Shown here piece by piece: positions 1 to 64,000 of a DNA stretch of 64,000 nucleotides (positions are counted from its first letter, which is position 1; every line of letters begins with the position of its first letter). This DNA is from an alpha proteobacterium BAL199. GTDB lineage: Bacteria; Pseudomonadota; Alphaproteobacteria; Thalassobaculales; Thalassobaculaceae. Both the position numbers and the translations under genes were made by a program. The DNA lies in assembly GCA_000171835.1 (NCBI GenBank), contig ABHC01000004.1:186001-250000 (forward strand), written 5' to 3'. Below the pieces are notes generated by a model, which was not told where the DNA came from, did not search any database, and saw only the letters and a program-made list of their open reading frames with translations.

Positions 1-188
1 GTCGCGTAGTACAGGGTGTAGCCGATCGCCTCCTCATAGCCGACTGCGCCGATCACCAGTACCGACAGAGCGTCGAACGGGTTCTCGCCTGCGACCAGCA
101 CGACCAGTCCGGCGACCAGGAAGGCCAACAGGATGTTGACGGCCGGGATCACCCCGACGTCGATCCAACGCGGCAGGTCACGGTTCAC
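1..188 (-). CDS. ABC transporter permease, N-terminal part (cut by window edge)
   Basis: Only the first 62 or so codons are present. The GTG start lies at 186-188 and the protein opens with a short charged stretch (NRDLPRWIDVG) followed by a long hydrophobic helix rich in Val, Leu and Ala, then GENPFDALSVL, which is the usual opening of the inner-membrane permeases that partner BMP-family binding proteins. The gene sits downstream of the binding protein, ATPase and dGTPase-like genes on the same strand, so it is most simply the first of the two expected permeases of that importer. The assignment rests on context plus a short N-terminus, so the family is likely but not certain. Confidence 0.7.
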   Translation of the reverse strand, partial: MNRDLPRWIDVGVIPAVNILLAFLVAGLVVLVAGENPFDALSVLVIGAVGYEEAIGYTLYYA

Positions 189-227
189 GGCCGACCCTCT
201 GGCGAGACTTCGGACTCGGTCGCATCA

Positions 228-1535
228 TCACAATTCGTCGGTACTGTTGCCGTAGCCGGGTTCGAACAGTCGGCGCCACACCCGCTCGGCGTAGGCGTCG
301 GTCATGCCGGCGATGTAGTCGCAGACCCGGCGCCGCACGCTGTCGTGCTGGTCCAGATCCTCCCAGAACGAGCGGGGGATCAGTTCCTCCGGCGCGGTCA
401 GAAATTCGTCGAACATGGCGCCGATCAGGCGGCGGCCCTTGCGGCGCAGTTGGACTACCTCGGCCGATCGGACTACTTGGCGCTGGGTGAATTCCATCAG
501 GAAGTTGCAGAACGCCCGGGCTTTGGTCGGCAGCGCGGCATTCCAGCGCAACAGCGGGTGCGACAGTCGGTCGACCTCGACCAACGTCACATGGGTGACG
601 AAAAAGTTCACCAGGGCCGAGATCGCCTGCTTGCGTTCATGACTGGCGGTCGAGAACAGTTGAGTCTGTAGCGCGTCACCGTCCAACGCCAGACCGAGCC
701 GGCCGAGCGCCGCGAAATCGACCGCTGGCCCGGCTGCCCGCAGGGCGGCGGCGAACTGGTCGCGGGTCACCATATGGCGGCCGATCACGTCTTCCAGGTC
801 GTGCACCGCGTAGGCGATGTCGTCGGCGCAGTCCATGATCGAGCAGTCGAACGACTTGAACTGCGCCCGGCCAACTGCATCCAGCGATGTGAAGGCGTCG
901 CGGTCCGCCGGCGAGAACGGCTCCAGGATCCAGTCGACGGTGCTCCTCTCGGTGTCCATGTAGCATTTCGGCGGCCGGTCGTTGGTCGGATCGATCATCG
1001 GGCGCACCGCCGAGTACGGCACGGGATATTTCAGCACCGCCAACAGTAGGCGGCGTGTCGGGTTCAGGCCCAGGCCCTTGGCCCGGTATTTCTCCAGCCG
1101 GGTCAGCACCCGCAGGGTCTGGCCGTTGCCCTCGAACCCGTCGTCGTCCTTCATCTTGGCGTGGATCGCGATCTCGCCGTCGTGCCCGTAGGGTGGATGA
1201 CCGAGGTCGTGCGCATGGCAGGCCGCCAGCACCAGCGACCGGTCGGGCAGCCAGGCCTTGGCTTCGGGATCGTCGATGGTGCGCGACAGCTTTAGCAGCA
1301 CGCCTTCACCGATCTGGCCGACTTCGATGGAGTGGGTCAGCCGGGTTCGATGGAAATCGCCCTCGCTGGTGCCCATCACCTGGGTCTTGCCCTGCAGGCG
1401 GCGGAACGCCGACGAGTGGATCACCCGTCCCTTGTCGCGCTCGAACGGGTTGCGCACGTCGTCGGGACGGCCCGGTTCCGGATGGTGGCGCTCCTCGAAG
1501 CGTTCGGGTGGCGCGAAGCCGACCGGCGCGATCAT
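228..1535 (-). CDS. dGTPase-like HD-domain deoxynucleoside triphosphate triphosphohydrolase
   Basis: The 435-residue protein belongs to the Dgt/dNTP triphosphohydrolase family, which cleaves dNTPs to deoxynucleoside and tripolyphosphate in the cytosol. The metal-binding HD signature is visible: His68 in RLTHSIEVGQ, His109-Asp110 in CHAHDLGHPPYGHDGE, and a later Asp at about 238 in the ADDIAY motif. It is shorter than E. coli Dgt (about 505 residues). Its ATG overlaps the stop of the upstream ABC ATPase gene (ATGA at 1532-1535), so the two are translationally coupled, and the permease gene starts 39 bp downstream. Such enzymes control dNTP pools and some act against phage; which applies here cannot be read from the sequence. 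Its embedding in an importer operon is unusual. Confidence 0.88.
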   Translation of the reverse strand: MIAPVGFAPPERFEERHHPEPGRPDDVRNPFERDKGRVIHSSAFRRLQGKTQVMGTSEGDFHRTRLTHSIEVGQIGEGVLLKLSRTIDDPEAKAWLPDRSLVLAACHAHDLGHPPYGHDGEIAIHAKMKDDDGFEGNGQTLRVLTRLEKYRAKGLGLNPTRRLLLAVLKYPVPYSAVRPMIDPTNDRPPKCYMDTERSTVDWILEPFSPADRDAFTSLDAVGRAQFKSFDCSIMDCADDIAYAVHDLEDVIGRHMVTRDQFAAALRAAGPAVDFAALGRLGLALDGDALQTQLFSTASHERKQAISALVNFFVTHVTLVEVDRLSHPLLRWNAALPTKARAFCNFLMEFTQRQVVRSAEVVQLRRKGRRLIGAMFDEFLTAPEELIPRSFWEDLDQHDSVRRRVCDYIAGMTDAYAERVWRRLFEPGYGNSTDEL

Positions 1536-3148
1536 GACCGCATCTCCTCAAGGGTCACGTTCGCCATCATCAGACCCAGGGTGCGCTCGTCCGCCTGATC
1601 GGCCGGCAATTCGCCGACCAGTCGGCCGCCGCACACCGCGAGGATGCGGTCGGCGAGGCTCATGATCTCGTCGAGTTCGACCGAAACCAGCAGGATGGCG
1701 GCACCGGCATCACGCATGGCGACTAGTTGCCGGTGGATGAACTCGATCGCGCCGATGTCGACCCCACGGGTCGGCTGACCGATCAGCAGCAGCTTCGGCG
1801 CACCGTCCAGTTCGCGGGCCAGCACCAGCTTCTGCTGGTTGCCGCCGGAAAACAGCGATCCGCGCAGGTGCGGCTCGGTCGGGCGCACGTCGAATGCCTT
1901 CATCTTCGCGGCACAGTTGGCGTGGACCGCGTCGTAGTCCATCAGCCAGCGGCCGTTGTAGGCGGCGCTGTCGTGGCGCCCCAGTATGGCGCTTTCGGCG
2001 GCCTCGAACGGCATCACCATGCCCATCCGATGCCGGTCTTCCGGCACGTGGCCGACCCCGGCCGCGCGCACGGTGCGCGGATCGGTCGGCCGACCCGGGG
2101 TAATCTCCAGGTCGCCGATCCGGATCCGGCCACCGGCGATCGGACGGATTCCGGCCAACGCCTCCAGCAACTCGCTTTGGCCGTTGCCGGATACCCCCGC
2201 CAACCCGACGATCTCACCTGCGGCGACGGTGAAGCTCAGGCCGTCGACGCGGGTGATGCCGTCGGCATCGATGATGCGCAGATCCTCGACCTCCAGCACC
2301 GGGGTACCGGGTGTGGCCGGCGCCTTGTCGACCTGGAGCAGCACCTTGCGGCCGACCATCAACTCGGCCAGTTCCTCGCGGCTGGTCTCGGCGGTCGGGC
2401 GATGCGCCACCATCTCGCCCCGCCGCATCACCGACACGGTGTCGGTGACCGCCAGGATCTCGCGCAGTTTGTGGGTGATCAGGATGACCGTGACGCCCTC
2501 GTCCTTGAGCGAGCGCAGGATCTCGAACAGCCGGTCGGTTTCCTGCGGCGTCAGCACGCCTGTCGGCTCGTCCAGGATCAGGATGCGGGCACCCCGGTAC
2601 AGCGCCTTCAGGATTTCGACCCGCTGTTGCAGCCCGACCGGGAGGTCGCCGACCAACGCGTCGGGATCGACCTTGAGGCCGTAGTCGCGTTCCAGCCGTT
2701 CCAACTCGGCGCGTGCCGCCGTTCGCCCCTTGGCCAGCAGCATCGCGCCCTCGGCGCCGAGCATCACGTTCTCCAGCACCGTGAAGGTCGGGACCAGCAT
2801 GAAATGCTGGTGCACCATCCCGACCCCGCAGGCGATCGCATCGGCGGCGTCATGGATGGCCACCGGCTTGCCGTCGATCCGGATCTCGCCGGAATCGGCC
2901 TCGTAGAAGCCGTACAGGATGCTCATCAGGGTCGACTTGCCGGCGCCGTTCTCACCGACGATGCCGTGGATCGCGCCCGCCGCGACGGTCATCGAGACGT
3001 CGCGATTGGCGTGCACCGGACCGAAGCGCTTGCTGATGCCGATCAGTTCGATGGCCGGCACAGCGTCCATGCCGGTACCACGGGATACAACCGGGGCCGG
3101 ACGCGCACGATCACCCGACGCAGATCCAGCCCCGATTCCATCCGTCAT
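1532..3148 (-). CDS. Two-domain ABC transporter ATPase of a BMP-type (nucleoside-like) importer
   Basis: This is a tandem ATPase of the RbsA/YufO type that energises import with a BMP-family binding protein. The first domain has Walker A GENGAGKST and the Walker B segment LILDEPTGVLTP; the second has a degenerate P-loop (GVSGNGQSE) and signature LFSGGNQQK, as is normal for this family. I chose the ATG at 3146-3148 (538 residues), preceded by GGACGGAAA, rather than an ATG at 3214 that would overlap the binding-protein gene by 35 bases and add an atypical basic leader. The gene follows the binding protein and overlaps the dGTPase-like gene by four bases. Substrate is probably a purine nucleoside, by family. 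Confidence 0.92.
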   Translation of the reverse strand: MTDGIGAGSASGDRARPAPVVSRGTGMDAVPAIELIGISKRFGPVHANRDVSMTVAAGAIHGIVGENGAGKSTLMSILYGFYEADSGEIRIDGKPVAIHDAADAIACGVGMVHQHFMLVPTFTVLENVMLGAEGAMLLAKGRTAARAELERLERDYGLKVDPDALVGDLPVGLQQRVEILKALYRGARILILDEPTGVLTPQETDRLFEILRSLKDEGVTVILITHKLREILAVTDTVSVMRRGEMVAHRPTAETSREELAELMVGRKVLLQVDKAPATPGTPVLEVEDLRIIDADGITRVDGLSFTVAAGEIVGLAGVSGNGQSELLEALAGIRPIAGGRIRIGDLEITPGRPTDPRTVRAAGVGHVPEDRHRMGMVMPFEAAESAILGRHDSAAYNGRWLMDYDAVHANCAAKMKAFDVRPTEPHLRGSLFSGGNQQKLVLARELDGAPKLLLIGQPTRGVDIGAIEFIHRQLVAMRDAGAAILLVSVELDEIMSLADRILAVCGGRLVGELPADQADERTLGLMMANVTLEEMRS

Positions 3149-3179
3149 GGCATGTTTCCGTCCGTGTCGATCGCTCCAG

Positions 3180-4193
3180 TCAGCCCGGGCAGGAGTTGTC
3201 CGCCATATAGTCATGGACCTTGATCGAGCCGTCGACGATACCGGCCTTGGCTTTCTCGACTGCGGCCTTCATGTCGGCGGTGATCAGTTTCTTGTTGTGC
3301 TCGTCGAGCGCCCAGTCGATGCCGCCCTCGGCCAAGCCAAGCACCTGTACGCCGGTTTTGAAATCGCCGCTCTTGGCGTCCATGAACGCCTTGTAGGCAG
3401 CAACGTCGACGCGCTTCAGCATCGAGGTCAGCATGGTGCCCGGGTGCAGGTAGTTCTGGTTGCTGTCGACACCGATCGCCAGCTTGCCGCTGTCGGCGGC
3501 TGCCTGGTAGACGCCGAGGCCGGTGCCGCCGGCCGCCGCGTACACCACGTCGGCGCCACGGTCGAACTGGCTGCGGGCCAATTCACCGCCCTTGGTCGGA
3601 TCGTTCCAGGCCGACGGGGTGGTGCCGGTCATGTTCTGGTACACCTCGGCATCGGCCTTGGCGTGCTTGACGCCCTGGACGTAGCCGCAGGCGAAGCGCC
3701 GGATCAGCGGAATGTCCATGCCGCCGACGAAGCCGACCTTGCCGGTCTTGGATGCCATCGCCGCCAGCACGCCGACCAGGAACGAGCCTTCCTGCTCCTT
3801 GAACACCACCGAGCGTACGTTCGGCAGATCGACCACGGCGTCGATGATGGCGAAGCGGGTCTTCGGGTGGTCTTTGGCGACCTTCTCGATCGCCGGAGCC
3901 TGGGCAAAGCCGACGCCCAGAACGGGATCGGCACCCTTGCTGGCCATCCGGGCCAGTGCCTGCTCGCGCTGGGTTTCGTTGGTGACCTCGAACTCCCGGT
4001 ACTTGATGCCGGTTTCGGCCTTGAACTTCTCGACGCCGTTGTAGACGCCTTCGTTGAAGCTCTTGTCGAACTTGCCGCCCATGTCGAAGACCACGGCCGG
4101 CTCAATCTCGGCGGCCGTCACCAAGCTGGTGGTTGCGACCAGTGTCAGCGCCAGGGTGGCACCCAGAACGCGCTTGCCAATTCGCTTGCTCAT
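3180..4193 (-). CDS. BMP-family ABC transporter substrate-binding protein
   Basis: The 337-residue protein has a clear export signal (basic start, hydrophobic core, cleavage near TAAE) and the BMP/PnrA family hallmark FDMGGKFDKSFNEG near the mature N-terminus, followed by a two-lobed periplasmic-binding fold. Members of this family bind purine nucleosides or related compounds. There is no lipobox Cys, so it should be a soluble periplasmic protein. It is first in the operon, consistent with the usual higher expression of binding proteins; the 130-bp gap to the divergent DUF1491 gene must hold both promoters. Substrate is inferred from the family, not from binding-site residues. Confidence 0.92.
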   Translation of the reverse strand: MSKRIGKRVLGATLALTLVATTSLVTAAEIEPAVVFDMGGKFDKSFNEGVYNGVEKFKAETGIKYREFEVTNETQREQALARMASKGADPVLGVGFAQAPAIEKVAKDHPKTRFAIIDAVVDLPNVRSVVFKEQEGSFLVGVLAAMASKTGKVGFVGGMDIPLIRRFACGYVQGVKHAKADAEVYQNMTGTTPSAWNDPTKGGELARSQFDRGADVVYAAAGGTGLGVYQAAADSGKLAIGVDSNQNYLHPGTMLTSMLKRVDVAAYKAFMDAKSGDFKTGVQVLGLAEGGIDWALDEHNKKLITADMKAAVEKAKAGIVDGSIKVHDYMADNSCPG

Positions 4194-4323
4194 GCTCGAT
4201 CCCCGTTGAAGCTCCCTTTGTCCGCCACGACGGCGGTTTACGGTCTAATCTAAGCCAATCCGCCGCTTGTTCCCAGCACCGAACCAGTACCAACACTTGA
4301 ATATCGACCCTCGGAGTTGCCCG

Positions 4324-4665
4324 ATGCCTGAAGCCCGCCTGAAGTCGCAGGTGATCATCCAGTCGACGATTCGCCGCGCCTCGATGCGCGGGATTGCGGC
4401 GACTGTGGTGCGCCGCGGTGATCCGGATGCCGGGGCGATCTACGTGATCCTGAACCGGGGACGCGCGGTCGGATGCACGGTGCTGGCGCCGACCCGCGAC
4501 TACGATCGGGACCTGACGTGGTGGCGCGCCGCGACCGGCGAAGACCCGGTATCGGAAGCCGACGCCGAGGCCTATCTTGAGCGCGAGCGGCGCGTCGACC
4601 CGGACCTCTGGGTCCTGGAGATCGAGGACCGCGATGGCTGGAACCCATTCGAGGAAGAAGCATGA
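4324..4665 (+). CDS. DUF1491 family protein
   Basis: A 113-residue protein of the alphaproteobacterial DUF1491 family, recognisable by the opening [15 protein letters not shown], the central YVILNRG and the C-terminal acidic segment with [14 protein letters not shown]. The function is unknown. I chose the ATG at 4324, with CGGAG about eight bases upstream, over an upstream ATG at 4267 that adds a non-conserved leader. Its stop overlaps the start of the aconitase X large-subunit gene by four bases (ATGA at 4662-4665), so it is the first cistron of a coupled three-gene unit. It has no signal peptide or membrane segment and is probably cytosolic. Confidence 0.85.
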
Positions 4666-5906
4666 CCGTCACCCTGGCCGACGCCGATCGGGACCTGCTC
4701 GGCGGCGCGCATGGCGAGGCTGCCGCCTTCGCGATGCGCCTGATGGTTCGGTTCGCCGAGGCGGTCGGGGCACCGGGATTTATCGACGCCAAGGCCGCCC
4801 ACATCGACGGCTGCCTGTATCATGGGCAGGTCAGCCTGGATTTCGTCGAACACCTGCTGGCGCTGGGCGGGCGGGTGCGGGTGCCGACTACCCTCAACGT
4901 CGGGTCGATCGACCTGATCCACCCTGAACTGTTCCGCGGCGACGGCGGCCTCTTGACCGCCGGCAGCCGGCTGATGGTCGCGCATGAGGAACTGGGCTGC
5001 GTACCCACCTACACCTGCGCGCCGTACCAGACGATCTTCCGCCCGCAACTCGGCTGGCAGATCGCCTGGGCGGAATCCAACGCCATCGTGTTCGCCAACT
5101 CGGTGATCGGCGCTCGCACCAACCGCTACGGCGACTTCACCGATTTGTGCTGCGCGATCACCGGTCGGGTTCCGAACTACGGCTTGCATTTGACCGAGAA
5201 TCGCCGCGCCCGGGTGGTCGTCGAGATTACCGATCTGCCACCGGAATGGAGCGATGCTGGCCCGGCCTGCGTCGCCGTCGGCCACGTGATCGGCCGGCGC
5301 TGCGGCGAGCGGATCCCGGCGATCGTTGGCCTGCCGGCGGCAACGACCGAGGATGACTTGAAGGCGCTGGGCGCGGTATCAGCCTCGGCCGGGGCGGTGG
5401 CGATGTTCCACGCCGTCGGCCTGACGCCCGAGGCCGCGACCCTGGACGATGCGCTTCAGGGTGAGGAGCCGGAAGAGGTGATCCGGCTGAGCGTCGACGA
5501 TCTGCGGGAAACCGTGCGCAACCTGTCGACCGTGCCCGATGGCACCCCGCTGTCGGCGGTCAGCCTCGGCACTCCGCATTTTTCGACCACCGAGTTCGCG
5601 CGGCTGGTGCCGCTGCTCGCCGGCCCCCGCCCGGCGGTCGACGTGTACGTCAACACCAGCCGTCAGGTGATGCAGGAACTCGAGGAGCGCGGCTGGGACG
5701 CGCCGTTGCGCGCCGCCGGCGTGACCGTGGTGCTCGACACTTGCACCTATGTCACCACGATCATGCGCGACCTGTCGGGGGCGGTGATGACCAACTCCGG
5801 CAAGATGGCCTACTACGCCCCCGGCAATCTGAACGTCGACGTGGCGTTCGGCTCGCTGGCCGACTGCGTTGCCTCGGCGCGCGCCGGTCGGGTGGTGCGG
5901 TCATGA
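4662..5906 (+). CDS. Aconitase X catalytic (large) subunit
   Basis: The 414-residue protein is an aconitase X (former DUF521) catalytic domain. Bacterial members act as hydro-lyases, the characterised ones as cis-3-hydroxy-L-proline dehydratases, using an Fe-S cluster. Supporting segments are [18 protein letters not shown], the Cys pair in [21 protein letters not shown] and the late Cys in VLDTCTYV, all candidates for cluster or substrate ligation, followed by [12 protein letters not shown]. The gene overlaps its small-subunit gene by four bases (5903-5906), the split-subunit arrangement. No other hydroxyproline genes (racemase, proline reductase) lie nearby, so the substrate is inferred from the family alone. 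Confidence 0.88.
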
Positions 5907-6340
5907 CCGGTAGTGCCGCCATGCCGATCGCCGCGATCACCCTGGTTTCGGGCAAGGCCGACGGGCCGGCGTTCGTCCTGAAGGAGCCGCTCAGCTTCTG
6001 GGGCGGCTTGGACGCGGCGACCGGCGAGATCACCGACCGCTGGCATCCGCAGAGTGGCGCCATCCTGGCGGACCGAATCCTGGTGATGGAAAGCGGTCGC
6101 GGCTCCAGTTCCGGCAGCTCGGTCCTGGCCGAGGCCATCCGCCGCGGCACCGGGCCAACCGGGATCGTCATGCTGACCCGCGACGCCATCGTGACGGTGG
6201 GCGCGATGGTCGCGGTCGAGTTGTACGGCGTGTCCTGCCCGGTGGTGCTGGCGGCGGCTGGGGACTGGCCGAGGCTGGTGGCGGCGGAGCGGCTGACGCT
6301 GGAGGCGGGGTCGGAGGGGGCGGTGATCGGGTTCGGTTAG
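5903..6340 (+). CDS. Aconitase X swivel-domain (small) subunit
   Basis: The 145-residue product is the DUF126/aconitase X swivel domain that closes over the active site of the large subunit. The signature is the run [14 protein letters not shown] at about residues 62-75, the Ser/Gly-rich substrate loop of this family, preceded by [19 protein letters not shown]. The ATG at 5903 overlaps the large-subunit stop, supporting equimolar synthesis of a heterodimer. An upstream in-frame ATG at 5741 lies inside the large-subunit gene and is not used in this interpretation. It is convergent with the EamA gene 15 bp downstream. Confidence 0.88.
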
Positions 6341-6355
6341 GGGTCGTGATGACGA

Positions 6356-7261
6356 TCAACCCTTTCGACCTGCCAGTTGCAGCAGCAGAATCCCGCCGAT
6401 CACCATGCCGCCGCCGGCGACCTGCGACTGGGTCATCGCCTCGCCGAACAGCAGATAGGCGGCGACGATCGAGGTGACCGGCTGCAGGTTGTTGATGATC
6501 GCGCTGGTCTCGGCGCCGATCCGCGGGATTGAGGCGAAGTACAGCGGAATCGAGCAGCCCTGCAGCAGCACCACGCCGGCGGCACCGATCCAGCCCAGGG
6601 TGGTCACCGGCAGGGTGTAGCCGGTGAGCAGCGGGGTCGCGACGCTGAGCACCACGGCGGCCACCACCGCCATGTGGAACATGATCACCAGGGAGTCGCG
6701 GCCCTTCATGACCCGGCTGATCCAGGTCACCTGGAAGCCGCAGGCGACACCGGCGCCGAGGCCAAGCGCCAGGCCGATCGGGTTCAGGTGGCCGTGGCCG
6801 ACACCCAGCATCACCGCCAGTCCGCCGAACGCCACCAGGAACGCGACGATCCGCAGCAGACCCGGCCAGCGGCGGTCGAGGATGGCGGTGAACACCGCGA
6901 CCAGCGGCGGATAGACGAAGAACAGCAGGGCGGCCACCCCGACCGGGATGTACTTCACCGCTCCGATGTTGCCGAAGAACATGTAGGCCAGCAGCGACCC
7001 GAGGCCGAGGCAGTGCAGCCAGGTCGTGCGGCCGACCCGCAGCGACCGCCCTGACGCCAGGCACCAGGCGCCGACCACCGCGACCACGAACCACGCCCGG
7101 ACGGTGGCGACCGATTGGCCGTCGGTCCCGCCCTCGAAGGCGATGCGGGCGACCGCCACGGCGAGACCGAGGCCGATCGACGCCGCGAACGCGAGCGCGA
7201 AGCCGACCAGCCGGTCGTTCGCTTCGACGGTCGGCTCAGCCTTCGGCCCAGAAATCGCCAT
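6356..7261 (-). CDS. EamA/DMT-superfamily transporter
   Basis: A 301-residue integral membrane protein with about ten hydrophobic helices in two repeated EamA halves, the typical size and layout of drug/metabolite exporters. The recognisable family segment near the end of repeat two is the stretch IINNLQPVTSIVAAYLLFGE, where a Pro-containing helix precedes the conserved Gly-Glu. Its start overlaps the end of the epimerase gene by 26 bases, indicating co-transcription. The exported substrate cannot be deduced. Likely inner membrane. Confidence 0.88.
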   Translation of the reverse strand: MAISGPKAEPTVEANDRLVGFALAFAASIGLGLAVAVARIAFEGGTDGQSVATVRAWFVVAVVGAWCLASGRSLRVGRTTWLHCLGLGSLLAYMFFGNIGAVKYIPVGVAALLFFVYPPLVAVFTAILDRRWPGLLRIVAFLVAFGGLAVMLGVGHGHLNPIGLALGLGAGVACGFQVTWISRVMKGRDSLVIMFHMAVVAAVVLSVATPLLTGYTLPVTTLGWIGAAGVVLLQGCSIPLYFASIPRIGAETSAIINNLQPVTSIVAAYLLFGEAMTQSQVAGGGMVIGGILLLQLAGRKG

Positions 7262-8246
7262 AGCGGTCCATCCAGTCGATGAAATCGGTCATGGTGGCGT
7301 CGAGATCGTCGGACAGACGGTGGCCGATCTCGTCGGCGAGCCGGTCCGGCTTCATCGGAAACCGGTCCTTGTCGCCGTGCAGGTTGATGGTCGGCGTCTC
7401 GCCGGCGCCGGCGAGACGGTACTCGAAGTCCGGGAACCGCCGCTTGAGGGCTGCGCACATCTGCATGACGCTGACCTGACGCGCCGAGGTGACGTTGAAC
7501 AAATCACTCTTGATCCGCTCTTTGGGAACCGCCATCAGCGCCTGCAGCGCGCCGGCGACGTGACGGGACGACGTCCAGTCCAGCTTGTCCTCGCGGGCGA
7601 ACAGGGCGGGCTTGCCGGCGCGGGCCAACTGGGCGGCCTGCATGGGCGCCGACAGGGTGTCGCGGGCGCCGGAATCGATCTCCCACGGGCCGAAGATCGT
7701 CGACAACCGCACCGATACCGCCTCCACCGCGGTCAATTCGGCGTAGCGGCGGACCAGCCGTTCCGAGCCGTGCTTGGTCATGCCGTAGATCTTGAACGGT
7801 TCCTCGCGGGTGCCGTATTCGTCGAGCGGCCCGCTCCAGCCGGTGTCGCCGAACGCGCCGGTGCCGTAGGCCGCACCCGATGAGATGTTGACCAGCCGTC
7901 GCACCCCGGCCTTGTGGGCGGCCTTCAGGGTTTGGGCGAGGCCGACGAGGTTGACCTCGATCACGCTGTCCGGCGCGTCGCGCTCGCGCTCCGGTCCGGA
8001 GGTGACGGCGGCACCGTAGAACACCGCGTCGACCTTGTGGTCGCCGATCGCCTGGGCGATCGGTTCGGCCTGCCGGATGTCGCCGCGGACCAGGGTGTAA
8101 CGGCCGGGCAACGCGTCGAAGGCACGGCGGGCGACCGGGTGCAGATCGTTGCGGTCGAACAGCACGACCTCGGCGCCGTCGGTCAGGTAGCGTTCGGCGG
8201 TGGCCAGTCCGATGAATCCGCAGCCTCCGGCAATCAGTACCGTCAT
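7236..8246 (-). CDS. NAD-dependent epimerase/dehydratase (extended SDR)
   Basis: A 336-residue extended short-chain dehydrogenase. The NAD-binding motif GGCGFIG is at residues 7-13 (TVLIAGGCGFIG) and the catalytic Tyr-x3-Lys is in YGMTKHGSE. Members act on nucleotide sugars or similar hydroxylated substrates. I chose the ATG at 8244-8246 because a strong AAAGGGGAGG Shine-Dalgarno sits just upstream, whereas the in-frame ATG at 8282 would add 12 residues before the Rossmann strand. The downstream EamA gene overlaps it, suggesting that the enzyme's product or substrate is exported; this is inference. Confidence 0.85.
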   Translation of the reverse strand: MTVLIAGGCGFIGLATAERYLTDGAEVVLFDRNDLHPVARRAFDALPGRYTLVRGDIRQAEPIAQAIGDHKVDAVFYGAAVTSGPERERDAPDSVIEVNLVGLAQTLKAAHKAGVRRLVNISSGAAYGTGAFGDTGWSGPLDEYGTREEPFKIYGMTKHGSERLVRRYAELTAVEAVSVRLSTIFGPWEIDSGARDTLSAPMQAAQLARAGKPALFAREDKLDWTSSRHVAGALQALMAVPKERIKSDLFNVTSARQVSVMQMCAALKRRFPDFEYRLAGAGETPTINLHGDKDRFPMKPDRLADEIGHRLSDDLDATMTDFIDWMDRYGDFWAEG

Positions 8247-8291
8247 ATCCTCCCCTTTCGAGCGATCCGTGAGTTCAGGCAACAGGCTGGC

Positions 8292-8915
8292 CTAGCGGTG
8301 CCCCGAAAGATAGCCCTGCAGAGCGTCTTCCAGCGGTACGGCGCCGGTCCAGTGAACGGCGTGCCATCCGGCGGCGGTCGCCGCGTGAACGTTCTCGGCG
8401 GTGTCGTCCAGCAGCAGCAGCCCGGCGGGTTCGATGCCGACGCGCCGCTGTACGGCAGCGAAGAACGCCGGGTCCGGCTTGCGGCAGCCCAGATCGGCGG
8501 AGCAGTGCCAGCCGTCGATTCGGGCGGCAAGCCCTAGCGTGTTCAACAAGTAGCGCATCCGCTCATGCTCCTGATTGGTCGCCAGATGAACCAGCACGCC
8601 ACGGCGCCTGACGTCGGCGATTTCTGACAGCAGGTTGGTGTCCAGCCGGGCGTCGTTGCGGAACCAGTAGTCGATCAGCTGGTCTGTGGAGACATGCGGG
8701 GCGATCTGTCGCAACGCCTTGGCCAGCCGTGGCCGTAGGTCCTCCCGCCCGGTGACGATGGCGGTCCAATGCGTTCGGAAGAATGAGGCGTTCAGGGCCT
8801 CGACGTCGATCGCCAAATCGGCGGCGAGACTGGCCTGCCAGTGCCGACCGTCCTGTGGGCGTCCCGTGACTAGAACGCCGTCCACATCCACCATCAAGGC
8901 CTGGATTTTCGGCAC
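8292..8915 (-). CDS. HAD-superfamily hydrolase
   Basis: A 207-residue haloacid-dehalogenase-type phosphatase of subfamily IA. Motif I is DVDGVLVTG (nucleophile Asp at about 10), motif II is the Thr-Asn in LATNQEH, motif III the Lys in CRKPDPAFF, and motif IV the LLLDDTAENV Asp pair, so all catalytic positions are present. The helical cap lies between motifs I and II. The gene precedes the epimerase by 45 bp on the same strand and may be co-transcribed with it. The substrate is unknown. Confidence 0.87.
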   Translation of the reverse strand: MPKIQALMVDVDGVLVTGRPQDGRHWQASLAADLAIDVEALNASFFRTHWTAIVTGREDLRPRLAKALRQIAPHVSTDQLIDYWFRNDARLDTNLLSEIADVRRRGVLVHLATNQEHERMRYLLNTLGLAARIDGWHCSADLGCRKPDPAFFAAVQRRVGIEPAGLLLLDDTAENVHAATAAGWHAVHWTGAVPLEDALQGYLSGHR

Positions 8916-9086
8916 CGCTGCCTCCGGATCGTTCTTGCCAGACGGTCACAGTAGCGACCGAATTCCGGTTTAGCGGCGACAGCATGGCAATGAAAAGAGC
9001 AAGGGCGTGTCGCCGTGGCGCACCTGTACCCGGTTGCGGGCGTCGGCTAGGCTCGCGGCCGGTTTGATCTGGCGACGGAGACGGCG

Positions 9087-10259
9087 ATGAATGGGATCGG
9101 TCCCCTGGCGGCGGAAGTGCTGCCGAGCGGCGTGCGCGCCCGGTTCATCGACAACGGCAACGGGCTGTCCATGCACGTGCTGGAGGCCGGATTCGACGGC
9201 GGCGACCGGCCGATGGCGCTGCTGCTGCACGGCTTTCCCGAACTGGCCTACAGCTGGCGCCTGGTGATTCCGCAACTGGCCGCCGCCGGGTACCACGTGG
9301 TGGCGCCGGACCAGCGCGGCTACGGCCGGACCACCGGCTGGTCGGCCGACTACGACGACGACCTGTCTCCGTTCTTCATTCTCAACCTGGTGCGCGATAT
9401 CACCCGGCTGGTCGCGGCTCTCGGACGCGATTCGGTGGCGGCGGTGGTCGGCCACGACTACGGCTCACCGGTGGCGGCGGCCTGTGCGCTTGTGCGCCCC
9501 GACGTGTTCCGTTCGGTGGTGCTGATGAGCGCGCCGTTCGGCGGCCCGCCACCGCTGCGGCGCGACCCATCGGCGGGAGCGGGGATGGCGGCCGGCCTGT
9601 CGAACGCCGCGATGATGGACGACCTTGCCGCCCTGGCACGGCCGCGCAAGCACTACCAGTGGTACTATTCGACCCGGCCGGCCGACCGCGACATGCTGGA
9701 CTGTCCCCAGGGCATCCACGCCTTTCTGCGCGCCTACTACCACATGAAGAGCGCGGATTGGCCGGCCAACCGGCCGCACCCGTTAGCCGCCTGGACCGCC
9801 CCGGAGATGGCGAAGCTGCCGACCTACTACGTCATGGACCTTGCTCAGGACATGCCGGCGACAGTGGCGCCGGAGATGCCGTCGGCCGACGCGGTCGCGG
9901 TTTGCCGGTGGCTGCCGGACGATGCCCTGGCGGTGTACGCGGCGGAGTACGCCCGCACCGGCTTCCAGGGCGGGCTGCAGTGGTATCGGGTGGTGACCGG
10001 AGGGCATCTGGCGCGGGATCTGAAAACGTTCGCCGGGCGGACCATCGACATCCCCTCGGCGTTCATCGCCGGCAGCAGCGACTGGGGCATCCACCAGAAG
10101 CCGGGCGAGTTCGAGGCGATGCAGAACCGCGCGCTCACCGACCTGCGCGGCGTGCATCTTCTGGACGGTGCCGGGCATTGGGTTCAGCAAGAGCAGGCCG
10201 ACGCGGTGGTCGGATTGCTGGTGGACTTCCTGAGGAAAGTGCCGACGAGCGCTCGCTGA
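9087..10259 (+). CDS. Alpha/beta hydrolase, epoxide hydrolase-like
   Basis: A 390-residue alpha/beta hydrolase. It shows the oxyanion-hole motif LLHGFPE, then APDQRGYGRT, the nucleophile elbow VVGHDYGS with Asp as nucleophile (the state seen in epoxide hydrolases and haloalkane dehalogenases rather than Ser esterases), a candidate acid in GSSDWG, and the catalytic His in DGAGHWVQQE near the C-terminus. The HGFPE motif favours epoxide hydrolase. The lid region is longer than average. The ATG at 9087 has CGGAG seven bases upstream. It is divergent from the HAD gene and convergent with the amidohydrolase gene. The natural substrate is unknown. Confidence 0.85.
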   Translation: MNGIGPLAAEVLPSGVRARFIDNGNGLSMHVLEAGFDGGDRPMALLLHGFPELAYSWRLVIPQLAAAGYHVVAPDQRGYGRTTGWSADYDDDLSPFFILNLVRDITRLVAALGRDSVAAVVGHDYGSPVAAACALVRPDVFRSVVLMSAPFGGPPPLRRDPSAGAGMAAGLSNAAMMDDLAALARPRKHYQWYYSTRPADRDMLDCPQGIHAFLRAYYHMKSADWPANRPHPLAAWTAPEMAKLPTYYVMDLAQDMPATVAPEMPSADAVAVCRWLPDDALAVYAAEYARTGFQGGLQWYRVVTGGHLARDLKTFAGRTIDIPSAFIAGSSDWGIHQKPGEFEAMQNRALTDLRGVHLLDGAGHWVQQEQADAVVGLLVDFLRKVPTSAR

Positions 10260-10276
10260 ACGGAGCGGTGCGGCTT

Positions 10277-11299
10277 CTACAGCCGGTACACCCGCGCCGC
10301 GGTATCGTGGAACATCGCTGCCCGTTCGCTGGCCGAATAGCCCTTCGACAGCAGCTTGAAGCTGTTCCACACCACGGTGTAGCTGCAGCTCAGCTTGTCG
10401 ACCGGGAAGTTGGATTCGAACATGCAGCGCTCCGGGCCGAAGCGCTCGATCGCATAGTCGAACCAGCGCCGGGTGGCCTCGGTGAGCTCGGCGCTGGTCG
10501 GGGCCGCCGGGCGGTCCTCCCAGCCGTAGCCATTGATGTCCATGTTCACGCCGCCGAGCTTCATCATGACGTTCGGGCAAGCGGCGATCGCGTCGATCTG
10601 CGGGCGCCACTCGGCGAACACGTCGTCGGACTTGCCGACGTAGGGGCCGACGCCGATCGGCCCGCCCAAGTGGTTCAGGATCAAGGTCGTGTCGGGGAAC
10701 GCCCGGGCCAGGTCGACCGCCTCGGGGATCTGCGTGTGGTAGCACAGCATGTCGAACGTCAGGCCGCGCGGCGCCAGGTGCTTGAATCCGGCGCGGAAAT
10801 CGTCGCGCAGGAACAGGCTCTGAGGCGGTTCGGTGCGGTGGTTGCGGACGTCGGGGCTGGGGTGCCAGAACGCGCCCTCGCGGATGCCCTTCACCCGGCC
10901 GTTGCCGGCGGCGATGTGGGCGTCGAGCACGTCGGCCACCTTGTCGCCCAGCATCAACTCGGCGGTGGCGACGATGCCGGCGGCGATCCGTGACGGCCCG
11001 TACTGGCCGGACGCGCTGATCGCCGCCATGCCGTTGGCGAACTCGGTCTCGCCGACGCAGCGCATCTCTTCCGGCCCGTCGGCGCGGAACATCGTCCCGC
11101 ACTCTATGAATACGCTGGAGACGATGTTGTGGCCGCCCGCCAGGTCGTCGAGCATCTCATCGACGAAGTAGCGCTTCTGCACCCCGCTGGGCCGGAAATC
11201 CCAGAGATGATGGTGCGGATCGCAGATCGGGAGGTCCGGCTCCAGCGCCGGCTCGGGCGTCCGTTCCAGCCAAGCTTGATTCGTTGACTGCGTGACCAC
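10277..11299 (-). CDS. Amidohydrolase-2 family metal-dependent hydrolase
   Basis: A 340-residue TIM-barrel hydrolase of the amidohydrolase-2 family. The metal-binding HxH is in ICDPHHHLWDF near residue 27-31, later strands carry MLCYHTQ, LILNHLGGPIG and the C-terminal CMFESNFPVDK, where the Asp is the usual catalytic residue. The start is GTG at 11297-11299 with a strong GGGAGGG just upstream. Family members include lactonases such as those acting on fuconate or dicarboxylate lactones and decarboxylases; the particular reaction is not determinable here. It is convergent with the epoxide hydrolase-like gene, separated by 17 bp. Confidence 0.87.
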   Translation of the reverse strand: MVTQSTNQAWLERTPEPALEPDLPICDPHHHLWDFRPSGVQKRYFVDEMLDDLAGGHNIVSSVFIECGTMFRADGPEEMRCVGETEFANGMAAISASGQYGPSRIAAGIVATAELMLGDKVADVLDAHIAAGNGRVKGIREGAFWHPSPDVRNHRTEPPQSLFLRDDFRAGFKHLAPRGLTFDMLCYHTQIPEAVDLARAFPDTTLILNHLGGPIGVGPYVGKSDDVFAEWRPQIDAIAACPNVMMKLGGVNMDINGYGWEDRPAAPTSAELTEATRRWFDYAIERFGPERCMFESNFPVDKLSCSYTVVWNSFKLLSKGYSASERAAMFHDTAARVYRL

Positions 11300-11346
11300 C
11301 GCACCCTCCCGATTGCAAGTACCCGGAAAAACTCAGACCGGACCGA

Positions 11347-11880
11347 CTACTTGGCGTCGGCGGCGACCTGCATCTTGACGATCTGGTCGGGATCGCTCGG
11401 CGGCTCGCCGCGCTTGATGCCGTCGACCAGTTCCATGCCCTCGCTGACCTGCGCCCACACGGTGTACTGGCCGTTCAGGAAGCTGCAGTCCTTGAAGCAG
11501 ATGAAGAACTGGCTGTCGCCGCTGTTTGGGCTCTGCGAACGGGCCATGCCGACGGTGCCGCGGCCGTAATTGGTGTTGCTGAACTCGGCGTCGATCTTCT
11601 GCCCGGAGCCGCCGCGGCCGGTGCCGGTCGGGTCGCCGGTCTGCGCCATGAAGCCTTCGATCACGCGGTGGAACACCACCCCGTTGTAGAAGCCCTCGCG
11701 GGTCAACTCTTTGATCCGGGCGACATGCTTCGGCGCCAGATCCGGGCGCAGATCGATCACGACGCGGCCGGACGCGAGGTCCATGTAAAGGGTGTTTTCG
11801 GGATCCGCTGCCGCGGCCCCGCTGGTGTCCATGCTCATGATCGCTCCGATGATGCTTGCGACGAACGCCAAGCGGCGCAT
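11347..11880 (-). CDS. Periplasmic cyclophilin-type peptidyl-prolyl isomerase
   Basis: The 177-residue precursor starts with a Sec signal peptide (MRRLAFVASIIGAIMSMDTS, cleavage after the AAAA stretch) and continues as a compact single-domain cyclophilin. Key segments are YNGVVFHRVIEGFMAQTGD with the catalytic Arg in FHRV, the MARSQSPNSGDSQFFICF core and the SFLNGQYTVWAQV segment, where Trp of eukaryotic cyclophilins is replaced as in bacterial short forms. The ATG at 11880 has AGGGAGA upstream; a longer in-frame start at 11958 adds 26 residues before the signal and is rejected. It should assist folding in the periplasm. Confidence 0.9.
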   Translation of the reverse strand: MRRLAFVASIIGAIMSMDTSGAAAADPENTLYMDLASGRVVIDLRPDLAPKHVARIKELTREGFYNGVVFHRVIEGFMAQTGDPTGTGRGGSGQKIDAEFSNTNYGRGTVGMARSQSPNSGDSQFFICFKDCSFLNGQYTVWAQVSEGMELVDGIKRGEPPSDPDQIVKMQVAADAK

Positions 11881-11980
11881 CGACGTCTCCCTGGTTGGTG
11901 GCTGTGAGAAACCCGCCTCCGTCTGGCGGCACCATAGACGAGCGGTCTTGGGAGGCAAGCCTGGGCAGCGATGTGCCGAA

Positions 11981-12427
11981 TCAGGCTCGGCTGCTGGGGA
12001 TGTTCTGTTCGTCTTCCTCGGCCTGTAGCTCCAGCGCTTCCATCTCGTCGTCGGAATAGCCGTAGTGGTGGCCGATCTCGTGGATCAGCACGTGCCGGAC
12101 CACGTGGTACAGGTCGTCACCGGTCTCGATCCAGTAGTCGAGGATCGGCCGGCGGTACAGGAAGATGCGATCAAGGTCGGCCGGAGTCTCACCGGTCGAA
12201 CGGTGCCCCAGCGGCACGCCCTGGTACAGCCCGAGCAGGTCGAACGGCGTTTCCAGGTCCATGGCCTCGCAGGTCTCGTCGTCTGGAAATTCCTCGACCA
12301 AGATCGCCAGGCCGGCGATCGGCTTCAGGAGATCTTCCGGCACACTGGACAGCGCATCTTCGGCCAACGCCGCCAGATGGTCGGCGGTCGGGGCCAGGAT
12401 GCCGGGTCGGGTGGATTGCGCACACAT
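11981..12427 (-). CDS. Zincin-like metallopeptidase family protein
   Basis: A 148-residue protein of the small bacterial metallopeptidase family once called DUF1025. The zinc site is visible as HEIGHHYGYSDDEME at about residues 119-133 (HExxH plus a downstream acidic residue). Preceding it are the family segments FDLLGLYQGVPL and RIFLYRRPILDYW. No substrate is known for this family, and it has no signal peptide, so it is predicted to be cytosolic. The gene is followed by the cyclophilin gene about 100 bp downstream on the same strand. Confidence 0.86.
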   Translation of the reverse strand: MCAQSTRPGILAPTADHLAALAEDALSSVPEDLLKPIAGLAILVEEFPDDETCEAMDLETPFDLLGLYQGVPLGHRSTGETPADLDRIFLYRRPILDYWIETGDDLYHVVRHVLIHEIGHHYGYSDDEMEALELQAEEDEQNIPSSRA

Positions 12428-12570
12428 ACCGGCAGCTATAGCGGCTTATACCGCGGCGCGAAAGAGATGGGTGCGAAACGGGACGGCAGGCTTGGCGGGC
12501 TCCGGCCCCAGGGGCGGTGCGACATCCGGTATCGGCGGTGTTGCTCCGCCTTGGCGGCGTGCAAATATGG

Positions 12571-12580
12571 TGCACTGCAA
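12571..12580. promoter_or_regulatory. Candidate PhaR-type (TGCA-rich) operator upstream of bdhA
   Basis: The sequence TGCACTGCAA, with a further TGCA 11 bases upstream, lies about 58 bp before the hydroxybutyrate dehydrogenase start. TGCA-rich boxes of this kind occur in front of polyhydroxybutyrate genes of Alphaproteobacteria bound by PhaR. The motif match is by eye; binding is inference. Confidence 0.35.
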
Positions 12581-12637
12581 TGTCATCAGGGCCGGTTTCC
12601 GTTCAGGAGCCGGCGAATGCAATCGGAAGGAACCGAG

Positions 12638-13423
12638 ATGAGCCTCAAGGGCAAGGCCGCGATCGTCACCGGGTCGACCAGCGGCATCGGAGAGGGTATC
12701 GCCGCCGCACTGGCCGCTGCCGGCGCCGACATCATGCTGAACGGCTTCGGCGACGCCGCCGCGATCGAAGCGCAGCGTGTGGGCCTGGAGAAGACGCACG
12801 GCGTTCGCGCCTCGTACTCGTCGGCCGACATGTCCAAGCCCGACCAGATCAAGGCGATGGTCGCCGATGCCGAGAAGGCCTTCGGCAAGGTCGACATCCT
12901 GGTGAACAACGCCGGCATCCAGACCGTCGCGGCGATCGAGGAGTTTCCCGACGACCGCTGGGAACTGATCCAGGCGATCAACCTGTCGTCCAACTTCTAC
13001 GCCATCAAGGCGGCGATGCCGGGCATGAAGCAGCGCAACTGGGGGCGGATCGTCAACATCGCCTCGGCGCACGGGCTCGTCGCCTCGCCCTACAAGGTCG
13101 CCTACGTCGCGGCCAAGCACGGCGTGGTCGGCCTGACCAAGGTGGTGGCGCTGGAGACCGCGCAGATGAACATCACCTGCAACGCCATCTGCCCGGGTTT
13201 CGTGAAGACCCCGCTGGTTGAAGGCCAGATCGGCGACCAGGCGAAGGCCAACAACATGTCTGAGGAACAGGTCGTGCGCGACGTGATCCTGGCCAGCCAG
13301 CCGTCGAAACGCTTTGTCGGCATCGATGAGCTCGGCGCACTGACGGTGTTCCTGTGCGGCGATCAGGCGTCGTCGATCACCGGAACCTCGCTGTCGGTCG
13401 ATGGAGGCTGGACGGCGCGATGA
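12638..13423 (+). CDS. bdhA: 3-hydroxybutyrate dehydrogenase (SDR)
   Basis: The 261-residue classical SDR interconverts (R)-3-hydroxybutyrate and acetoacetate with NAD, the step that feeds polyhydroxybutyrate breakdown products into acetyl-CoA. The cofactor motif TGSTSGIG, the structural NNAG, the catalytic Ser in IASAHGLVAS and the YVAAKHG Tyr/Lys pair are present; the family-specific CNAICPGFVKTPLVE and C-terminal DGGWTAR strongly match BdhA. The ATG at 12638 has GGAAGGA upstream. Its stop overlaps the start of the patatin gene by four bases (ATGA at 13420-13423), so the two were translationally coupled before the IS insertion. Confidence 0.93.
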   Translation: MSLKGKAAIVTGSTSGIGEGIAAALAAAGADIMLNGFGDAAAIEAQRVGLEKTHGVRASYSSADMSKPDQIKAMVADAEKAFGKVDILVNNAGIQTVAAIEEFPDDRWELIQAINLSSNFYAIKAAMPGMKQRNWGRIVNIASAHGLVASPYKVAYVAAKHGVVGLTKVVALETAQMNITCNAICPGFVKTPLVEGQIGDQAKANNMSEEQVVRDVILASQPSKRFVGIDELGALTVFLCGDQASSITGTSLSVDGGWTAR

Positions 13424-13694
13424 GCGCCGACAAGGCTAGCGACCCCGAGCCCGATGCCAAGCCGAGCGACGATCCGGCACAGCAGGAAGCGCATGTTCCG
13501 GGGCATCTTCGCGAGGAGGCTGCCGCCGCCGCCGAGCCCGGGCGCCGTCAACCCAGGCCGGTCGAACCAGACACCGTCAAGACCCTGAACCTGGCGCTGC
13601 AGGGCGGCGGGTCGCACGGCGCATTCACCTGGGGCGTGCTGGACCGCCTGCTGGAAGACGACCGTATCGAGTTCGACTCGCTGTGTGGCACTAG
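13420..13694 (+). pseudogene. Patatin-like phospholipase (DUF3734), 5' part, split by IS
   Basis: The first 275 bp of a patatin-like gene. It encodes an Ala/Pro-rich leader, then the oxyanion loop GGGSHGAFTWGVLDRLLEDD and the approach to the nucleophile, SLCGTS. The reading frame runs into the IS5-family element at the Ser codon. Joining this part to 15008-15896 (removing the IS and one CTAG) gives exactly 388 codons and restores GTSAGAMNA, the G-x-S-x-G motif with the catalytic Ser. Patatin/DUF3734 genes commonly follow bdhA in Alphaproteobacteria, which suggests a role in storage-lipid or membrane-lipid turnover. In this strain the protein should be inactive. Confidence 0.95.
13691..13694. 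repeat. Left target-site duplication (CTAG) of the IS5-family element
   Basis: CTAG directly abuts the left end of the IS and is repeated at 15004-15007. It fits the YTAR target preference of IS5-group elements. Confidence 0.93.
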
Positions 13695-15003
13695 CAGGCT
13701 GCGGAAAAAAGGGCCTGCCATCAGGCGTGACGTGGTGATTCACTGTTCCGGCGGGTTTCAGCCGGAGAATGAGGATGCGCGGTTCGGACGATCGGAGCGA
13801 GGGGCTTTTCAGCTACGTGAGCTGCGAGGCGCGGGTGCCGGCGGGCCATCCGCTTCGGGCGATCCGGGCGATCGTCGACGAGGCTCTGGAAGTCCTGTCG
13901 GCTGAGTTCGAGGGGCTGTACGCCCGGGTCGGCCGGCCGTCGATCGCACCGGAGAAGCTGCTTCGGTCGCTGTTGTTGCAGGCGTTCTACTCGATCCGCT
14001 CGGAGCGCCAGTTGATGGAGCAACTGGACTACAACCTGCTGTTCCGCTGGTTCGTCGGGCTGTCGATGGACGCGGCGGTGTGGGACGTGACGGTGTTCAC
14101 CAAGAACCGCGAGCGGCTGCTGGCTGGCGACGTCGCGACGAAGTTCCTGGCGGCGGTACTGGGCCAGCCGCGAGTGGCGGCGCTGCTGTCGGACGAGCAC
14201 TTCTCGGTCGACGGCACGCTGATCGAGGCTTGGGCCAGCATGAAGAGCTTCCGCGCGAAGGACGGCAGTGGCCCCCCACCGGGGCCGGGGCGCAACGGCG
14301 AGCGCGACTTCCACGGCGAGAAGCGCTCCAACGAGACCCATGCCTCGACCACCGATCCCGACGCCCAGCTGTTCCGCAAGAGCCGGGGCCAGGCGGCGAA
14401 GCTGGCGTTCATGGGCCACGCGCTGATGGAGAACCGCCATGCCCTGGTGGTCGACGTGCGGCTGACGGCGGCCACCGGCACTGCCGAGCGCGAGGCGGCG
14501 GTCGCCATGGTCGAGGCGATCCCCGGCCGTCACCGCATCACGCTCGGCGCCGACAAGGCCTACGACACCCGCGACTTCGTGGCCGCGATGCGCGAGCTCG
14601 CGGCGACCCCGCACGTGGCGCAGAACACCGCCAACCGGCGCTCGGCCATCGACGGTCGCACCACCCGCCATCCCGGCTACCTGGTCAGCCAACGGATCCG
14701 CAAGCGGATCGAGGAGGTGTTCGGCTGGATCAAGAGTTCCGCCGGCCTGCGCAAGACCCGCCATCGCGGCATCCGGCGCGTCGGCTGGATGTTCACCCTG
14801 ACCGCCGCCGCCTACAACCTGATCCGGCTGCCCAAGCTGCTCGCGCCGACGTAGCCGACGCCCGGAATCCGACCAGCGTCCCGGGAAACGCGCCTCGGAA
14901 TGTCGAAACTCCGGTCCCAGACCGGCAAATCTGGCGAATAGATCCTGAAACCAAGCTCAGGCGGAACCCCGCCGACAATCTCGACCAATTCTTCCGCAGC
15001 CTG
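13695..15003 (+). mobile_element. IS5-family insertion sequence, 1309 bp, complete
   Basis: A complete element bounded by terminal inverted repeats beginning CAGGCTGCGGAA (13695-13706 and, inverted, 14992-15003) and flanked by a 4-bp CTAG duplication. It carries one intact transposase gene in the same direction as the disrupted patatin gene. The perfect duplication and the intact transposase indicate a recent insertion, probably still mobile. It lies in the codon of the patatin nucleophile serine. Confidence 0.95.
13769..14854 (+). CDS. IS5-family transposase
   Basis: The 361-residue transposase is uninterrupted. The DDE triad is visible as Asp148 (FSVDGTLIEA), Asp262 (LGADKAYDT) and Glu315 within the R-x3-E-x6-K signature (Arg311 to Lys322, RKRIEEVFGWIK). 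The N-terminal part (GHPLRAIRAIVDEAL, RPSIAPEKLLRSLLLQAFYS) is the usual DUF772-type DNA-binding region of the IS5 group. It starts 74 bp inside the left end; an alternative ATG lies six bases downstream. Coding in one frame without programmed frameshift is as expected for this subgroup. Confidence 0.95.
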   Translation: MRMRGSDDRSEGLFSYVSCEARVPAGHPLRAIRAIVDEALEVLSAEFEGLYARVGRPSIAPEKLLRSLLLQAFYSIRSERQLMEQLDYNLLFRWFVGLSMDAAVWDVTVFTKNRERLLAGDVATKFLAAVLGQPRVAALLSDEHFSVDGTLIEAWASMKSFRAKDGSGPPPGPGRNGERDFHGEKRSNETHASTTDPDAQLFRKSRGQAAKLAFMGHALMENRHALVVDVRLTAATGTAEREAAVAMVEAIPGRHRITLGADKAYDTRDFVAAMRELAATPHVAQNTANRRSAIDGRTTRHPGYLVSQRIRKRIEEVFGWIKSSAGLRKTRHRGIRRVGWMFTLTAAAYNLIRLPKLLAPT

Positions 15004-15007
15004 CTAG
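15004..15007. repeat. Right target-site duplication (CTAG) of the IS5-family element
   Basis: Second copy of the 4-bp target directly after the right inverted repeat; see 13691-13694. Confidence 0.93.
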
Positions 15008-15896
15008 TGCCGGAGCGATGAACGCCGTGGTGTTCGCCGCCGGCTGGGCGGAGAACGGACGGACCGGCGCGCGTGAACGCCTGGACCGATTCTGGAACCG
15101 GATTGCCGATGTCGGTGCAATGAGCCCGATCCAGCGCACGGTGATCGACACCCTGATGGGCAACTGGCGGATCGACAACTCGCCCGGCTACCTTGCGCTC
15201 GACCTGATGGGGCGGGTGCTGTCGCCGTATCAGACCAATCCGCTGAACCTCAACCCGTTGCGCGACGTGCTGGAGGAGGTCGTGGACATCGACCTGGTCC
15301 GCTACGCCAGCGGGCTGAACCTGTTCCTGTGTGCGACCAACGTGCACAGCGGCAAGGTCAAGGTGTTCGACAACAAGCAGCTGTCGATTGACGCGGTGAT
15401 GGCGTCGGCCTGCCTGCCGTTCATGTTTCAGGCCGTTGAGATCGGCGGCGAGCACTATTACGACGGCGGCTACATGGGGAATCCGGCGCTGTTCCCGCTG
15501 GCCTACAACTCCGACTGCCGCGACGTGCTGATCGTCCAAATCAATCCGCTGTACCGCAAGGAGGTACCGACCAGCGCCCGCGACATCCTCGATCGGGTGA
15601 ACGAGATCACCTTCAACTCGTCGCTGATGCGCGAGATGCGAGCGGTGCATTTCGTCAACCGGCTGATCGCCGGCGGCAAGCTGGATCCCCAGGCCTACCG
15701 CATCACCCGAATCCACATGATCCAGACCGACGGCGAAATCGCCGCCATGCACGCCTCCTCAAAGCTCAATCCCGAGCGGATGTTCTTGCATCACCTGCGC
15801 GACATCGGCCGGCGGGTTGCCGGTGAGTGGATCGACGCCCACCTGCACTGCGTCGGTGTCGAGTCATCGGTGGATGTGCGGGGCACATTCCTGTGA
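15008..15896 (+). pseudogene. Patatin-like phospholipase (DUF3734), 3' part, split by IS
   Basis: The remaining 889 bp of the disrupted gene. It begins with AGAMNAVVFAAGWAENG, the residues that follow the catalytic Ser, and holds the second member of the dyad in YYDGGYMGNPALFPL (Asp of the DGG motif). The C-terminal third (SLMREMRAVHFVNRL, then SSKLNPERMFLHHLRDIGR) is the DUF3734 extension. A Met at 15018 could start an N-truncated protein, but it would lack both the oxyanion loop and the Ser. Total restored length is 387 residues, normal for the family. Confidence 0.95.
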
Positions 15897-16025
15897 ACTC
15901 TGCCCGCAAGGGTAAAGTTTGATGGATTTCAAGCCGATCGAGCGTTACCCTCATGTCCACTGCACAGTCGAGCTGTCGCCGACGTGGTATCAGTCTCGCT
16001 CGCCGAACGGACTGAAAGGAACGCA

Positions 16026-17573
16026 ATGACAGCCGGCCGGATCCTCATGGTCACCGTGCTGCTTGGTCTCGCGGCTGCTGCTCAGCCCGGTACGGCAGGA
16101 GCAGCTGGAACTGCGTTAACGGAACAAACGTCGATCGTGCGGGAGTTCCAGAAGGCTCGTGCCGACGAGTATGTGTGGACCGAACCTCAGGAAACGCCGG
16201 CTCTTAACGATCGGGGCCGGGCAATCCTATCGGTCCTTCGCAGTGCCCAGCGCGAGGGCCTGGTCGCCAGCGACTACCGCTTGCCGTCGACGGACGACCG
16301 CTTGTCGCTGGAACACGCGCTGTCACTCTCACTCCTGCGGTTCCTGACGGATCTTCGCTCGGGGCGTTTGGCGCCGCACGAGGCCGATCCGGATCTTTTT
16401 CAGGAGCGGCATTTGGTCGATGGTAAGCAACTGCTGTCCCAGGTGGCCGACGCAGACGATCCGGTTCGCGCGATCGAACAGGCCGGGCCTAGCAATCCGA
16501 TATACCACCGGCTCCGCCGGTTGCTCGCCAATTATCGCGGACTGGCCGTTCATGGAGGCTGGCCCTCGGTTCCTGTCGGCGATGCGCTCAAGCCGGGAAT
16601 GCGGGACCCGCGAGTGGCCGCGATCCGCACACGGTTGATGTTGAGCGAGTCCCTGACCCTGACGTCGGACGATCCGGAATTCTATGATGACGGGTTCGGC
16701 CTGGCGATGCGCGGCTTTCAACGCCGCCACGGCCTGGAGGACGACGGCGTCGTCGGGACCAGGACGCTGGCCGCACTGAACGTGCCGATCGAGCATCGGA
16801 TCGAGCAGATCGTCGTCAACATGGAGCGGTTTCGCTGGATGCCGGACGAGTTCGGCGATGACCACGTCTTCGTGAATCTGGCGGATTTCATGCTCGACTA
16901 TGTCCGTCGCGGGCTTGTCGCGATGTCCATGCGGGTGGTTGTTGGGCGCCAGTACCGGGAGACTCCGGTGTTCAGCGATCGCATTCGCTATCTGGAATTG
17001 AACCCGACCTGGACCGTGCCGGCGAAGATCGCCAGCGAGGACTTGCTGTCCAAGATCCGGGCAAATCCGTCCTACCTGTCGTCGGCCGGGTTCGAGGTGT
17101 TCGCCGGTTCGCGGGACAACGCAACGCTTATCGATCCGGCCTCCGTGGACTGGTCGAGCCTTGCCAAGGGCCGGTTCCCCTACACGCTCCGCCAGCAGCC
17201 AGGGCGTCAGAACGCGCTGGGTCGGGTGAAGTTCATGTTCCCGAACCGATTCGACATCTATCTGCACGACACGCCCGCGCGGGAGTTGTTTCGGCGATCG
17301 GTCCGCACATTCAGCTCTGGCTGCATTCGATTGGAGAAGCCCCTCGATCTGGCCAGTCGGTTGCTGGTCGCCGACGGACAGGATCCCGATCGGATCGGGT
17401 CGGTGTTGGAATCGGCAAAAACCACCCGCATCAACCTTAGAGAACCGGTCGCCGTGCATCTCACCTACCTCACAGCGTGGGTCGGAGAAGGCGGAACGGT
17501 CGAGTTCAGAGACGACGTCTATGGCCGTGACGCTCTCCTTGCCAAGGCTCTCGGGCTCGGTGACAGTTCGTGA
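16026..17573 (+). CDS. L,D-transpeptidase with peptidoglycan-binding domain (YcbB/LdtD-like)
   Basis: The 515-residue precursor has an N-terminal export signal, a long N-terminal scaffold, a PG_binding_1 segment (FQRRHGLEDDGVVGTRTLAAL at about residues 230-250) and a C-terminal YkuD domain. The catalytic motif is complete: His414 in HDTP and Cys433 in SSGCIRL. Such enzymes form 3-3 cross-links in the periplasm. The ATG at 16026 with AAAGGA upstream is preferred over a start at 15984 that would precede the signal peptide. The M15/DUF882 gene follows 82 bp downstream, the same pairing as ycbB-ycbK in E. coli. Confidence 0.9.
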   Translation: MTAGRILMVTVLLGLAAAAQPGTAGAAGTALTEQTSIVREFQKARADEYVWTEPQETPALNDRGRAILSVLRSAQREGLVASDYRLPSTDDRLSLEHALSLSLLRFLTDLRSGRLAPHEADPDLFQERHLVDGKQLLSQVADADDPVRAIEQAGPSNPIYHRLRRLLANYRGLAVHGGWPSVPVGDALKPGMRDPRVAAIRTRLMLSESLTLTSDDPEFYDDGFGLAMRGFQRRHGLEDDGVVGTRTLAALNVPIEHRIEQIVVNMERFRWMPDEFGDDHVFVNLADFMLDYVRRGLVAMSMRVVVGRQYRETPVFSDRIRYLELNPTWTVPAKIASEDLLSKIRANPSYLSSAGFEVFAGSRDNATLIDPASVDWSSLAKGRFPYTLRQQPGRQNALGRVKFMFPNRFDIYLHDTPARELFRRSVRTFSSGCIRLEKPLDLASRLLVADGQDPDRIGSVLESAKTTRINLREPVAVHLTYLTAWVGEGGTVEFRDDVYGRDALLAKALGLGDSS

Positions 17574-17655
17574 TCCCGGACAGGATCGGGCATATTCGAG
17601 CGGTTCGCGATCATGCCGTCGTAAACGGATTGGTCGGATTCAGCGGAGACAGCCA

Positions 17656-18252
17656 ATGACGCACGTCGCGAATTCGTCGGCCCGATCCGGACTGCAGCCA
17701 TTGACCCGGAGATCACTGCTCCTTGGTCTGACCGGCCTCGCTGTGGTTGCGGGGGCCAGATCTGCAGGCGCCAGCACTCAGGCACGGACACTCGGACCGA
17801 TGCCTCGTCGGCGCATCCGGGCACAGCATCTCCACACGGGCGAATCGGTTGACGTGGTCTATTTCGAGAACGGCCGATACGCTCCCCGGTCCCTGGCGGT
17901 TCTCGATCATTTTCTGCGGGATCATCGTGATGGCAGCATTCACCCGATCGACCCGGTGCTCTTCGATTTCCTGCACATCGTCAACTCTCGCCTGGGTGGA
18001 CGTCAGCCAGTCGAAATTGTCTGTGGATACCGATCTGAAAAGTCGAATGCGCTGCTGCGGTCGATTAGTACGGGTGTGGCCAAGAACAGCTTGCACATGA
18101 TTGGACAGGCGATCGACATTCGAATACCGGGCCGGTCGGTCGCTGAAATAGCGCAGGTGGCCGAGAGCGTTCAGCGGGGGGGGGTCGGCCGGTACAGGCG
18201 TTCCGGCTTCGTTCATCTGGATACTGGCAATGTGCGGACGTGGGGCAGTTAG
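17656..18252 (+). CDS. DUF882/M15-type peptidoglycan peptidase (MepK/YcbK-like)
   Basis: The 198-residue precursor carries a likely Tat signal ([20 protein letters not shown]) and the YcbK/DUF882 fold related to M15 D,D-peptidases. Zinc ligands are present in HMIGQAIDI (HxxGxAxD) and the later [20 protein letters not shown] is the conserved substrate loop. E. coli MepK cleaves 3-3 cross-links, and the gene here follows an L,D-transpeptidase that makes them, so the two probably act in one remodelling pathway. I chose the ATG at 17656 (GCGGAGACAG upstream); an ATG at 17521 lies inside the preceding gene. Confidence 0.88.
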
Positions 18253-18289
18253 GCAAGCGGCGATCCGAACAACGCGATGGGAGATCATC

Positions 18290-18604
18290 ATGGCCGAGAA
18301 GTTGACCCCCGAGGCCCGGGCGGCCGCGCTTAGGGCGCTGGACGGCTGGACCGAAGACACCGAGCGCGACGCGATTTCCAAGACGTTCTGGTTTACCAGC
18401 TTCGATGCCGCGTTCGGCTTCATGACCCGGGTCGCCATCAAGGCCGAGACCATGGTCCACCACCCCGAATGGTCCAACGTCTACTCGCGTGTCGACGTGA
18501 CCCTGACCACCCACAGCACCGGCGGGCTGACCGAACTCGACGTCGAACTCGCCCGGTTCATGGACGCGACGGCTCTGGCCACCGGCCACACCAGCATGGA
18601 CTGA
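18290..18604 (+). CDS. phhB: 4a-hydroxytetrahydrobiopterin dehydratase (pterin-4-alpha-carbinolamine dehydratase)
   Basis: A 104-residue protein matching the pterin carbinolamine dehydratase family, which recycles the pterin cofactor of aromatic amino acid hydroxylases. The active-site motif is [27 protein letters not shown] split as usual between a His-His-Pro turn and a later His; the overall length is typical. The ATG at 18290 has GGGAGA upstream. No phenylalanine hydroxylase gene is in the window, so the pterin partner is unknown; stand-alone members are common in Alphaproteobacteria, some of which may work with molybdopterin instead. Confidence 0.92.
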
Positions 18605-18619
18605 CGCGCCGGCGGGCGG

Positions 18620-19381
18620 TCAGCGCGGCCCCATGCGGATGGCACCGTCCAGGCGGATGGTCTCGCCGTTCAGCATCGGGTTGTCGGCGATCGCAAGCAC
18701 CAGCCGTGCGTATTCGTCCGGCGTGCCGAAGCGCGACGGGAACGGCACCTGGGCGGCCAGGCTGTCCTGCACGTCCTGCGGCATGCCCAGCAGCATCGGC
18801 GTGCCGAACAGGCCCGGTGCGATGGTGCAGACCCGGATGCCGATGCGGGCGAACTCGCGGGCCGCCACGATGGTCAGAGAGTGCACGGCACCCTTCGACG
18901 CCGCATAGGCGGCCTGCCCGATCTGGCCCTCGAAGGCGGCGACGCTGGCGGTCGAGACGATCACGCCGCGTTGGCCTTCGGCGTCCGGGTCGAGCCCGGC
19001 CATGTCGGCCGCGGCCAGCCGCATGAGGTTGAAGCTGCCGATCAGGTTGATATCGATCACCCGGCGGAAGTTCTCCAGCGGCATCGGCCCGGTCTTGCCG
19101 ACGATCCGCTCGGCCGGCGCGATGCCGGCGCAGTTCACCAGGACCCGGGCCGCACCGTGGACTTCTCGGGCTCGTGCCACTGCCGCTTCCGCGGAGTCCG
19201 ACGAGGTCACGTCGCAGGCCAGCGCGAGGCCGCCGATCTCATCCGCGACCGCTTGTGCCCGGGCTTCGTCGACGTCGAGCAAGGCAACTTTGGCACCGCG
19301 TGCCGCCAGCGCCCGCGCCGTCCCGGCACCCAATCCGCCGCCACCGCCAGTAACCAATGCGGCCTGACCCTGGAGATCCAT
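18620..19381 (-). CDS. Short-chain dehydrogenase, 3-hydroxyacyl-CoA dehydrogenase type 2-like
   Basis: The 253-residue classical SDR has TGGGGGLG for NAD binding, the NCAG variant of NNAG, catalytic Ser in STASVAAFEGQIG and Tyr/Lys in YAASKGAV. The IAPGLFGTPMLLGMP segment and the C-terminal LDGAIRMGPR are characteristic of type-2 3-hydroxyacyl-CoA dehydrogenases (HSD17B10-like), which oxidise 3-hydroxyacyl-CoA in fatty or branched-chain acid degradation. It is convergent with phhB, 15 bp apart. No acyl-CoA dehydrogenase or thiolase accompanies it here. Confidence 0.87.
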   Translation of the reverse strand: MDLQGQAALVTGGGGGLGAGTARALAARGAKVALLDVDEARAQAVADEIGGLALACDVTSSDSAEAAVARAREVHGAARVLVNCAGIAPAERIVGKTGPMPLENFRRVIDINLIGSFNLMRLAAADMAGLDPDAEGQRGVIVSTASVAAFEGQIGQAAYAASKGAVHSLTIVAAREFARIGIRVCTIAPGLFGTPMLLGMPQDVQDSLAAQVPFPSRFGTPDEYARLVLAIADNPMLNGETIRLDGAIRMGPR

Positions 19382-19482
19382 GGTCGCCTCCTCTCGTCTA
19401 ATTGCGTTGCGCCGTTCGCCGACGGTTCACCGCGTGATACCAGATCATCCACGAACCGACGAGCCGCTGAGGGGCAACAGAC

Positions 19483-19932
19483 ATGGCGCGTGCGCACGCA
19501 ATACCGAAGGCGGCCAAGGTGCTGGGCGTGGCGGGAACTGCGCCGCTCGTTCTGGGCGCGTTCGGATTCTGGCTGCTGCCCCTGGACGTCGCGGCGCACG
19601 CTCTCGATGCCCAGGTGTTCTACGGCGTCACCGCGCTCACATTCCTCGGCGCGGTGCATTGGGGAGCGGCGATCGTCGACCAAACGACTCCCGACCGGCT
19701 GTGGCACCGGCTCGGCTGGGGCATGCTCCCCGGTTTGATTGCATGGGTGGCGGCACTGATGACGGCCGTACCGATGCTGGTGACGCTGATGGCCGGCATC
19801 GGCGTCAGCCATCTGATGGATCTCAGGGCCCGGGACCGCGGCGAGCTGCCGGTCTGGTACCTGGCGTTGCGCCGCTGGACCAACGCGGTTGCCGTGTTGT
19901 CGCTGGGCGCGTCGCTGCTGCGTCTGGTCTAG
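19483..19932 (+). CDS. DUF3429 membrane protein
   Basis: A 149-residue membrane protein with four or five predicted helices. The segment FYGVTALTFLGAVHWGAAI is the hallmark of DUF3429 (conserved His-Trp-Gly), followed by a WLRLGWGMLPGL-like stretch. The function of this family is unknown. The ATG at 19483 has TGAGGGG upstream. It converges on the PAS-domain gene with a 3-bp gap. Confidence 0.83.
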   Translation: MARAHAIPKAAKVLGVAGTAPLVLGAFGFWLLPLDVAAHALDAQVFYGVTALTFLGAVHWGAAIVDQTTPDRLWHRLGWGMLPGLIAWVAALMTAVPMLVTLMAGIGVSHLMDLRARDRGELPVWYLALRRWTNAVAVLSLGASLLRLV

Positions 19933-19935
19933 CGG

Positions 19936-20457
19936 TCAGGGAACCGGCCAGGGAACGGCGATGCACAGCAGCATGTCGACCGTTCGGCCGTCACCGGCCA
20001 TCGGGAACAGCGCCCGGTGGAGAATAATATCGCCGAACCGTTCATGGGGTGCTCCGCCGATCCAGAACGTCGGTACCGCCGATTCAACCGTCTGGTCGAA
20101 AGTCCCCAGAACAAACGCCGAGTGAACCCGCCCGAAAGCATCGTTCGCCCGCTTGCCCGTGGCGTCTTTCCCGACGAGCGCAACGTTGCCGGTGCCGACG
20201 ACCCGGTAGAGATAGTCGTAGGTTCCGTCCGCCTCGCGCAGCACGTCCATGAAGAACATCCACGGCATGGCGGCAGTGTCGATATCCAATGGATCCAGGT
20301 GCTGCCGTCCAGGCAAGGCTCCGGGCTCGGGAACGATCGACTGCCAATACCGGTATAGGGCGACGACCGGCGATTCCGCGGGAAACGTGTCGACCTGTAC
20401 CTGGTCGGCGTGAGGCAGTCGGAAGTCGGCACCGGTATGTCTGTTCGTCACGATCAC
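19936..20457 (-). CDS. PAS_5-domain protein
   Basis: A 173-residue protein made almost entirely of one PAS_5-type domain, an alphaproteobacterial PAS variant. It contains LDPLDIDTAAMPWMFFMDVLRE, then DYLYRVVGTGNVALVGKDATGKR, the usual core of that family, where a small ligand may be held. It has no output domain, so it probably acts on a partner. The start is GTG at 20455-20457 with GGATGGG upstream. Its signal and partner are unknown; a diguanylate cyclase gene starts 303 bp away in the opposite direction. Confidence 0.75.
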   Translation of the reverse strand: MIVTNRHTGADFRLPHADQVQVDTFPAESPVVALYRYWQSIVPEPGALPGRQHLDPLDIDTAAMPWMFFMDVLREADGTYDYLYRVVGTGNVALVGKDATGKRANDAFGRVHSAFVLGTFDQTVESAVPTFWIGGAPHERFGDIILHRALFPMAGDGRTVDMLLCIAVPWPVP

Positions 20458-20760
20458 CGATACCCATCCAGGAGCCGAGCGGCCCGATGACAGGGAACGC
20501 TCACTGTCCTAACGATATCCGGGACATCGCCGGATACCAAGCAAGCGATGCGTCGGCGTTGCGTTGCCGGAGGGCCCGGCGATAAGTATCAGTACAGTCT
20601 TCTAGACGTGTATGGTCGCCGAGAATGCGCTTCCGACGGCACGGCAATCAGGATTTGCGGGTCGTCGGAGATCCTGGCCGCCCGGTGCGAGTGCCGCGAT
20701 CGGCCCGAACCTGCGCCGTGATGGCGAACACGCACTGAACCGGGAGGCAATGATCCGGGC
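20458..20760. other. Divergent intergenic region, 303 bp, no gene seen
   Basis: This stretch separates the PAS gene (minus) from the diguanylate cyclase gene (plus). It must hold both promoters. I see no convincing coding frame, hairpin terminator or strong promoter match in it. Confidence 0.6.
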
Positions 20761-21678
20761 ATGACCGGCGGCGACGCAGCATCCCATCGCACCCGATACG
20801 ATCGAATCGTATCGGCGATCGAGCAGGCCCGCGCCGAAGCGTCCGATCGGCTCACCCGCTTTCATCGCTCGGCGATCGCCAAGGTGCGCCCGGACGCCGA
20901 CCTGCTGAAGCTTGCCGGGCACGAGTCGAGCACGCTGGGTGTCTGGTACGCCGAGCGCAAGGATGCCCAGCCGCTCGATCAGCCGGCGTTCGAAACCCTG
21001 GTCGCCTTGCATGAAGCGTTGTTGAACCACATCGCGCTGCTGGCGGGACGGGCGTGGAAGGATGCGAAGGTACCGGTGGAGGAATACGACGCGCTGCTCG
21101 AAAAGGTGCAGGCCTTCGACGAGTTGGCCGGCCGGTTGGTCCGGGCGTTCCAGGCGGCGATCAGCGATCTCGATCCGCTGACCGGCGCCCAGACCCGCCA
21201 GGTGATGCTGCGGGACCTCAAGCGCGAGGTTCAGCGCGCCCGCCGCTCCGGCACCCCAGGGTGCCTGGCGATTGCCGACATCGACCGGTTCAAGTCGATC
21301 AACGATGGCCATGGCCACGCCGTCGGTGATTCGGTGCTGGCGGCGGTGTCGGGCTTGCTGATCGAGAGCCTGCGGCCCTACGACTCGGTCTACCGCTACG
21401 GCGGTGAGGAATTCCTGCTGTGCCTGCCTGAAACAGGTCCGGAAGAGGCGCGGCGGGTCCTTGACCGGGTTCGGGAGCGGATTGCCGGACACCCGGTCAT
21501 GATCGACGGCGGCAAGAACCTCGTCGTGACGATCTCGTTCGGCCTGACGCTGATGACCCCGCGCCGGCCGCTGGAGGAACTGATCGATCGGGCCGACAGA
21601 GCCCTGTACCTCGCCAAGGAGTCAGGACGGAACCGGGTGGAGGTTTGGCGGCCGGAGACCGGCAGCGACGGCGCCTGA
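20761..21678 (+). CDS. Diguanylate cyclase (GGDEF) with N-terminal CZB-like sensor (DgcZ-like)
   Basis: The 305-residue protein has a C-terminal GGDEF domain with an intact active site (YRYGGEEFLLCLPE at about residues 218-231) and the preceding DPLTGAQTRQVM and DIDRFKSINDGHGHAVGD motifs, so it should make c-di-GMP. The helical N-terminal 120 residues look like a chemoreceptor zinc-binding (CZB) domain as in E. coli DgcZ, which has the same length and order. In the segment aligned by eye with the DgcZ zinc Cys (LGKW region), this protein reads HESSTLGVWY, with Ser in place of Cys. No obvious inhibitory RxxD site precedes GGEEF. Soluble, cytosolic. Confidence 0.88.
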   Translation: MTGGDAASHRTRYDRIVSAIEQARAEASDRLTRFHRSAIAKVRPDADLLKLAGHESSTLGVWYAERKDAQPLDQPAFETLVALHEALLNHIALLAGRAWKDAKVPVEEYDALLEKVQAFDELAGRLVRAFQAAISDLDPLTGAQTRQVMLRDLKREVQRARRSGTPGCLAIADIDRFKSINDGHGHAVGDSVLAAVSGLLIESLRPYDSVYRYGGEEFLLCLPETGPEEARRVLDRVRERIAGHPVMIDGGKNLVVTISFGLTLMTPRRPLEELIDRADRALYLAKESGRNRVEVWRPETGSDGA

Positions 21679-21705
21679 CCACGCCGCTGCCGCCAGCCTT
21701 TAGTA

Positions 21706-22467
21706 TCAGATCAAGCCCACGCGCCGCCGGCCCTCATCGGATTTGAGCGAGAAGTCCGTCCCGGCCAGATCGGCGGCGGCTGTAGTGCAGAGATAAGCCA
21801 CCGCCTGCGCAGCCCACTCCGGACTGATGTGATCCTCCCAGTCGAGCTGGCTGACCGGATTGATGCCCGAGGCCTTGATCGATCGCTGCATCCCGGTCGC
21901 GACGGTTCCCGGGCTCAGCCCGACAACGCGAACGCCCTTGTCTCGGTATTCCAGGTCGGCGCAGCGGGTCAGGGACAGGACGGCGGCCTTGGTCGAACAA
22001 TAGTGGCTCCATCCCTCCAGCGCGCCGCTCGCGGCACCGGAGCTGATGTTGACTACCACACCGCCGCCCTGGTCCTCCATGACCGGCAGCACCGCACGCA
22101 ATCCGTGATAGACACCCTTCAGGTTGACGTCGACGACGGTGCTCCAGGCTTCCGGATCCGAGTCGCCGAGCCGGGCAATCGGATCGATCAGGCCGGCGTT
22201 GTTGACGAGGATGTCGACCCGACCGAAACCCTGGCGACACCTCTCGATGGCGCCCACCACATCCCGGTATCGGCTGACGTCGCAGGCGACAGCCTCGGCG
22301 ACACCGCCGGCAGCGCGTATTCCGGCGGCACCGGCTTCGGTTTCGCCGGTGGTTCGCGCGGCCAGGACTACCGATACCCCCGACCGGGCCAGCAACTGTG
22401 CAATGGCCAGGCCGATGCCCCTGCTGGCGCCGGTTACGACCGCGGTTCGCCCGTTCAGTTCCTGCAT
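21706..22467 (-). CDS. SDR-family oxidoreductase
   Basis: A 253-residue classical SDR with TGASRGIG for cofactor binding, NNAGLIDP, Ser in NISSGAASG and Tyr/Lys in YCSTKAAV, so all catalytic positions are in place. The Arg following the first strand (AARTT) suggests NADP preference. The C-terminus carries AGTDFSLKSDEGRRRVGL, unlike the usual DGG ending of many SDRs. The truncated LysR gene lies immediately upstream on the same strand. The substrate is unknown. Confidence 0.87.
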   Translation of the reverse strand: MQELNGRTAVVTGASRGIGLAIAQLLARSGVSVVLAARTTGETEAGAAGIRAAGGVAEAVACDVSRYRDVVGAIERCRQGFGRVDILVNNAGLIDPIARLGDSDPEAWSTVVDVNLKGVYHGLRAVLPVMEDQGGGVVVNISSGAASGALEGWSHYCSTKAAVLSLTRCADLEYRDKGVRVVGLSPGTVATGMQRSIKASGINPVSQLDWEDHISPEWAAQAVAYLCTTAAADLAGTDFSLKSDEGRRRVGLI

Positions 22468-22664
22468 CGCTCAGTTCCTCAAACAATGGTGATCGTCCGT
22501 GCTTAGCCCGAAGGCCAGGATCGGAACACCTGTGCTCCTCCATCACGGTCGTGCGTGGATTGCATCATTCGGTCGCCGCTACGCCACAGTCACGTCCGGG
22601 CAAGTTGCCGCCGCAGGAAATCGATCGCCAGCCGGACCTTGGCGGGCAGGAAGGCCCGGCTCGG

Positions 22665-23489
22665 CTACAGCAGCCAGGCTCCGGTGTCGAAGGAGGTTGC
22701 GGTTGCCTGGTGGCCTGGGAACAGGTCGAGCAGGCGGCCGTCGGCGATGTCGGCGTCGATCAGCCAGTTCGCCAACAACGCTGGACCGAGTCCGTTGAGA
22801 GCGGATTCGCGCAGCGCCAGCGCACTGGAGATGACGACGTCACCGTTGACCGCGACCTCGACAATCTGCCCGTCGGGGCCGCGAAATCGCCACGCTGATC
22901 GGAATTCCGGCAGATCGAACAAGAGAAGACGGTGTTTGCTCAGGTCGGCGGGCTGGGTGAGCCGGGGCGCCCTGGCCAGGTATGCCGGGCTTGCGACGAC
23001 CCGATACCGGGTGTCCATCAGCCTGGACCCGATCAGTTCACCGCTTCGGTCCGGGGCCAGGCGGATCGCCAGATCGATCCGCTCGGCGACGATGTCGAGG
23101 TTTCGATCGGTGGCGAGCAGTTCGAGCTTCAGATCCGGGAAGGCGTCGCGAAACTGGTGGATCAGCGGCACGATGCAGATCTGCGCGAAGGCGACCGACG
23201 CGGTGAGGCGCAGGGTGCCCGCCGGGCCGGCGCTGATCGCGCGCACGCTGTCCCGAGCCTGCTCGAGCTCGTTGACTACCGCTTCGGCGCGGCTGAGATA
23301 GACCGCGCCCGCTTCGGTCAGCGAGAGCGTACGCGTGGTCCTATGGAACAGCCGTACCCCAAGTTCGGCCTCGATGGCCGCAACACCGCGCGACACGGAG
23401 GACGGATCCAGGCCGCGGTGACGAGCGGCGGCGGCCAGACTGCCCAACCGGGCGACGTCGCAGAACAGTTGCAAGGTGTTCAAGTCCAT
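22665..23489 (-). CDS. LysR-family regulator with premature amber stop
   Basis: The protein has the LysR winged helix (LQLFCDVARLGSLAAAARHRGLDPSSVSRGVAAIE) and an effector-binding domain ending at TSFDTGAWLL, after 274 residues. The stop is TAG at 22665-22667. Beyond it the same frame continues as PSRAFLPAKVRLAIDFLRRQLART to a TGA at 22590-22592, which is precisely the conserved C-terminal helix of this LysR subgroup (usual text WLLYPSRxxLPAKVRxxIDFL). The amber codon therefore replaces the conserved Tyr or similar residue, and full length would be 299 residues. The gene is either a fresh pseudogene, a functional truncation, or contains a sequence error. The target may be the downstream SDR gene. 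Confidence 0.85.
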   Translation of the reverse strand: MDLNTLQLFCDVARLGSLAAAARHRGLDPSSVSRGVAAIEAELGVRLFHRTTRTLSLTEAGAVYLSRAEAVVNELEQARDSVRAISAGPAGTLRLTASVAFAQICIVPLIHQFRDAFPDLKLELLATDRNLDIVAERIDLAIRLAPDRSGELIGSRLMDTRYRVVASPAYLARAPRLTQPADLSKHRLLLFDLPEFRSAWRFRGPDGQIVEVAVNGDVVISSALALRESALNGLGPALLANWLIDADIADGRLLDLFPGHQATATSFDTGAWLL

Positions 23490-23665
23490 TCATGCATATT
23501 GAGCATTTTTGGGGGGATCGGAAGCTCGGGAAATGATCAGTGCGCAGTAACACCCGAGAACAGCGACCATCCTTGGCGCTCCGACGCGCGTTGCAGTGAT
23601 GCGTGACGGCGTACTGATGGAGTGCTTATAGTCGCACCGCTCATTGGGGTTTGCGGGAGGCGGCC

Positions 23666-23953
23666 GTGGCGTTTGATGCCGGACGTATGAAAGACTTGGA
23701 CGGAATGTTGCGTCGGATGGGGGCGATCGCCTCGGTATTCGATGTCCGGTCCAGCACGGTTGGGAACAAGTCGTTCGCGGCGTTTCGCGACCTGATGGAC
23801 GTCTACATCGACATGTGTTCCCGGGAATTGAAGCAGGGCAAGGACTACATTGAGGACGGGCTGCATCCGACGGCGGACGATGTCGAGCGGTTGAACACCG
23901 CCTTTGAGCGGGTGTTCGGCGTGCGCGCGGACCAGTTCACCGCGTCAAAGTAA
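23666..23953 (+). CDS. Small hypothetical protein
   Basis: A 95-residue protein starting at GTG 23666 with GGGAGG five bases upstream; an in-frame TTG at 23651 is possible but less likely. It is mostly helical with alternating charge (KDLDGMLRRMGAIASVFD, then LMDVYIDMCSRELKQGKDYIEDGLHP) and has no signal or membrane segment. I do not recognise the family. Its 3' end overlaps the 3' end of the convergent GcvA-like gene by 17 bp. Confidence 0.6.
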   Translation: MAFDAGRMKDLDGMLRRMGAIASVFDVRSSTVGNKSFAAFRDLMDVYIDMCSRELKQGKDYIEDGLHPTADDVERLNTAFERVFGVRADQFTASK

Positions 23954-24875
23954 CTGTTGGCCGGTTCAGCGGCGGCGTGGTGTTGGACGCCGCGTCGCGG
24001 GCGACCTCGGACGTGACCCAATCGCGGAAAGCCTTGACCTTCGGCCGCTCCTGGGTGCCCTCCGGGTAGACGAGATAATAGGCCGCCTGGGTTGGCAGTT
24101 CGAGGTCGAACGGCTTGACCAGCCTGCCGGCCGCAAGGTCGTCGGCGACCAGGACGCTGCGGCCCAACGCCACGCCGAGCCCGTCGATTGCGGCTTGCAG
24201 CACCATCTCGGAGTGATTGAACGCCAGGTCGCGACGGGCCTTGATCGGCCCGGCACCGGCGGCTTCCAGCCATGTGTCCCAGTCTTCGGGAAGATCGTCG
24301 TGCAGCATGGTGTGATAGCGCAGCTCTTCCGGGCAGGTGAGCGGTGCCGGACCGTCGAGCAGGCGCGGGCTGCAGACCACGAACACCACTTCGGTCATCA
24401 GGCGCTCGGTGCGCAGGCCCCGCCAGTCGCCGCGCCCATAGCGAATGCCGACATCAACCGCGTCGGAGCCGAAATCCACCAGAACGTCGTTGATGGCTAG
24501 GCGAACCTCGATGTCCGGGTGCCCACTGGCGAACCGGCCAAGCTTCGGAACCAGCCATTTGGCGGCGAAGCTGGTGAAGGTGCTGACGGTCAACGCTCCG
24601 CTCTTATCACGCTCCCGCAGTTTGGCAGTGGCGTCGTGGATCCGGTCGAACGCTTCACGCAGAGGCGGCAGGTAGGCTTGGCCGGCATCGGTCAGCAGCA
24701 AGGCCCGGTTTTGCCGCTTGAACAGAACCATGCCCAGCCATTCCTCCAGCGACTTGATCTGGTGGCTGATGGCGGCCTGCGTCACGTGCAGTTCGCCGGC
24801 CGCCTTGGTGAAGCTCAGATGCCGGGCGGCGGCTTCGAAAGCCCGCAGTGAATTGAGGGGTGGGAGGCGCCGCAT
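23937..24875 (-). CDS. LysR-family regulator, GcvA-like
   Basis: The 312-residue regulator opens with MRRLPPLNSLRAFEAAARHLSFTKAA, the diagnostic N-terminus of GcvA-type LysR proteins, followed by the helix-turn-helix (ELHVTQAAISHQIKSLEEWLG) and a type-2 periplasmic-binding effector domain (DVGIRYGRGDWRGL). I chose the ATG at 24875; an upstream ATG at 24962 would add a non-conserved leader running across the intergenic palindrome. It is divergent from a DUF1127 gene, a pairing often seen in Alphaproteobacteria, and probably regulates that gene and its own. Confidence 0.9.
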   Translation of the reverse strand: MRRLPPLNSLRAFEAAARHLSFTKAAGELHVTQAAISHQIKSLEEWLGMVLFKRQNRALLLTDAGQAYLPPLREAFDRIHDATAKLRERDKSGALTVSTFTSFAAKWLVPKLGRFASGHPDIEVRLAINDVLVDFGSDAVDVGIRYGRGDWRGLRTERLMTEVVFVVCSPRLLDGPAPLTCPEELRYHTMLHDDLPEDWDTWLEAAGAGPIKARRDLAFNHSEMVLQAAIDGLGVALGRSVLVADDLAAGRLVKPFDLELPTQAAYYLVYPEGTQERPKVKAFRDWVTSEVARDAASNTTPPLNRPTVTLTR

Positions 24876-24907
24876 GAGGCATCGCTTTCGAATAAAAAAA
24901 CCTAATG

Positions 24908-24926
24908 GATAGTATGAGAAACTATC
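24908..24926. promoter_or_regulatory. Candidate LysR operator between gcvA-like and DUF1127 genes
   Basis: A perfect 6-bp inverted repeat, GATAGT and ACTATC separated by seven bases, sits in an AT-rich divergent intergenic region. It lies directly upstream of a possible promoter for the DUF1127 gene (TTGTAC at 24929-24934, 17 bases, TAAATA at 24952-24957). The geometry suits LysR-type activation. By-eye assignment. Confidence 0.5.
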
Positions 24927-24977
24927 GTTTGTACGCAAGCAGTGCCGATCGTAAATACACACTCAGCAAACAGGTTA

Positions 24978-24996
24978 CGAAGGTTATCCACCTTCG
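24978..24996 (+). promoter_or_regulatory. 5' leader stem-loop ahead of DUF1127 gene
   Basis: CGAAGGT and ACCTTCG form a perfect 7-bp stem around a 5-base loop, 41 bases before the DUF1127 start codon. It would be in the transcript leader and might tune stability or translation. No U-tract follows, so it is not an obvious terminator. Confidence 0.4.
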
Positions 24997-25037
24997 GTCC
25001 TCGTAGAAAACATAAACGATTTATTAAGGAGGTTCCC

Positions 25038-25277
25038 ATGAGCCGGATCCTGATCGCGACCGCTCGCCCGATGTTCGGGGCCTCCGCCAAGCGCGGAGCC
25101 CAGCCGTCGATCGCCGAGCGGATCTTGTTCGCCCCGCTGGCGATTCTTTCGACCTGGAGCGAGCGTCTGAAGCAGCGTTCCGCGTTGGCCGGAATGGACG
25201 ACCGGATGCTGAAGGATATCGGTGTGTCTCGAACCGACGCGCTGGTCGAAATGCACAAGCCGTTCTGGGTCGCCTGA
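25038..25277 (+). CDS. DUF1127 small protein
   Basis: A 79-residue protein whose C-terminal half is the Arg/Leu-rich DUF1127 motif, here ALAGMDDRMLKDIGVSRTDALVEMHKPFW. It starts at ATG 25038 behind an excellent AAGGAGG. Short DUF1127 proteins in Alphaproteobacteria have been linked to RNA turnover and phosphate or carbon metabolism; this longer one has a 30-residue N-terminal extension. The divergent GcvA-like regulator, the palindrome and the leader hairpin suggest tight regulation. Very strong ribosome binding site suggests high expression when induced. Confidence 0.88.
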   Translation: MSRILIATARPMFGASAKRGAQPSIAERILFAPLAILSTWSERLKQRSALAGMDDRMLKDIGVSRTDALVEMHKPFWVA

Positions 25278-25292
25278 CCACCAACTGACCAT

Positions 25293-25320
25293 GACGCCTC
25301 CGTGTTGACCGGGAGGCGTC
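25293..25320 (+). terminator. Hairpin downstream of DUF1127 gene
   Basis: A perfect 9-bp stem, GACGCCTCC and GGAGGCGTC, with a 10-base loop, starts 16 bases after the DUF1127 stop. It has no U-run, so it may act as a weak terminator or 3' end stabiliser. Confidence 0.5.
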
Positions 25321-25460
25321 GACGCCCTCGGGCGCCGTTCAGACTCCCCGGAAGCCGAGCCAAACGGATCCCCCCTCCGTCGGCCAGCCGGGACGGCGCC
25401 CGCGCCTGCTGCATCGCCCGGTCCTCCCCCGAGGCGCTGCAGAGACTCCCTGAGACGATG

Positions 25461-25486
25461 ACGGCCGGATCCTCGGGTCCGGCCGT
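25461..25486. terminator. Second hairpin between convergent genes
   Basis: A perfect 9-bp stem, ACGGCCGGA and TCCGGCCGT, with an 8-base loop, followed by TGCCGTTTAT on the plus strand. It lies between the convergent DUF1127 and methyltransferase genes and could terminate either transcript. Confidence 0.5.
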
Positions 25487-25512
25487 TGCCGTTTATGCCC
25501 GGTGAATCGTCG

Positions 25513-26760
25513 CTACCCAGCCTGCCGAACCAGCATCCGGTTGATGCCGTGGAACGCCAAGAACACCTGCCTGACCTGATCGGCGAACGAGCCGGGCACT
25601 TTGGTGCCGGTGGATTCGATGGATGCGCGGATCTCACTGACTGATCGGCGTCCGTCGATTCGTGACACAATGGCAATGGTCAATGGTGGCAACGGCACGT
25701 GGTAGGCGGCGCCGTCGATGTTCGCCTTCAGCGCGCCGCCGACCTTCAGCCCCTTGGCGACGGCAGCCGGGTCCAGGCCGCGCAATACCAGCACTGTCCC
25801 GTCCGCGCCCGGGTCCGCCGGAGAGGCCGCCGGGCGTCGAGCGAAACCGGCGTACAGAATATGCTTGCTGATCGCCGTGGAAAGCCGCTCAGCCAGGGCC
25901 GCACGCTCGATCGCCGGCAAGGCCGCCGCTCTCTTCCGCAGAGCCGGGTCGCTCAGATAAGTCTCAGGCGCATAGCGAGCCGGTTCGATCCAGGCCAGCG
26001 GAGCCAGTCCGGTAGATCCCAGAAGGGTTGCCAACTCCGGAACCCGGTACGAACGGTCGCGGCGGTGCAGGAGCAGATCGTAGAGGTGAGCGTCCTTGCC
26101 CTTGCGGTGGTCGTTGACCAGTGGATTGCGGTTCAGCAGATGGGTTTCGGGCAGACCGGCAAGCAGCCGATGCGCCGCTGCCAGCCGCTCCGGATCGGGC
26201 AGGTCGTCGACCAACTGGGCCAGCGCCTCCTGCACCGGGTAGATGCCGGATCGGCCGTAAGTGCCGTACAGCATCAAGCCGAGCCCGCCGGTCGGCGCCA
26301 ACTGGTCGGCCAGCGCCTGCAACCCGGCTTCTGGGCTGGCGAGATGATGCAGCACGCCGCAGCAGTCGATGTAGTCGTAGGGCCCGGGTGCCAGACGGTC
26401 GACATCCTCGATCACGCCGGTCACGAACCGCATGTTGGTCAGGCGGCGTTCGGCGGCCCTGGCTTCCGCGATCCGACGCGATGCCTTCGACAGGTCGAGA
26501 TAGACCACTTCGGCGTCAGCGGCGCCGGCGGTTGCGAGATGCTGGGCCAGCATGATCGCCGCGTCGCCCGTGCCACCGCCGGCGACCAGGGCCCGGAAGG
26601 GCCGTGCAAGGTCGAGTCGGCCGTGGAAGACGTAGTGACGGATCTCGTCCAGGTCGCTCGGCGAGCCTTCGACCAGCCTCTTGTGCTCTTCCTTCGGATC
26701 GCGGTGCGGATAGGGGTAGGCTTCGTACTGCTCGCGTACGCGGTCGTCGATCGATGCCAT
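25513..26760 (-). CDS. Class I SAM-dependent methyltransferase with C-terminal extension
   Basis: A 415-residue protein. The N-terminal 200 residues form a Rossmann methyltransferase with the opening REQYEAYPYPHRDP, SAM-binding motif I ALVAGGGTGDAAI (a Gly-rich variant with no leading Asp), an acidic motif II VVYLDLSKAS and DYIDCCGVLHHL as the motif IV region. The C-terminal 150 residues contain a small beta-rich domain ending in FLAFHGINRMLVRQAG. The YPYPxR opening is seen in a group of bacterial methyltransferases of unknown substrate, sometimes with TPR proteins. It follows the asparaginase gene by six bases on the same strand. Confidence 0.82.
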   Translation of the reverse strand: MASIDDRVREQYEAYPYPHRDPKEEHKRLVEGSPSDLDEIRHYVFHGRLDLARPFRALVAGGGTGDAAIMLAQHLATAGAADAEVVYLDLSKASRRIAEARAAERRLTNMRFVTGVIEDVDRLAPGPYDYIDCCGVLHHLASPEAGLQALADQLAPTGGLGLMLYGTYGRSGIYPVQEALAQLVDDLPDPERLAAAHRLLAGLPETHLLNRNPLVNDHRKGKDAHLYDLLLHRRDRSYRVPELATLLGSTGLAPLAWIEPARYAPETYLSDPALRKRAAALPAIERAALAERLSTAISKHILYAGFARRPAASPADPGADGTVLVLRGLDPAAVAKGLKVGGALKANIDGAAYHVPLPPLTIAIVSRIDGRRSVSEIRASIESTGTKVPGSFADQVRQVFLAFHGINRMLVRQAG

Positions 26761-26766
26761 CGGTGC

Positions 26767-27837
26767 TTAGAACGCCAAGTCGGGAGACGGCCGGACCACA
26801 CCCACGAGGCGACCGGCCCAGTTGCGGACCGGCGTCGTCAGCGAATTGGCGAGGCGGCGCTGGGCATCGGCATCCAGGACGCCGATGTGACGGAGGATCG
26901 CGCCCATTGCAACCTGCGCCGCACGACCGTTGCCGTCGTCGACCTTCAGGCAGATGCCCAGACCCCTTTCGGTGGCGGCACCGGCGAACACGCCTTCCGC
27001 CCCGCTCTTCAGCAGGCACCTGGTGCCGGTCTCGGCCAGCAGCGCGCTGTTGAACCGATCGGTTCCGGCGATCAGCAGCGGGTGCTTCGCGCAGGACGCC
27101 ACGATTCGCTTGATCGCGGCTTGCCGCGCTGCGCCCTGGCTGGACGGGTCGGCGAACTTGGCCATCGCGGTTGCCATGCCCTTCAGCGGGACACCGTAGA
27201 CCGGGATACCGCAGCCGTCATAACCGGTCGGCACGCCTGACAGGTCACAGCCGCTCATCTCCGCCATCACCGCCTTGAGGCGCTTCTGCACGGGGTGATC
27301 GTCACCGATGTAGCCCTTGGTCGGCTCACCGAGATGGACCGCGGTGGTCAGCATTCCGGAATGCTTACCGGAGCAATTGTTGTGCGCTCGGGTCGGCTTG
27401 GCGCCTGATCGGATCATGGCGTGCGCCGAGGCTTCGTGGATCGGGATCTGCGGCCCGCACTCGAGATCCTCGGCCGACAGCCCCAGTCGGCCGAGCCAGG
27501 CGACCACCCGGTCGGCGTGCATCGGTTCGCCGGAATGGCTGGCACAGCACAGCGTGACTTCGGCGTCGTCGAGCTTGAACGCTTCGACAGCACCGCTCTC
27601 CAGAACCGGCAGGGCTTGGATCGGCTTGATCGCGGAGCGGCCGTAGACCAGGCGGTCGACGTCGCCCCAGGTGGCCACGGCCTTGCCGGAGGCGTCGACC
27701 ACGGCGGCGATCACCCGGTGCACGCTTTCGACCATGCCGCCGCGGGTTACCTCTACGGCGATCGGGGCGTCGGGACGGCCGGCGTGCACGCGCAGGACGG
27801 AGCCGTCGGAAGCGGCGATGGGGGCGTTGTCGTTCAT
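26767..27837 (-). CDS. L-asparaginase II family protein (Pfam Asparaginase_II)
   Basis: A 356-residue protein of the Rhizobium-type thermolabile asparaginase family, unrelated to E. coli AnsB. Conserved segments are VEVTRGGMVESVHR, the GRSAIKPIQALP with catalytic Ser/Lys, CCASHSGE, HNNCSGKHSGML and GYDGCGIPVYGVPL. It would hydrolyse L-asparagine to aspartate and ammonia in the cytosol. The ATG at 27837 (GGAGACC upstream) is preferred; the frame is open far upstream to 28539, but that portion overlaps the divergent methylase gene on the other strand. It is coupled to the methyltransferase gene downstream. Confidence 0.92.
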   Translation of the reverse strand: MNDNAPIAASDGSVLRVHAGRPDAPIAVEVTRGGMVESVHRVIAAVVDASGKAVATWGDVDRLVYGRSAIKPIQALPVLESGAVEAFKLDDAEVTLCCASHSGEPMHADRVVAWLGRLGLSAEDLECGPQIPIHEASAHAMIRSGAKPTRAHNNCSGKHSGMLTTAVHLGEPTKGYIGDDHPVQKRLKAVMAEMSGCDLSGVPTGYDGCGIPVYGVPLKGMATAMAKFADPSSQGAARQAAIKRIVASCAKHPLLIAGTDRFNSALLAETGTRCLLKSGAEGVFAGAATERGLGICLKVDDGNGRAAQVAMGAILRHIGVLDADAQRRLANSLTTPVRNWAGRLVGVVRPSPDLAF

Positions 27838-27906
27838 GGTGAAAGGTCTCCTGGAAACAGAGCGCCACCTTGCCTCGACAGACGCTGTCGGGCAAGGTCC
27901 CGCGCC

Positions 27907-28482
27907 ATGCGTGGATACTTTGGAATTGGGGCGGAAGAGATCTCCAAGGCGATGAACGTCGCTGCGCTGATGCGGACCGCCCATGCTTTTGGCGCCAGCT
28001 TCGTGTTCTCGATCGGCAGCGTGCGCGCCGGGCATGAATGGGGCCGGGTCGACACCTCTGACGCGACCGGCAGTCTGCCCTACTATCCGTTCGACGACCC
28101 GGATGCGGTGATGTTTCCCAAGGGCTGCGAACTGGTCGGGGTGGAAATCACCGACGAAGCAGTGCCCCTGCCGAGTTTCCATCATCCACGTCGAGCCGCC
28201 TATGTGATGGGGCGCGAGCGCGGCGCGCTGTCGCCGGAACTCCTGTCGCGCTGCGACCATGTGGTGCGGATTCCGTCGCGATTCTCGATCAATCTGGCGA
28301 TCGCCGGGGCGATGGTGATGTACGACCGGATGCTGTGCATGGGCCTGTTCGCACCACGGCCCCACCGGCCGGGTGGACCGGTGGAGCCGGTTCCGATGCC
28401 GCAGTTCGGCCCGCCGCTGTGGGAGAAGAAGGAACGCAAGCGCAAGGCTCGGGCGACGGCGGCAGTGCGAGACGGCCTCTAG
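27907..28482 (+). CDS. SpoU/TrmH-family RNA 2'-O-methyltransferase
   Basis: A 191-residue protein with the SPOUT knot core: N-terminal motif KAMNVAALMRTAHAFGA with the catalytic Asn and Arg, motif 2 YVMGRERGALSPELL and motif 3 VVRIPSRFSINLAIAGAMVMYDRM. It would methylate a ribose 2'-OH in tRNA or rRNA. The C-terminus carries a Pro-rich and Lys/Arg-rich tail likely to bind RNA. The gene is divergent from the asparaginase gene, with 69 bp between starts. Its stop lies in a CTAG followed by CAGGCTGCG, which resembles the end of the IS5-family element. Confidence 0.87.
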   Translation: MRGYFGIGAEEISKAMNVAALMRTAHAFGASFVFSIGSVRAGHEWGRVDTSDATGSLPYYPFDDPDAVMFPKGCELVGVEITDEAVPLPSFHHPRRAAYVMGRERGALSPELLSRCDHVVRIPSRFSINLAIAGAMVMYDRMLCMGLFAPRPHRPGGPVEPVPMPQFGPPLWEKKERKRKARATAAVRDGL

Positions 28483-28574
28483 CAGGCTGCGTCCAGTCGC
28501 AGGTCTTCTGGATTGACCGCGCGCTTCACCGCCCGCCATCCTGTTCAGGCAGGCCGGAACCGGAGGGATCGCCG

Positions 28575-29597
28575 TTGTCGACCGAAGAGTCAGCCGCCAG
28601 CCCGTTGGTTTTGCCGGAAGGAACAGATCCGGCCGGCATCCAGGCCGCGCTGAAGACGCTGCGCGACGGCCGGGACCGGTTCCCGGCGAGCGCCAAGGTC
28701 CGGGTCCTGCTCGCGTCGGTTCTGATCACGCTGGGACTGCTGGATGAGGCCGAAGCCGAGTTGCGGACCGCCGTTGGCTTGTCGGACGCCAACCACGAAA
28801 CATCCAGGCAACTCGCGCTGGTGCTGCGCCGGATGGGGCGACTCCAGGAGGCGTTCCAGACCATGGCGACGGCTCCGCAGTCGCCGGCAACCGGTGGTTC
28901 GAACATCCTGATCGCGTGCATGCCGAAGAGTGGATCCAGCTGGTTGCGCACGATGATCAACTCGTTCGATTTCATCGACACCGAGTATCTGGCGCCCCTG
29001 CATGACCGGCGCGAACAGGAACTCGACTTCCTGATCCTTAACCGCGAGCGCCCGAATTTCTTCGTGGCCCAGCACCATGTACGGGCCAACGGTTCGACCG
29101 ATTATGCCGTTGAGAATTTCAACATCGCGACGGTCGTCCTGCTGCGCAACCTGTTCGACAATCTTGTCAGCGCACGCGACCACTTCGCCGATCGCCGTCC
29201 GATCTCCCCGCAATTCTACATGGACGGGCGGTTCAAGACCTGGGACCGGGAAAGGCAGATGCTGTTCCTGGCGGATTTCTATGCCCCGTGGATCGTCAAT
29301 TTCATTGCGACCTGGTGGCATTCGAAGATCAACACCTTCTGGCTGACCTACGACATCTTGAAGGACGACACCGAAACCGCGGTGCGGTGTGTGCTCGATC
29401 ACGCCGGTTTCAATGTGTCATCGGACGGGCTGCGCGCCGCGGTGCACAGTGCCAACGAAGAGCAGAAGGCCAAGACCCTGTTCAATGTCGGGACATCCGG
29501 ACGAGGCGAGGCGGTGTCGGCGGAGGTCCGGGCCAAAGTCCGGACGTTGTGCGCCTATTATCCGGAGATCCCATTCGACCGCATGGGACTGCTGTAG
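28575..29597 (+). CDS. Sulfotransferase with N-terminal TPR
   Basis: A 340-residue protein. Residues 15-90 form one or two TPR-like helical pairs (ALKTLRDGRDRFPASAKVRV and ETSRQLALVLRRMGRLQEAF); residues 105-340 are a PAPS-dependent sulfotransferase with the 5'-phosphosulfate loop MPKSGSSWLRTM and the 3'-phosphate site LLRNLFDNLVSARDHF. It would sulfate a hydroxyl or amine on a carbohydrate, lipid or peptide. The start is TTG at 28575 with GGAGGGATC upstream; the open frame continues upstream without a good alternative. No sulfate-activation genes are nearby. The substrate is unknown. Confidence 0.83.
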   Translation: MSTEESAASPLVLPEGTDPAGIQAALKTLRDGRDRFPASAKVRVLLASVLITLGLLDEAEAELRTAVGLSDANHETSRQLALVLRRMGRLQEAFQTMATAPQSPATGGSNILIACMPKSGSSWLRTMINSFDFIDTEYLAPLHDRREQELDFLILNRERPNFFVAQHHVRANGSTDYAVENFNIATVVLLRNLFDNLVSARDHFADRRPISPQFYMDGRFKTWDRERQMLFLADFYAPWIVNFIATWWHSKINTFWLTYDILKDDTETAVRCVLDHAGFNVSSDGLRAAVHSANEEQKAKTLFNVGTSGRGEAVSAEVRAKVRTLCAYYPEIPFDRMGLL

Positions 29598-29609
29598 CGC
29601 ACGATTTGC

Positions 29610-30281
29610 TCAAATGCGGATGAACGGGTTCAGAAGCCGTCCGAATCGACCGGTCAGGCGCAGTGATCCGTCGATAACCGAGAAGCACAGGCATTCGTCG
29701 TCCGGATCGGCAACCGGCCGATGATCGTCGGCGCTGGTTGCCGTTGAGACGTCGCCCCGTGCATAACGGCCGCTGTCGTCGCGGAAGGCACCGCGCAATA
29801 CCAGGGTCGTTTCCACCCCGTCGTGGCTGTGCGCCGGCAGGGCGGCACCGCCGCCGGTTCGGATCAGGCTCGCGCGCACCGAACCGGCGCCGAGTGACAG
29901 CGGCAGCTCATGGATGGCGAATCCACGCCGCTTCCAGGGTAAGGCCGATAAACTCGTGCCGATGTAGTGGCGCAGCGGCTCGGGTACCCAATGGCGGGTT
30001 TCATCGTCGATCGCTGCCGCAACCTTGTCCTCGACCGGGGACGGGACCTCGTCGAGCCGAGCCAGCACCGCTGTCAGGGCGTCCGATGCCAAAGCGGTCG
30101 GCGCGAGTTGCGTCGTCAGGATACCGCCGACCGCGTCGAGCCGGGCGACCTCATGACGACAGCGAGGGCACAGCGCTAGATGGGTTGCCGTCAGTACCGA
30201 ATTGGCTTCGTCGAGCGACCCGGCCGAGTACGCCAGCAGCACTTCTGGTTCGAGGTGAAACACGGGTGTCGTGTCAGTCAA
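29610..30281 (-). CDS. ChrR-family zinc-binding anti-sigma factor
   Basis: A 223-residue anti-sigma factor. The N-terminal zinc site is HLALCPRCRHEV (His-x3-Cys-x2-Cys, with an earlier His of the ZAS motif), and the C-terminal cupin holds PAHSHDGVETTLVLRG and a later His in ADDHRPVADPDDEC, matching the second zinc site of ChrR. In Rhodobacter, ChrR releases sigma-E on singlet oxygen. The gene overlaps the sigma factor gene by eight bases (30274-30281), so both are made together. Singlet-oxygen or organic-peroxide sensing is inferred from the family. Confidence 0.9.
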   Translation of the reverse strand: MTDTTPVFHLEPEVLLAYSAGSLDEANSVLTATHLALCPRCRHEVARLDAVGGILTTQLAPTALASDALTAVLARLDEVPSPVEDKVAAAIDDETRHWVPEPLRHYIGTSLSALPWKRRGFAIHELPLSLGAGSVRASLIRTGGGAALPAHSHDGVETTLVLRGAFRDDSGRYARGDVSTATSADDHRPVADPDDECLCFSVIDGSLRLTGRFGRLLNPFIRI

Positions 30282-30846
30282 GGCCGTCTATCCTCTCGCG
30301 CAGGCGCTGCATGGCTAGGCGGATTCGGGATTTGACCGTTCCCAGTGGCAGGCCACTGCGCTCGGCGATCTCTCGGTGTGACAACTCTTCAAAGTACGCA
30401 CGCCGGATCAAATCGGATTGCTCGGGGGGCAAATTATCGATTGCAACGCGCATGCGCGCTTCGATCTGAGTCGACCAGACCGTCTGGTCGGCGTCCTCTG
30501 GTCGGTTGGGAATCAACGCCGGGTCGTTGGGATCGTACTCCGGCCGTCGCTCGCGGCGCAGCCGGTCGATCCGTTTGTTCCGGGTGATCGTGAAGATCCA
30601 GGTTCCGGCACCGGCCTGCCGGCGATCAAAGCTTGCGGCCTTCCGCCACACCGTCAGCATCGATTCCTGGACGACCTCCTCAGCAGTCGCCGCATCGGCG
30701 CCGAGCCGCAGCAGATACGATTTCAGGCGTGGTGCGAAATGACCGAAAAGTTCGGCAAAGGCCGCCCTGTCGCCTCGGATGGCAATGGCCTCGAGGAGAT
30801 CTTCGTGGCACGCTGCGGCAGTCTCCGGGGGGCTGGGTTGCTCCAT
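30274..30846 (-). CDS. rpoE: ECF sigma factor (RpoE-like, ChrR partner)
   Basis: A 190-residue ECF sigma factor. Region 2 includes DAATAEEVVQESMLTVWRKAASFD with the core-binding and -10 helices (GTWIFTITRNKRIDRLRRE), and region 4 is NLPPEQSDLIRRAYFEELSHREIAERSGLPLGTVKSRIRLA split across the recognition helix. The start is uncertain: ATG 30846 gives the standard length, while in-frame ATGs at 30966 and farther upstream would add a Pro-rich leader and lack clear ribosome binding sites. Held inactive by the coupled ChrR protein. No obvious auto-promoter was found by eye. Confidence 0.88.
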   Translation of the reverse strand: MEQPSPPETAAACHEDLLEAIAIRGDRAAFAELFGHFAPRLKSYLLRLGADAATAEEVVQESMLTVWRKAASFDRRQAGAGTWIFTITRNKRIDRLRRERRPEYDPNDPALIPNRPEDADQTVWSTQIEARMRVAIDNLPPEQSDLIRRAYFEELSHREIAERSGLPLGTVKSRIRLAMQRLRERIDGLD

Positions 30847-31009
30847 GCGGGGATGGTGGGGCAGCGATTGAGATCCCGCAACCGGCGTCTCGGAAGGCGA
30901 TCGGACACCAAGATGCCATGGTGTTGCCGCATCGCTCGGATTGAATTCTTTCGCTGGGGATGTCATGCCATCTTCGGCGGGGCTCACAGGGACGGACGAG
31001 CGAGGAAAC

Positions 31010-31531
31010 ATGCGGCGGATGCGCGCGACGGCGATTGGCGTTCTGATTGGGCTCGCGTTGGCGGTGACGGGCGGTGCAGCGAGCGCACAGACGGTCATTC
31101 CCGGCGGCGAGAACGGCGACTGGAAGGCCTACACCTTTAAGAAGGGCGACGTGACCGTCTGCTACATGGCGAGCGCGCCGACCAAATCGGTTGGCGACTA
31201 CTCCAAGCGCGACCCCGCCTTTGTCCTGGTCACCAATGATCCAACGACCGGCGGTCGTGGTGAGGTCAGCTTCGTGGCCGGATATCCCTACAAAGCCGAA
31301 AGCAGCGTGACCGTAGCGATCGGTGGCAGTGCCTTCGAACTGTTTACCGCCGCCGACAAGGCCTGGACCCAGGGACCGGAAGATGATCGCGAGATTGTCG
31401 CGGCGATGATCAACGACGCGGATATGACGGTGAAGGGAATGTCGGCGCGCGGGACAGAAACCACCGATACGTATTCCTTGATCGGCTTCACTGCGACAAA
31501 GAAGCTGATCGACAAGACGTGTCCGAAATAG
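31010..31531 (+). CDS. Invasion-associated locus B (IalB) family protein
   Basis: The 173-residue precursor has a Sec signal peptide ([19 protein letters not shown], cleavage after ASA) and a mature domain of the IalB family: [29 protein letters not shown], and the C-terminal [14 protein letters not shown] followed by a final Cys-Pro. Two Cys (near VCYM and the C-terminus) may form a disulfide in the periplasm. The name comes from Bartonella, but members are widespread in free-living Alphaproteobacteria and do not imply virulence. The start at 31010 has GAGGAAA upstream; an ATG nine bases later is also possible. Confidence 0.88.
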
Positions 31532-31574
31532 TGAATCCTTGCGCGTTGAGCCTTGCCAACGCATGTTGAGGACG

Positions 31575-32744
31575 ATGTCTACGGCACCCGATACCGTACC
31601 CGCAAGCGCGCCCGAGGCGCGCGCCGAACTGCTGGCATTTGCCGGCAGGCCGGTGGATGCGCGTCCGGACCTGCTTGGGCTTGAGCGCGACGCGCTCGCG
31701 GCGGTCCTGGACGGGATCGGCCTGCCGGCGTTCCGGACCGGGCAGATCTGGCATTGGCTCTATCACCGGGGGGCAACGGACTTCCAGACGATGACCACCT
31801 TGGCGAAGCCGTTGCGCGCCAGGCTCGCCGAGACGTTCCGGATTTCAAGGCCGAGCGTGGTGACCCGCCAGGACAGCATCGACGGCACGATCAAGTGGCT
31901 GCTGCGCTTTGCCGACGGCAACGAGGCCGAGGCAGTGTTCATCCCGGAGGAGGACCGCGGCACGCTGTGCGTCTCCTCGCAAGTCGGATGCACGCTGACC
32001 TGCTCGTTCTGCCACACCGGAACCCAGCGTCTGGTCCGCAACCTCACGTCGGCGGAGATCGTCGGGCAGGTGATGGTGGCGCTTGACCATCTCGGGGCCT
32101 ATCCGACCGGAGGGCCGAACCGCCCGCTGACCAACATCGTCCTGATGGGCATGGGCGAGCCGCTGTACAATTTCGACAACGTCGCCTCGGCGATGCGGAT
32201 CATCATGGACGGCGAGGGTGTGGCGCTGTCCAAGCGCCGGATCACACTGTCGACCTCCGGCGTGGTGCCGATGATGGCGCAATGCGGCGCCGACCTTGGT
32301 GTCAACCTGGCGATCTCGCTGCACGCTACCACTGATACGGTGCGCGACGACCTGGTGCCGATCAACCGGAAATGGCCGATCGCGGAACTGCTTGACGCTT
32401 GCCGGCGCTATCCCGGCCTGAACAACGCCCGGCGCATCACCTTCGAATACGTCATGCTGGCCGGGGTCAACGATGCACCGGCCGACGCCCGCCGGCTGGT
32501 AGCGCTGATCGAGGGCATTCCGGCAAAGATCAACCTGATCCCGTTCAACCCGTGGCCGGGCTCGAAATACGTCTGCTCGGACCCAGACACCATCGAGCGG
32601 TTCGCCCAGATCGTGCTGGCCGCCGGCTACGCGTCGCCGGTGCGTACTCCGCGCGGCCGCGACATCCTGGCGGCGTGTGGCCAGTTGAAGAGCGAAAGCG
32701 CGAAACTCACCCGCCGAGAGGCACGGTCGGTCGCGGCGGAGTGA
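31575..32744 (+). CDS. rlmN: 23S rRNA (adenine2503-C2)/tRNA methyltransferase
   Basis: The 389-residue radical-SAM enzyme methylates C2 of A2503 in 23S rRNA and A37 in some tRNAs. The radical SAM cluster motif is CTLTCSFC (CxxxCxxC), followed by [12 protein letters not shown] and the C-terminal CGQL, which supplies the resolving Cys (second catalytic Cys in the CxxxCxxC-independent position). The [18 protein letters not shown] and [20 protein letters not shown] segments are typical. ATG 31575 with TTGAGGA is preferred over one 12 bases upstream. It is convergent with the Smr-like small gene, nine bases apart. Confidence 0.95.
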
Positions 32745-32753
32745 TCCTGCCGA

Positions 32754-33077
32754 TCACCCTGTGTCGTTTTCCTTTTTGCCGGCCGTTTCGATCCAGTAAC
32801 CGACGCCAATTTCCGGCGACAGCGGCGACAGGCCATTTAGCACGCCCTGCCGGCGGGCCTGCAGCAGCAGGCGCCCGATCGGTTGGAACAGGGTTTCGCC
32901 ACCGCCTTCGGGCGGCGGCTGCAATTGGATGCGCACGCTGCGCGGTTCGGTGAAGCGGGTGCGTTCCAGCATGCGGCGCACCGATTCCTCGGCGTGCGCC
33001 TGATCGAGCCCGCGCAGATCCAGTTCGTATTCGGCATCGGCCTCGGACAGGCGGCGCAACAGGCGGTCCGGATCCAT
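32754..33077 (-). CDS. Small protein with degenerate Smr-like fold
   Basis: A 107-residue protein beginning MDPDRLLRRLSEADAEYELDLRGL. The strand ELDLRGL, a following amphipathic helix (AEESVRRMLERTRF) and the strand RSVRIQL resemble an Smr nuclease domain, but the catalytic-type LDLHG reads LDLRG and the usual GKG loop is missing. It is therefore a possible catalytically dead Smr relative or an unrelated family. ATG at 33077 has GGGAGA upstream. It is divergent from the BI-1 gene. Confidence 0.6.
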   Translation of the reverse strand: MDPDRLLRRLSEADAEYELDLRGLDQAHAEESVRRMLERTRFTEPRSVRIQLQPPPEGGGETLFQPIGRLLLQARRQGVLNGLSPLSPEIGVGYWIETAGKKENDTG

Positions 33078-33227
33078 GCTAGTCTCCCGCTGACGGTCGG
33101 TGTGAGGTAGCGTGGTGATGCCGTCATCACAAGGTGCTTGTGGGTAGCGGTTCGTATTGAATCGACACGACCAACACCCTATCTTTGTATGGAATTCCGA
33201 CGGTGTCGGCACAGCAAGAGGTTCGCA

Positions 33228-33959
33228 ATGGATTCCAATCGCAAATACATGAGCCGGGCCGATGCCGACGTCGCCCAGTACGATGTCGGCCTGCGCCAGT
33301 ACATGCTTGGCGTATACAATCACATGGTGTCGGCCTTGGTCTTCACCGGCATTGTCGCCTACGCGACGACGGTGCTGGCGGTGCAGGACGGCGCGATGAC
33401 TGGCTTCGGCCAGGCAATTTACGCTTCGCCGCTGAAGTGGGTTGTGATGCTGGCACCGCTTGGCATGGTGTTCCTGTTGTCGGCGCGCATCCGCTCGATG
33501 TCCTTGGGCAGCGCCCGGATCTCGTTCTACGTGTTCGCGGCGCTGATGGGCCTGTCCCTGTCCTCGATCTTTCTGGTCTTTACCGGTGAGAGCGTGGTGC
33601 GGGTGTTCTTCATCACCGCGGCGGCGTTCGGCGGATTGAGCCTGTACGGCTACACCACCAAGAAGGACCTGTCGGGCTTCGGATCGTTCCTGATCATGGG
33701 CCTGTTCGGCATCATCATCGCGTCGATCGTGAACATCTTCCTGGCGTCGTCGGCGCTGCAGTTCGCGATCTCGGTGATCGGGGTGTTGGTCTTCGCCGGC
33801 CTGACCGCCTACGACACCCAGCGCATCAAGGAGATGTACAACGAGATCGACGCCTCTGACATCGCCGGCAAGAAGGCGATCATGGGTGCGCTGTCGCTGT
33901 ACCTGAACTTCATCAACATGTTCATGCTGCTGCTGCAACTGTTCGGCAATCGCGAGTAG
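33228..33959 (+). CDS. Bax inhibitor-1/YccA family membrane protein
   Basis: A 243-residue protein with seven hydrophobic segments and the BI-1 signature GLSLSSIFLVFTGESVVRVF, GYTTKKDLSGFGSF and GLTAYDTQRIKEMY, with the Asp pair of the proton/calcium-sensing site. The bacterial family forms pH-sensitive calcium leak channels or protects against FtsH. I chose the ATG at 33228; the frame is open to 33138 upstream. A strong intrinsic terminator follows at 33985-34014. Confidence 0.92.
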   Translation: MDSNRKYMSRADADVAQYDVGLRQYMLGVYNHMVSALVFTGIVAYATTVLAVQDGAMTGFGQAIYASPLKWVVMLAPLGMVFLLSARIRSMSLGSARISFYVFAALMGLSLSSIFLVFTGESVVRVFFITAAAFGGLSLYGYTTKKDLSGFGSFLIMGLFGIIIASIVNIFLASSALQFAISVIGVLVFAGLTAYDTQRIKEMYNEIDASDIAGKKAIMGALSLYLNFINMFMLLLQLFGNRE

Positions 33960-33984
33960 CGCGGCCAACATCAATCACGCTCAG

Positions 33985-34014
33985 GGCCCCGCCGGGAAAC
34001 CGGCGGGGCCTTTT
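33985..34014 (+). terminator. Intrinsic terminator after BI-1 gene
   Basis: An 11-bp perfect stem, GGCCCCGCCGG and CCGGCGGGGCC, around a GAAA tetraloop, followed by TTTT. It ends the BI-1 transcript 26 bases after the stop. This is the clearest terminator in the window. Confidence 0.93.
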
Positions 34015-34115
34015 GCATTCTCCCCACTGTCGCGCCCGCACGCTTTCGGCTGACTTGATCCCTTCAAGTCTTTAGAATGCCAGAGCTCAGGGTGGGGATC
34101 GGGCGAGGGTGTCGC

Positions 34116-34562
34116 ATGTCGAAGAGTCTGTACGAGGTTCATACGCTGAAGGGGGGGCAATGGGTCATCGACTCAACCTATCCCGACCGCGAAGCCTCGA
34201 TGGAGGTCGCCAAGGCGCTGCATGGCGAGAAACGCTTCGACGGCATCAAGGTGATCAAGGATACCTTTGACGCCAAGAGCGGGCAGGGGAAGGAAATCGT
34301 CGTCTACGACACCTCCAAGGCGCCCCGCGAGAAGGCACCCCCACCGCAATCGCCAGCCGCCAAGACGGCAGAAGCATCGGCTGCGGCCGCGAGCGCGGCT
34401 CCGTCGCCTGCCGCCGGTCGAGCGCCGGCGAAGAAGGCGAAGAATCAAGACGTCTCGGTCGCCATCAAGGCGGTGCTGTGGCTGACGCTGATCCTGGTCG
34501 GTGGTCTGGGAGTGCTGTTCCTGATCACCAAGGCCGGCGATCTGATGGGCAAGGGATTCTGA
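34116..34562 (+). CDS. Hypothetical C-tail-anchored protein
   Basis: A 148-residue protein in three parts: a folded N-terminal domain of about 75 residues (SLYEVHTLKGGQWVIDSTYP, then EKRFDGIKVIKDTFD), a Pro/Ala-rich linker of about 45 residues, and one C-terminal membrane helix (VAIKAVLWLTLILVGGLGVL). This places the N-domain in the cytosol if the tail anchors in the inner membrane. I do not recognise the family. ATG at 34116, GCGAGGGT upstream. The gene stands alone after the BI-1 terminator. Confidence 0.7.
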   Translation: MSKSLYEVHTLKGGQWVIDSTYPDREASMEVAKALHGEKRFDGIKVIKDTFDAKSGQGKEIVVYDTSKAPREKAPPPQSPAAKTAEASAAAASAAPSPAAGRAPAKKAKNQDVSVAIKAVLWLTLILVGGLGVLFLITKAGDLMGKGF

Positions 34563-34594
34563 CGCCGGGCGTCGGATGATGTGGTCAGCCAGAT

Positions 34595-35089
34595 TTATGG
34601 CCAGGAAGCATCGACCTGTTTCATGCCGGCTTGCTCGAAATAGGTGTCGTAGTCGGTCGGAGGGCCGGCAAGGGCGTGTATCAGTCGTATCAGGCTGTAT
34701 TGCGTGCTCGGTATCGCGATTGGCGGGTTCCAGTCCCGCGGCATCGGCAGCAGGCAGCGGTTGCGGTCAACCGACACCACGATCTCCCGAAACGACAGCC
34801 TGCCCTCGATGAAGATGTCGAGATAGCGTGTCCGTGCGTTCTCTTGTGCGAACGGATGGCCGTCGGGCAGCACGTAGGATCCCTGTTCGACCATGCCATA
34901 CGCCATGGTCAGCGCCAGGTCGGGCTTGTAGCTGAAGGCAACGAGATGCTCGTCGGCGTCGAGACGGTCACGGCCGCCTTCGGCACCGGCGACCTCGATG
35001 ATGCGGTGCCGGTACGTGGGGCGAAACAGGATCGTCCAGTCTTCGATCCCGCTGCCGGCAATGGTTCCCAGAAAGTCACGCAGGTTCAT
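34595..35089 (-). CDS. Hypothetical protein
   Basis: A 164-residue soluble protein without signal peptide or membrane segment. It opens MNLRDFLGTIAGSGIEDWTILFRP and has a mixed alpha/beta composition; the region DADEHLVAFSYKPDLALTMAYGM may be a beta-sheet core. I cannot assign a family. It is 15 bp downstream of the 119-residue gene on the same strand, so the two probably form an operon. Confidence 0.6.
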   Translation of the reverse strand: MNLRDFLGTIAGSGIEDWTILFRPTYRHRIIEVAGAEGGRDRLDADEHLVAFSYKPDLALTMAYGMVEQGSYVLPDGHPFAQENARTRYLDIFIEGRLSFREIVVSVDRNRCLLPMPRDWNPPIAIPSTQYSLIRLIHALAGPPTDYDTYFEQAGMKQVDASWP

Positions 35090-35104
35090 GACGCCGACCT
35101 GATA

Positions 35105-35464
35105 TCACGTCGACTCCAGGCGGCGGTCGTGCGGGTCGCGCTTTGGCCATTCCGGAACCGACTTGCCCGTGACCTCCTGCAGAATGGTGCGGGCGTTCTC
35201 GATGATCATGCGGGATTTCGCCGAGATCCGGGGGTTGTCTTCGATGGCAGCCACGACTTCCGGCTGCGCGACAATCAGCATCAATTCATCCAGACTTTCA
35301 CACAGATCGACCGAACCGGCGATGATGCGCGCGTTGCCGTCCCGTTCCTCCGGCTTACCGGCCCAGGACATGGTCCCGACCTGGCCCGGGGAGCCGCCAC
35401 GGCTGTAGGACCAGAGTTCGCCGTTCGGCCGGATCTTCCACGGCCCGGAAGTATAGCGTGGCAC
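35105..35464 (-). CDS. Small hypothetical protein, phage-type 'GPW' resemblance
   Basis: A 119-residue protein starting MPRYTSGPWKIRPNGELWSY. The order GPW, then a Gly-rich turn, then DGNARIIAGSVDLCESLDELM resembles small proteins common in phage genomes (pattern GPW...NARLIAAAPELLEAL) of unknown function. The C-terminal part (NPRISAKSRMIIENARTILQEVTG) is helical. It is the first gene of a likely two-gene operon. No other phage genes are present. Confidence 0.6.
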   Translation of the reverse strand: MPRYTSGPWKIRPNGELWSYSRGGSPGQVGTMSWAGKPEERDGNARIIAGSVDLCESLDELMLIVAQPEVVAAIEDNPRISAKSRMIIENARTILQEVTGKSVPEWPKRDPHDRRLEST

Positions 35465-35621
35465 TGCGGCCCTCCTTTACTCGACCGGTGGAATGGTACC
35501 GAGCGCCCCTGCGGTTAACAATCGGAACTCTGCCCGAGAGCGCTGTCGCGCCCACGTTATCATGATTCCTAAAACCCTCGACGTTTGTTACCATGGGACT
35601 TGATGCAAGGAGGGGAAGCTC

Positions 35622-36389
35622 TTGGTTCGACTGATTTTGGTTATGGCGCTAGCGACGTTATTGAGCGGCTGCGGCGCCGACACGCTGCTGCAGTCGTCTG
35701 ACGCGCGGCGGGCGGAGATTGAAGCGGCCGTAACCGATGTGCTGGAGGCCGAAAAGGGCTGGCAGACACAGTTCATCGAGCGGCGCACCGAAACCATGAT
35801 GGCCGAGCAGAAGGAGACTGCCGCGCGCACGCAGGAGATTGCCGCGCGCATGAAGACCATCGAGGATCGCCTCGACGACATCGCCCGCAAGGTTCCATCG
35901 ATCGCCGATCCGGGGTTCGGCCGGAGCCGGCCTACAGCCGCGCTATCGGCTCCGGCACCCGTTGTCGACTCCGCGGAGATGGTGGCACTCAGACGCGATC
36001 TGGACGCGATGACCGGCGCGGTCGCCCAACTGCTGACGCAGCGTGCGGGGTCGGACGCCGAAGTCCGTGCCCGGTTCGAGCGGCTTGAACTGCGCACCAG
36101 CGCTCTGGCGTGGCCTGAGTCGCATGGCAGTCCCGGCGTGCATCTCGCATCTTACAAGACCCACGAAGCGGCACTCGGCGGCTGGGAGGTTCTGCAGTCC
36201 CGCTATCGGAATGCGTTCGGCTCGGAACCGCCGACCTTTATTGAGGTGGAAACGGTGGCCGGTCGCTTCGTTCGGTTGTTTGCCGGCGTGGGGTTGAGCG
36301 ATCGAGAACTGCTCGCCATCCGGGACAAGGTTCGCCAAGGTGGTGATTACGCGATGATCCTGCCGCTGCCGTCGGTGCCCGAGAGCTGA
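35622..36389 (+). CDS. Putative lipoprotein with coiled coil and SPOR-like C-terminus
   Basis: A 255-residue precursor. The N-terminus has a short signal and lipobox (LATLLSGCG, with Cys at about 17), residues 25-75 are a charged helix likely to form a coiled coil, and residues 170-250 resemble a SPOR peptidoglycan-binding domain (VHLASYKTHEAALGGWEVLQ, then GRFVRLFAGVGLSDRELLAI). The start is TTG 35622 behind AAGGAGGGG; the next in-frame ATG is 21 bases later. It would be an outer-membrane lipoprotein touching the cell wall. It is convergent with the kinase remnant. Confidence 0.72.
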   Translation: MVRLILVMALATLLSGCGADTLLQSSDARRAEIEAAVTDVLEAEKGWQTQFIERRTETMMAEQKETAARTQEIAARMKTIEDRLDDIARKVPSIADPGFGRSRPTAALSAPAPVVDSAEMVALRRDLDAMTGAVAQLLTQRAGSDAEVRARFERLELRTSALAWPESHGSPGVHLASYKTHEAALGGWEVLQSRYRNAFGSEPPTFIEVETVAGRFVRLFAGVGLSDRELLAIRDKVRQGGDYAMILPLPSVPES

Positions 36390-36416
36390 CGTTCGATCAG
36401 CTCCGGGACTTTCGGC

Positions 36417-37090
36417 CTACTGGCGGGTGGCAAACGGAATCGTTCCATCGATGTCCTCTTGCACGGCGGCAAGCGGGAATATGATGCTGACGGTCGTGCC
36501 CTGGCCGGTCTCGCTCTGGATATCAATCACGCCGCCATGCAGGTCCATGAAACGACGCACCAGCGGCAGACCGAGCCCGGCGCCCTCATAGCTGCGACCG
36601 AGGCCGGAGTGTAGCTGTGAGAACGGTTCGAACGCTGACGAAATGTTCTCGGCCGGCATACCGATCCCGTGATCGATCACTTTGAGGCCAGTCCCAAGCG
36701 CGGTCTCCAGGAATTCGATGATCACTTCAGAATCCGGATTGGAGAATTTCACCGCATTGCCGACGACGTTGAGAACGACCTGCCGAAGACGCTGCGCGTC
36801 GGCGTGGATCGGTGGCGCGTTGAATGGAACATCGTTGCGCAGGGTGATGTTGGCCTCGTTGGCGCGTTGGCGCAGCAGTCGAATGCAACTGTCGACCATG
36901 CCGTGTGCGCCGATTGCTTGGATATCGATGTCGATCTTGCCGGCCTCGACCCGCGTGATGTCGAGGATGTCGTTGATCACACCCAGCAAATGCTCGCCGC
37001 TCTGCCGGATGTCCCGTGCGTAACCCGCATAACGCGCGCTCAGCGGACCAAATCGTTCCTCGGCCATCAGGTCGGAAAAGCCGATGACGG
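36417..37090 (-). pseudogene. Sensor histidine kinase, C-terminal remnant truncated by IS6-family element
   Basis: The surviving part runs from just after the H-box (PVIGFSDLMAEERFGPL) through the second helix of the dimerisation domain (QSGEHLLGVINDILDITRVEAGKIDI) to a complete HATPase domain: N-box VVGNAVKFSN, G1 DHGIGM and G2 EGAGLGLPLVRRF. The phosphorylatable His and all sensory domains are missing, cut off by the IS at 37091. A Met at 37067 could start a 216-residue ATPase-only protein, but it could not autophosphorylate. The frame enters the IS directly. Confidence 0.93.
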
Positions 37091-37906
37091 GGTGTTGTCA
37101 CGTTAACTCGTCGAGTTAGCAAGTTGGCATGCCGGTCGTTGATCAAGCGGCATGTGCCGCGGATTTCCAAGCTTCGAACGCTTCGAGCCGATGGTAGCGA
37201 ATGGTGAGGGCGGAACGACGGCGGGCTGGGACAGAGTAACGATTGCGGGTTGCGGATTGCATAGACACGAAGCGTTGTAATCCACCCGGTGATCGGAAGC
37301 CTTGCATCACCCGCTCTCGTTTTCGGAAGGGCAAGTGGCTGTTCTCGGCGCGGTTATTGAGCCCCTTGTGTGACCAATGATCAAGGCCAGGCGCGACCTC
37401 GCGCTTGGCGGCCCCATATGAGCGCAGTTTGTCCGTAATGATCCTTTTGGGCACGAAGCCCCAACGTTTCATCAGCTTGATCAAAAGCCGCTTTGCAGCG
37501 CGCTTGTCTCGCTTCGATTGTAAGATTTCCTCAAGAACGACACCGTGTTGGTCGACGGCGCGCCACAGCCAGTATGACCGGCCCGCGATCTTCACGACGA
37601 CTTCGTCCAGATGCCAAACATCACCAGGGCGAGGCTGCCGTCGCCGCAGAACGTGGGCGATCCGGGGACCGAACTTGACGGTCCAGCGCCGGATCGTCTC
37701 ATACGAAACGTCCACACCACGTTCCAGCATAAGCTCCTCGACCTCGCGCAGGCTCAAGTTGAACCGGGCGTAGAGCCAGACAACATGAGAAATGATCTGA
37801 GGCGGAAAGCGGTGGCGCTTGTAGCTGATTTTCTCTGTTTGCATCGACACCGCCTACGCCCGGATCATTGAACCCGCAACCTCAGGCACGTTAACGTGAC
37901 AACACC
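37091..37906 (-). mobile_element. IS6-family insertion sequence, copy 1, 816 bp, complete
   Basis: The element is bounded by 17-bp terminal inverted repeats GGTGTTGTCACGTTAAC at 37091-37107 and, inverted, 37890-37906, and has one transposase gene on the minus strand. Length is typical for IS6/IS26 elements. The 8-bp flanks differ (GATGACGG on the left, GGTATAGT on the right), so there is no target-site duplication; the element joins two unrelated gene fragments. A second copy in opposite orientation begins at 63462. Confidence 0.95.
37143..37844 (-). CDS. IS6-family transposase, copy 1
   Basis: The 233-residue transposase has an N-terminal helix-turn-helix (SLREVEELMLERGVDVSYETI) and the DDE core: Asp80 in WHLDEVVV, Asp138 in IITDKLRSYG and Glu167 in NNRAENSHLPFRKRER. 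It is unbroken and so potentially active by the replicative cointegrate route of the family. I use the ATG at 37844 with TAGGCGG upstream; an overlapping GTG at 37850 would add two residues. Confidence 0.95.
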   Translation of the reverse strand: MQTEKISYKRHRFPPQIISHVVWLYARFNLSLREVEELMLERGVDVSYETIRRWTVKFGPRIAHVLRRRQPRPGDVWHLDEVVVKIAGRSYWLWRAVDQHGVVLEEILQSKRDKRAAKRLLIKLMKRWGFVPKRIITDKLRSYGAAKREVAPGLDHWSHKGLNNRAENSHLPFRKRERVMQGFRSPGGLQRFVSMQSATRNRYSVPARRRSALTIRYHRLEAFEAWKSAAHAA

Positions 37907-38311
37907 GGTATAGTCGTCGTTCACTCCGAAGGCGGCGCTGGCATAGCGAGTGGCGATCGCATGGTCGACCAGCAGCAACGGGATCGACAATCCGAGGCTT
38001 AGCTGAGCGATCTCCGACCAGCTCATCGCCCGGAACGAATCTCGCAGCCAGATCGCGCGCAAGGCGATCAGGATGTGGATGGTCAAGGCGCCGTACAGCA
38101 GGCTGGTGCCGATCGGGTTGCGCCAGACCTGCACGAACGGCTCTCGGAAGTACGCCAGCGCTTCGAGCGACCAGATGCCGGCGGCATGGTTCAGCAGATG
38201 CGACAGCACATAGCTGAACAGAATCAGGCCCGAGGTCGTGCGCAACCGTGCGACGACGTTTCCCGTCGATGCGGTTCGTGCAGTGCCTGGATGATCGACG
38301 GTGGTTGCCAT
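37907..38311 (-). pseudogene. Membrane-anchored adenylate/guanylate cyclase, N-terminal remnant truncated by IS6-family element
   Basis: The 135 preserved codons encode four hydrophobic helices: GLILFSYVLSHLLNHAAGIWS, GTSLLYGALTIHILIALRAIW, EIAQLSLGLSIPLLLVDHAI and the ASAAFGVNDDYT turn. This four-helix, His-containing module is found at the N-terminus of some alphaproteobacterial class III cyclases and resembles the succinate dehydrogenase membrane subunit. The cyclase domain is missing. The frame runs into the IS and stops at 37865, giving a 148-residue chimeric protein. Identity as a cyclase is inferred from the membrane module. Confidence 0.65.
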
Positions 38312-38427
38312 AATCGCTCCACAATATCGAAGATACTACCGCAATCACTTGAAAATCGTGGGGAAATTGGTACACCACGCACCGCCGACTTAGGCATGGC
38401 TTTCATTTACAAATGGTCGCATCGGAC

Positions 38428-39153
38428 ATGACGAACGCCCTATCGGTGCGTGGTCTGGTCAAACGCTTCGGGTCGAAGACCGCGGTCGACGACCTCAGCT
38501 TTGAGGTTGCCACCGGCGAGGTCCTCGGCTTCCTCGGCCCGAACGGCGCCGGAAAGTCCACGACAATGAAGATGATCTGCGGATTTCTCGCGCCGACCGT
38601 CGGCACGGCGGTGATCTGTGGGCACGACGTGCTGGAGAATCCGATCGCCGCGAAGCGCAGCTTCGGCTATCTGCCGGAAGGGGCGCCGGCCTATCCGGAC
38701 ATGACGACGATCGGGTTCCTCGACTTCATCGCCGGCATCCGTAGGTACAATGGCGCCGAGCGCCGGGAACGTGTGACGGAAGCGATTGCCAAGACCCGGT
38801 TGGAGGAGGTCATCCACCAGCCGATCGAGACCCTGTCGAAGGGCTTCAAGCGCCGAGTCGGCCTGGCCCAGGCACTGCTGCACGATCCGGCGGTGCTGAT
38901 CCTGGACGAGCCGACCGACGGCCTGGATCCGAACCAAAAATTCGAAGTGCGCAAGCTAATCAAGGCGATGGCGGCGACCAAGGCGATCGTGATCTCGACT
39001 CACATCCTGGAAGAGGTCGACGCGGTGTGCTCGCGCGCCATGATCATCGCGCGCGGCCGGATCCTGGCCGACGACACGCCGGAAGGTCTGCGCGGCCTGT
39101 CGGCCAGCCGGAACCTGGACGACGTGTTCCGCGAGGTGACTGCCGATGCGTAA
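38428..39153 (+). CDS. ABC transporter ATPase, Gld-type exporter
   Basis: A 241-residue ABC ATPase with Walker A GPNGAGKST, signature LSKGFKRRVGLAQALL, Walker B VLILDEPTDGLDP and the switch His in VISTHILEEVDAV. The text around the signature (FKRR) is typical for the GldA/NatA/CcmA-like group that drives export or mechanotransmission. I chose the ATG at 38428; one at 38413 is equally poor in ribosome binding site. It overlaps the permease gene by eight bases, which starts the four-gene unit ATPase-permease-GldG-like-DUF4340. Confidence 0.88.
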   Translation: MTNALSVRGLVKRFGSKTAVDDLSFEVATGEVLGFLGPNGAGKSTTMKMICGFLAPTVGTAVICGHDVLENPIAAKRSFGYLPEGAPAYPDMTTIGFLDFIAGIRRYNGAERRERVTEAIAKTRLEEVIHQPIETLSKGFKRRVGLAQALLHDPAVLILDEPTDGLDPNQKFEVRKLIKAMAATKAIVISTHILEEVDAVCSRAMIIARGRILADDTPEGLRGLSASRNLDDVFREVTADA

Positions 39154-39880
39154 CGTCGGGCTGATCATGCGCCGCGAGCTGCGCGGCTACTTCGCCACGC
39201 CGCTCGCCTACATCTTCATCGTGATCTTCCTGGCGTTGGCCGGGGCGCTGACCTTCTTCGTGGGTGGTCTGCTGCAGCGCGGCCAAGCCGATCTGCAGCC
39301 ATTCTTTACGTTCCATCCGTGGCTGTACCTGTTCCTGGTGCCGGCGCTGTCGATGCGGCTGTGGGCCGAGGAGCGGCGGACCGGCACGATCGAGCTGTTC
39401 CTGACCCTGCCGATCACGATGAGCGAGGCGGTGATCGCCAAGTTCCTGGCGGCCTGGGCGTTTACCGCGATCGCGGTGACCTTGACCTTCCCGCTGTGGA
39501 TTACGGTCAATCTGCTGGGCAATCCCGACAATGGGGTGATCCTGGCGTCCTATGTCGGCAGCCTGCTGATGGCCGGAGCATTCCTGGCGGTCGGATCGAT
39601 GATCTCGGCGACCACCAAGAATCAGGTCATCGCCTTCGTGGTGACGACCGCCGTGCTGTTCGTGTTCGCGCTCGCCGGGTCGGACGCGGTGCTGGAGGCG
39701 TTCCGGGGGTGGGCACCCGCGATCGTCGTCGATCTGGTCGCCGGCTTCGGGTTCCTCACGCACTTCCAGTCGATCGCCCGCGGAGTCATCGACTTGCGCG
39801 ATGCGATCTTCTTCGGTTCGGTCATCGTCTTGGCGCTGTTCGCCAACGCGCTGATCGTCGATCTCAAGAAGGCGGACTGA
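39146..39880 (+). CDS. ABC transporter permease, Gld-type exporter (GldF-like)
   Basis: A 244-residue membrane protein with six hydrophobic helices and the opening IMRRELRGYFATPLAYIFI, which marks the ABC-2 permease subunit of Gld-type systems. The conserved WAEERRTGTIELFLTLPITMSE loop after the second helix is also typical. It pairs with the ATPase upstream (eight-base overlap) and the GldG-like gene two bases downstream. Confidence 0.88.
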   Translation: MRNVGLIMRRELRGYFATPLAYIFIVIFLALAGALTFFVGGLLQRGQADLQPFFTFHPWLYLFLVPALSMRLWAEERRTGTIELFLTLPITMSEAVIAKFLAAWAFTAIAVTLTFPLWITVNLLGNPDNGVILASYVGSLLMAGAFLAVGSMISATTKNQVIAFVVTTAVLFVFALAGSDAVLEAFRGWAPAIVVDLVAGFGFLTHFQSIARGVIDLRDAIFFGSVIVLALFANALIVDLKKAD

Positions 39881-39882
39881 CC

Positions 39883-41838
39883 ATGACCACCAGTGATCTC
39901 GCCCCAACGGGTGCCGGCACTGCGCGGCGTGACCCGGCGCGCCTGACCGCGATCGCCCTGGCCCTGCTGGCCGTCCTGTTCGTGGCGGTCAACGTCCTGG
40001 TGTCGTTCACGCTTACGACCAAGCGCCTGGATCTGACGTCCGACAAACTCTATTCGCTGTCGCCGGCCACCCAGCGGGTGCTCGACGGCATTGTCGAACC
40101 GGTCACGCTGCGGCTGTTCTACTCCAAACAGCTCGGCACCAAGGTCCCGTCCTACGGGGTGTACGGCGAGCGCGTTCAGGATGTGCTGCGCGAGTACGCC
40201 AACCGGTCCGGCGGCAAGGTGATCCTGGAGATCTACGACCCGACGCCGTTCACCTCGGTGGAAGACCGTGCGGTGTCGTACGGTTTGCAGCAGATCCCGC
40301 TGGAGGGGACCGACGGCACGGTGTTCTTCGGCCTCGCCGGCAGCAACATGACCGACGATGTCGAGACCATCCCGTTCCTGCAGCCGGATCGCGAGGCGTT
40401 CCTCGAGTACGACCTGACCAAGATGATCCATTCGCTGTCCAAGGGCTGGATCGGCAAGGTCGGGATTCTCGGGTCGATGAAGCTCGACGGCGAAGTGCGG
40501 ATGGGCCAGATGGGCCGGCCGGAACAGACTCCGCCGATGGTCGTCGCCGAGCGCATCAAGGAGATCCTGGAGGTTAAGACCCTCGACAGCGACATCCAGA
40601 AGATCCCGGACGACATCACGATCCTGCTGATCGCCCAACCGAATAACCTGTCGCCGCGCACCCTGTTCGCGATCGACCAGTACATCCTGGGCGGTGGCAA
40701 GGCCGCGATCTTCGTCGACCCGTTTGCCGAGTCGCAGGCCGGAGCGATGACCGGCGGTCCGATGGGCAACGTGCCGTCCAGCACGCTGCAGCCGCTCTTC
40801 GACGCCTGGGGACTGGAGATGCCGACCGACAAGGTGGTGGGCGACCGGTTCGGTGCCCGACGGGTCGGCGCGCGCGACGGACGCAGCTTCATCACCTATG
40901 TGCCCTGGTTGCTGCTGCGCGGACCGAACCTGGAGCGCAATTCGCCGATCACCGCACAAATCGACGGCTTGGCGGTGGCCAGCGCCGGCTATCTCAAGGC
41001 GAAAGACGGCGCGTCGATCAAGCTCGACCCGCTGGTCCGATCAAGCCCCGGGTCGATGCTGATCGACGTCAAGGAGCTCCTGGGGCCGATGCCGGAACCG
41101 GAGAAGCTGCTGCGCAACTATGTAGCCGGGCCGGAGCGATTCACGATCGCGGCCATGGTGACCGGTAACGTCAAGACTGGTTTTCCGGAGGGCCGGCCGG
41201 CGCTGGCCGAGGGGCAGGACGACGATCCGACTGCGACGTTCGACACCGTGCTGACCGAGTCGAAGCAGCCAATCGAGGCGCTCGTGGTTGCCGACACGGA
41301 CGTCCTGACCGACCGCTTCTGGGTCCAGTTCCGCGAGTTCTATGGCCGTCGGGTGGCGGTGCCGGGGGCCGGCAACGGCGACTTCGTCGCCAATGCCCTC
41401 GATGCCCTGACCGGTTCGTCGGCCCTGCTGGACCTGCGCGGTCAGGGGTCGTCCTATCGGCCGTTCGAGGTGATCGAGCAGATCAAGCGCGAGGCCGACC
41501 GCAAGTACCAGGCCAAGGAACAGGAATTGCGGGAAACGCTCACCGAGACCCAGAAGAAGCTGGACGCCTTGCGGAACCGGCAGGCCGGGACCGGTGGCCC
41601 GGTGGCACTGAGCGAGGATGAACGTCGGCAGGTGCAGGAATACCAACGGCAAATCCTGCGGGTTCGATCGGAACTGCGTGGGGTTCAGCGTTCGCTCCGC
41701 GAGGATGTGGAACGGCTGGAAAGCAAGGTGCTGTTCGCCAACATTGCGCTGATGCCGATCCTGGTGGCGCTGTTTGCCATCCTGTTGGCGGTGTGGCGGG
41801 TCCGTCGGCGCGCGCGCCGCACCATGGTTGAAGCGTGA
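39883..41838 (+). CDS. GldG-like protein of ABC exporter
   Basis: The 651-residue protein is anchored by an N-terminal helix (LTAIALALLAVLFVAVNVLV) and a C-terminal helix (NIALMPILVALFAILLAVWRVRRR), with a large periplasmic domain between. The opening FTLTTKRLDLTSDKLYSLSPATQ, the VTLRLFYSKQL strand and GGKAAIFVDPF belong to the GldG/DUF4350-type ABC auxiliary family. Residues 530-620 are a charged coiled coil (EADRKYQAKEQELRETLTE). It is translationally linked to the permease. In Bacteroidetes this fold belongs to gliding; here no other gliding genes are present, so the role is unknown. Confidence 0.85.
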   Translation: MTTSDLAPTGAGTARRDPARLTAIALALLAVLFVAVNVLVSFTLTTKRLDLTSDKLYSLSPATQRVLDGIVEPVTLRLFYSKQLGTKVPSYGVYGERVQDVLREYANRSGGKVILEIYDPTPFTSVEDRAVSYGLQQIPLEGTDGTVFFGLAGSNMTDDVETIPFLQPDREAFLEYDLTKMIHSLSKGWIGKVGILGSMKLDGEVRMGQMGRPEQTPPMVVAERIKEILEVKTLDSDIQKIPDDITILLIAQPNNLSPRTLFAIDQYILGGGKAAIFVDPFAESQAGAMTGGPMGNVPSSTLQPLFDAWGLEMPTDKVVGDRFGARRVGARDGRSFITYVPWLLLRGPNLERNSPITAQIDGLAVASAGYLKAKDGASIKLDPLVRSSPGSMLIDVKELLGPMPEPEKLLRNYVAGPERFTIAAMVTGNVKTGFPEGRPALAEGQDDDPTATFDTVLTESKQPIEALVVADTDVLTDRFWVQFREFYGRRVAVPGAGNGDFVANALDALTGSSALLDLRGQGSSYRPFEVIEQIKREADRKYQAKEQELRETLTETQKKLDALRNRQAGTGGPVALSEDERRQVQEYQRQILRVRSELRGVQRSLREDVERLESKVLFANIALMPILVALFAILLAVWRVRRRARRTMVEA

Positions 41839-41848
41839 GGAGCGGACG

Positions 41849-42898
41849 ATGATCAGACGACGCACTGTCATCCTGCTTGGCGCGGCGGCCCTTGCGGCAA
41901 CCCTCGGTGCGACCGTGGCGGTGATCGACCGCACCGCCGAGACCCGCACTGGCGTCGATGCCGTGCGGCCATACCCGACGCTCGAAGCGCGGGCTGGCGA
42001 TGTCAGCCAGATCGAGGTGATCCGTGCCGATACGCCGATAACCCTGACCCGCACGGATGCCGGATGGATCCTCGCGGAGCGTGACGGCTATCCGGTCCGT
42101 ACCGACCTGGTCCGCAAGCTGCTGTTCGATCTCGGGCAGATCGAACTGATCGAACGCAAGACCACCGACGCCGAGCGTTCGGCTCGCTTGAACCTCCGTG
42201 ATGTGGCGCAGAAGGGCTCGAAAGCCTCGCGGATCATCGTCACCGCATCGCAGGGCGAGACACTGGTTGATTTGCATGTCGGCAAGAAGCGGGAGAGCCT
42301 GTCCGGCGGCAAGCCCATGGTTTACGTCCGGCGCAGCGCTGAAGCGCAGACGTATCTGGCCGAAGGCGAACTCGACCTGCGGGGTGGGCCGGTGCAATGG
42401 CTGCCGCGCGAGATCCTCAACATTCCGAAGAGCACCATTGTTTCGGCAACGCTTACGTCAGCTTCCGGTGAGGTCCTGAGCCTCGTGCGGGCAGGCGAGG
42501 AGTTCAGGATCGTCGACCTGCCGCCGAGCCGTAAGGTGACGCTGCAGTACTCGGTCAACAACGCGGCGACGGTAATCGACAAGCTGCTGTTCGACGATGT
42601 GCGGTCGGCAGAAGGGTTGGACTTCTCGGCGGGGCTGGGTGGCGGAGTGTTCAAGACCAAGGACGGCCTCACCATCACCCTCGACTTTGGTGCCGCTCCT
42701 GCCGGTCAGTCGAGATCTGTCGAACCTTGGTTACGGGCCGGTGTGGCAATTGCGGATGATGCGACCGATGACGCCCGGAAGCTTGGCGAGGCGGCCCGTG
42801 CGCAGACCAACGGCTGGGCCTATCGCCTGTCGTCCTATGATATGGACCGGCTTCACGCCACGCTGGAATCCCTGACCAAGCCGGCCGAAGGTTCCTGA
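41849..42898 (+). CDS. DUF4340 domain protein of Gld-type exporter
   Basis: A 349-residue protein with an N-terminal signal anchor (RTVILLGAAALAATLGATVAVI) and a periplasmic domain of repeated beta-strands, the DUF4340 family. VSQIEVIRADTPITLTRTDAGWIL and NAATVIDKLLFDDVRSAEGL are the characteristic repeats. DUF4340 genes follow GldG-like genes in many proteobacteria. ATG 41849 with GAGGAGCG upstream. It completes a four-gene operon whose transported substrate is not known. Confidence 0.85.
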   Translation: MIRRRTVILLGAAALAATLGATVAVIDRTAETRTGVDAVRPYPTLEARAGDVSQIEVIRADTPITLTRTDAGWILAERDGYPVRTDLVRKLLFDLGQIELIERKTTDAERSARLNLRDVAQKGSKASRIIVTASQGETLVDLHVGKKRESLSGGKPMVYVRRSAEAQTYLAEGELDLRGGPVQWLPREILNIPKSTIVSATLTSASGEVLSLVRAGEEFRIVDLPPSRKVTLQYSVNNAATVIDKLLFDDVRSAEGLDFSAGLGGGVFKTKDGLTITLDFGAAPAGQSRSVEPWLRAGVAIADDATDDARKLGEAARAQTNGWAYRLSSYDMDRLHATLESLTKPAEGS

Positions 42899-42970
42899 AC
42901 GGCCTGCAGCGTTGAGTGGCGGTGACGTGGGTGCTACCCGTTCACGCGGGTGGATGGAGACCGAGGCGCC

Positions 42971-44980
42971 ATGATCGTTGTAGGGCTGAACTTCGCACAC
43001 GACGCCGGCGTGTCGGTTGTCGACAATGGCCGCACGGTCGCTGTCCTGCAGCGCGAGCGGTTCACCCGAACCAAGCGCAGCGCCCTGCTGACGGCCGAGT
43101 TTGTCGAATTCGCTTTGAAAAGCGCCGGGATCGAATGGCGCGATGTCGATACCGTCGCGGTGTCAACCAGCCAGTCCTGGCCGTTCATCTTTCTGGAACC
43201 GTCGGAGTTCCGAGTGGCCGTCGATCTGGCGTCGGCAGAGCGATTCGGCTTCTCCGGTAACATGCTCGATGCCGTGCGAGAAGGTGAGCGCTGGATTCGC
43301 GCGATGGACCACAACGCGCGTGCTCGGGTACCGGGGTTCTTCCATCCGGGTGGGGCTTATACCGAGTATCTCACTGAGACAGTGCTTGGGCTGAACCTCG
43401 AGTCCTCGGTGTTCGCGAACGTCGATTGGCCGTATCAGGCTGCCTGGTGGCGCGGTGCGGTCGAGCGCAGCGATCTGGTGGCGTGGTCACGGCAGGTACC
43501 GAAGCTGCGCTCCGTGCGGCAAGGATACATGCCGGCGACTGCGACGTTGCGGGGAGTGTCGAAGCCGGCGTTGTTGGTCCCGCACCATCTGGCACACGCG
43601 GCCAACGCCTTCTACCAGTCCGACCTCGAGCGTGCGGCGATCTACACCATCGACAACGGTGAAGGCAGTTCACGGTCGCGCGGCTATCTCGGTGGGATCT
43701 ACGCTTATGGCGATGGCGAACGCTTGATACCGGTCGGGCCGACCTATGCGTCACACGGCCATCTCTACCAGCGCGTCGGCGAGCGGTTGCGGCTCGGTCA
43801 TTCGAGTGCGGCCGGAAAGCTGATGGGCTTGGCCCCCTATGGGCAGCCTCGGTTCTTCGATCGCGCTCTGATCGGCAGCGCCTTCGAACTGTTCGGCAGC
43901 GACTATGCACTCGGTGACAAGCGCGAACGTGGAGCGGTCATGAGGCCGCTGGAAGCGATCGTCGGCAGGCGATCACCGGGCCTGTATGACGACCCATCGG
44001 CGCCGACCCGACACAGCGTCCCCGGCGAAATGGGTGCCGACAACCTCGGATCTCTCGACGTTGATTTGGCGGCAACCGCTCAAGCCTTGTTCGAGGAAAA
44101 CATGCTCGGCGAGTTGCGCGGGTTCGCCGACGGACTGCAAGCGGCCGGCCTGACGGCAGAGACGATCTGCCTGGGTGGTGGTGGTGCTCTGAACTGTCCG
44201 AGCAACAGCCGGCTGTGGCGCGAAGGTCCGTTCCGATCGGTGTTCGTGCCGCCGTGCTGCGACGACTCCGGACTGCCGTTGGGGGCGGCACTGGCGGTCA
44301 GCCATGATGTTCTGGGGATACCGCGGCAATCCCAGGCGGCGGGGCGATCGGAGGGAGCCTATCTCGGGCTGGCGTACGACGAGGCCGCGGTCGCCCGGGC
44401 GATCGATGCCGTTGGGGCTTCGGTAGTGGTGGAACGCTGCGCCGATCCGGCGCGGGCGGCTGCTGAGGACCTGTCGGCTGACCGGATCGTCGGTTGGTTC
44501 GAGGGTCGCAGCGAGGTCGGACCCCGGGCGCTCGGCCACCGCTCGATTCTGGCGGATCCAAGAGGGTCCGGTACATGGCGTCGGGTAAACCATGTGAAGC
44601 GACGGGAGTACTGGCGACCGTTTGCACCGGCGGTGCTGGAGGAGAAGGCCGGTGCATGGTTCGAGGGTGCGCCCGGAGTGTCACCGTTCATGCTGTTCAC
44701 CGCGCGGGTGAAGGGCGACCATTTGCCGGCGATCACCCATGTGGACGGCTCGGCGCGGATCCAGACCGTGGATGCCTCGAGCGGCGGCTTTCGCAAGGTG
44801 ATCGAGGCATTCGACGAGTTGACTGGCGTGCCGGTGGTGCTGAACACCTCGTTCAACGGTCCCGGCGAGCCGATCGTCGAGACTCCGCAGGAGGCCATCG
44901 CGTTCCTACTGTCGAGCGAGATTGATGCGGTCTATCTGGAGGGGGTCCGGATCAGCCGACGTGAGGCGACGGACGCGTGA
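42971..44980 (+). CDS. Carbamoyltransferase, NodU/CmcH family
   Basis: The 669-residue protein has the N-terminal ASKHA/TsaD-like domain (VVGLNFAHDAGVSVVDNGRT, LVPHHLAHAANAFYQSD with the metal-binding His pair, SSAAGKLMGLAPYG) and the C-terminal domain with GRSEVGPRALGHRSILADPR and VLNTSFNGPGEPIVE. Members carbamoylate hydroxyls of secondary metabolites or surface sugars using carbamoyl phosphate and ATP. ATG 42971 is preferred over GTG 42950. It begins 73 bp after the DUF4340 gene, so co-transcription is possible. The acceptor is unknown. Confidence 0.9.
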   Translation: MIVVGLNFAHDAGVSVVDNGRTVAVLQRERFTRTKRSALLTAEFVEFALKSAGIEWRDVDTVAVSTSQSWPFIFLEPSEFRVAVDLASAERFGFSGNMLDAVREGERWIRAMDHNARARVPGFFHPGGAYTEYLTETVLGLNLESSVFANVDWPYQAAWWRGAVERSDLVAWSRQVPKLRSVRQGYMPATATLRGVSKPALLVPHHLAHAANAFYQSDLERAAIYTIDNGEGSSRSRGYLGGIYAYGDGERLIPVGPTYASHGHLYQRVGERLRLGHSSAAGKLMGLAPYGQPRFFDRALIGSAFELFGSDYALGDKRERGAVMRPLEAIVGRRSPGLYDDPSAPTRHSVPGEMGADNLGSLDVDLAATAQALFEENMLGELRGFADGLQAAGLTAETICLGGGGALNCPSNSRLWREGPFRSVFVPPCCDDSGLPLGAALAVSHDVLGIPRQSQAAGRSEGAYLGLAYDEAAVARAIDAVGASVVVERCADPARAAAEDLSADRIVGWFEGRSEVGPRALGHRSILADPRGSGTWRRVNHVKRREYWRPFAPAVLEEKAGAWFEGAPGVSPFMLFTARVKGDHLPAITHVDGSARIQTVDASSGGFRKVIEAFDELTGVPVVLNTSFNGPGEPIVETPQEAIAFLLSSEIDAVYLEGVRISRREATDA

Positions 44981-45010
44981 ACATCCATCGCCTCGCGCTG
45001 TTGGATCTTT

Positions 45011-47629
45011 TTACTCGGCCGCCTCGATCGTCACTTCCTCTGCCCGTGCGGCCCGATCGCCGTTGATTGCCAATTGGCCGTCGATCACCGAGATCTGCAC
45101 TCGGTCGCCGTCTCGGATCCTGCCTTCGAGAATCCGGTTGGCCAGCGGGTTCTGCAGAGACCGCTGAATCACCCGCTTCAGAGGACGCGCGCCGTAAACC
45201 GGGTCGTATCCGGCGGCCGCCAGCCACGCCAGAGCCTCATCGTCGAGGTTCAAGGTGATGTGGCGATCGACCAGCATCCGCCGCAGGCGGCCGAGCTGGA
45301 TGTCGACGATGTCCTTCATGATCTCTCGACCCAGCCGCGTGAACAGCAGGATCTCGTCGAGGCGGTTCAGGAACTCCGGCCGGAATGCCCGGCGGACGAT
45401 TTCCATGACGTCGTTGCGCACCGCGTCCACCGGCTCACCGTCGGGCTGGCCGGCCAGAATGTCCGCGCCGAGGTTCGAGGTCATGATGATCAGCGCGTTC
45501 CGGAAGTCGACCGTGCGGCCCTGACCGTCGGTCAACCGGCCGTCGTCCAGCACCTGCAGCAGGATGTTGAACACATCCGGATGAGCCTTCTCGACCTCGT
45601 CGAACAGCACCACCTGATAGGGCCGGCGCCGTACCGCTTCGGTCAGCGTGCCGCCTTCCTCGTAGCCGATATAGCCCGGAGGGGCGCCGATCAACCGGGC
45701 CACCGCGTGCTTCTCCATGAACTCCGACATGTCGAGCCGGACCAGCGCCTGTTCGTCGTCGAACAGGAACTCGGCGAGCGCCTTCGTAAGCTCGGTCTTG
45801 CCGACGCCGGTCGGTCCCAGGAACAGGAACGAGCCGATCGGCCGATTCGGGTCCTGCAGGCCGGCGCGGGCGCGCCGCACCGCGTTGGCGACCGCGCCGA
45901 TCGCCTCGTCCTGACCGATCACCCGCTTGTGCAGGTTGGTCTCCATGGACAGCAGCTTCTCGCGCTCGCCCGCTAGCATGCGGTCGACCGGGATGCCGGT
46001 CCATTTGGACACGACCGACGCGATGTCGTCGTCGTTCACCTCTTCCTTCAGCATGCGCTTGGACGAGGCGTCCTCGGCCTGGGCCAGGGTCTGTTCAAGC
46101 TGCGGGATGACCGAGTAAGTCAGCTCGCCGGCACGGGTCAGATCACCCTGCCGCTTGGCGACTTCCAGTTCCTGGCGGGCCTGGTCCAGCTTCTCCTTGA
46201 GCTTCTGCGAGCCGGACAGCATCTCCTTCTCGTTCTGCCAGCGCGCCGTCAGCACCGTGGCCTTCTCTTCGAGATCGACCAGTTCGGCCTCGAGCGCGGA
46301 GAGCCGTTCCCGGCTCGCCTTGTCGTCCTCTTTCTTCAGCGCCTCGCGCTCGATCTTCAGTTGGATGATCTTGCGGTCCAGTTCGTCGATCGGCTCGGGC
46401 TTGCTGTCGACCTCCATGCGCCGACGGCTGGCTGCTTCGTCCATCAGGTCGATCGCCTTGTCCGGCAGGAAGCGGTCGGTGATGTAGCGGTTCGACAGAT
46501 TGGCCGCCGCCACCAACGCACCGTCGGTGATCCGAACGCCGTGATGCAGTTCGTATTTCTCCTTCAGACCGCGCAGGATCGAGATGGTCTCGATCACGCC
46601 TGGCTCGGACACGAACACCGGCTGGAACCGCCGGGCCAGGGCAGCGTCCTTCTCGATGCGCTTGCGGTACTCGTCCAGCGTCGTAGCACCGACGCAGTGC
46701 AACTCCCCGCGTGCCAGCGCTGGCTTCAGCATGTTTGAGGCGTCCATCGCACCTTCGGCGGCACCGGCGCCGACCAAGGTGTGCAACTCGTCGATGAACA
46801 GCACGGTCTCGCCATCCGAATGACCGAGCTCGTTCAGCACCGCCTTCAGCCGCTCTTCGAACTCGCCGCGGAACTTCGCACCGGCGATCAGCGCGCCGAG
46901 ATCCAGTACCCGCAGTTTTTTGTTCTTGAGACCCTCAGGTACGTCGCCGTTGACGATGCGCAGCGCCAGCCCCTCGACGATGGCGGTCTTGCCGACACCA
47001 GGTTCGCCGATCAGAATCGGATTGTTCTTGGTGCGCCGCGACAAGACCTGGATGGTACGCCGGATTTCCTCGTCACGGCCGATCACCGGGTCGAGCTTGC
47101 CGGAGCGTGCGGCTTCGGTCAGGTCGCGGGTGTACTTCTTCAGCGCGTCGAAGTTGCCCTCGGCGTTGGCGGAATCGGCTGTCCGGCCCTTGCGCAGATC
47201 CTGGATGGCGTGCTCAAGCGCCTGGGGATTTACCCCGGCGTCCTTCAATGCCTTGGCCGCGTCCGTTCCGGATGCCAGCGCTATTGCCAGCAGCAACCGC
47301 TCCACCGTCACGTACTGGTCGCCGGCTTTTTCAGCGACTTCCTCGGCCTGGGTCAGGACGCGCGCCAGCTCAGGCGACATATAGACTTGGCCGGCACCGC
47401 TGCCCTCGACCTGGGGCACCTTGCCGAGCGTGGCTTCGACGGCAATGCGCGCCCGCTTGGGGTCGCCGCCGGCGGTTTCAATCAGGCTGGAGGCCAAGCC
47501 TTCCTTGTCGTCCAGGAAGACCTTCAGCAGATGGTCGACCAGCAACCGCTGGTGGCCCTGTCCCAATGCAAAGGTCTGGGCCGATTGCAGAAAGCCCTTC
47601 GACCGGTCGGACAATTTCTCGAAATTCAT
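45011..47629 (-). CDS. clpB: ATP-dependent chaperone ClpB
   Basis: The 872-residue disaggregase has all domains: N-domain (residues 1-150), AAA1 with Walker A GEPGVGKT and Walker [13 protein letters not shown], a coiled-coil middle domain (about 410-520), AAA2 with GPTGVGKT and [14 protein letters not shown], and a C-terminal domain. It works with DnaK to rescue aggregated proteins. ATG 47629 has GGAGAG upstream. A slightly long, charged C-terminus ([13 protein letters not shown]) is unremarkable. Heat-shock control is expected, but I could not find a convincing sigma-32 promoter by eye. Confidence 0.97.
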
Positions 47630-47889
47630 TTGTGTTCTCTCCGTCGAGTACCGCGTTCAGCCAGTACCGCCCGCCGCACCCCTCTCAGGCGATGTGGCAG
47701 ACGTTCGAGAAGGATATCGGGAAATCGGGGGGTCGTGTTCCCTGACATCCCGAAGCGGTCCGCATTGGCACCGCCCTCCGTCACCATCGCATATGGGTGT
47801 GGCGCGAAAGCCACACAAGCGTCGATGACGCTGCGATCAGACTGTGTGGAATCGTTGACATGGAGCGGACAGAAAGGTTCTGTCGAGAC

Positions 47890-48651
47890 ATGAGCATGAC
47901 TGTCGCCGGATTGCGCCGTTACCCGGTCAAAGGCCTGTCAGCGCAGGCGTTGGACACCGTCGAGTTGTCGCCGGGATGCACGATCCCGCATGACCGGCGC
48001 TTTGCGATTGCCCACGGCACCGCACCGATCGACCAGGCGTCCCCGAAGTGGCTGGCAAAGGCGCATTTCCTGCAGCTGATGAGCAATCCGCGGCTCGCTG
48101 CGCTGACGGCGGAGTATGACGAGGCGACCGAGACGCTGGCTCTCAAGCGGCATGGCCGGATGATCGCACACGGGGTGTTGTCGACTGCGAACGGACGTAC
48201 AGTCATCGAACAGTTTTTTGCGGCCTATATGAAGGCCGAGTTGCGCGGCGCGCCGCGGCTGGTCGATCGTGGTGGCGAAGCCTTCACTGACGCTGACGCG
48301 CCGTTCATCTCGATCATCAACCCGGCTTCGGTGGGCGATCTGGAGCGGGTGGTCGGCAAGCCGGTCGACCCGGCCCGGTTCCGGGGAAATCTCCTGCTTG
48401 CCGCCGCGGCACCGTGGGTCGAGTTCGGATGGGTCGGTCGGCGGTTGCGGATCGGGGCGGCCGAACTGGTTGTCGAAGCGCGCATCGGCCGGTGCGCCGC
48501 GACTAACGTCGATCCGGACTCCGGGCAGCGCGATCTGACCGTGCCGCGGGATCTGCGCCGCGGCTTCGGGCACGATGATTGCGGGGTTTATGCGCGGGTG
48601 ACGGTCGGCGGCCGGGTTACGCCGGGCGATACGGTGACTGTCCTCGATTGA
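47890..48651 (+). CDS. MOSC-domain protein (YcbX-like)
   Basis: A 253-residue protein with an N-terminal MOSC-N beta-barrel (LRRYPVKGLSAQALDTVELSPG, HDRRFAIAHG) and a MOSC domain containing RFRGNLLLA and the Cys in RIGRCAATNVDP that may carry sulfur or bind molybdenum cofactor. YcbX-type proteins reduce N-hydroxylated bases. ATG 47890 is followed six bases later by another candidate ATG. It is divergent from clpB by about 260 bp. Confidence 0.87.
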   Translation: MSMTVAGLRRYPVKGLSAQALDTVELSPGCTIPHDRRFAIAHGTAPIDQASPKWLAKAHFLQLMSNPRLAALTAEYDEATETLALKRHGRMIAHGVLSTANGRTVIEQFFAAYMKAELRGAPRLVDRGGEAFTDADAPFISIINPASVGDLERVVGKPVDPARFRGNLLLAAAAPWVEFGWVGRRLRIGAAELVVEARIGRCAATNVDPDSGQRDLTVPRDLRRGFGHDDCGVYARVTVGGRVTPGDTVTVLD

Positions 48652-48807
48652 CCGACAATCCACGTCATCCATCGCTTCAATGTTCGCAGCGGTGACGGCA
48701 GACGCAGCCGCTCCGGCGTGGGGCTCCGAGGTACCCGTGGGTCAATTCCAAGGGCGATGAGGCGGTCAGTGTCATAGCAAGGTCCCATGCCGCCAGACTG
48801 CACCTTG

Positions 48808-48830
48808 CTCCTGTCAGGTCTTGTCAGGAG
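48808..48830. promoter_or_regulatory. Candidate operator upstream of WYL regulator gene
   Basis: The region contains CTCCTG and CAGGAG as an inverted repeat with an internal TGTCAGG direct repeat, 73 bases before the WYL-family regulator start. Placement suggests self-regulation. By-eye motif only. Confidence 0.35.
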
Positions 48831-48903
48831 TGCGTGGAGTAGGCCGGCAGCATTCCGGTAGCTACTGACACCGTTGTGGCAACATTGTGCGGTAGAATGT
48901 GAC

Positions 48904-49587
48904 ATGCGTCGTGCGGATCGCCTGTTTCGGATCGTCGATGAACTGCGCCGCCGCCGTCGGGCGACCAGGGCGTCCGACTTGGCGTCGTTGCTGGAGGTGT
49001 CGCCCAGAACGATCTATCGCGACATGACGGACCTGATGGCGAGCGGCGTGCCAATCGAAGGGTCGGCCGGCGTTGGGTACATCTTGCGACCAGGCTACCA
49101 CCTGCCGCCGTTGATGTTCGATGCGGACGAGATAGAGGCGTTGACGCTCGGTCTGCGGATCGTCCAGAGCTGGACGGATCCAGCGATGGCCGAGGCGGCC
49201 GGACGAGCGATCGACCGGGTTCGGGCGGCGGTGCCGGATGAATTGGAGCGCCGGATTGGCGACTTGGCGTTGTTCGCCCCGCCCCGGCAGCACATCGGCG
49301 CCGAGTACCGCATCGATACCGGACCGTACCGTCGGGCCATCCGCGACCGGCGAATACTGGAACTGCTGTACGAGGATGAGAACGGACGGCGGTCCGAACG
49401 CCGGGTCCGGCCACTCGGGTTGCTGTTCTACGGGCCGAAATGGCTGCTCGCGGCGTGGTGCGAATTGCGAACCGACTTCCGCTCCTTCCGGTTGGACCGG
49501 GTGGCGGCGCTGCAAACGCTCGACGAGCGGTTCCGGCCGGAGCCCGGCCGGACGCTCGTCGAGTTTTTCGATCGCTGGATCGAGTAG
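48904..49587 (+). CDS. YafY/WYL-domain transcriptional regulator
   Basis: The 227-residue regulator has an N-terminal winged helix (RADRLFRIVDELRRRR, then LEVSPRTIYRDMTDLMASGVPI) and a WYL domain (RRSERRVRPLGLLFYGPKWLL). Proteins of this group bind a small ligand, often a nucleic-acid-derived signal, and act as repressors of a neighbouring gene. ATG 48904 follows a start-proximal GAATGT; there is no strong Shine-Dalgarno. The adjacent upstream gene on the same strand is the MOSC gene, 252 bp away, which is a possible target. Confidence 0.86.
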   Translation: MRRADRLFRIVDELRRRRRATRASDLASLLEVSPRTIYRDMTDLMASGVPIEGSAGVGYILRPGYHLPPLMFDADEIEALTLGLRIVQSWTDPAMAEAAGRAIDRVRAAVPDELERRIGDLALFAPPRQHIGAEYRIDTGPYRRAIRDRRILELLYEDENGRRSERRVRPLGLLFYGPKWLLAAWCELRTDFRSFRLDRVAALQTLDERFRPEPGRTLVEFFDRWIE

Positions 49588-49591
49588 TCCG

Positions 49592-50701
49592 TCAGCTTGC
49601 GGCGACAGACCCTTCGTCATCATTCACCGCCGACGGCGCGAGGCTGTCTTCGGACTTGTCGGCAGCTTCGGCCTTTGGCGTCGCTTTGCGCCGACGCGGC
49701 TTGCGGATCGGCTCGACGTCTGCGCTCGGCGCCGGCTCGACGGCTTCCTCGACTGCAGTGGCAATCGGAGCAGCGGCCAAATCCTTCGACGAAGCTGGCG
49801 CAGCGGTTGCCCGCGGAGCCCGTGACGGGGTCAGACGAAGTGTCCGACGGATCCCATCCTCTTCAGGCTCGGCGCGCTGCGGCTCGGCCGCCGGGCTTAC
49901 CGCTGCCACCGGTTCGACAGGAACCAATTTCGGCTGCACGGCCGTTGGCTGAGGCGCCGGGATCACCGGCAGTTCAGCCTGGGACGGAGATGCTGCTTCG
50001 GCAGGTTGCGGCTGAGGAACTGGCGTTGCCTCCGGACGATCACCCCGCGGGGTGACATCGCTCTCGGCGCGCGGAGGGCGCCGGTCGCCGCGATCCCGAT
50101 CTCCGGCATTGCGATCATTCCGGTCGCGATCGCCACCGTTGCGCTCGCCACCGTTACGATCCCCGCCGTTACGATCCCCGGCATTACGGTCACGGTCACC
50201 CCGATCGCCGCGTTCCCGGTTGAACCGGTCGCCACGATCGCGGTTGTTCCCGTCGCCACCGCGGTTGTTTCCGTCGCTACCGCGGTCGGTCTCGGCACGC
50301 TGGCGGTCGCCACGATCGCGATCGGAGGAATCGTCGCCGTTGCGATCATTCCTGTCGTCGCCACCGCTATCGCGATCGTCGTCGTCCTGATCCCAGTCGC
50401 GGGATCCGCCGTTCTGGTTCGGTTGCTGGCCCCGGTTCTCACCGCCCTGTGCGTCCTGGAAGACGCTCAGGATGCGGTAATAGTGCTCGGCGTGCTGGAA
50501 GTAGCTCTCGGCCAGTACCCGATCCCCGGACGCGGCAGCGTCACGCGCCAAGTTCAAGTATTTCTCATGAACCTGAGTGGCGTTGCCGCGGATCCGGACG
50601 TCGGGACCGTTGCTGTCGAAGGTTTGGTTGCGGTTCGGCGTGTTCGATCGGCGATGATTGCCGCGACCGCGTCCACGCTTCTGGTGTGGCCCTTGTCTCA
50701 T
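49592..50701 (-). CDS. DUF4167 protein with long Asp/Arg/Asn/Gly-rich disordered region
   Basis: The 369-residue protein has the DUF4167 domain in the first 80 residues (RIRGNATQVHEKYLNLARDA, SYFQHAEHYYRILSVFQD) after a basic start (RGRGNHRRSN). Residues 104-208 consist almost only of Asp, Arg, Asn and Gly; residues 210-300 are Pro/Ala-rich; the tail is charged. DUF4167 proteins are conserved beside prfA-prmC in Alphaproteobacteria and are thought to bind nucleic acids. AGAAGGA stands just before the ATG. It is convergent with the WYL gene (four-base gap). Confidence 0.88.
   Translation of the reverse strand: MRQGPHQKRGRGRGNHRRSNTPNRNQTFDSNGPDVRIRGNATQVHEKYLNLARDAAASGDRVLAESYFQHAEHYYRILSVFQDAQGGENRGQQPNQNGGSRDWDQDDDDRDSGGDDRNDRNGDDSSDRDRGDRQRAETDRGSDGNNRGGDGNNRDRGDRFNRERGDRGDRDRNAGDRNGGDRNGGERNGGDRDRNDRNAGDRDRGDRRPPRAESDVTPRGDRPEATPVPQPQPAEAASPSQAELPVIPAPQPTAVQPKLVPVEPVAAVSPAAEPQRAEPEEDGIRRTLRLTPSRAPRATAAPASSKDLAAAPIATAVEEAVEPAPSADVEPIRKPRRRKATPKAEAADKSEDSLAPSAVNDDEGSVAAS
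50078..50392. repeat. Low-complexity degenerate repeat inside DUF4167 gene
   Basis: About 315 bp of imperfect 12-15 bp units built from Asp-Arg-Asn-Gly-Gly codons (plus-strand units such as CCACCGTTGCGATC). It is a coding repeat in one frame; unit lengths are multiples of three, and there are no spacers, so it is not a CRISPR array. Slippage would change the length of the disordered region. Confidence 0.8.
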
Positions 50702-50885
50702 TCCTTCTCGCGAGTCCTATTGTCGTGGAACGAACCCATCGTCCGTTCCCGTCACTCGTAACCCTGTGTTGCAAGCGGCCCACACCATGGCAGGCGGTTT
50801 GCAAGATCGATGGTCCGTCGAGTGAGTGGCCGCACCGGGCCCGCTGGCCTGCGATGCATAAGAAAACAGTAGACCGAATTCCGAC

Positions 50886-51770
50886 CTATTCCAAGCATAA
50901 ATGACGTAGGTCTAGGCCGCCATCACCAGTGTCATTCCATTTCAGAACCAAAGCACGCTCGATATTTCCCAAGTCCTTGCGCACTTCCTGGACGGCAAAG
51001 CCAACACCAATCATCAGCGTCTCAACAGCGCTGCGCTGTCCGGCACCGAGTTCCAGGATCGCGATCCCTTGTGGCGCCATCAAGCGTGGCAGCACACCGG
51101 CCAAGCTGTCGTATGCCTCAAGCCCGTCCGCACCGCCCGACAGGGCGTCCCGTGGGTCGAATTGGACGACCTCCGGAGCCAGCGCACTCAGCGTCGCTTC
51201 TTCTATATAGGGCGGGTTCGACAGAATCAGATCCCCCCGGTCCTGCGGCAGTTCGTCCCAATCGATCGTCTGGAACTCGGCGCGAGCGGACAGTTCATTA
51301 CGCACGGCATTCGTCCGGGCGATCTCGACCGCGCCCTTTGACTTATCGATCCCGAGGCCGGTTGCGGCCGGAAAGGCGGAGAGGGCGGCCAGCAGCAGGC
51401 ACCCTGTTCCGGTACCGAGGTCGATGATTCGGTTCGGCGGTTCCCGGTCGGCGAACGCGGCGATCGCCGCCTCGATCAGGGTTTCGGTATCGGGGCGGGG
51501 ATCCAGGGTATCCGGTCCGACGATCAGGTCGAGCGTCCAGAAGGCCCGACGTCCAAGGATTCGCGATACCGGCTCGCGAGTCAGCCGGCGCGCCAGAAGG
51601 TCCTCGAAGCAGGCAAGCTGAGCCGGCGTGACCGGGCCGGACTCATGCGGCCAGATCTCGCGCTGCATCGCCTCGCCCAGGAGAAGTCGGGCATCGATCC
51701 GAGCACTCTCCACACCGGAAGCACGCAGACGGATGGATGCGTCGCGCAGCAGATCGGCCACGCTGGTCAC
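50886..51770 (-). CDS. prmC: Peptide chain release factor N5-glutamine methyltransferase
   Basis: The 294-residue enzyme methylates the Gln of the GGQ motif in release factors. It shows the N-terminal helical domain (residues 1-80), SAM motif [16 protein letters not shown], and the catalytic NPPY in [14 protein letters not shown]. The start is GTG 51770, overlapping the prfA stop (GTGA), so synthesis is coupled to its substrate. The C-terminus runs about 15 residues beyond the usual end. Confidence 0.95.
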
Positions 51771-52837
51771 GTCAGCGTCGCCAGCCGTTCGGCCTCGTCC
51801 TCGGCGATCAGGGCATCGACGATCTCGTCGAGCGCTTCGCCGGACATGACCTTGTCGATCTTGTAGAGCGTCAGGTTGATCCGGTGGTCGGTGACCCGGC
51901 CCTGCGGGAAGTTGTAGGTGCGGATCCGCTCCGACCGGTCGCCCGAGCCGATTTGGCTTTTGCGGTCGGCGGCGCGCTCGCTGTCACGCCGGGTGCGCTC
52001 TTGGTCGAACAGCCGGGCTCGCAGGATCTTCATCGCCTTGGCGCGGTTCTTGTGCTGGGACTTCTCGTCCTGCTGGGTGACGACTACGCCGGTTGGAAGG
52101 TGTGTGATGCGCACCGCGCTGTCGGTGGTGTTGACGTGCTGGCCGCCGGCGCCGCTGGAGCGGTAGACATCGATCCGAAGGTCCTTGTCGTCGATCGCGA
52201 CGTCCACCTCCTCGGCTTCGGGTAGCACGGCGACCGTGGCGGCGGAGGTGTGGATCCGTCCCTGGGACTCGGTTGCCGGCACACGCTGGACGCGGTGGAC
52301 GCCGGACTCGAACTTCAAATGAGCAAATACCGACTGTCCGCTGATCGTGGCGATGGCTTCCTTGTAGCCGCCGATTTCGTTCTCGGAGACCTCCATGACC
52401 TCGAAACGCCAGCCGCGGCCCTGGGCATAACGCTGGTACATGGCGAACAGATCGGCGGCGAACAGGGCCGCCTCGTCGCCGCCGGTCCCGGCCCGGACTT
52501 CGAGAATGGCGTTGCGGGCGTCGGCCTCGTCGCGCGGCAGCAGGTGGAGCATCATGGCCCGCTCGAGGTCGGGCAGCTTGGCTTCGATGGCGGCGGCCTC
52601 CTCCTCGGCCAGTTCCCGCATCTCGCCATCGGACTCCTCGGCCAGGGCCTGGGCGTCGGCCAACTCGGCTCGGGTCCGGCGCAGCAGGCCTACGGTCTCG
52701 ACGACCGGTGTCAACTCGGCCAACTCCTTGGACAGACGCTGGAAGTCCGACTGGACGAAGCCGTCCGGGCTTGCCAACCGGGCTTCGAGTTCCAGGGCGC
52801 GGGTCAGCACCCGGTCGAGCTTTTCGTCGAGGCTCAC
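51767..52837 (-). CDS. prfA: Peptide chain release factor 1
   Basis: The 356-residue factor recognises UAA/UAG stop codons. The catalytic GGQ is in [17 protein letters not shown] and the codon-recognition segment is the PxT-type loop [14 protein letters not shown]. Because RF1 reads UAG, it is the factor that would terminate at the amber codon found in the LysR gene at 22665. ATG overlaps the hemA stop by four bases; the prmC start overlaps its own stop. Confidence 0.96.
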
Positions 52838-54099
52838 GTGTCGTCTCCCTTGGGCCCGCCATCCATGCCGAACACTTCGTTGATGAGCGCCCAGACGTCG
52901 TCGTCCAGTTGCCCGGCAGCGGCGCGGTGGCGCAGGGCTTCGCTGGGCGCATGCAACAGCCGTCCGGCGATCCGGCGGGCGATGGCCGCGGCTTCCGGCC
53001 CGTCGCCGGCCGCGGCCAGAGCCTGCGCCTCCACATGGGCGCGCAACCGCGCAATGTCCGGGCCTGCGTCACGCACCGACAGCAGGTGATCGAACCCGAC
53101 CACCGCGCTCTCGACCAGGGCTTCGGCCTTGGCGGCCTCCGCCTCGCGCCCGGCGCGGCCCTCGTGGGTGACGCGCTCCAGGTCGGCGACGTCATAGACG
53201 TAGGCTTCGTCCAGGCGATGCACAGCCGGCTCGATGTCGCCCGGTACCGCGAGGTCGAGCAGGAATACCGGCCGCCGCCGCCGTCGACGCAGCACGGCCT
53301 GCATCATCTCCGCGGTGATAAGGTATCGGCCGATGCCAAGGCCAGCGATGACCACGTCGGCACGATCCAGGGCGGCCGCGAGATCGTCCAGGGAGCCGTG
53401 ATGGGCCTCCAGTTCGGCGGCGGTGACTGCGGCACGCTTGCGAAACAGGTCGAGGACGGTCAGATCGCGGAGCCCGGCGGCGCGCAACTGGCGCGCGATC
53501 ATCAGGCTCAGTTCGTCACCGCCGATGACCAGGGCAGTCCGCCCATCGAGATCACCGTGCAGGTCGTGCACCCTGGCAACCGCCGCCGTCGCGAGCGACA
53601 CAGCCCCCTCGCCAATCCGGGTCTCGGTTCGGACCCGCTTGGCGATCGCGTAGGCGGCCTGCAGGATCCGATCGATCGCCGGGCCGTCGGCGTTGAGATC
53701 TTTCGACAGGCGCTGTGCCGCCTTGACCTGGCCGAGCACCTGCGGCTCCCCGACGATCTGGCTGTCGAGGGCGCTGGCGACGCGAAAGACATGGCGCACG
53801 GCGTCGTTGCCATCGTGGCGGTAGAGATACGGGATCAACTGCTCGCCACGCAGTCCGATCGGGCCGCCGAGCGCGGTGGCGACGGTCATCGGCGCCAAAT
53901 CGCCGTCACGGAACACCGCCGTTACCTCCACCCGGTCGCAGGTCGACAGCACGATGGCCTCGCGGACCCCGCGAATACGTAATGTGCCGATGACGGCGGC
54001 TACTTCGGAATCATCGACATACAGCCGCTCGCGCAGGCTGTCGGGGCAGGTCCGATGGCTGACCCCGATCACGGAGATCGGCGCATTTCCGGCCGTCAT
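52834..54099 (-). CDS. hemA: Glutamyl-tRNA reductase
   Basis: The 421-residue enzyme reduces glutamyl-tRNA to glutamate-1-semialdehyde, the first step of C5 haem synthesis. Key motifs are [15 protein letters not shown], the catalytic Cys in [10 protein letters not shown], the [14 protein letters not shown] loop, and the NADPH-binding [17 protein letters not shown] (where the usual GxGxMG is altered to GGDELS). Alphaproteobacteria generally use 5-aminolevulinate synthase instead. It lies between hisS and prfA, four bases overlapping with prfA. The symbol hemA is used for both enzymes in the literature. Confidence 0.9.
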
Positions 54100-54112
54100 G
54101 GCCGTCTCCCCG

Positions 54113-55357
54113 CTAACGCAGGCGGGCGAGGCTCTCCTCGATCCGGTCGAGAGGGGCCTCGTCCTGCGCCCCGGCGTCGAGGTCGCGAAGCTGCACCATG
54201 CCGCGTGCCAACTCGTCTTCGCCCAGGATCACCGCGGCGCGCGCACCGAGTTTGGTCGCTCGCTTAAGCCGTTTGCCGAGATTGCCGGTGTAGCCGTGCT
54301 CGATGGTGAAGCCGGCGCGGCGCAGGCGGTGCGACAGTTTCAGGGCTTCCGCCTCACCATTGGGCCCAACCGGCACGATGGCGATCGGCCGCACCGGTTC
54401 AGCTATGCCTTCGGCCAGCAGCGACAGCCGCTCGATACCGGCTGCCCAGCCGACGCCGGGAATGGCCGGACCGCCGAGCGTCTCCACCAGGCCGTCGTAC
54501 CGACCGCCGGCCATTACCGTGCCCTGCGCTCCCAGCGCGTCGGTCACAAACTCGAACGCGGTGTGGCAGTAGTAATCGAAGCCGCGCACCAGATGCGGAT
54601 TGCGCACGAAGCGGACGCCAAGCGCGTCGAGACCTTGTGTGACGGCTCCGAAGAAGTCCTTCGAAGCGGCGTTCAGGTGATCGTCGAAGCTCGGCGCATC
54701 CTTGATCAGGCGGCGGTCGCCTTCGTCCTTGCTGTCGAGGATGCGCAGCGGATTGACCTCCAGCCGCCGCAGGCTGTCCTCGGACAGGGCGTCACGGTAG
54801 GCGCTGAAATACTCGACCAGGGCACCGCGGTAGGCGCGCCGGCTCTCGGTGTCGCCCAGGGTATTCAACTCCAGCGTCGTGCGGTCGAGCACTCCGATGG
54901 CATCCAGGATGTCGGCACCGCAGGCAATGACCTCGATGTCGGCCTGCGGCTCGGCGGCACCCAGCAGTTCGATGCCGATCTGGTGGAATTGCCGCATGCG
55001 CCCCTTCTGCGGGCGCTCGTACCGGAACATCGGGCCCTGGTAGTAGAACTTCGCCGGCAGGCTCTGGGTCAGGCCGCCGGAGATCAACGCCCGGCAGACG
55101 CTGGCGGTCCCCTCCGGACGCAGCGTCAGCTGCTCGCCGCCGCGATCGGTGAAGGTGTACATCTCCTTCGTGACCACGTCGGTGGCTTCACCGAGCGGGC
55201 GCTCGAACACCTCGGTAAACTCGAAGATAGGTGTTTCGATCTCGCCGAAACCATAGCGTCCGGAGACGCTCAGCCCGGTCTCGACGATATGGCGGTGCCG
55301 CCGCGCCTCCTCGGGCAGGAGATCGTGTGTACCGCGGACCGGTTGCAGCTTCGCCAA
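54113..55357 (-). CDS. hisS: Histidyl-tRNA synthetase
   Basis: A 414-residue class II synthetase. Motif 1 is near the N-terminus ([21 protein letters not shown]), motif 2 is [17 protein letters not shown], the histidine A-loop is [14 protein letters not shown], and motif 3 the [14 protein letters not shown]. The C-terminal anticodon-binding domain starts at about 325. It precedes hemA by 13 bp. Confidence 0.97.
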
Positions 55358-55375
55358 ATCAGGAACTCCCGTGCT

Positions 55376-56497
55376 TCATTCCGCAGCCGCAGCGGCGGCC
55401 ATCTCCGCCTCGATGTCGGCGGCCTTCTTCTCGATCAGTTCGACCATGTGATCGACCACGCTGGCGTTCTTCAGGCGATGATCAGGCTGTCCGGCGATAT
55501 AGACCATATGCGTGCCGTTGCCACCGCCGGTGATGCCGATGTCGGTCTCCCGCGCCTCGCCCGGGCCGTTCACGACGCAGCCAATGACCGACACCGTCAT
55601 TGGCGTGGTGATGTGGGCCAGCCGCTCCTCCAGGACCTGGACGGTCGAGATCACGTCGAACTGCTGGCGGGCGCAGGACGGGCAGGAGATCACGTTGACC
55701 CCGCGATGCCGCAGGTTCAGCGACTTCAGGATGTCGAAGCCGACCCTGACTTCCTCTTCCGGCACCGCGGACAGCGACACCCGGATGGTGTCGCCGATCC
55801 CCGACCACAGCAGCATGCCCATGCCGATCGACGACTTGACCGTGCCGACCCGCTGGGCACCGGCCTCGGTGATACCCAGGTGCAGCGGATAGTCGCAGGC
55901 ATCGGCCAGACCCTGGTAGGCGGCGACCGCCAGGAACACGTCCGACGCCTTCACGCTGATCTTGAACTCGAAGAAATCGTTGTCCTCGAGGATTCTGGCG
56001 TGATCGAGCGCGCTCTCGACCATGGCTTCTGGGCACGGCTCCCCGTACTTCTCCAGCAGGTGCTTTTCCAAGCTGCCGGCGTTCACGCCGATCCGCATGG
56101 AGCAGCCGTGGTCCTTAGCCGCCTGCACGACGTCGCGCACCCGGGAGGCCGAGCCGATGTTGCCCGGATTGATGCGCAGGCAGGCGGCACCGTTCTCGGC
56201 CGCCTCGATGGCGCGTTTGTAGTGGAAGTGGATGTCGGCGACAATCGGCACCGACACTTGCGGCACGATGTGCTTCAGCGCCGCCGATGACTCCTCGTCG
56301 GGGCAGGACACCCGAACAATGTCCACGCCTGCTGCTTCGGCACGCTGGATCTGCGCCACCGTTGCTGCCACGTCGGTGGTCAGCGTGTTGGTCATGGTTT
56401 GCACGGTGATCGGCGCGTCTCCGCCGACTGCAACCGAGCCGACCCGGATCTGCCGGGATCGACGGCGCTGGATGTCACGGTACGGGCGGATGCTCAT
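55376..56497 (-). CDS. ispG: 4-hydroxy-3-methylbut-2-enyl-diphosphate synthase
   Basis: The 373-residue Fe-S enzyme of the MEP isoprenoid pathway converts MEcPP to HMBPP. The TIM-barrel domain shows [19 protein letters not shown] and RINPGNIG; the [4Fe-4S] ligands are the two Cys in SCPSCARQ and the Cys in [11 protein letters not shown], plus Glu. I chose ATG 56497 (GCGAGG upstream), which begins [15 protein letters not shown], over an ATG at 56536. It is followed by hisS after 18 bp. Confidence 0.96.
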
Positions 56498-56602
56498 CAG
56501 GAGCCTCGCAGGGTCGCGGCTTACGAAGCCGGACAAGGCCGGCCGAGTGATATCGAGCGGGTTATAGCGAATGCGGCAAGGCGGCGGAAGCCGACCCTGG
56601 CC

Positions 56603-57931
56603 TCAGCGGGTGGCGCTGGCCGCGGTTCCGGCAGCCAAGCGTGCGGGATCGAGCACAATGTTGCGAACGACGTCACCGAAACCGCCGAGCCGTGGTGCCG
56701 AGACACCGTCCACAAGGATGTCCAATGCACCGGCATTTCCGGTCGCCAATTTCAAACCAGCCTTGCTTGGAACCCGGTAGATGTCGCCTTCGCGCAACAC
56801 CCGCGTGAACAGCGCGGTGCCTTCAGAATCGCGGACCTGCACCCAACTGTCGCCAGTCGCGCGGATCATGATGCGATCAATCGGACCGGCGGTGGTCCGA
56901 TCGGTAGGGACGGCCGCCTCTGACGCGCCGATCAGGCCGGCAATCCGGGGGGCCGCGGGCACGTCGGGCTCGACCGGGACGAAGGCCCGTGCCTGTGGTG
57001 GCGTCGGTGCTTCAAGCGGGGTGGTGCCGGCCACCTGGCGAGCAGCACTGGTCGGTTCCGGAAGGGCGGTCACGTCCGGCGTGTCGTCGGATGCGGCCCC
57101 GGTCGGTACCGGCTCGCTGGTTGCCTGGGTGGTTGCGTCGGTTGCTGCAACACTCGCCGGGGGCTCCATTGCAACGACCGGTGCGGGCGTTGGTGTGGGC
57201 ACGGCCAGAGGTGTGGGGGCCGAATCGCGCAGTGCCGCCGATGGGGCCGGCGTTGGCTCGGCTGGCTTCGTGATGACCGGCGCCGAGGCAAGCGTGGATG
57301 CCTGCGGCACGCCGGACGGCTGCGGTGCCGACGGACTGGCGGATAGTTTGGTGTCGGTCGATCCAGTGGCGGGTAGAGCCACTCCTGTCGGATTGGCATC
57401 GGCATAGGTACCGGCGGTGCTGCGAGGCGTTGCCGATCCGATGGCACCTGATGTCGGCTTGCTGGCGGAGGTTGGCAGGGAGGGTGCCTCGCCTTCGATC
57501 AGCTGCGCCAGACGCTCCGGCACCAGGGGCACCAGATCGTGCAAGCCACCATCGCGTTCGGATACCCAGTACCAGCCACCATAGGCGCCGCCGGCCAACA
57601 ACAGGGCAACCAGCATCACGGCCATGCCGGGCACGCGCCCCTCGGGTGCCGGTGATGGGAACACCAGTTCGGTTCGGGAATTCAGTCCGGCGGCTTCTTC
57701 CTTGAAACGCCGTACGGAGGTCTCGGGGTCGAGTCCGAGAAAGCCCGCATAGGTCCGCACGTAGCCGATCGCGTAGGTGACCCCCGGCAACGCGTCAGGG
57801 CGACCTTCCTCCAGCGCCGCAAGGAAGTTGCTGCGGATCCGCAGATGCGCCGCCACGTCTGAAATCTCAAGGCCGGCAGCCTCACGGGCTCGGCGAAGCT
57901 CGTCGCCGACTGGTATCGGTTGAGAGCCCAT
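56603..57931 (-). CDS. RodZ-like helix-turn-helix membrane protein
   Basis: The 442-residue protein has an N-terminal HTH_25 domain (GDELRRAREAAGLEISDVAAHL, then LPGVTYAIGYVRTYAGFLGLDP), one membrane helix (VPGMAVMLVALLLAGGAYGGWYW) at about residue 110, a Pro/Ala/Thr-rich periplasmic linker of over 200 residues, and a C-terminal DUF4115 domain (IMIRATGDSWVQVRDSEGTALF). RodZ links MreB to the elongation machinery and sets rod shape. ATG 57931 is preceded by GAGGAACGG. The long linker is unusual in length but not in composition. Confidence 0.88.
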   Translation of the reverse strand: MGSQPIPVGDELRRAREAAGLEISDVAAHLRIRSNFLAALEEGRPDALPGVTYAIGYVRTYAGFLGLDPETSVRRFKEEAAGLNSRTELVFPSPAPEGRVPGMAVMLVALLLAGGAYGGWYWVSERDGGLHDLVPLVPERLAQLIEGEAPSLPTSASKPTSGAIGSATPRSTAGTYADANPTGVALPATGSTDTKLSASPSAPQPSGVPQASTLASAPVITKPAEPTPAPSAALRDSAPTPLAVPTPTPAPVVAMEPPASVAATDATTQATSEPVPTGAASDDTPDVTALPEPTSAARQVAGTTPLEAPTPPQARAFVPVEPDVPAAPRIAGLIGASEAAVPTDRTTAGPIDRIMIRATGDSWVQVRDSEGTALFTRVLREGDIYRVPSKAGLKLATGNAGALDILVDGVSAPRLGGFGDVVRNIVLDPARLAAGTAASATR

Positions 57932-58123
57932 TCCCCGTTCCTCATTGGCGGGTGGTTCGAGGGGTCCCGCCGGCCCCCCCCGTCCGACGCGAAGCGCCAA
58001 ACGAAGGTACCGATTCGATATCCTTGAAGCGGATGCGTGAACGTTCCGACTTCAGTCCCATGATCCCTCGGGCCGAATGGCGGGCAGTTCAAACAACGCG
58101 AAGCCCCGCCTCTGCATCGCGCA

Positions 58124-58146
58124 ATTATATCGCTTACGTTTGTAAG
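58124..58146 (-). promoter_or_regulatory. Candidate promoter/operator upstream of rodZ-like gene
   Basis: On the minus strand a perfect TATAAT (58124-58129) is preceded by the inverted repeat CTTAC-N4-GTAAG (58133-58146) where a repressor could block the polymerase. No good -35 box is visible. It is in an AT-rich island, 190 bases ahead of the start codon. Confidence 0.45.
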
Positions 58147-58220
58147 TTACTTTGAACCTGCTGCGATATCAATAAGCTAATGCCGACACTGACGACACGA
58201 GTTCAATTATGCACCGACAC

Positions 58221-60512
58221 CTAGACGTAGGTCGGTCCAGCAGAGAATCGTCGCTCTGCTAGGTAATTTCTCAGGCGATTTCGGTGACTCGAAGAAGGTG
58301 ATTTAGTTAAAAACTCAAGATATGAAGATAAACCGCTGATATTAGTATGTAAAATTGCTTCTTTTACTGGACCGATTGAGATTGGTGACATCGAAAGAGA
58401 CCGGTATCCGAGGGCGGCCAGCACGAGTGCCTCGAGCGGCCGCCCCGCCATCTCTCCGCAGACCGTTACCGGAATGTTGGCAGCCGATGCGGCTTGCTGG
58501 ATCCGCCGCAGGACGTCGAGGAACACCGGGTCCAGCGAATCGTAGCGTCCGGCCATGCGTTCGCCACCGCGGTCCGCTGCAAAAAGAAACTGGTGCAGGT
58601 CGTTGCTGCCGATCGACAGAAAGTCGGCCTCGCGGGCCAGCGCTTCGATGGCCAGGACGATGGCCGGTACCTCAACCATGGCGCCGACCGCCACTGACGC
58701 CGGCAGCACCGTGCCCCGGGAATCGGCGCGTTCCAGTTCAAGGTCGAGAAAGCTTCGAGCCGTGCGAAACTCCTCGACGGTCGTGACCATCGGCATCATC
58801 AAGCGCAACGGCCGTCCGTTGGCGGCCTGGATCAGCGCTCGCATCTGCTGACGCAGAAGGGACGGGACGTCGAGCCCGATCCGCAGGGCGCGCCAGCCGA
58901 GCGCTGGATTTTCTTCCGGTTCGTGAATGAACGACGGCAGCCGTTTGTCGCCGCCCGCGTCGAGGGTTCGGAATGTGACGGGCTTATCGCCGGTGCTGAC
59001 GAGAACCTGCCTGTACAGCGCGGTCTGAGCTTCGACGTCCGGGTATTCGCGCCGAACCAGGAACGGGATCTCGGTGCGGTAGAGCCCGATCCCCTCCGCT
59101 CCGACCACCGGCATCTGTGCAACATCGATCAGCAGCCCCGCGTTCATCAGCAGGGTCATCGCAACCCCGTCGGGGCTGATTGCCGGACGGTCGCGCAGCG
59201 CGGCATAGTGCGCACGTTCGAAGGTGCGGGCCGCCATGCTGGCGCGGAACAAAGCGTGGGCGTCCTCGCCGGGCCGTACGAACACCTGGGCATGGTTCCC
59301 GTCGACGATCAGGGGATCACCCGGCTCGACCTCGCCCAGCAGGTTCGCGAGGCCACCGACCACCGGTATGTCCAGCGCCCGGGCCACGATCGCGACATGC
59401 GCTGTGGCGGAACCCTCCTCCAACGCGACTCCCTTCAGGCGGGTCGGGTCGTAGTCGAGAATTTCAGCGGGTCCGAGCGAGCGGGCAATGAGGATCCAGT
59501 CGCCCTCGGGCTCGGCCTCGCCGACCGGATCGCTTTCCGGTGACAGGTGCTGGAGCAGTCGCAGCGCCACGTCCTCGAAGTCGGTCAGCCGTTCGCGGAT
59601 GTAGGGGTCCTCGACCCCGGCCATCCGGGTCCTGGTATCGTCACGCACCCGCTGGACAGCGGCTTCCGCAGTCAGGCCACCCAGGATGGCTTCGCGGATG
59701 CGGCCGATCCAGCCCGCGTCGCTGGCGATGATCCGGTAGGTTTCGAGAACATCGCGGTGTTCCCCGGCGGCGGCGAGAGCCGTGGAATCGAGGAGTTTGT
59801 CCAGTGCGTCATGCATCGCCGAGTGGGCGTCGGTGAGCCGCCGCAATTCGTCGTCCGGATCCTCGGCCACGACCCGGCGAATGACGATGCGTGGCCGGTG
59901 CAGCCGCGCCCGACCGACGGCCATGCCCCCGGTGATCCGCGTACCGGCGATCCGCACGGGCGAGCCCTCGCCGCGGTTCGCGGCCGAGCCGGGAATTTCG
60001 CCGCCCGAGATCATCTCGGCCAGCACCATCGCCAGGGTTTCGAGCGACTCGACCTCTTCCTCGGTATACTCGCGCGCGGTCGTGTGCTGGATGACCAGGA
60101 CGCCGTGGACCCGTTCCAGGCGCCGGATCGGGACCCCCATCAGCGAGTGATAGATTTCTTCACCGGTCTCCGGGAAGTACGCGAACTTCGGATGGTTCTG
60201 AGCGTCCGCCAGCGCGAGCGACCGCCCGGTCTCGGCAATGTGCCCGACCAGACCTTCGCCGAACCGCATACGGGTTCGATACACCGCCTCGCGGTTCAGG
60301 CCCTCGGTGGCGCACAGCTCCAATAGATTGCCGCTGCGCCGGACATAGATCGAGCACACCTCGGCGCCGAGTGCGCCGGTGATGACCTTCACGGTGCTGT
60401 CGAGACGGTCCTGCGGGCTGCCACCACCCGCCATCACGTCGCGCAGGTGACGCAGCATCAACCGGGGGCCACCGCCCCTGCCGGCATCCCGGGAGGCGGA
60501 GGGCCCGGTCAT
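58221..60512 (-). CDS. ptsP: Phosphoenolpyruvate-protein phosphotransferase EI-Ntr
   Basis: The 763-residue enzyme has an N-terminal GAF domain (residues 30-165, SIYVRRSGNLLELCATEGL), a phospho-His swivel with the active His in GSATAHVAIVARALDIPVVG, and a PEP-binding barrel with RTLDAGGDK, AAAACGEMAGRP-like CGEMAGRPLEAL and the essential Cys. EI-Ntr passes phosphate to NPr and EIIA-Ntr, regulating nitrogen, potassium and stress responses. The last 45 codons (58221-58400) are markedly AT-rich compared with the rest. It begins five bases after lysC ends. Confidence 0.95.
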   Translation of the reverse strand: MTGPSASRDAGRGGGPRLMLRHLRDVMAGGGSPQDRLDSTVKVITGALGAEVCSIYVRRSGNLLELCATEGLNREAVYRTRMRFGEGLVGHIAETGRSLALADAQNHPKFAYFPETGEEIYHSLMGVPIRRLERVHGVLVIQHTTAREYTEEEVESLETLAMVLAEMISGGEIPGSAANRGEGSPVRIAGTRITGGMAVGRARLHRPRIVIRRVVAEDPDDELRRLTDAHSAMHDALDKLLDSTALAAAGEHRDVLETYRIIASDAGWIGRIREAILGGLTAEAAVQRVRDDTRTRMAGVEDPYIRERLTDFEDVALRLLQHLSPESDPVGEAEPEGDWILIARSLGPAEILDYDPTRLKGVALEEGSATAHVAIVARALDIPVVGGLANLLGEVEPGDPLIVDGNHAQVFVRPGEDAHALFRASMAARTFERAHYAALRDRPAISPDGVAMTLLMNAGLLIDVAQMPVVGAEGIGLYRTEIPFLVRREYPDVEAQTALYRQVLVSTGDKPVTFRTLDAGGDKRLPSFIHEPEENPALGWRALRIGLDVPSLLRQQMRALIQAANGRPLRLMMPMVTTVEEFRTARSFLDLELERADSRGTVLPASVAVGAMVEVPAIVLAIEALAREADFLSIGSNDLHQFLFAADRGGERMAGRYDSLDPVFLDVLRRIQQAASAANIPVTVCGEMAGRPLEALVLAALGYRSLSMSPISIGPVKEAILHTNISGLSSYLEFLTKSPSSSHRNRLRNYLAERRFSAGPTYV

Positions 60513-60516
60513 CGGC

Positions 60517-61746
60517 TCAACTGTCCGCGTCGGCGTCGAGACCGAAGGCGGTATGCAGCGCGCGCACGGCGAGCTCGGTGTAGTCTTTGCCGATCAGCAC
60601 GCTCACCTTGATCTCGGAGGTCGAGATCACCTGGATGTTGATGCTCTTTTCGGCGAGTGTCTGGAACATCGTCTTGGCGATGCCGGGCTGGCTGCGCATG
60701 CCGACCCCGACCACCGAGATCTTGCAGACGTTCGGATCAGCGACCAGTTCGGCGTAGGCCAGTTCGGCCTGCAACTTGTTCAAGACGTCGCTGGCGCGAT
60801 CCAGGTCCGCATGGCCGACGGTGAACGTCAGGTCGGTGGTCTGGCCGTCCTGGCTGACGTTCTGAACGATCATGTCGACGTTTACGGCGGCATCGGCCAG
60901 CGAGCCGAAGATGGCGCCGGCGACGCCCGGCCGGTCCGGAACGCCGACCAGAGTGATCTTCGCCTCGTCCGGGCTGTAGGCGATGCCGGTCACGACTCGT
61001 TGTTCCACGATCTCATCCTCATCGATGACCAGGGTGCCGGGCACGTCGACGAAGCTCGACAGAACCTGCACGCGCACCCCGTGTTGCATGGCCATGGCGA
61101 CCGAACGGGTCTCCAACACCTTGGCCCCCTGGGAGGCCAACTCCAGCATTTCCTCGTAGGTGATCCGATCGATCTTGCGGGCCTTGGACACGATCCGAGG
61201 ATTGGTGGTGTAGACCCCGTCGACGTCGGTGTAGATGTCGCAGCGCTCGGCCCGCAATGCGGCGGCCAGCGCGACGGCGGAGGTATCCGATCCGCCACGA
61301 CCCAGGGTGGTGATCCGGGCGTCTGGCCCGATTCCTTGGAAGCCGGCGACCACAGCGACCTGACCCTGGGCGAGCCGGCGCTCCATCTCCTCGGTCTCGA
61401 TGCGGTCGATCCGTGCCTTGCCGTGGATGCCGTCGGTCCGGAACGGGATCTGCCAGCCGAGCCAGGAACGGGCGTTGATACCGATATCCTGGAGCGCCAG
61501 CGCCAGCAGACCGACGGTCACCTGTTCGCCGGAAGCGACCACGACATCGTACTCGCGCGCGTCGTGCAGGCTCGCGATCGCCCGCGTCCAACTGACGAGT
61601 TGATTGGTCGTACCGGCCATTGCGGACACGACGACCGCCACCTCATGACCGGCGTCCACCTCGCGCTTGATGCGCTGGGCGACGTTCTTGATTCGCTCGA
61701 CGTCGCCGACCGACGTACCGCCGAATTTCATCACGATGCGTGCCAT
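60517..61746 (-). CDS. lysC: Aspartate kinase
   Basis: The 409-residue enzyme makes aspartyl phosphate for lysine, threonine, methionine and diaminopimelate. The opening KFGGTSVGDVERI, the GRGGSDTSAVALAAAL ATP site and two C-terminal ACT domains (from about residue 265, IAYSPDEAKITLVGV and CKISVVGVGMRSQPG) are present; feedback regulation by lysine and/or threonine is expected. It is the first gene of the housekeeping block on the minus strand and is divergent from ubiG. Confidence 0.96.
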   Translation of the reverse strand: MARIVMKFGGTSVGDVERIKNVAQRIKREVDAGHEVAVVVSAMAGTTNQLVSWTRAIASLHDAREYDVVVASGEQVTVGLLALALQDIGINARSWLGWQIPFRTDGIHGKARIDRIETEEMERRLAQGQVAVVAGFQGIGPDARITTLGRGGSDTSAVALAAALRAERCDIYTDVDGVYTTNPRIVSKARKIDRITYEEMLELASQGAKVLETRSVAMAMQHGVRVQVLSSFVDVPGTLVIDEDEIVEQRVVTGIAYSPDEAKITLVGVPDRPGVAGAIFGSLADAAVNVDMIVQNVSQDGQTTDLTFTVGHADLDRASDVLNKLQAELAYAELVADPNVCKISVVGVGMRSQPGIAKTMFQTLAEKSINIQVISTSEIKVSVLIGKDYTELAVRALHTAFGLDADADS

Positions 61747-61886
61747 CGCGGGATCCGTATTCGAGACATAGGGACGTCGCGGCCGACGGTCGCTCTAGCT
61801 TGCCGGCCGCAAGCGGGCGTATCCATATTACGCACGCGCGCCACGGGCAAGCGCGCCGCCCGCTTTCGCGAGGCCAGGAGGACAAG

Positions 61887-62678
61887 ATGATCGGGACGTC
61901 GCGCCGCAACCTAAAGCGGAGAGCCGATACAGCGGGGCCAACGGCAGGGACGGGCACGGTGGACGCCGCGGACATCGGACGGTTTGCCAGGATGGCCGAT
62001 CGCTGGTGGGATCCCGACGGGCCGCACGGGCCGCTGCATCGCTATGTCCCGGCCCGCATGGCGATCATCCGCGACGCGGCGAGGACCGTGGCCTCTGATC
62101 GGAAGGACCAGCGGCGACCGATGGCCGGGCTGTCGGTGCTCGACATCGGGTGTGGCGGCGGCTTGCTGTCCGAGCCGATGACCCGGCTGGGTGCGACCGT
62201 CACGGGGGTCGATGCTGACACTGCGGGGATCGCCGCCGCCGTTTCGCACGCGGCGGGGGTCGGCTTGGACATCGCGTACCGGGCCGGTGCTGCAGAAGAC
62301 CTCGCGACGGAAGGCCGGGTGTTCGACATGGTGGTGGCGAGCGAAGTGATCGAACATGTTGCTGATCGGGACGCGTTCGCGGAAGCTCTGGCTGCCCTGG
62401 TCAGACCGGGTGGCCTGCTGGTTTTGACGACCATCAACCGGACCCGGCGCTCGTATGCGATGGCCATCGTCGCCGCCGAGTATGTGCTGCGCTGGGTCCC
62501 GCGCGGGACCCACGACTGGTCGAAGTTTCCGACGCCGGACGAACTTACCGGGTTGCTGGAACAGCGGGGGTTTGCCGTCGAAACACCGATCGGGCTGGTC
62601 TACAGCGCGGTCTCGGGAAGTTTCAGTCCGTCGTCGGATGACCGGGTGAACTACGCGCTGGTGGCCCGAAAAGTCTGA
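61887..62678 (+). CDS. ubiG: Ubiquinone biosynthesis O-methyltransferase
   Basis: The 263-residue SAM methyltransferase performs both O-methylations in ubiquinone synthesis. FARMADRWWDPDGPHGPLHRYVP is diagnostic (family form W-D-x-x-G-x-x-x-P-L-H), and the SAM site is VLDIGCGGGLLSEPM with VDADTAGI. The membrane-association loop and YVLRWVPRGTHDWSKF are also conserved. ATG 61887 has CAGGAGG upstream. Divergent from lysC as in other Alphaproteobacteria. Confidence 0.95.
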   Translation: MIGTSRRNLKRRADTAGPTAGTGTVDAADIGRFARMADRWWDPDGPHGPLHRYVPARMAIIRDAARTVASDRKDQRRPMAGLSVLDIGCGGGLLSEPMTRLGATVTGVDADTAGIAAAVSHAAGVGLDIAYRAGAAEDLATEGRVFDMVVASEVIEHVADRDAFAEALAALVRPGGLLVLTTINRTRRSYAMAIVAAEYVLRWVPRGTHDWSKFPTPDELTGLLEQRGFAVETPIGLVYSAVSGSFSPSSDDRVNYALVARKV

Positions 62679-62697
62679 AACGGCTGCCGGCGGAGGG

Positions 62698-63141
62698 TCA
62701 GGCGTCGTCGCGGATCCACGGCACCGATCCGAACTCGATGCCTTCGTCCTTCAGGCGCTCGGATTCCTCCGAGGTTGTTTCGCCATAGATGCCGTGGGCA
62801 TCGGCTTCGCCGTAGTGGATCTTGCGCGCTTCCTCGGCGAACCGGTCGCCGACATAATCGCAGTTCTGTTCGACCATCTGGCGCACCGCACGCAGCTTGT
62901 CTTTCAGTTCGGCGGCCTTCTGGGCGGCGGGATGCATCGCCTGTACGTCTGAGGGGGCAGAGATCGCTACTCCCCGACCCTTAGCGATGCTGGGCGCCAT
63001 CAGGGCCTTGGTCACGTCCGCGGTGCCGCAGGCCGGGCATGCGAGCATCCCCGATTCGCGCTGGGTTTCGAACGCGTCGGCGTTGCGGAACCAGCCTTCG
63101 AACTCGTGGTCGTCGTTGCAGCGCAGGCGGTACAGGATCAT
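62698..63141 (-). CDS. DUF1178 family protein
   Basis: A 147-residue protein of DUF1178. It begins MILYRLRCNDDHEFEGWFRN, has a zinc-ribbon-like Cys pair (CPACG at about 35-39, earlier Cys at 8) and ends with the conserved GETTSEESERLKDEGIEF. The function is unknown. ATG 63141 gives the family start; one 15 bases upstream adds MEWTT. It is convergent with ubiG. Confidence 0.9.
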   Translation of the reverse strand: MILYRLRCNDDHEFEGWFRNADAFETQRESGMLACPACGTADVTKALMAPSIAKGRGVAISAPSDVQAMHPAAQKAAELKDKLRAVRQMVEQNCDYVGDRFAEEARKIHYGEADAHGIYGETTSEESERLKDEGIEFGSVPWIRDDA

Positions 63142-63223
63142 CGTCGTCCATTCCATATCATCGGCTTAATATAAGCGTAACGCGGCGATGATCCAGCTAT
63201 AGCCGTTCGCGGCAAGGAAGCCG

Positions 63224-63461
63224 ATGCCCGAGAATCCGTCCGAACTCGCCCGACAGGACCGCGACCACCACCTGCATCCGTTCACCGATCCGCAGGTGCT
63301 GATCGACGACGGCGGCCCGACGGTGATCGTCCGAGGGCAAGGCTGCACACTCTGGGACGAGGACGGGCGCTCCTACCTCGACGCCCTGGCTGGGCTGTGG
63401 TGCGTGAACGTCGGGTACGGTCGCGCCGAACTGGCGAAGGTGGCGGCCGAGCAGATGGAGC
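63224..63461 (+). pseudogene. Class III aminotransferase, N-terminal remnant truncated by IS6-family element
   Basis: Seventy-nine codons of a PLP-dependent class III (omega-amino acid:pyruvate type) aminotransferase: HHLHPFTDPQVLIDDGGPTVI, then GCTLWDEDGRSYLDALAGLW and VNVGYGRAELAKVAAEQM. The frame enters the IS and stops after 16 more codons. The PLP-lysine domain is lost. GGCAAGGAAG precedes the ATG at 63224. The 3' half must lie elsewhere or be missing; the sequence beyond the IS is outside the window. Confidence 0.93.
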
Positions 63462-64000
63462 GGTGTTGTCACGTTAACGTGCCTGAGGTTGCGGGTTCAA
63501 TGATCCGGGCGTAGGCGGTGTCGATGCAAACAGAGAAAATCAGCTACAAGCGCCACCGCTTTCCGCCTCAGATCATTTCTCATGTTGTCTGGCTCTACGC
63601 CCGGTTCAACTTGAGCCTGCGCGAGGTCGAGGAGCTTATGCTGGAACGTGGTGTGGACGTTTCGTATGAGACGATCCGGCGCTGGACCGTCAAGTTCGGT
63701 CCCCGGATCGCCCACGTTCTGCGGCGACGGCAGCCTCGCCCTGGTGATGTTTGGCATCTGGACGAAGTCGTCGTGAAGATCGCGGGCCGGTCATACTGGC
63801 TGTGGCGCGCCGTCGACCAACACGGTGTCGTTCTTGAGGAAATCTTACAATCGAAGCGAGACAAGCGCGCTGCAAAGCGGCTTTTGATCAAGCTGATGAA
63901 ACGTTGGGGCTTCGTGCCCAAAAGGATCATTACGGACAAACTGCGCTCATATGGGGCCGCCAAGCGCGAGGTCGCGCCTGGCCTTGATCATTGGTCACAC
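63462..64000 (+). mobile_element. IS6-family insertion sequence, copy 2 (cut by window edge)
   Basis: Starts with the same terminal repeat GGTGTTGTCACGTTAAC at 63462-63478 and continues for 539 bp, as far as the window goes, with no difference seen from copy 1 read in the opposite direction. It is inverted relative to copy 1. The 8 bp before it are GATGGAGC. The right end is outside the window. Confidence 0.94.
63524..64000 (+). CDS. IS6-family transposase, copy 2, N-terminal part
   Basis: The first 159 codons, including Asp80 and Asp138 of the catalytic triad, match copy 1. The rest is beyond the window. ATG at 63524; GTG at 63518 is an alternative. Confidence 0.94.
   Translation, partial: MQTEKISYKRHRFPPQIISHVVWLYARFNLSLREVEELMLERGVDVSYETIRRWTVKFGPRIAHVLRRRQPRPGDVWHLDEVVVKIAGRSYWLWRAVDQHGVVLEEILQSKRDKRAAKRLLIKLMKRWGFVPKRIITDKLRSYGAAKREVAPGLDHWSH

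Follow-up and report, generated by a model that had tools for sequence, protein, structure and literature searches.

An IS5-family insertion element has transposed into a CTAG target and splits an otherwise intact, bdhA-linked patatin gene in the marine alpha proteobacterium BAL199. The window analysed here is a stretch of 64,000 nucleotides (contig ABHC01000004.1, positions 186,001 to 250,000), and coordinates below are counted from its first letter. We assign a probability of roughly 0.72 to the whole explanation, in which a recent CTAG insertion would have interrupted a gene possibly for a PhaZh1-type polyhydroxyalkanoate (PHA) depolymerase and probably dispensable in the genus. Knockout of a patatin gene by an insertion sequence is an event of an ordinary kind. 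The new observation is that the host genome has both of its genes of this patatin subfamily interrupted, each by a different element, and this parallel loss is the unusual, mildly interesting part, the single events being ordinary.

The bdhA gene for 3-hydroxybutyrate dehydrogenase (261 aa) lies intact on the forward strand at 12638-13423, scoring 371.6 bits against TIGR01963 (cut-off 307.05). Its end shares ATGA with the start of the patatin gene at 13420, an overlap already described in an earlier note on this DNA. The patatin gene follows on the same strand in two parts. The 5′ part (13420-13694, 275 bp) extends through base 2 of codon Ser92, where the element cuts the gene at 13694/13695, and the 3′ part occupies 15008-15896. 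CTAG stands on both sides of the element as a target duplication, at 13691-13694 on the left and 15004-15007 on the right (forward strand).

When the element and one CTAG are removed, the gene reads as 388 codons, that is, 387 residues and a stop, with no internal stop. This empty-site reading has a glycine-rich loop GGGSHG from residue 62, GTSAG at residues 90-94 with Ser92 as its serine, and DGG from residue 244. The insertion thus leaves the loop (residues 62-67) on one side, and Asp244 together with what remains of the Ser92 codon on the other. Against Pfam Patatin, residues 58-91 of the 5′ part match with an E-value of 4.3e-6 (27.5 bits, 0.2 bits below the cut-off of 27.7), and the 3′ part matches with 5.6e-9 (36.9 bits, above the cut-off). 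The element ends match, the duplication measures 4 bp, and a family motif is restored exactly; such a coincidence exceeds chance. The earlier note's coordinates and arithmetic (275 bp, an element at 13695-15003, 388 codons) were reproduced on recomputation, as was the GTSAG serine elbow that it had restored.

Two NCBIfam labels for the 3′ part were discarded, a CBASS phospholipase (21.5 bits against a cut-off of 200) and the Dot/Icm effector VpdC (20.8 bits against 1000). Incidentally, translation from an ATG at 15018 could yield a 292-aa fragment of the 3′ part that contains neither the glycine loop nor the serine. A promoter scan of 12400-16200 found no promoter.

The element itself (13695-15003, 1309 bp, forward strand) belongs to the IS5 family, in agreement with its previous assignment. 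Its 361-aa transposase, in an open frame at 13769-14854 on the forward strand, matches NF033581 (IS5_4) at 275.3 bits against a cut-off of 140, and also matches DUF772 and DDE_Tnp_1. The left terminal inverted repeat (13695-13709, forward strand) reads CAGGCTGCGGAAAAA and the right one (14989-15003, opposite strand) reads CAGGCTGCGGAAGAA; 14 of the 15 bases are alike and the first 12 identical, the terminal repeats being CAGGCTGCGGAA. With this intact frame, the element may be capable of transposition. The host genome holds at least four matches to the element with a single complete copy among them, the others being one truncated copy (95%, contig C54) and two distant matches at 73-74%; with 40 of 204 candidates scored, this copy number is a lower bound. 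The best matches in 60 relatives reach 74-75%, when at most six candidates were scored per genome. The nearest named relatives, with 84.2% DNA identity, are elements of Azospirillum plasmids annotated as ‘IS5-like element ISAzs10 family transposase’, and the likeness covers query positions 80-1181, not the element ends.

Relatives of the patatin 3′ part are encoded by 108 of 132 candidate stretches, led by a Rhodospirillaceae MAG (87%) and Thalassobaculum litoreum (71%), followed by others. All counts out of 80 below refer to the best 80 of these 108 (loci L005-L084); rows L086-L104 were inspected and left uncounted, being in part repeats of the same genomes, and ten were skipped for their orientation. 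The same-genus genome G002 (locus L005) has one intact orthologue, open and adjoining bdhA, with a 3′ part 87% identical to that of the host; this is the uninterrupted gene that the earlier note had expected. Neither kind of counter-evidence named in the earlier note, orthologues without GTSAG at this place or close relatives all sharing the split gene with accumulated mutations, was encountered. The elbow serine was found by position in 79 of the 80 relatives, and the 80th (L056) has ATSAG elsewhere in its own frame. Of the two further same-genus genomes among the search results, one has the gene intact and the other lacks it.

Measured against the divergence of species, the insertion is very probably recent. 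Both flanking patatin frames are open, the target duplication is perfect, and the transposase frame is intact. Compared with the G002 orthologue, the patatin 3′ part has gained no stops, and its dS of 0.436 and dN/dS of 0.189 are near the values of bdhA in the same comparison (0.387 and 0.132). With more distant orthologues, dN/dS of the 3′ part ranges from 0.21 to 0.37; dN/dS of the 5′ part is unreliable at its 49-63% identity. The same data support the recent event that the earlier note had proposed.

The host genome has a second gene of the subfamily (copy 2, contig C64), and it is split too, in pieces 53% and 47% identical to copy 1, the gene in the window. Removal of a 1577-bp element and one CACG, the target duplication, yields a complete patatin with 51.6% identity to copy 1 over 372 positions. 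The element is of IS1182 type (NF033551, 291.6 bits, cut-off 270), and its transposase shares DUF772 and DDE_Tnp_1 with that of the IS5-family element; thus the two elements are different but distantly related. The IS1182-type element is present at 100% identity in at least 29 copies, 28 near-complete and one split, again a lower bound with 40 of 108 candidates scored. Perfect 4-bp duplications flank 26 of the 28 copies having both ends. Delimiting the element at 1579 bp, with 2 bp duplicated, was rejected, since the ends vary between copies and those 26 fit 1577 bp and 4 bp. The two host patatins fall in separate clades of the tree, and copy 2 therefore did not arise by recent duplication; support for the placement of its closest neighbours is not firm (86/82). 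Outside the subfamily, the host has one intact patatin (contig C67) and one weak match below the cut-off (contig C59).

Both losses could be neutral by-catch of many mobile elements, mutually unrelated, and we consider the chance of this only a little short of even. DDE_Tnp_1 has 79 matches in the host genome, 75 of them above the cut-off, and rve has 63, of which 13 are above it, a load that speaks for by-catch. On the other hand, only 5 of the 29 IS1182-type copies, copy 2 included, sit within a frame of GC3 ≥ 0.75 with at least 40 codons on each side. Moreover, if some 10-30 of about 5,700 genes are broken, as we roughly estimate, a second hit on the pair has a chance of about 0.2-0.5%, although the coincidence was noticed post hoc.

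As for what the gene made, a patatin of Haloferax mediterranei offers the closest comparison. It adjoins a BdhA-like dehydrogenase, with the dehydrogenase first, and is 38.0% identical to copy 1 (305 positions) and 37.0% identical to copy 2. It carries a GTSGG box and G16, S47, and D195, which we take to be the essential residues of PhaZh1. From this context (box, neighbour, and the three residues), the compared protein is probably PhaZh1 itself. Like it, both broken host copies retain the glycine loop, the serine, and the aspartate, and copy 1 adjoins a dehydrogenase. Unlike the host dehydrogenase, that of Haloferax scores 222 bits against TIGR01963, below the cut-off of 307.05. In addition, PhaZh1 lies outside the 84-row clade that holds both host copies (100/100, with long branches), and hence we regard these as relatives of PhaZh1, not shown orthologues. 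In the available parts of two papers, PhaZh1 is described as located on PHA granules, hydrolysing these in vitro, having a GTSGG box, and encoded beside bdhA, and knockout of phaZh1 in Haloferax is described as leaving PHA mobilisation without significant change (PMC7137286, PMC4823750). A bacterial homologue of PhaZh1 (30%), MEXAM1_RS07150 of Methylorubrum extorquens, is suggested to act in PHB mobilisation in the accessible text of another paper (PMC6520949); we liken it to the host patatins by this description, not by sequence.

By this comparison, the interrupted gene may have made a PhaZh1-type PHA depolymerase passing 3-hydroxybutyrate to BdhA, a tentative assignment to which we give slightly less than even odds. 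The analysis points to a bdhA-patatin gene pair, as a BdhA match lies just upstream of the patatin on the same strand in 38 of the 80 relatives (its end 100-1000 bases ahead of the stretch that matched).

Patatins act on phospholipids too. The host gene may instead have encoded a phospholipase or other lipid enzyme, with bdhA adjacency historical and the loss unrelated to PHB; we lean against this reading while granting it real weight. An upstream bdhA was unseen in 42 of the 80 relatives, Halomonadaceae and Nitrincola rows included (for two of them there is little DNA upstream), and a literature search, in the texts as far as they were available, gave no experiment on patatins of this clade and no experimentally shown bacterial role of the bdhA-patatin pair. 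The 38 loci with a bdhA neighbour and the BdhA-like dehydrogenase beside the Haloferax patatin argue in the opposite direction. So do the three genomes, among 37, that have the PHA synthase PhaC without PhaZ, as all three have a patatin of this subfamily (p = 0.059).

The 37 genomes are those common to the patatin, PhaC, and PhaZ tables, with limits of our choice (patatin E < 1e-40, PhaC E < 1e-100, any PhaZ match including fragments). Among them, co-occurrence of patatin and PhaC is weak (10 of 11 vs 14 of 26, p = 0.057), with kinship and genome size uncontrolled. The co-occurrence with PhaC and PhaZ is suggestive only, as a hint toward a PHA role.

The preferred reading, a PhaZh1-type depolymerase, also has to be placed among the PHA genes of the genus. 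The host has one class I PHA synthase (PhaC) and two classical PhaZ frames, all open, and therefore a strong storage phenotype from patatin loss is doubtful. Doubt extends to the changed hydroxybutyrate and storage-lipid metabolism that the earlier note had predicted, considering the two open PhaZ frames and the Haloferax knockout described above. A literature search for PHB depolymerase genes interrupted by insertion sequences returned no papers.

Three genomes of the genus can be compared. First, G002 has one intact patatin. Second, G001, 99% complete, carries a 92% identical bdhA, and a profile search of this genome gave no Patatin match, the frames after bdhA being others as judged by reading. 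Third, the host has both copies broken. A second gene cut by another, spreading element, one genome without the patatin, and classical PhaZ remaining together point to patatin activity that would be dispensable in the genus, which we hold to be somewhat probable. The host is a natural double mutant, in which both PhaZh1-like patatins are broken, and the three-genome set lends itself to comparing PHB mobilisation in the presence and absence of a PhaZh1-like patatin. A bolder reading is that bdhA-patatin is a widespread, unannotated bacterial PHB-mobilising module, in the course of being removed from the genus under selection by three independent events, one insertion of an IS5-family element, one of an IS1182-type element, and one gene loss. 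It seems unlikely; if it were true, the module might have been removed because two classical PhaZ make it costly or superfluous.

Precise excision of the IS5-family element could restore the patatin gene, a real possibility in view of precedents. In E. coli, IS5 is described as leaving a CTAG site at fucAO-fucPIK precisely (PMC5493358, in the portion available), and according to a source seen in part, IS1301, also of the IS5 family, switches siaA in meningococci. The host element, with its duplication and transposase intact, could by analogy be an on/off switch, inserting into the serine codon and excising from it precisely, which would generate phase variation of the enzyme. We judge such a switch very unlikely. 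Neither an excised junction nor a second allele was seen in the one genome of this species, and CTAG at the elbow occurs in none of the 80 relatives, so that there is no conserved switch site. In addition, the available text on ISAba13 in Acinetobacter gives no revertants among 2.8 × 10^5 colonies in rich medium and few on old lawns, with consistent reversion only next to polymyxins (PMC9038732).

The CTAG at the elbow is formed by the codons ACT AGT, and the only other CTAG within the 1164-bp empty gene lies unused at 13436-13439 on the forward strand. The empty window contains 21 CTAG sites, compared with 46 expected from trinucleotides. To view targets elsewhere, element ends were scanned at 29 loci, some places twice; the remaining end pairs, without the CAG-type end, were judged to be chance. 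Six complete elements of the same kind have the CAG-type end (the host element and five relatives), and their target is CTAG in four and CTAA in two, which fits a 4-bp duplication of the CTAR type. A 2-bp TA duplication in place of CTAG was rejected, as two relatives have CTAA flanking both sides. The CTAG target named in the earlier note thus holds, with a perfect duplication in the host and CTAG or CTAA at the five complete relatives. A lone element end at 28479 was set aside, having only CTAGCAGGCTGCG in common, which may be chance.

Targeting of the 12-bp palindrome GGCACTAGTGCC by the element is hardly credible: the site does sit in this perfect palindrome, the only one of that length among the 21 CTAG sites in the empty window (the next longest is 8), but the sites of the five other complete elements have no palindrome past the duplication (1 of 6 overall). 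With two CTAG sites in the gene, and CTAG or CTAA at all six complete elements, the landing in the serine codon is not special. It is one of two CTAG targets on offer, and a special cause is unnecessary. The earlier note was exact about the position in the Ser codon. Likewise, E. coli IS5 uses a 4-bp target with CTAG the commonest, at 15 of 24 sites listed in the part of the paper available (PMC5493358). The host element resembles it in its CTAG target and differs from the fucAO-fucPIK case in lying within a coding sequence.

The other patatin gene of the window patatin's subfamily in the BAL199 genome (G000) lies on contig C64 at about 152323-155088 (locus L125:3824-6589), and it is interrupted by an IS1182-type element with CACG as the duplication. 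The IS1182-type element, 1577 bp long, has spread in this genome, with at least 28 near-complete, almost identical copies and one split copy among the matches listed, for which 40 of 108 candidates were scored. Perfect 4-bp duplications are present at 26 of the 28 near-complete copies.

The IS5 element of the window has a truncated counterpart (95%) on contig C54 of G000, at L126:2535-3245; CTAG follows the right end of this copy, and a tRNA-Ala gene lies about 140 bases from it. Within the window, positions 28479-28491 read CTAGCAGGCTGCG and correspond to the outer end of that element alone, a likeness that may be due to chance.

The window also contains a 235-aa rve-type transposase at two places, 37143-37850 and about 63734-63958, and this transposase yields 46 matches in G000 with equal scores, all below the family cut-off. 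At the former place, it adjoins a histidine-kinase-like frame (36417-37067, as read by eye), which it may interrupt.
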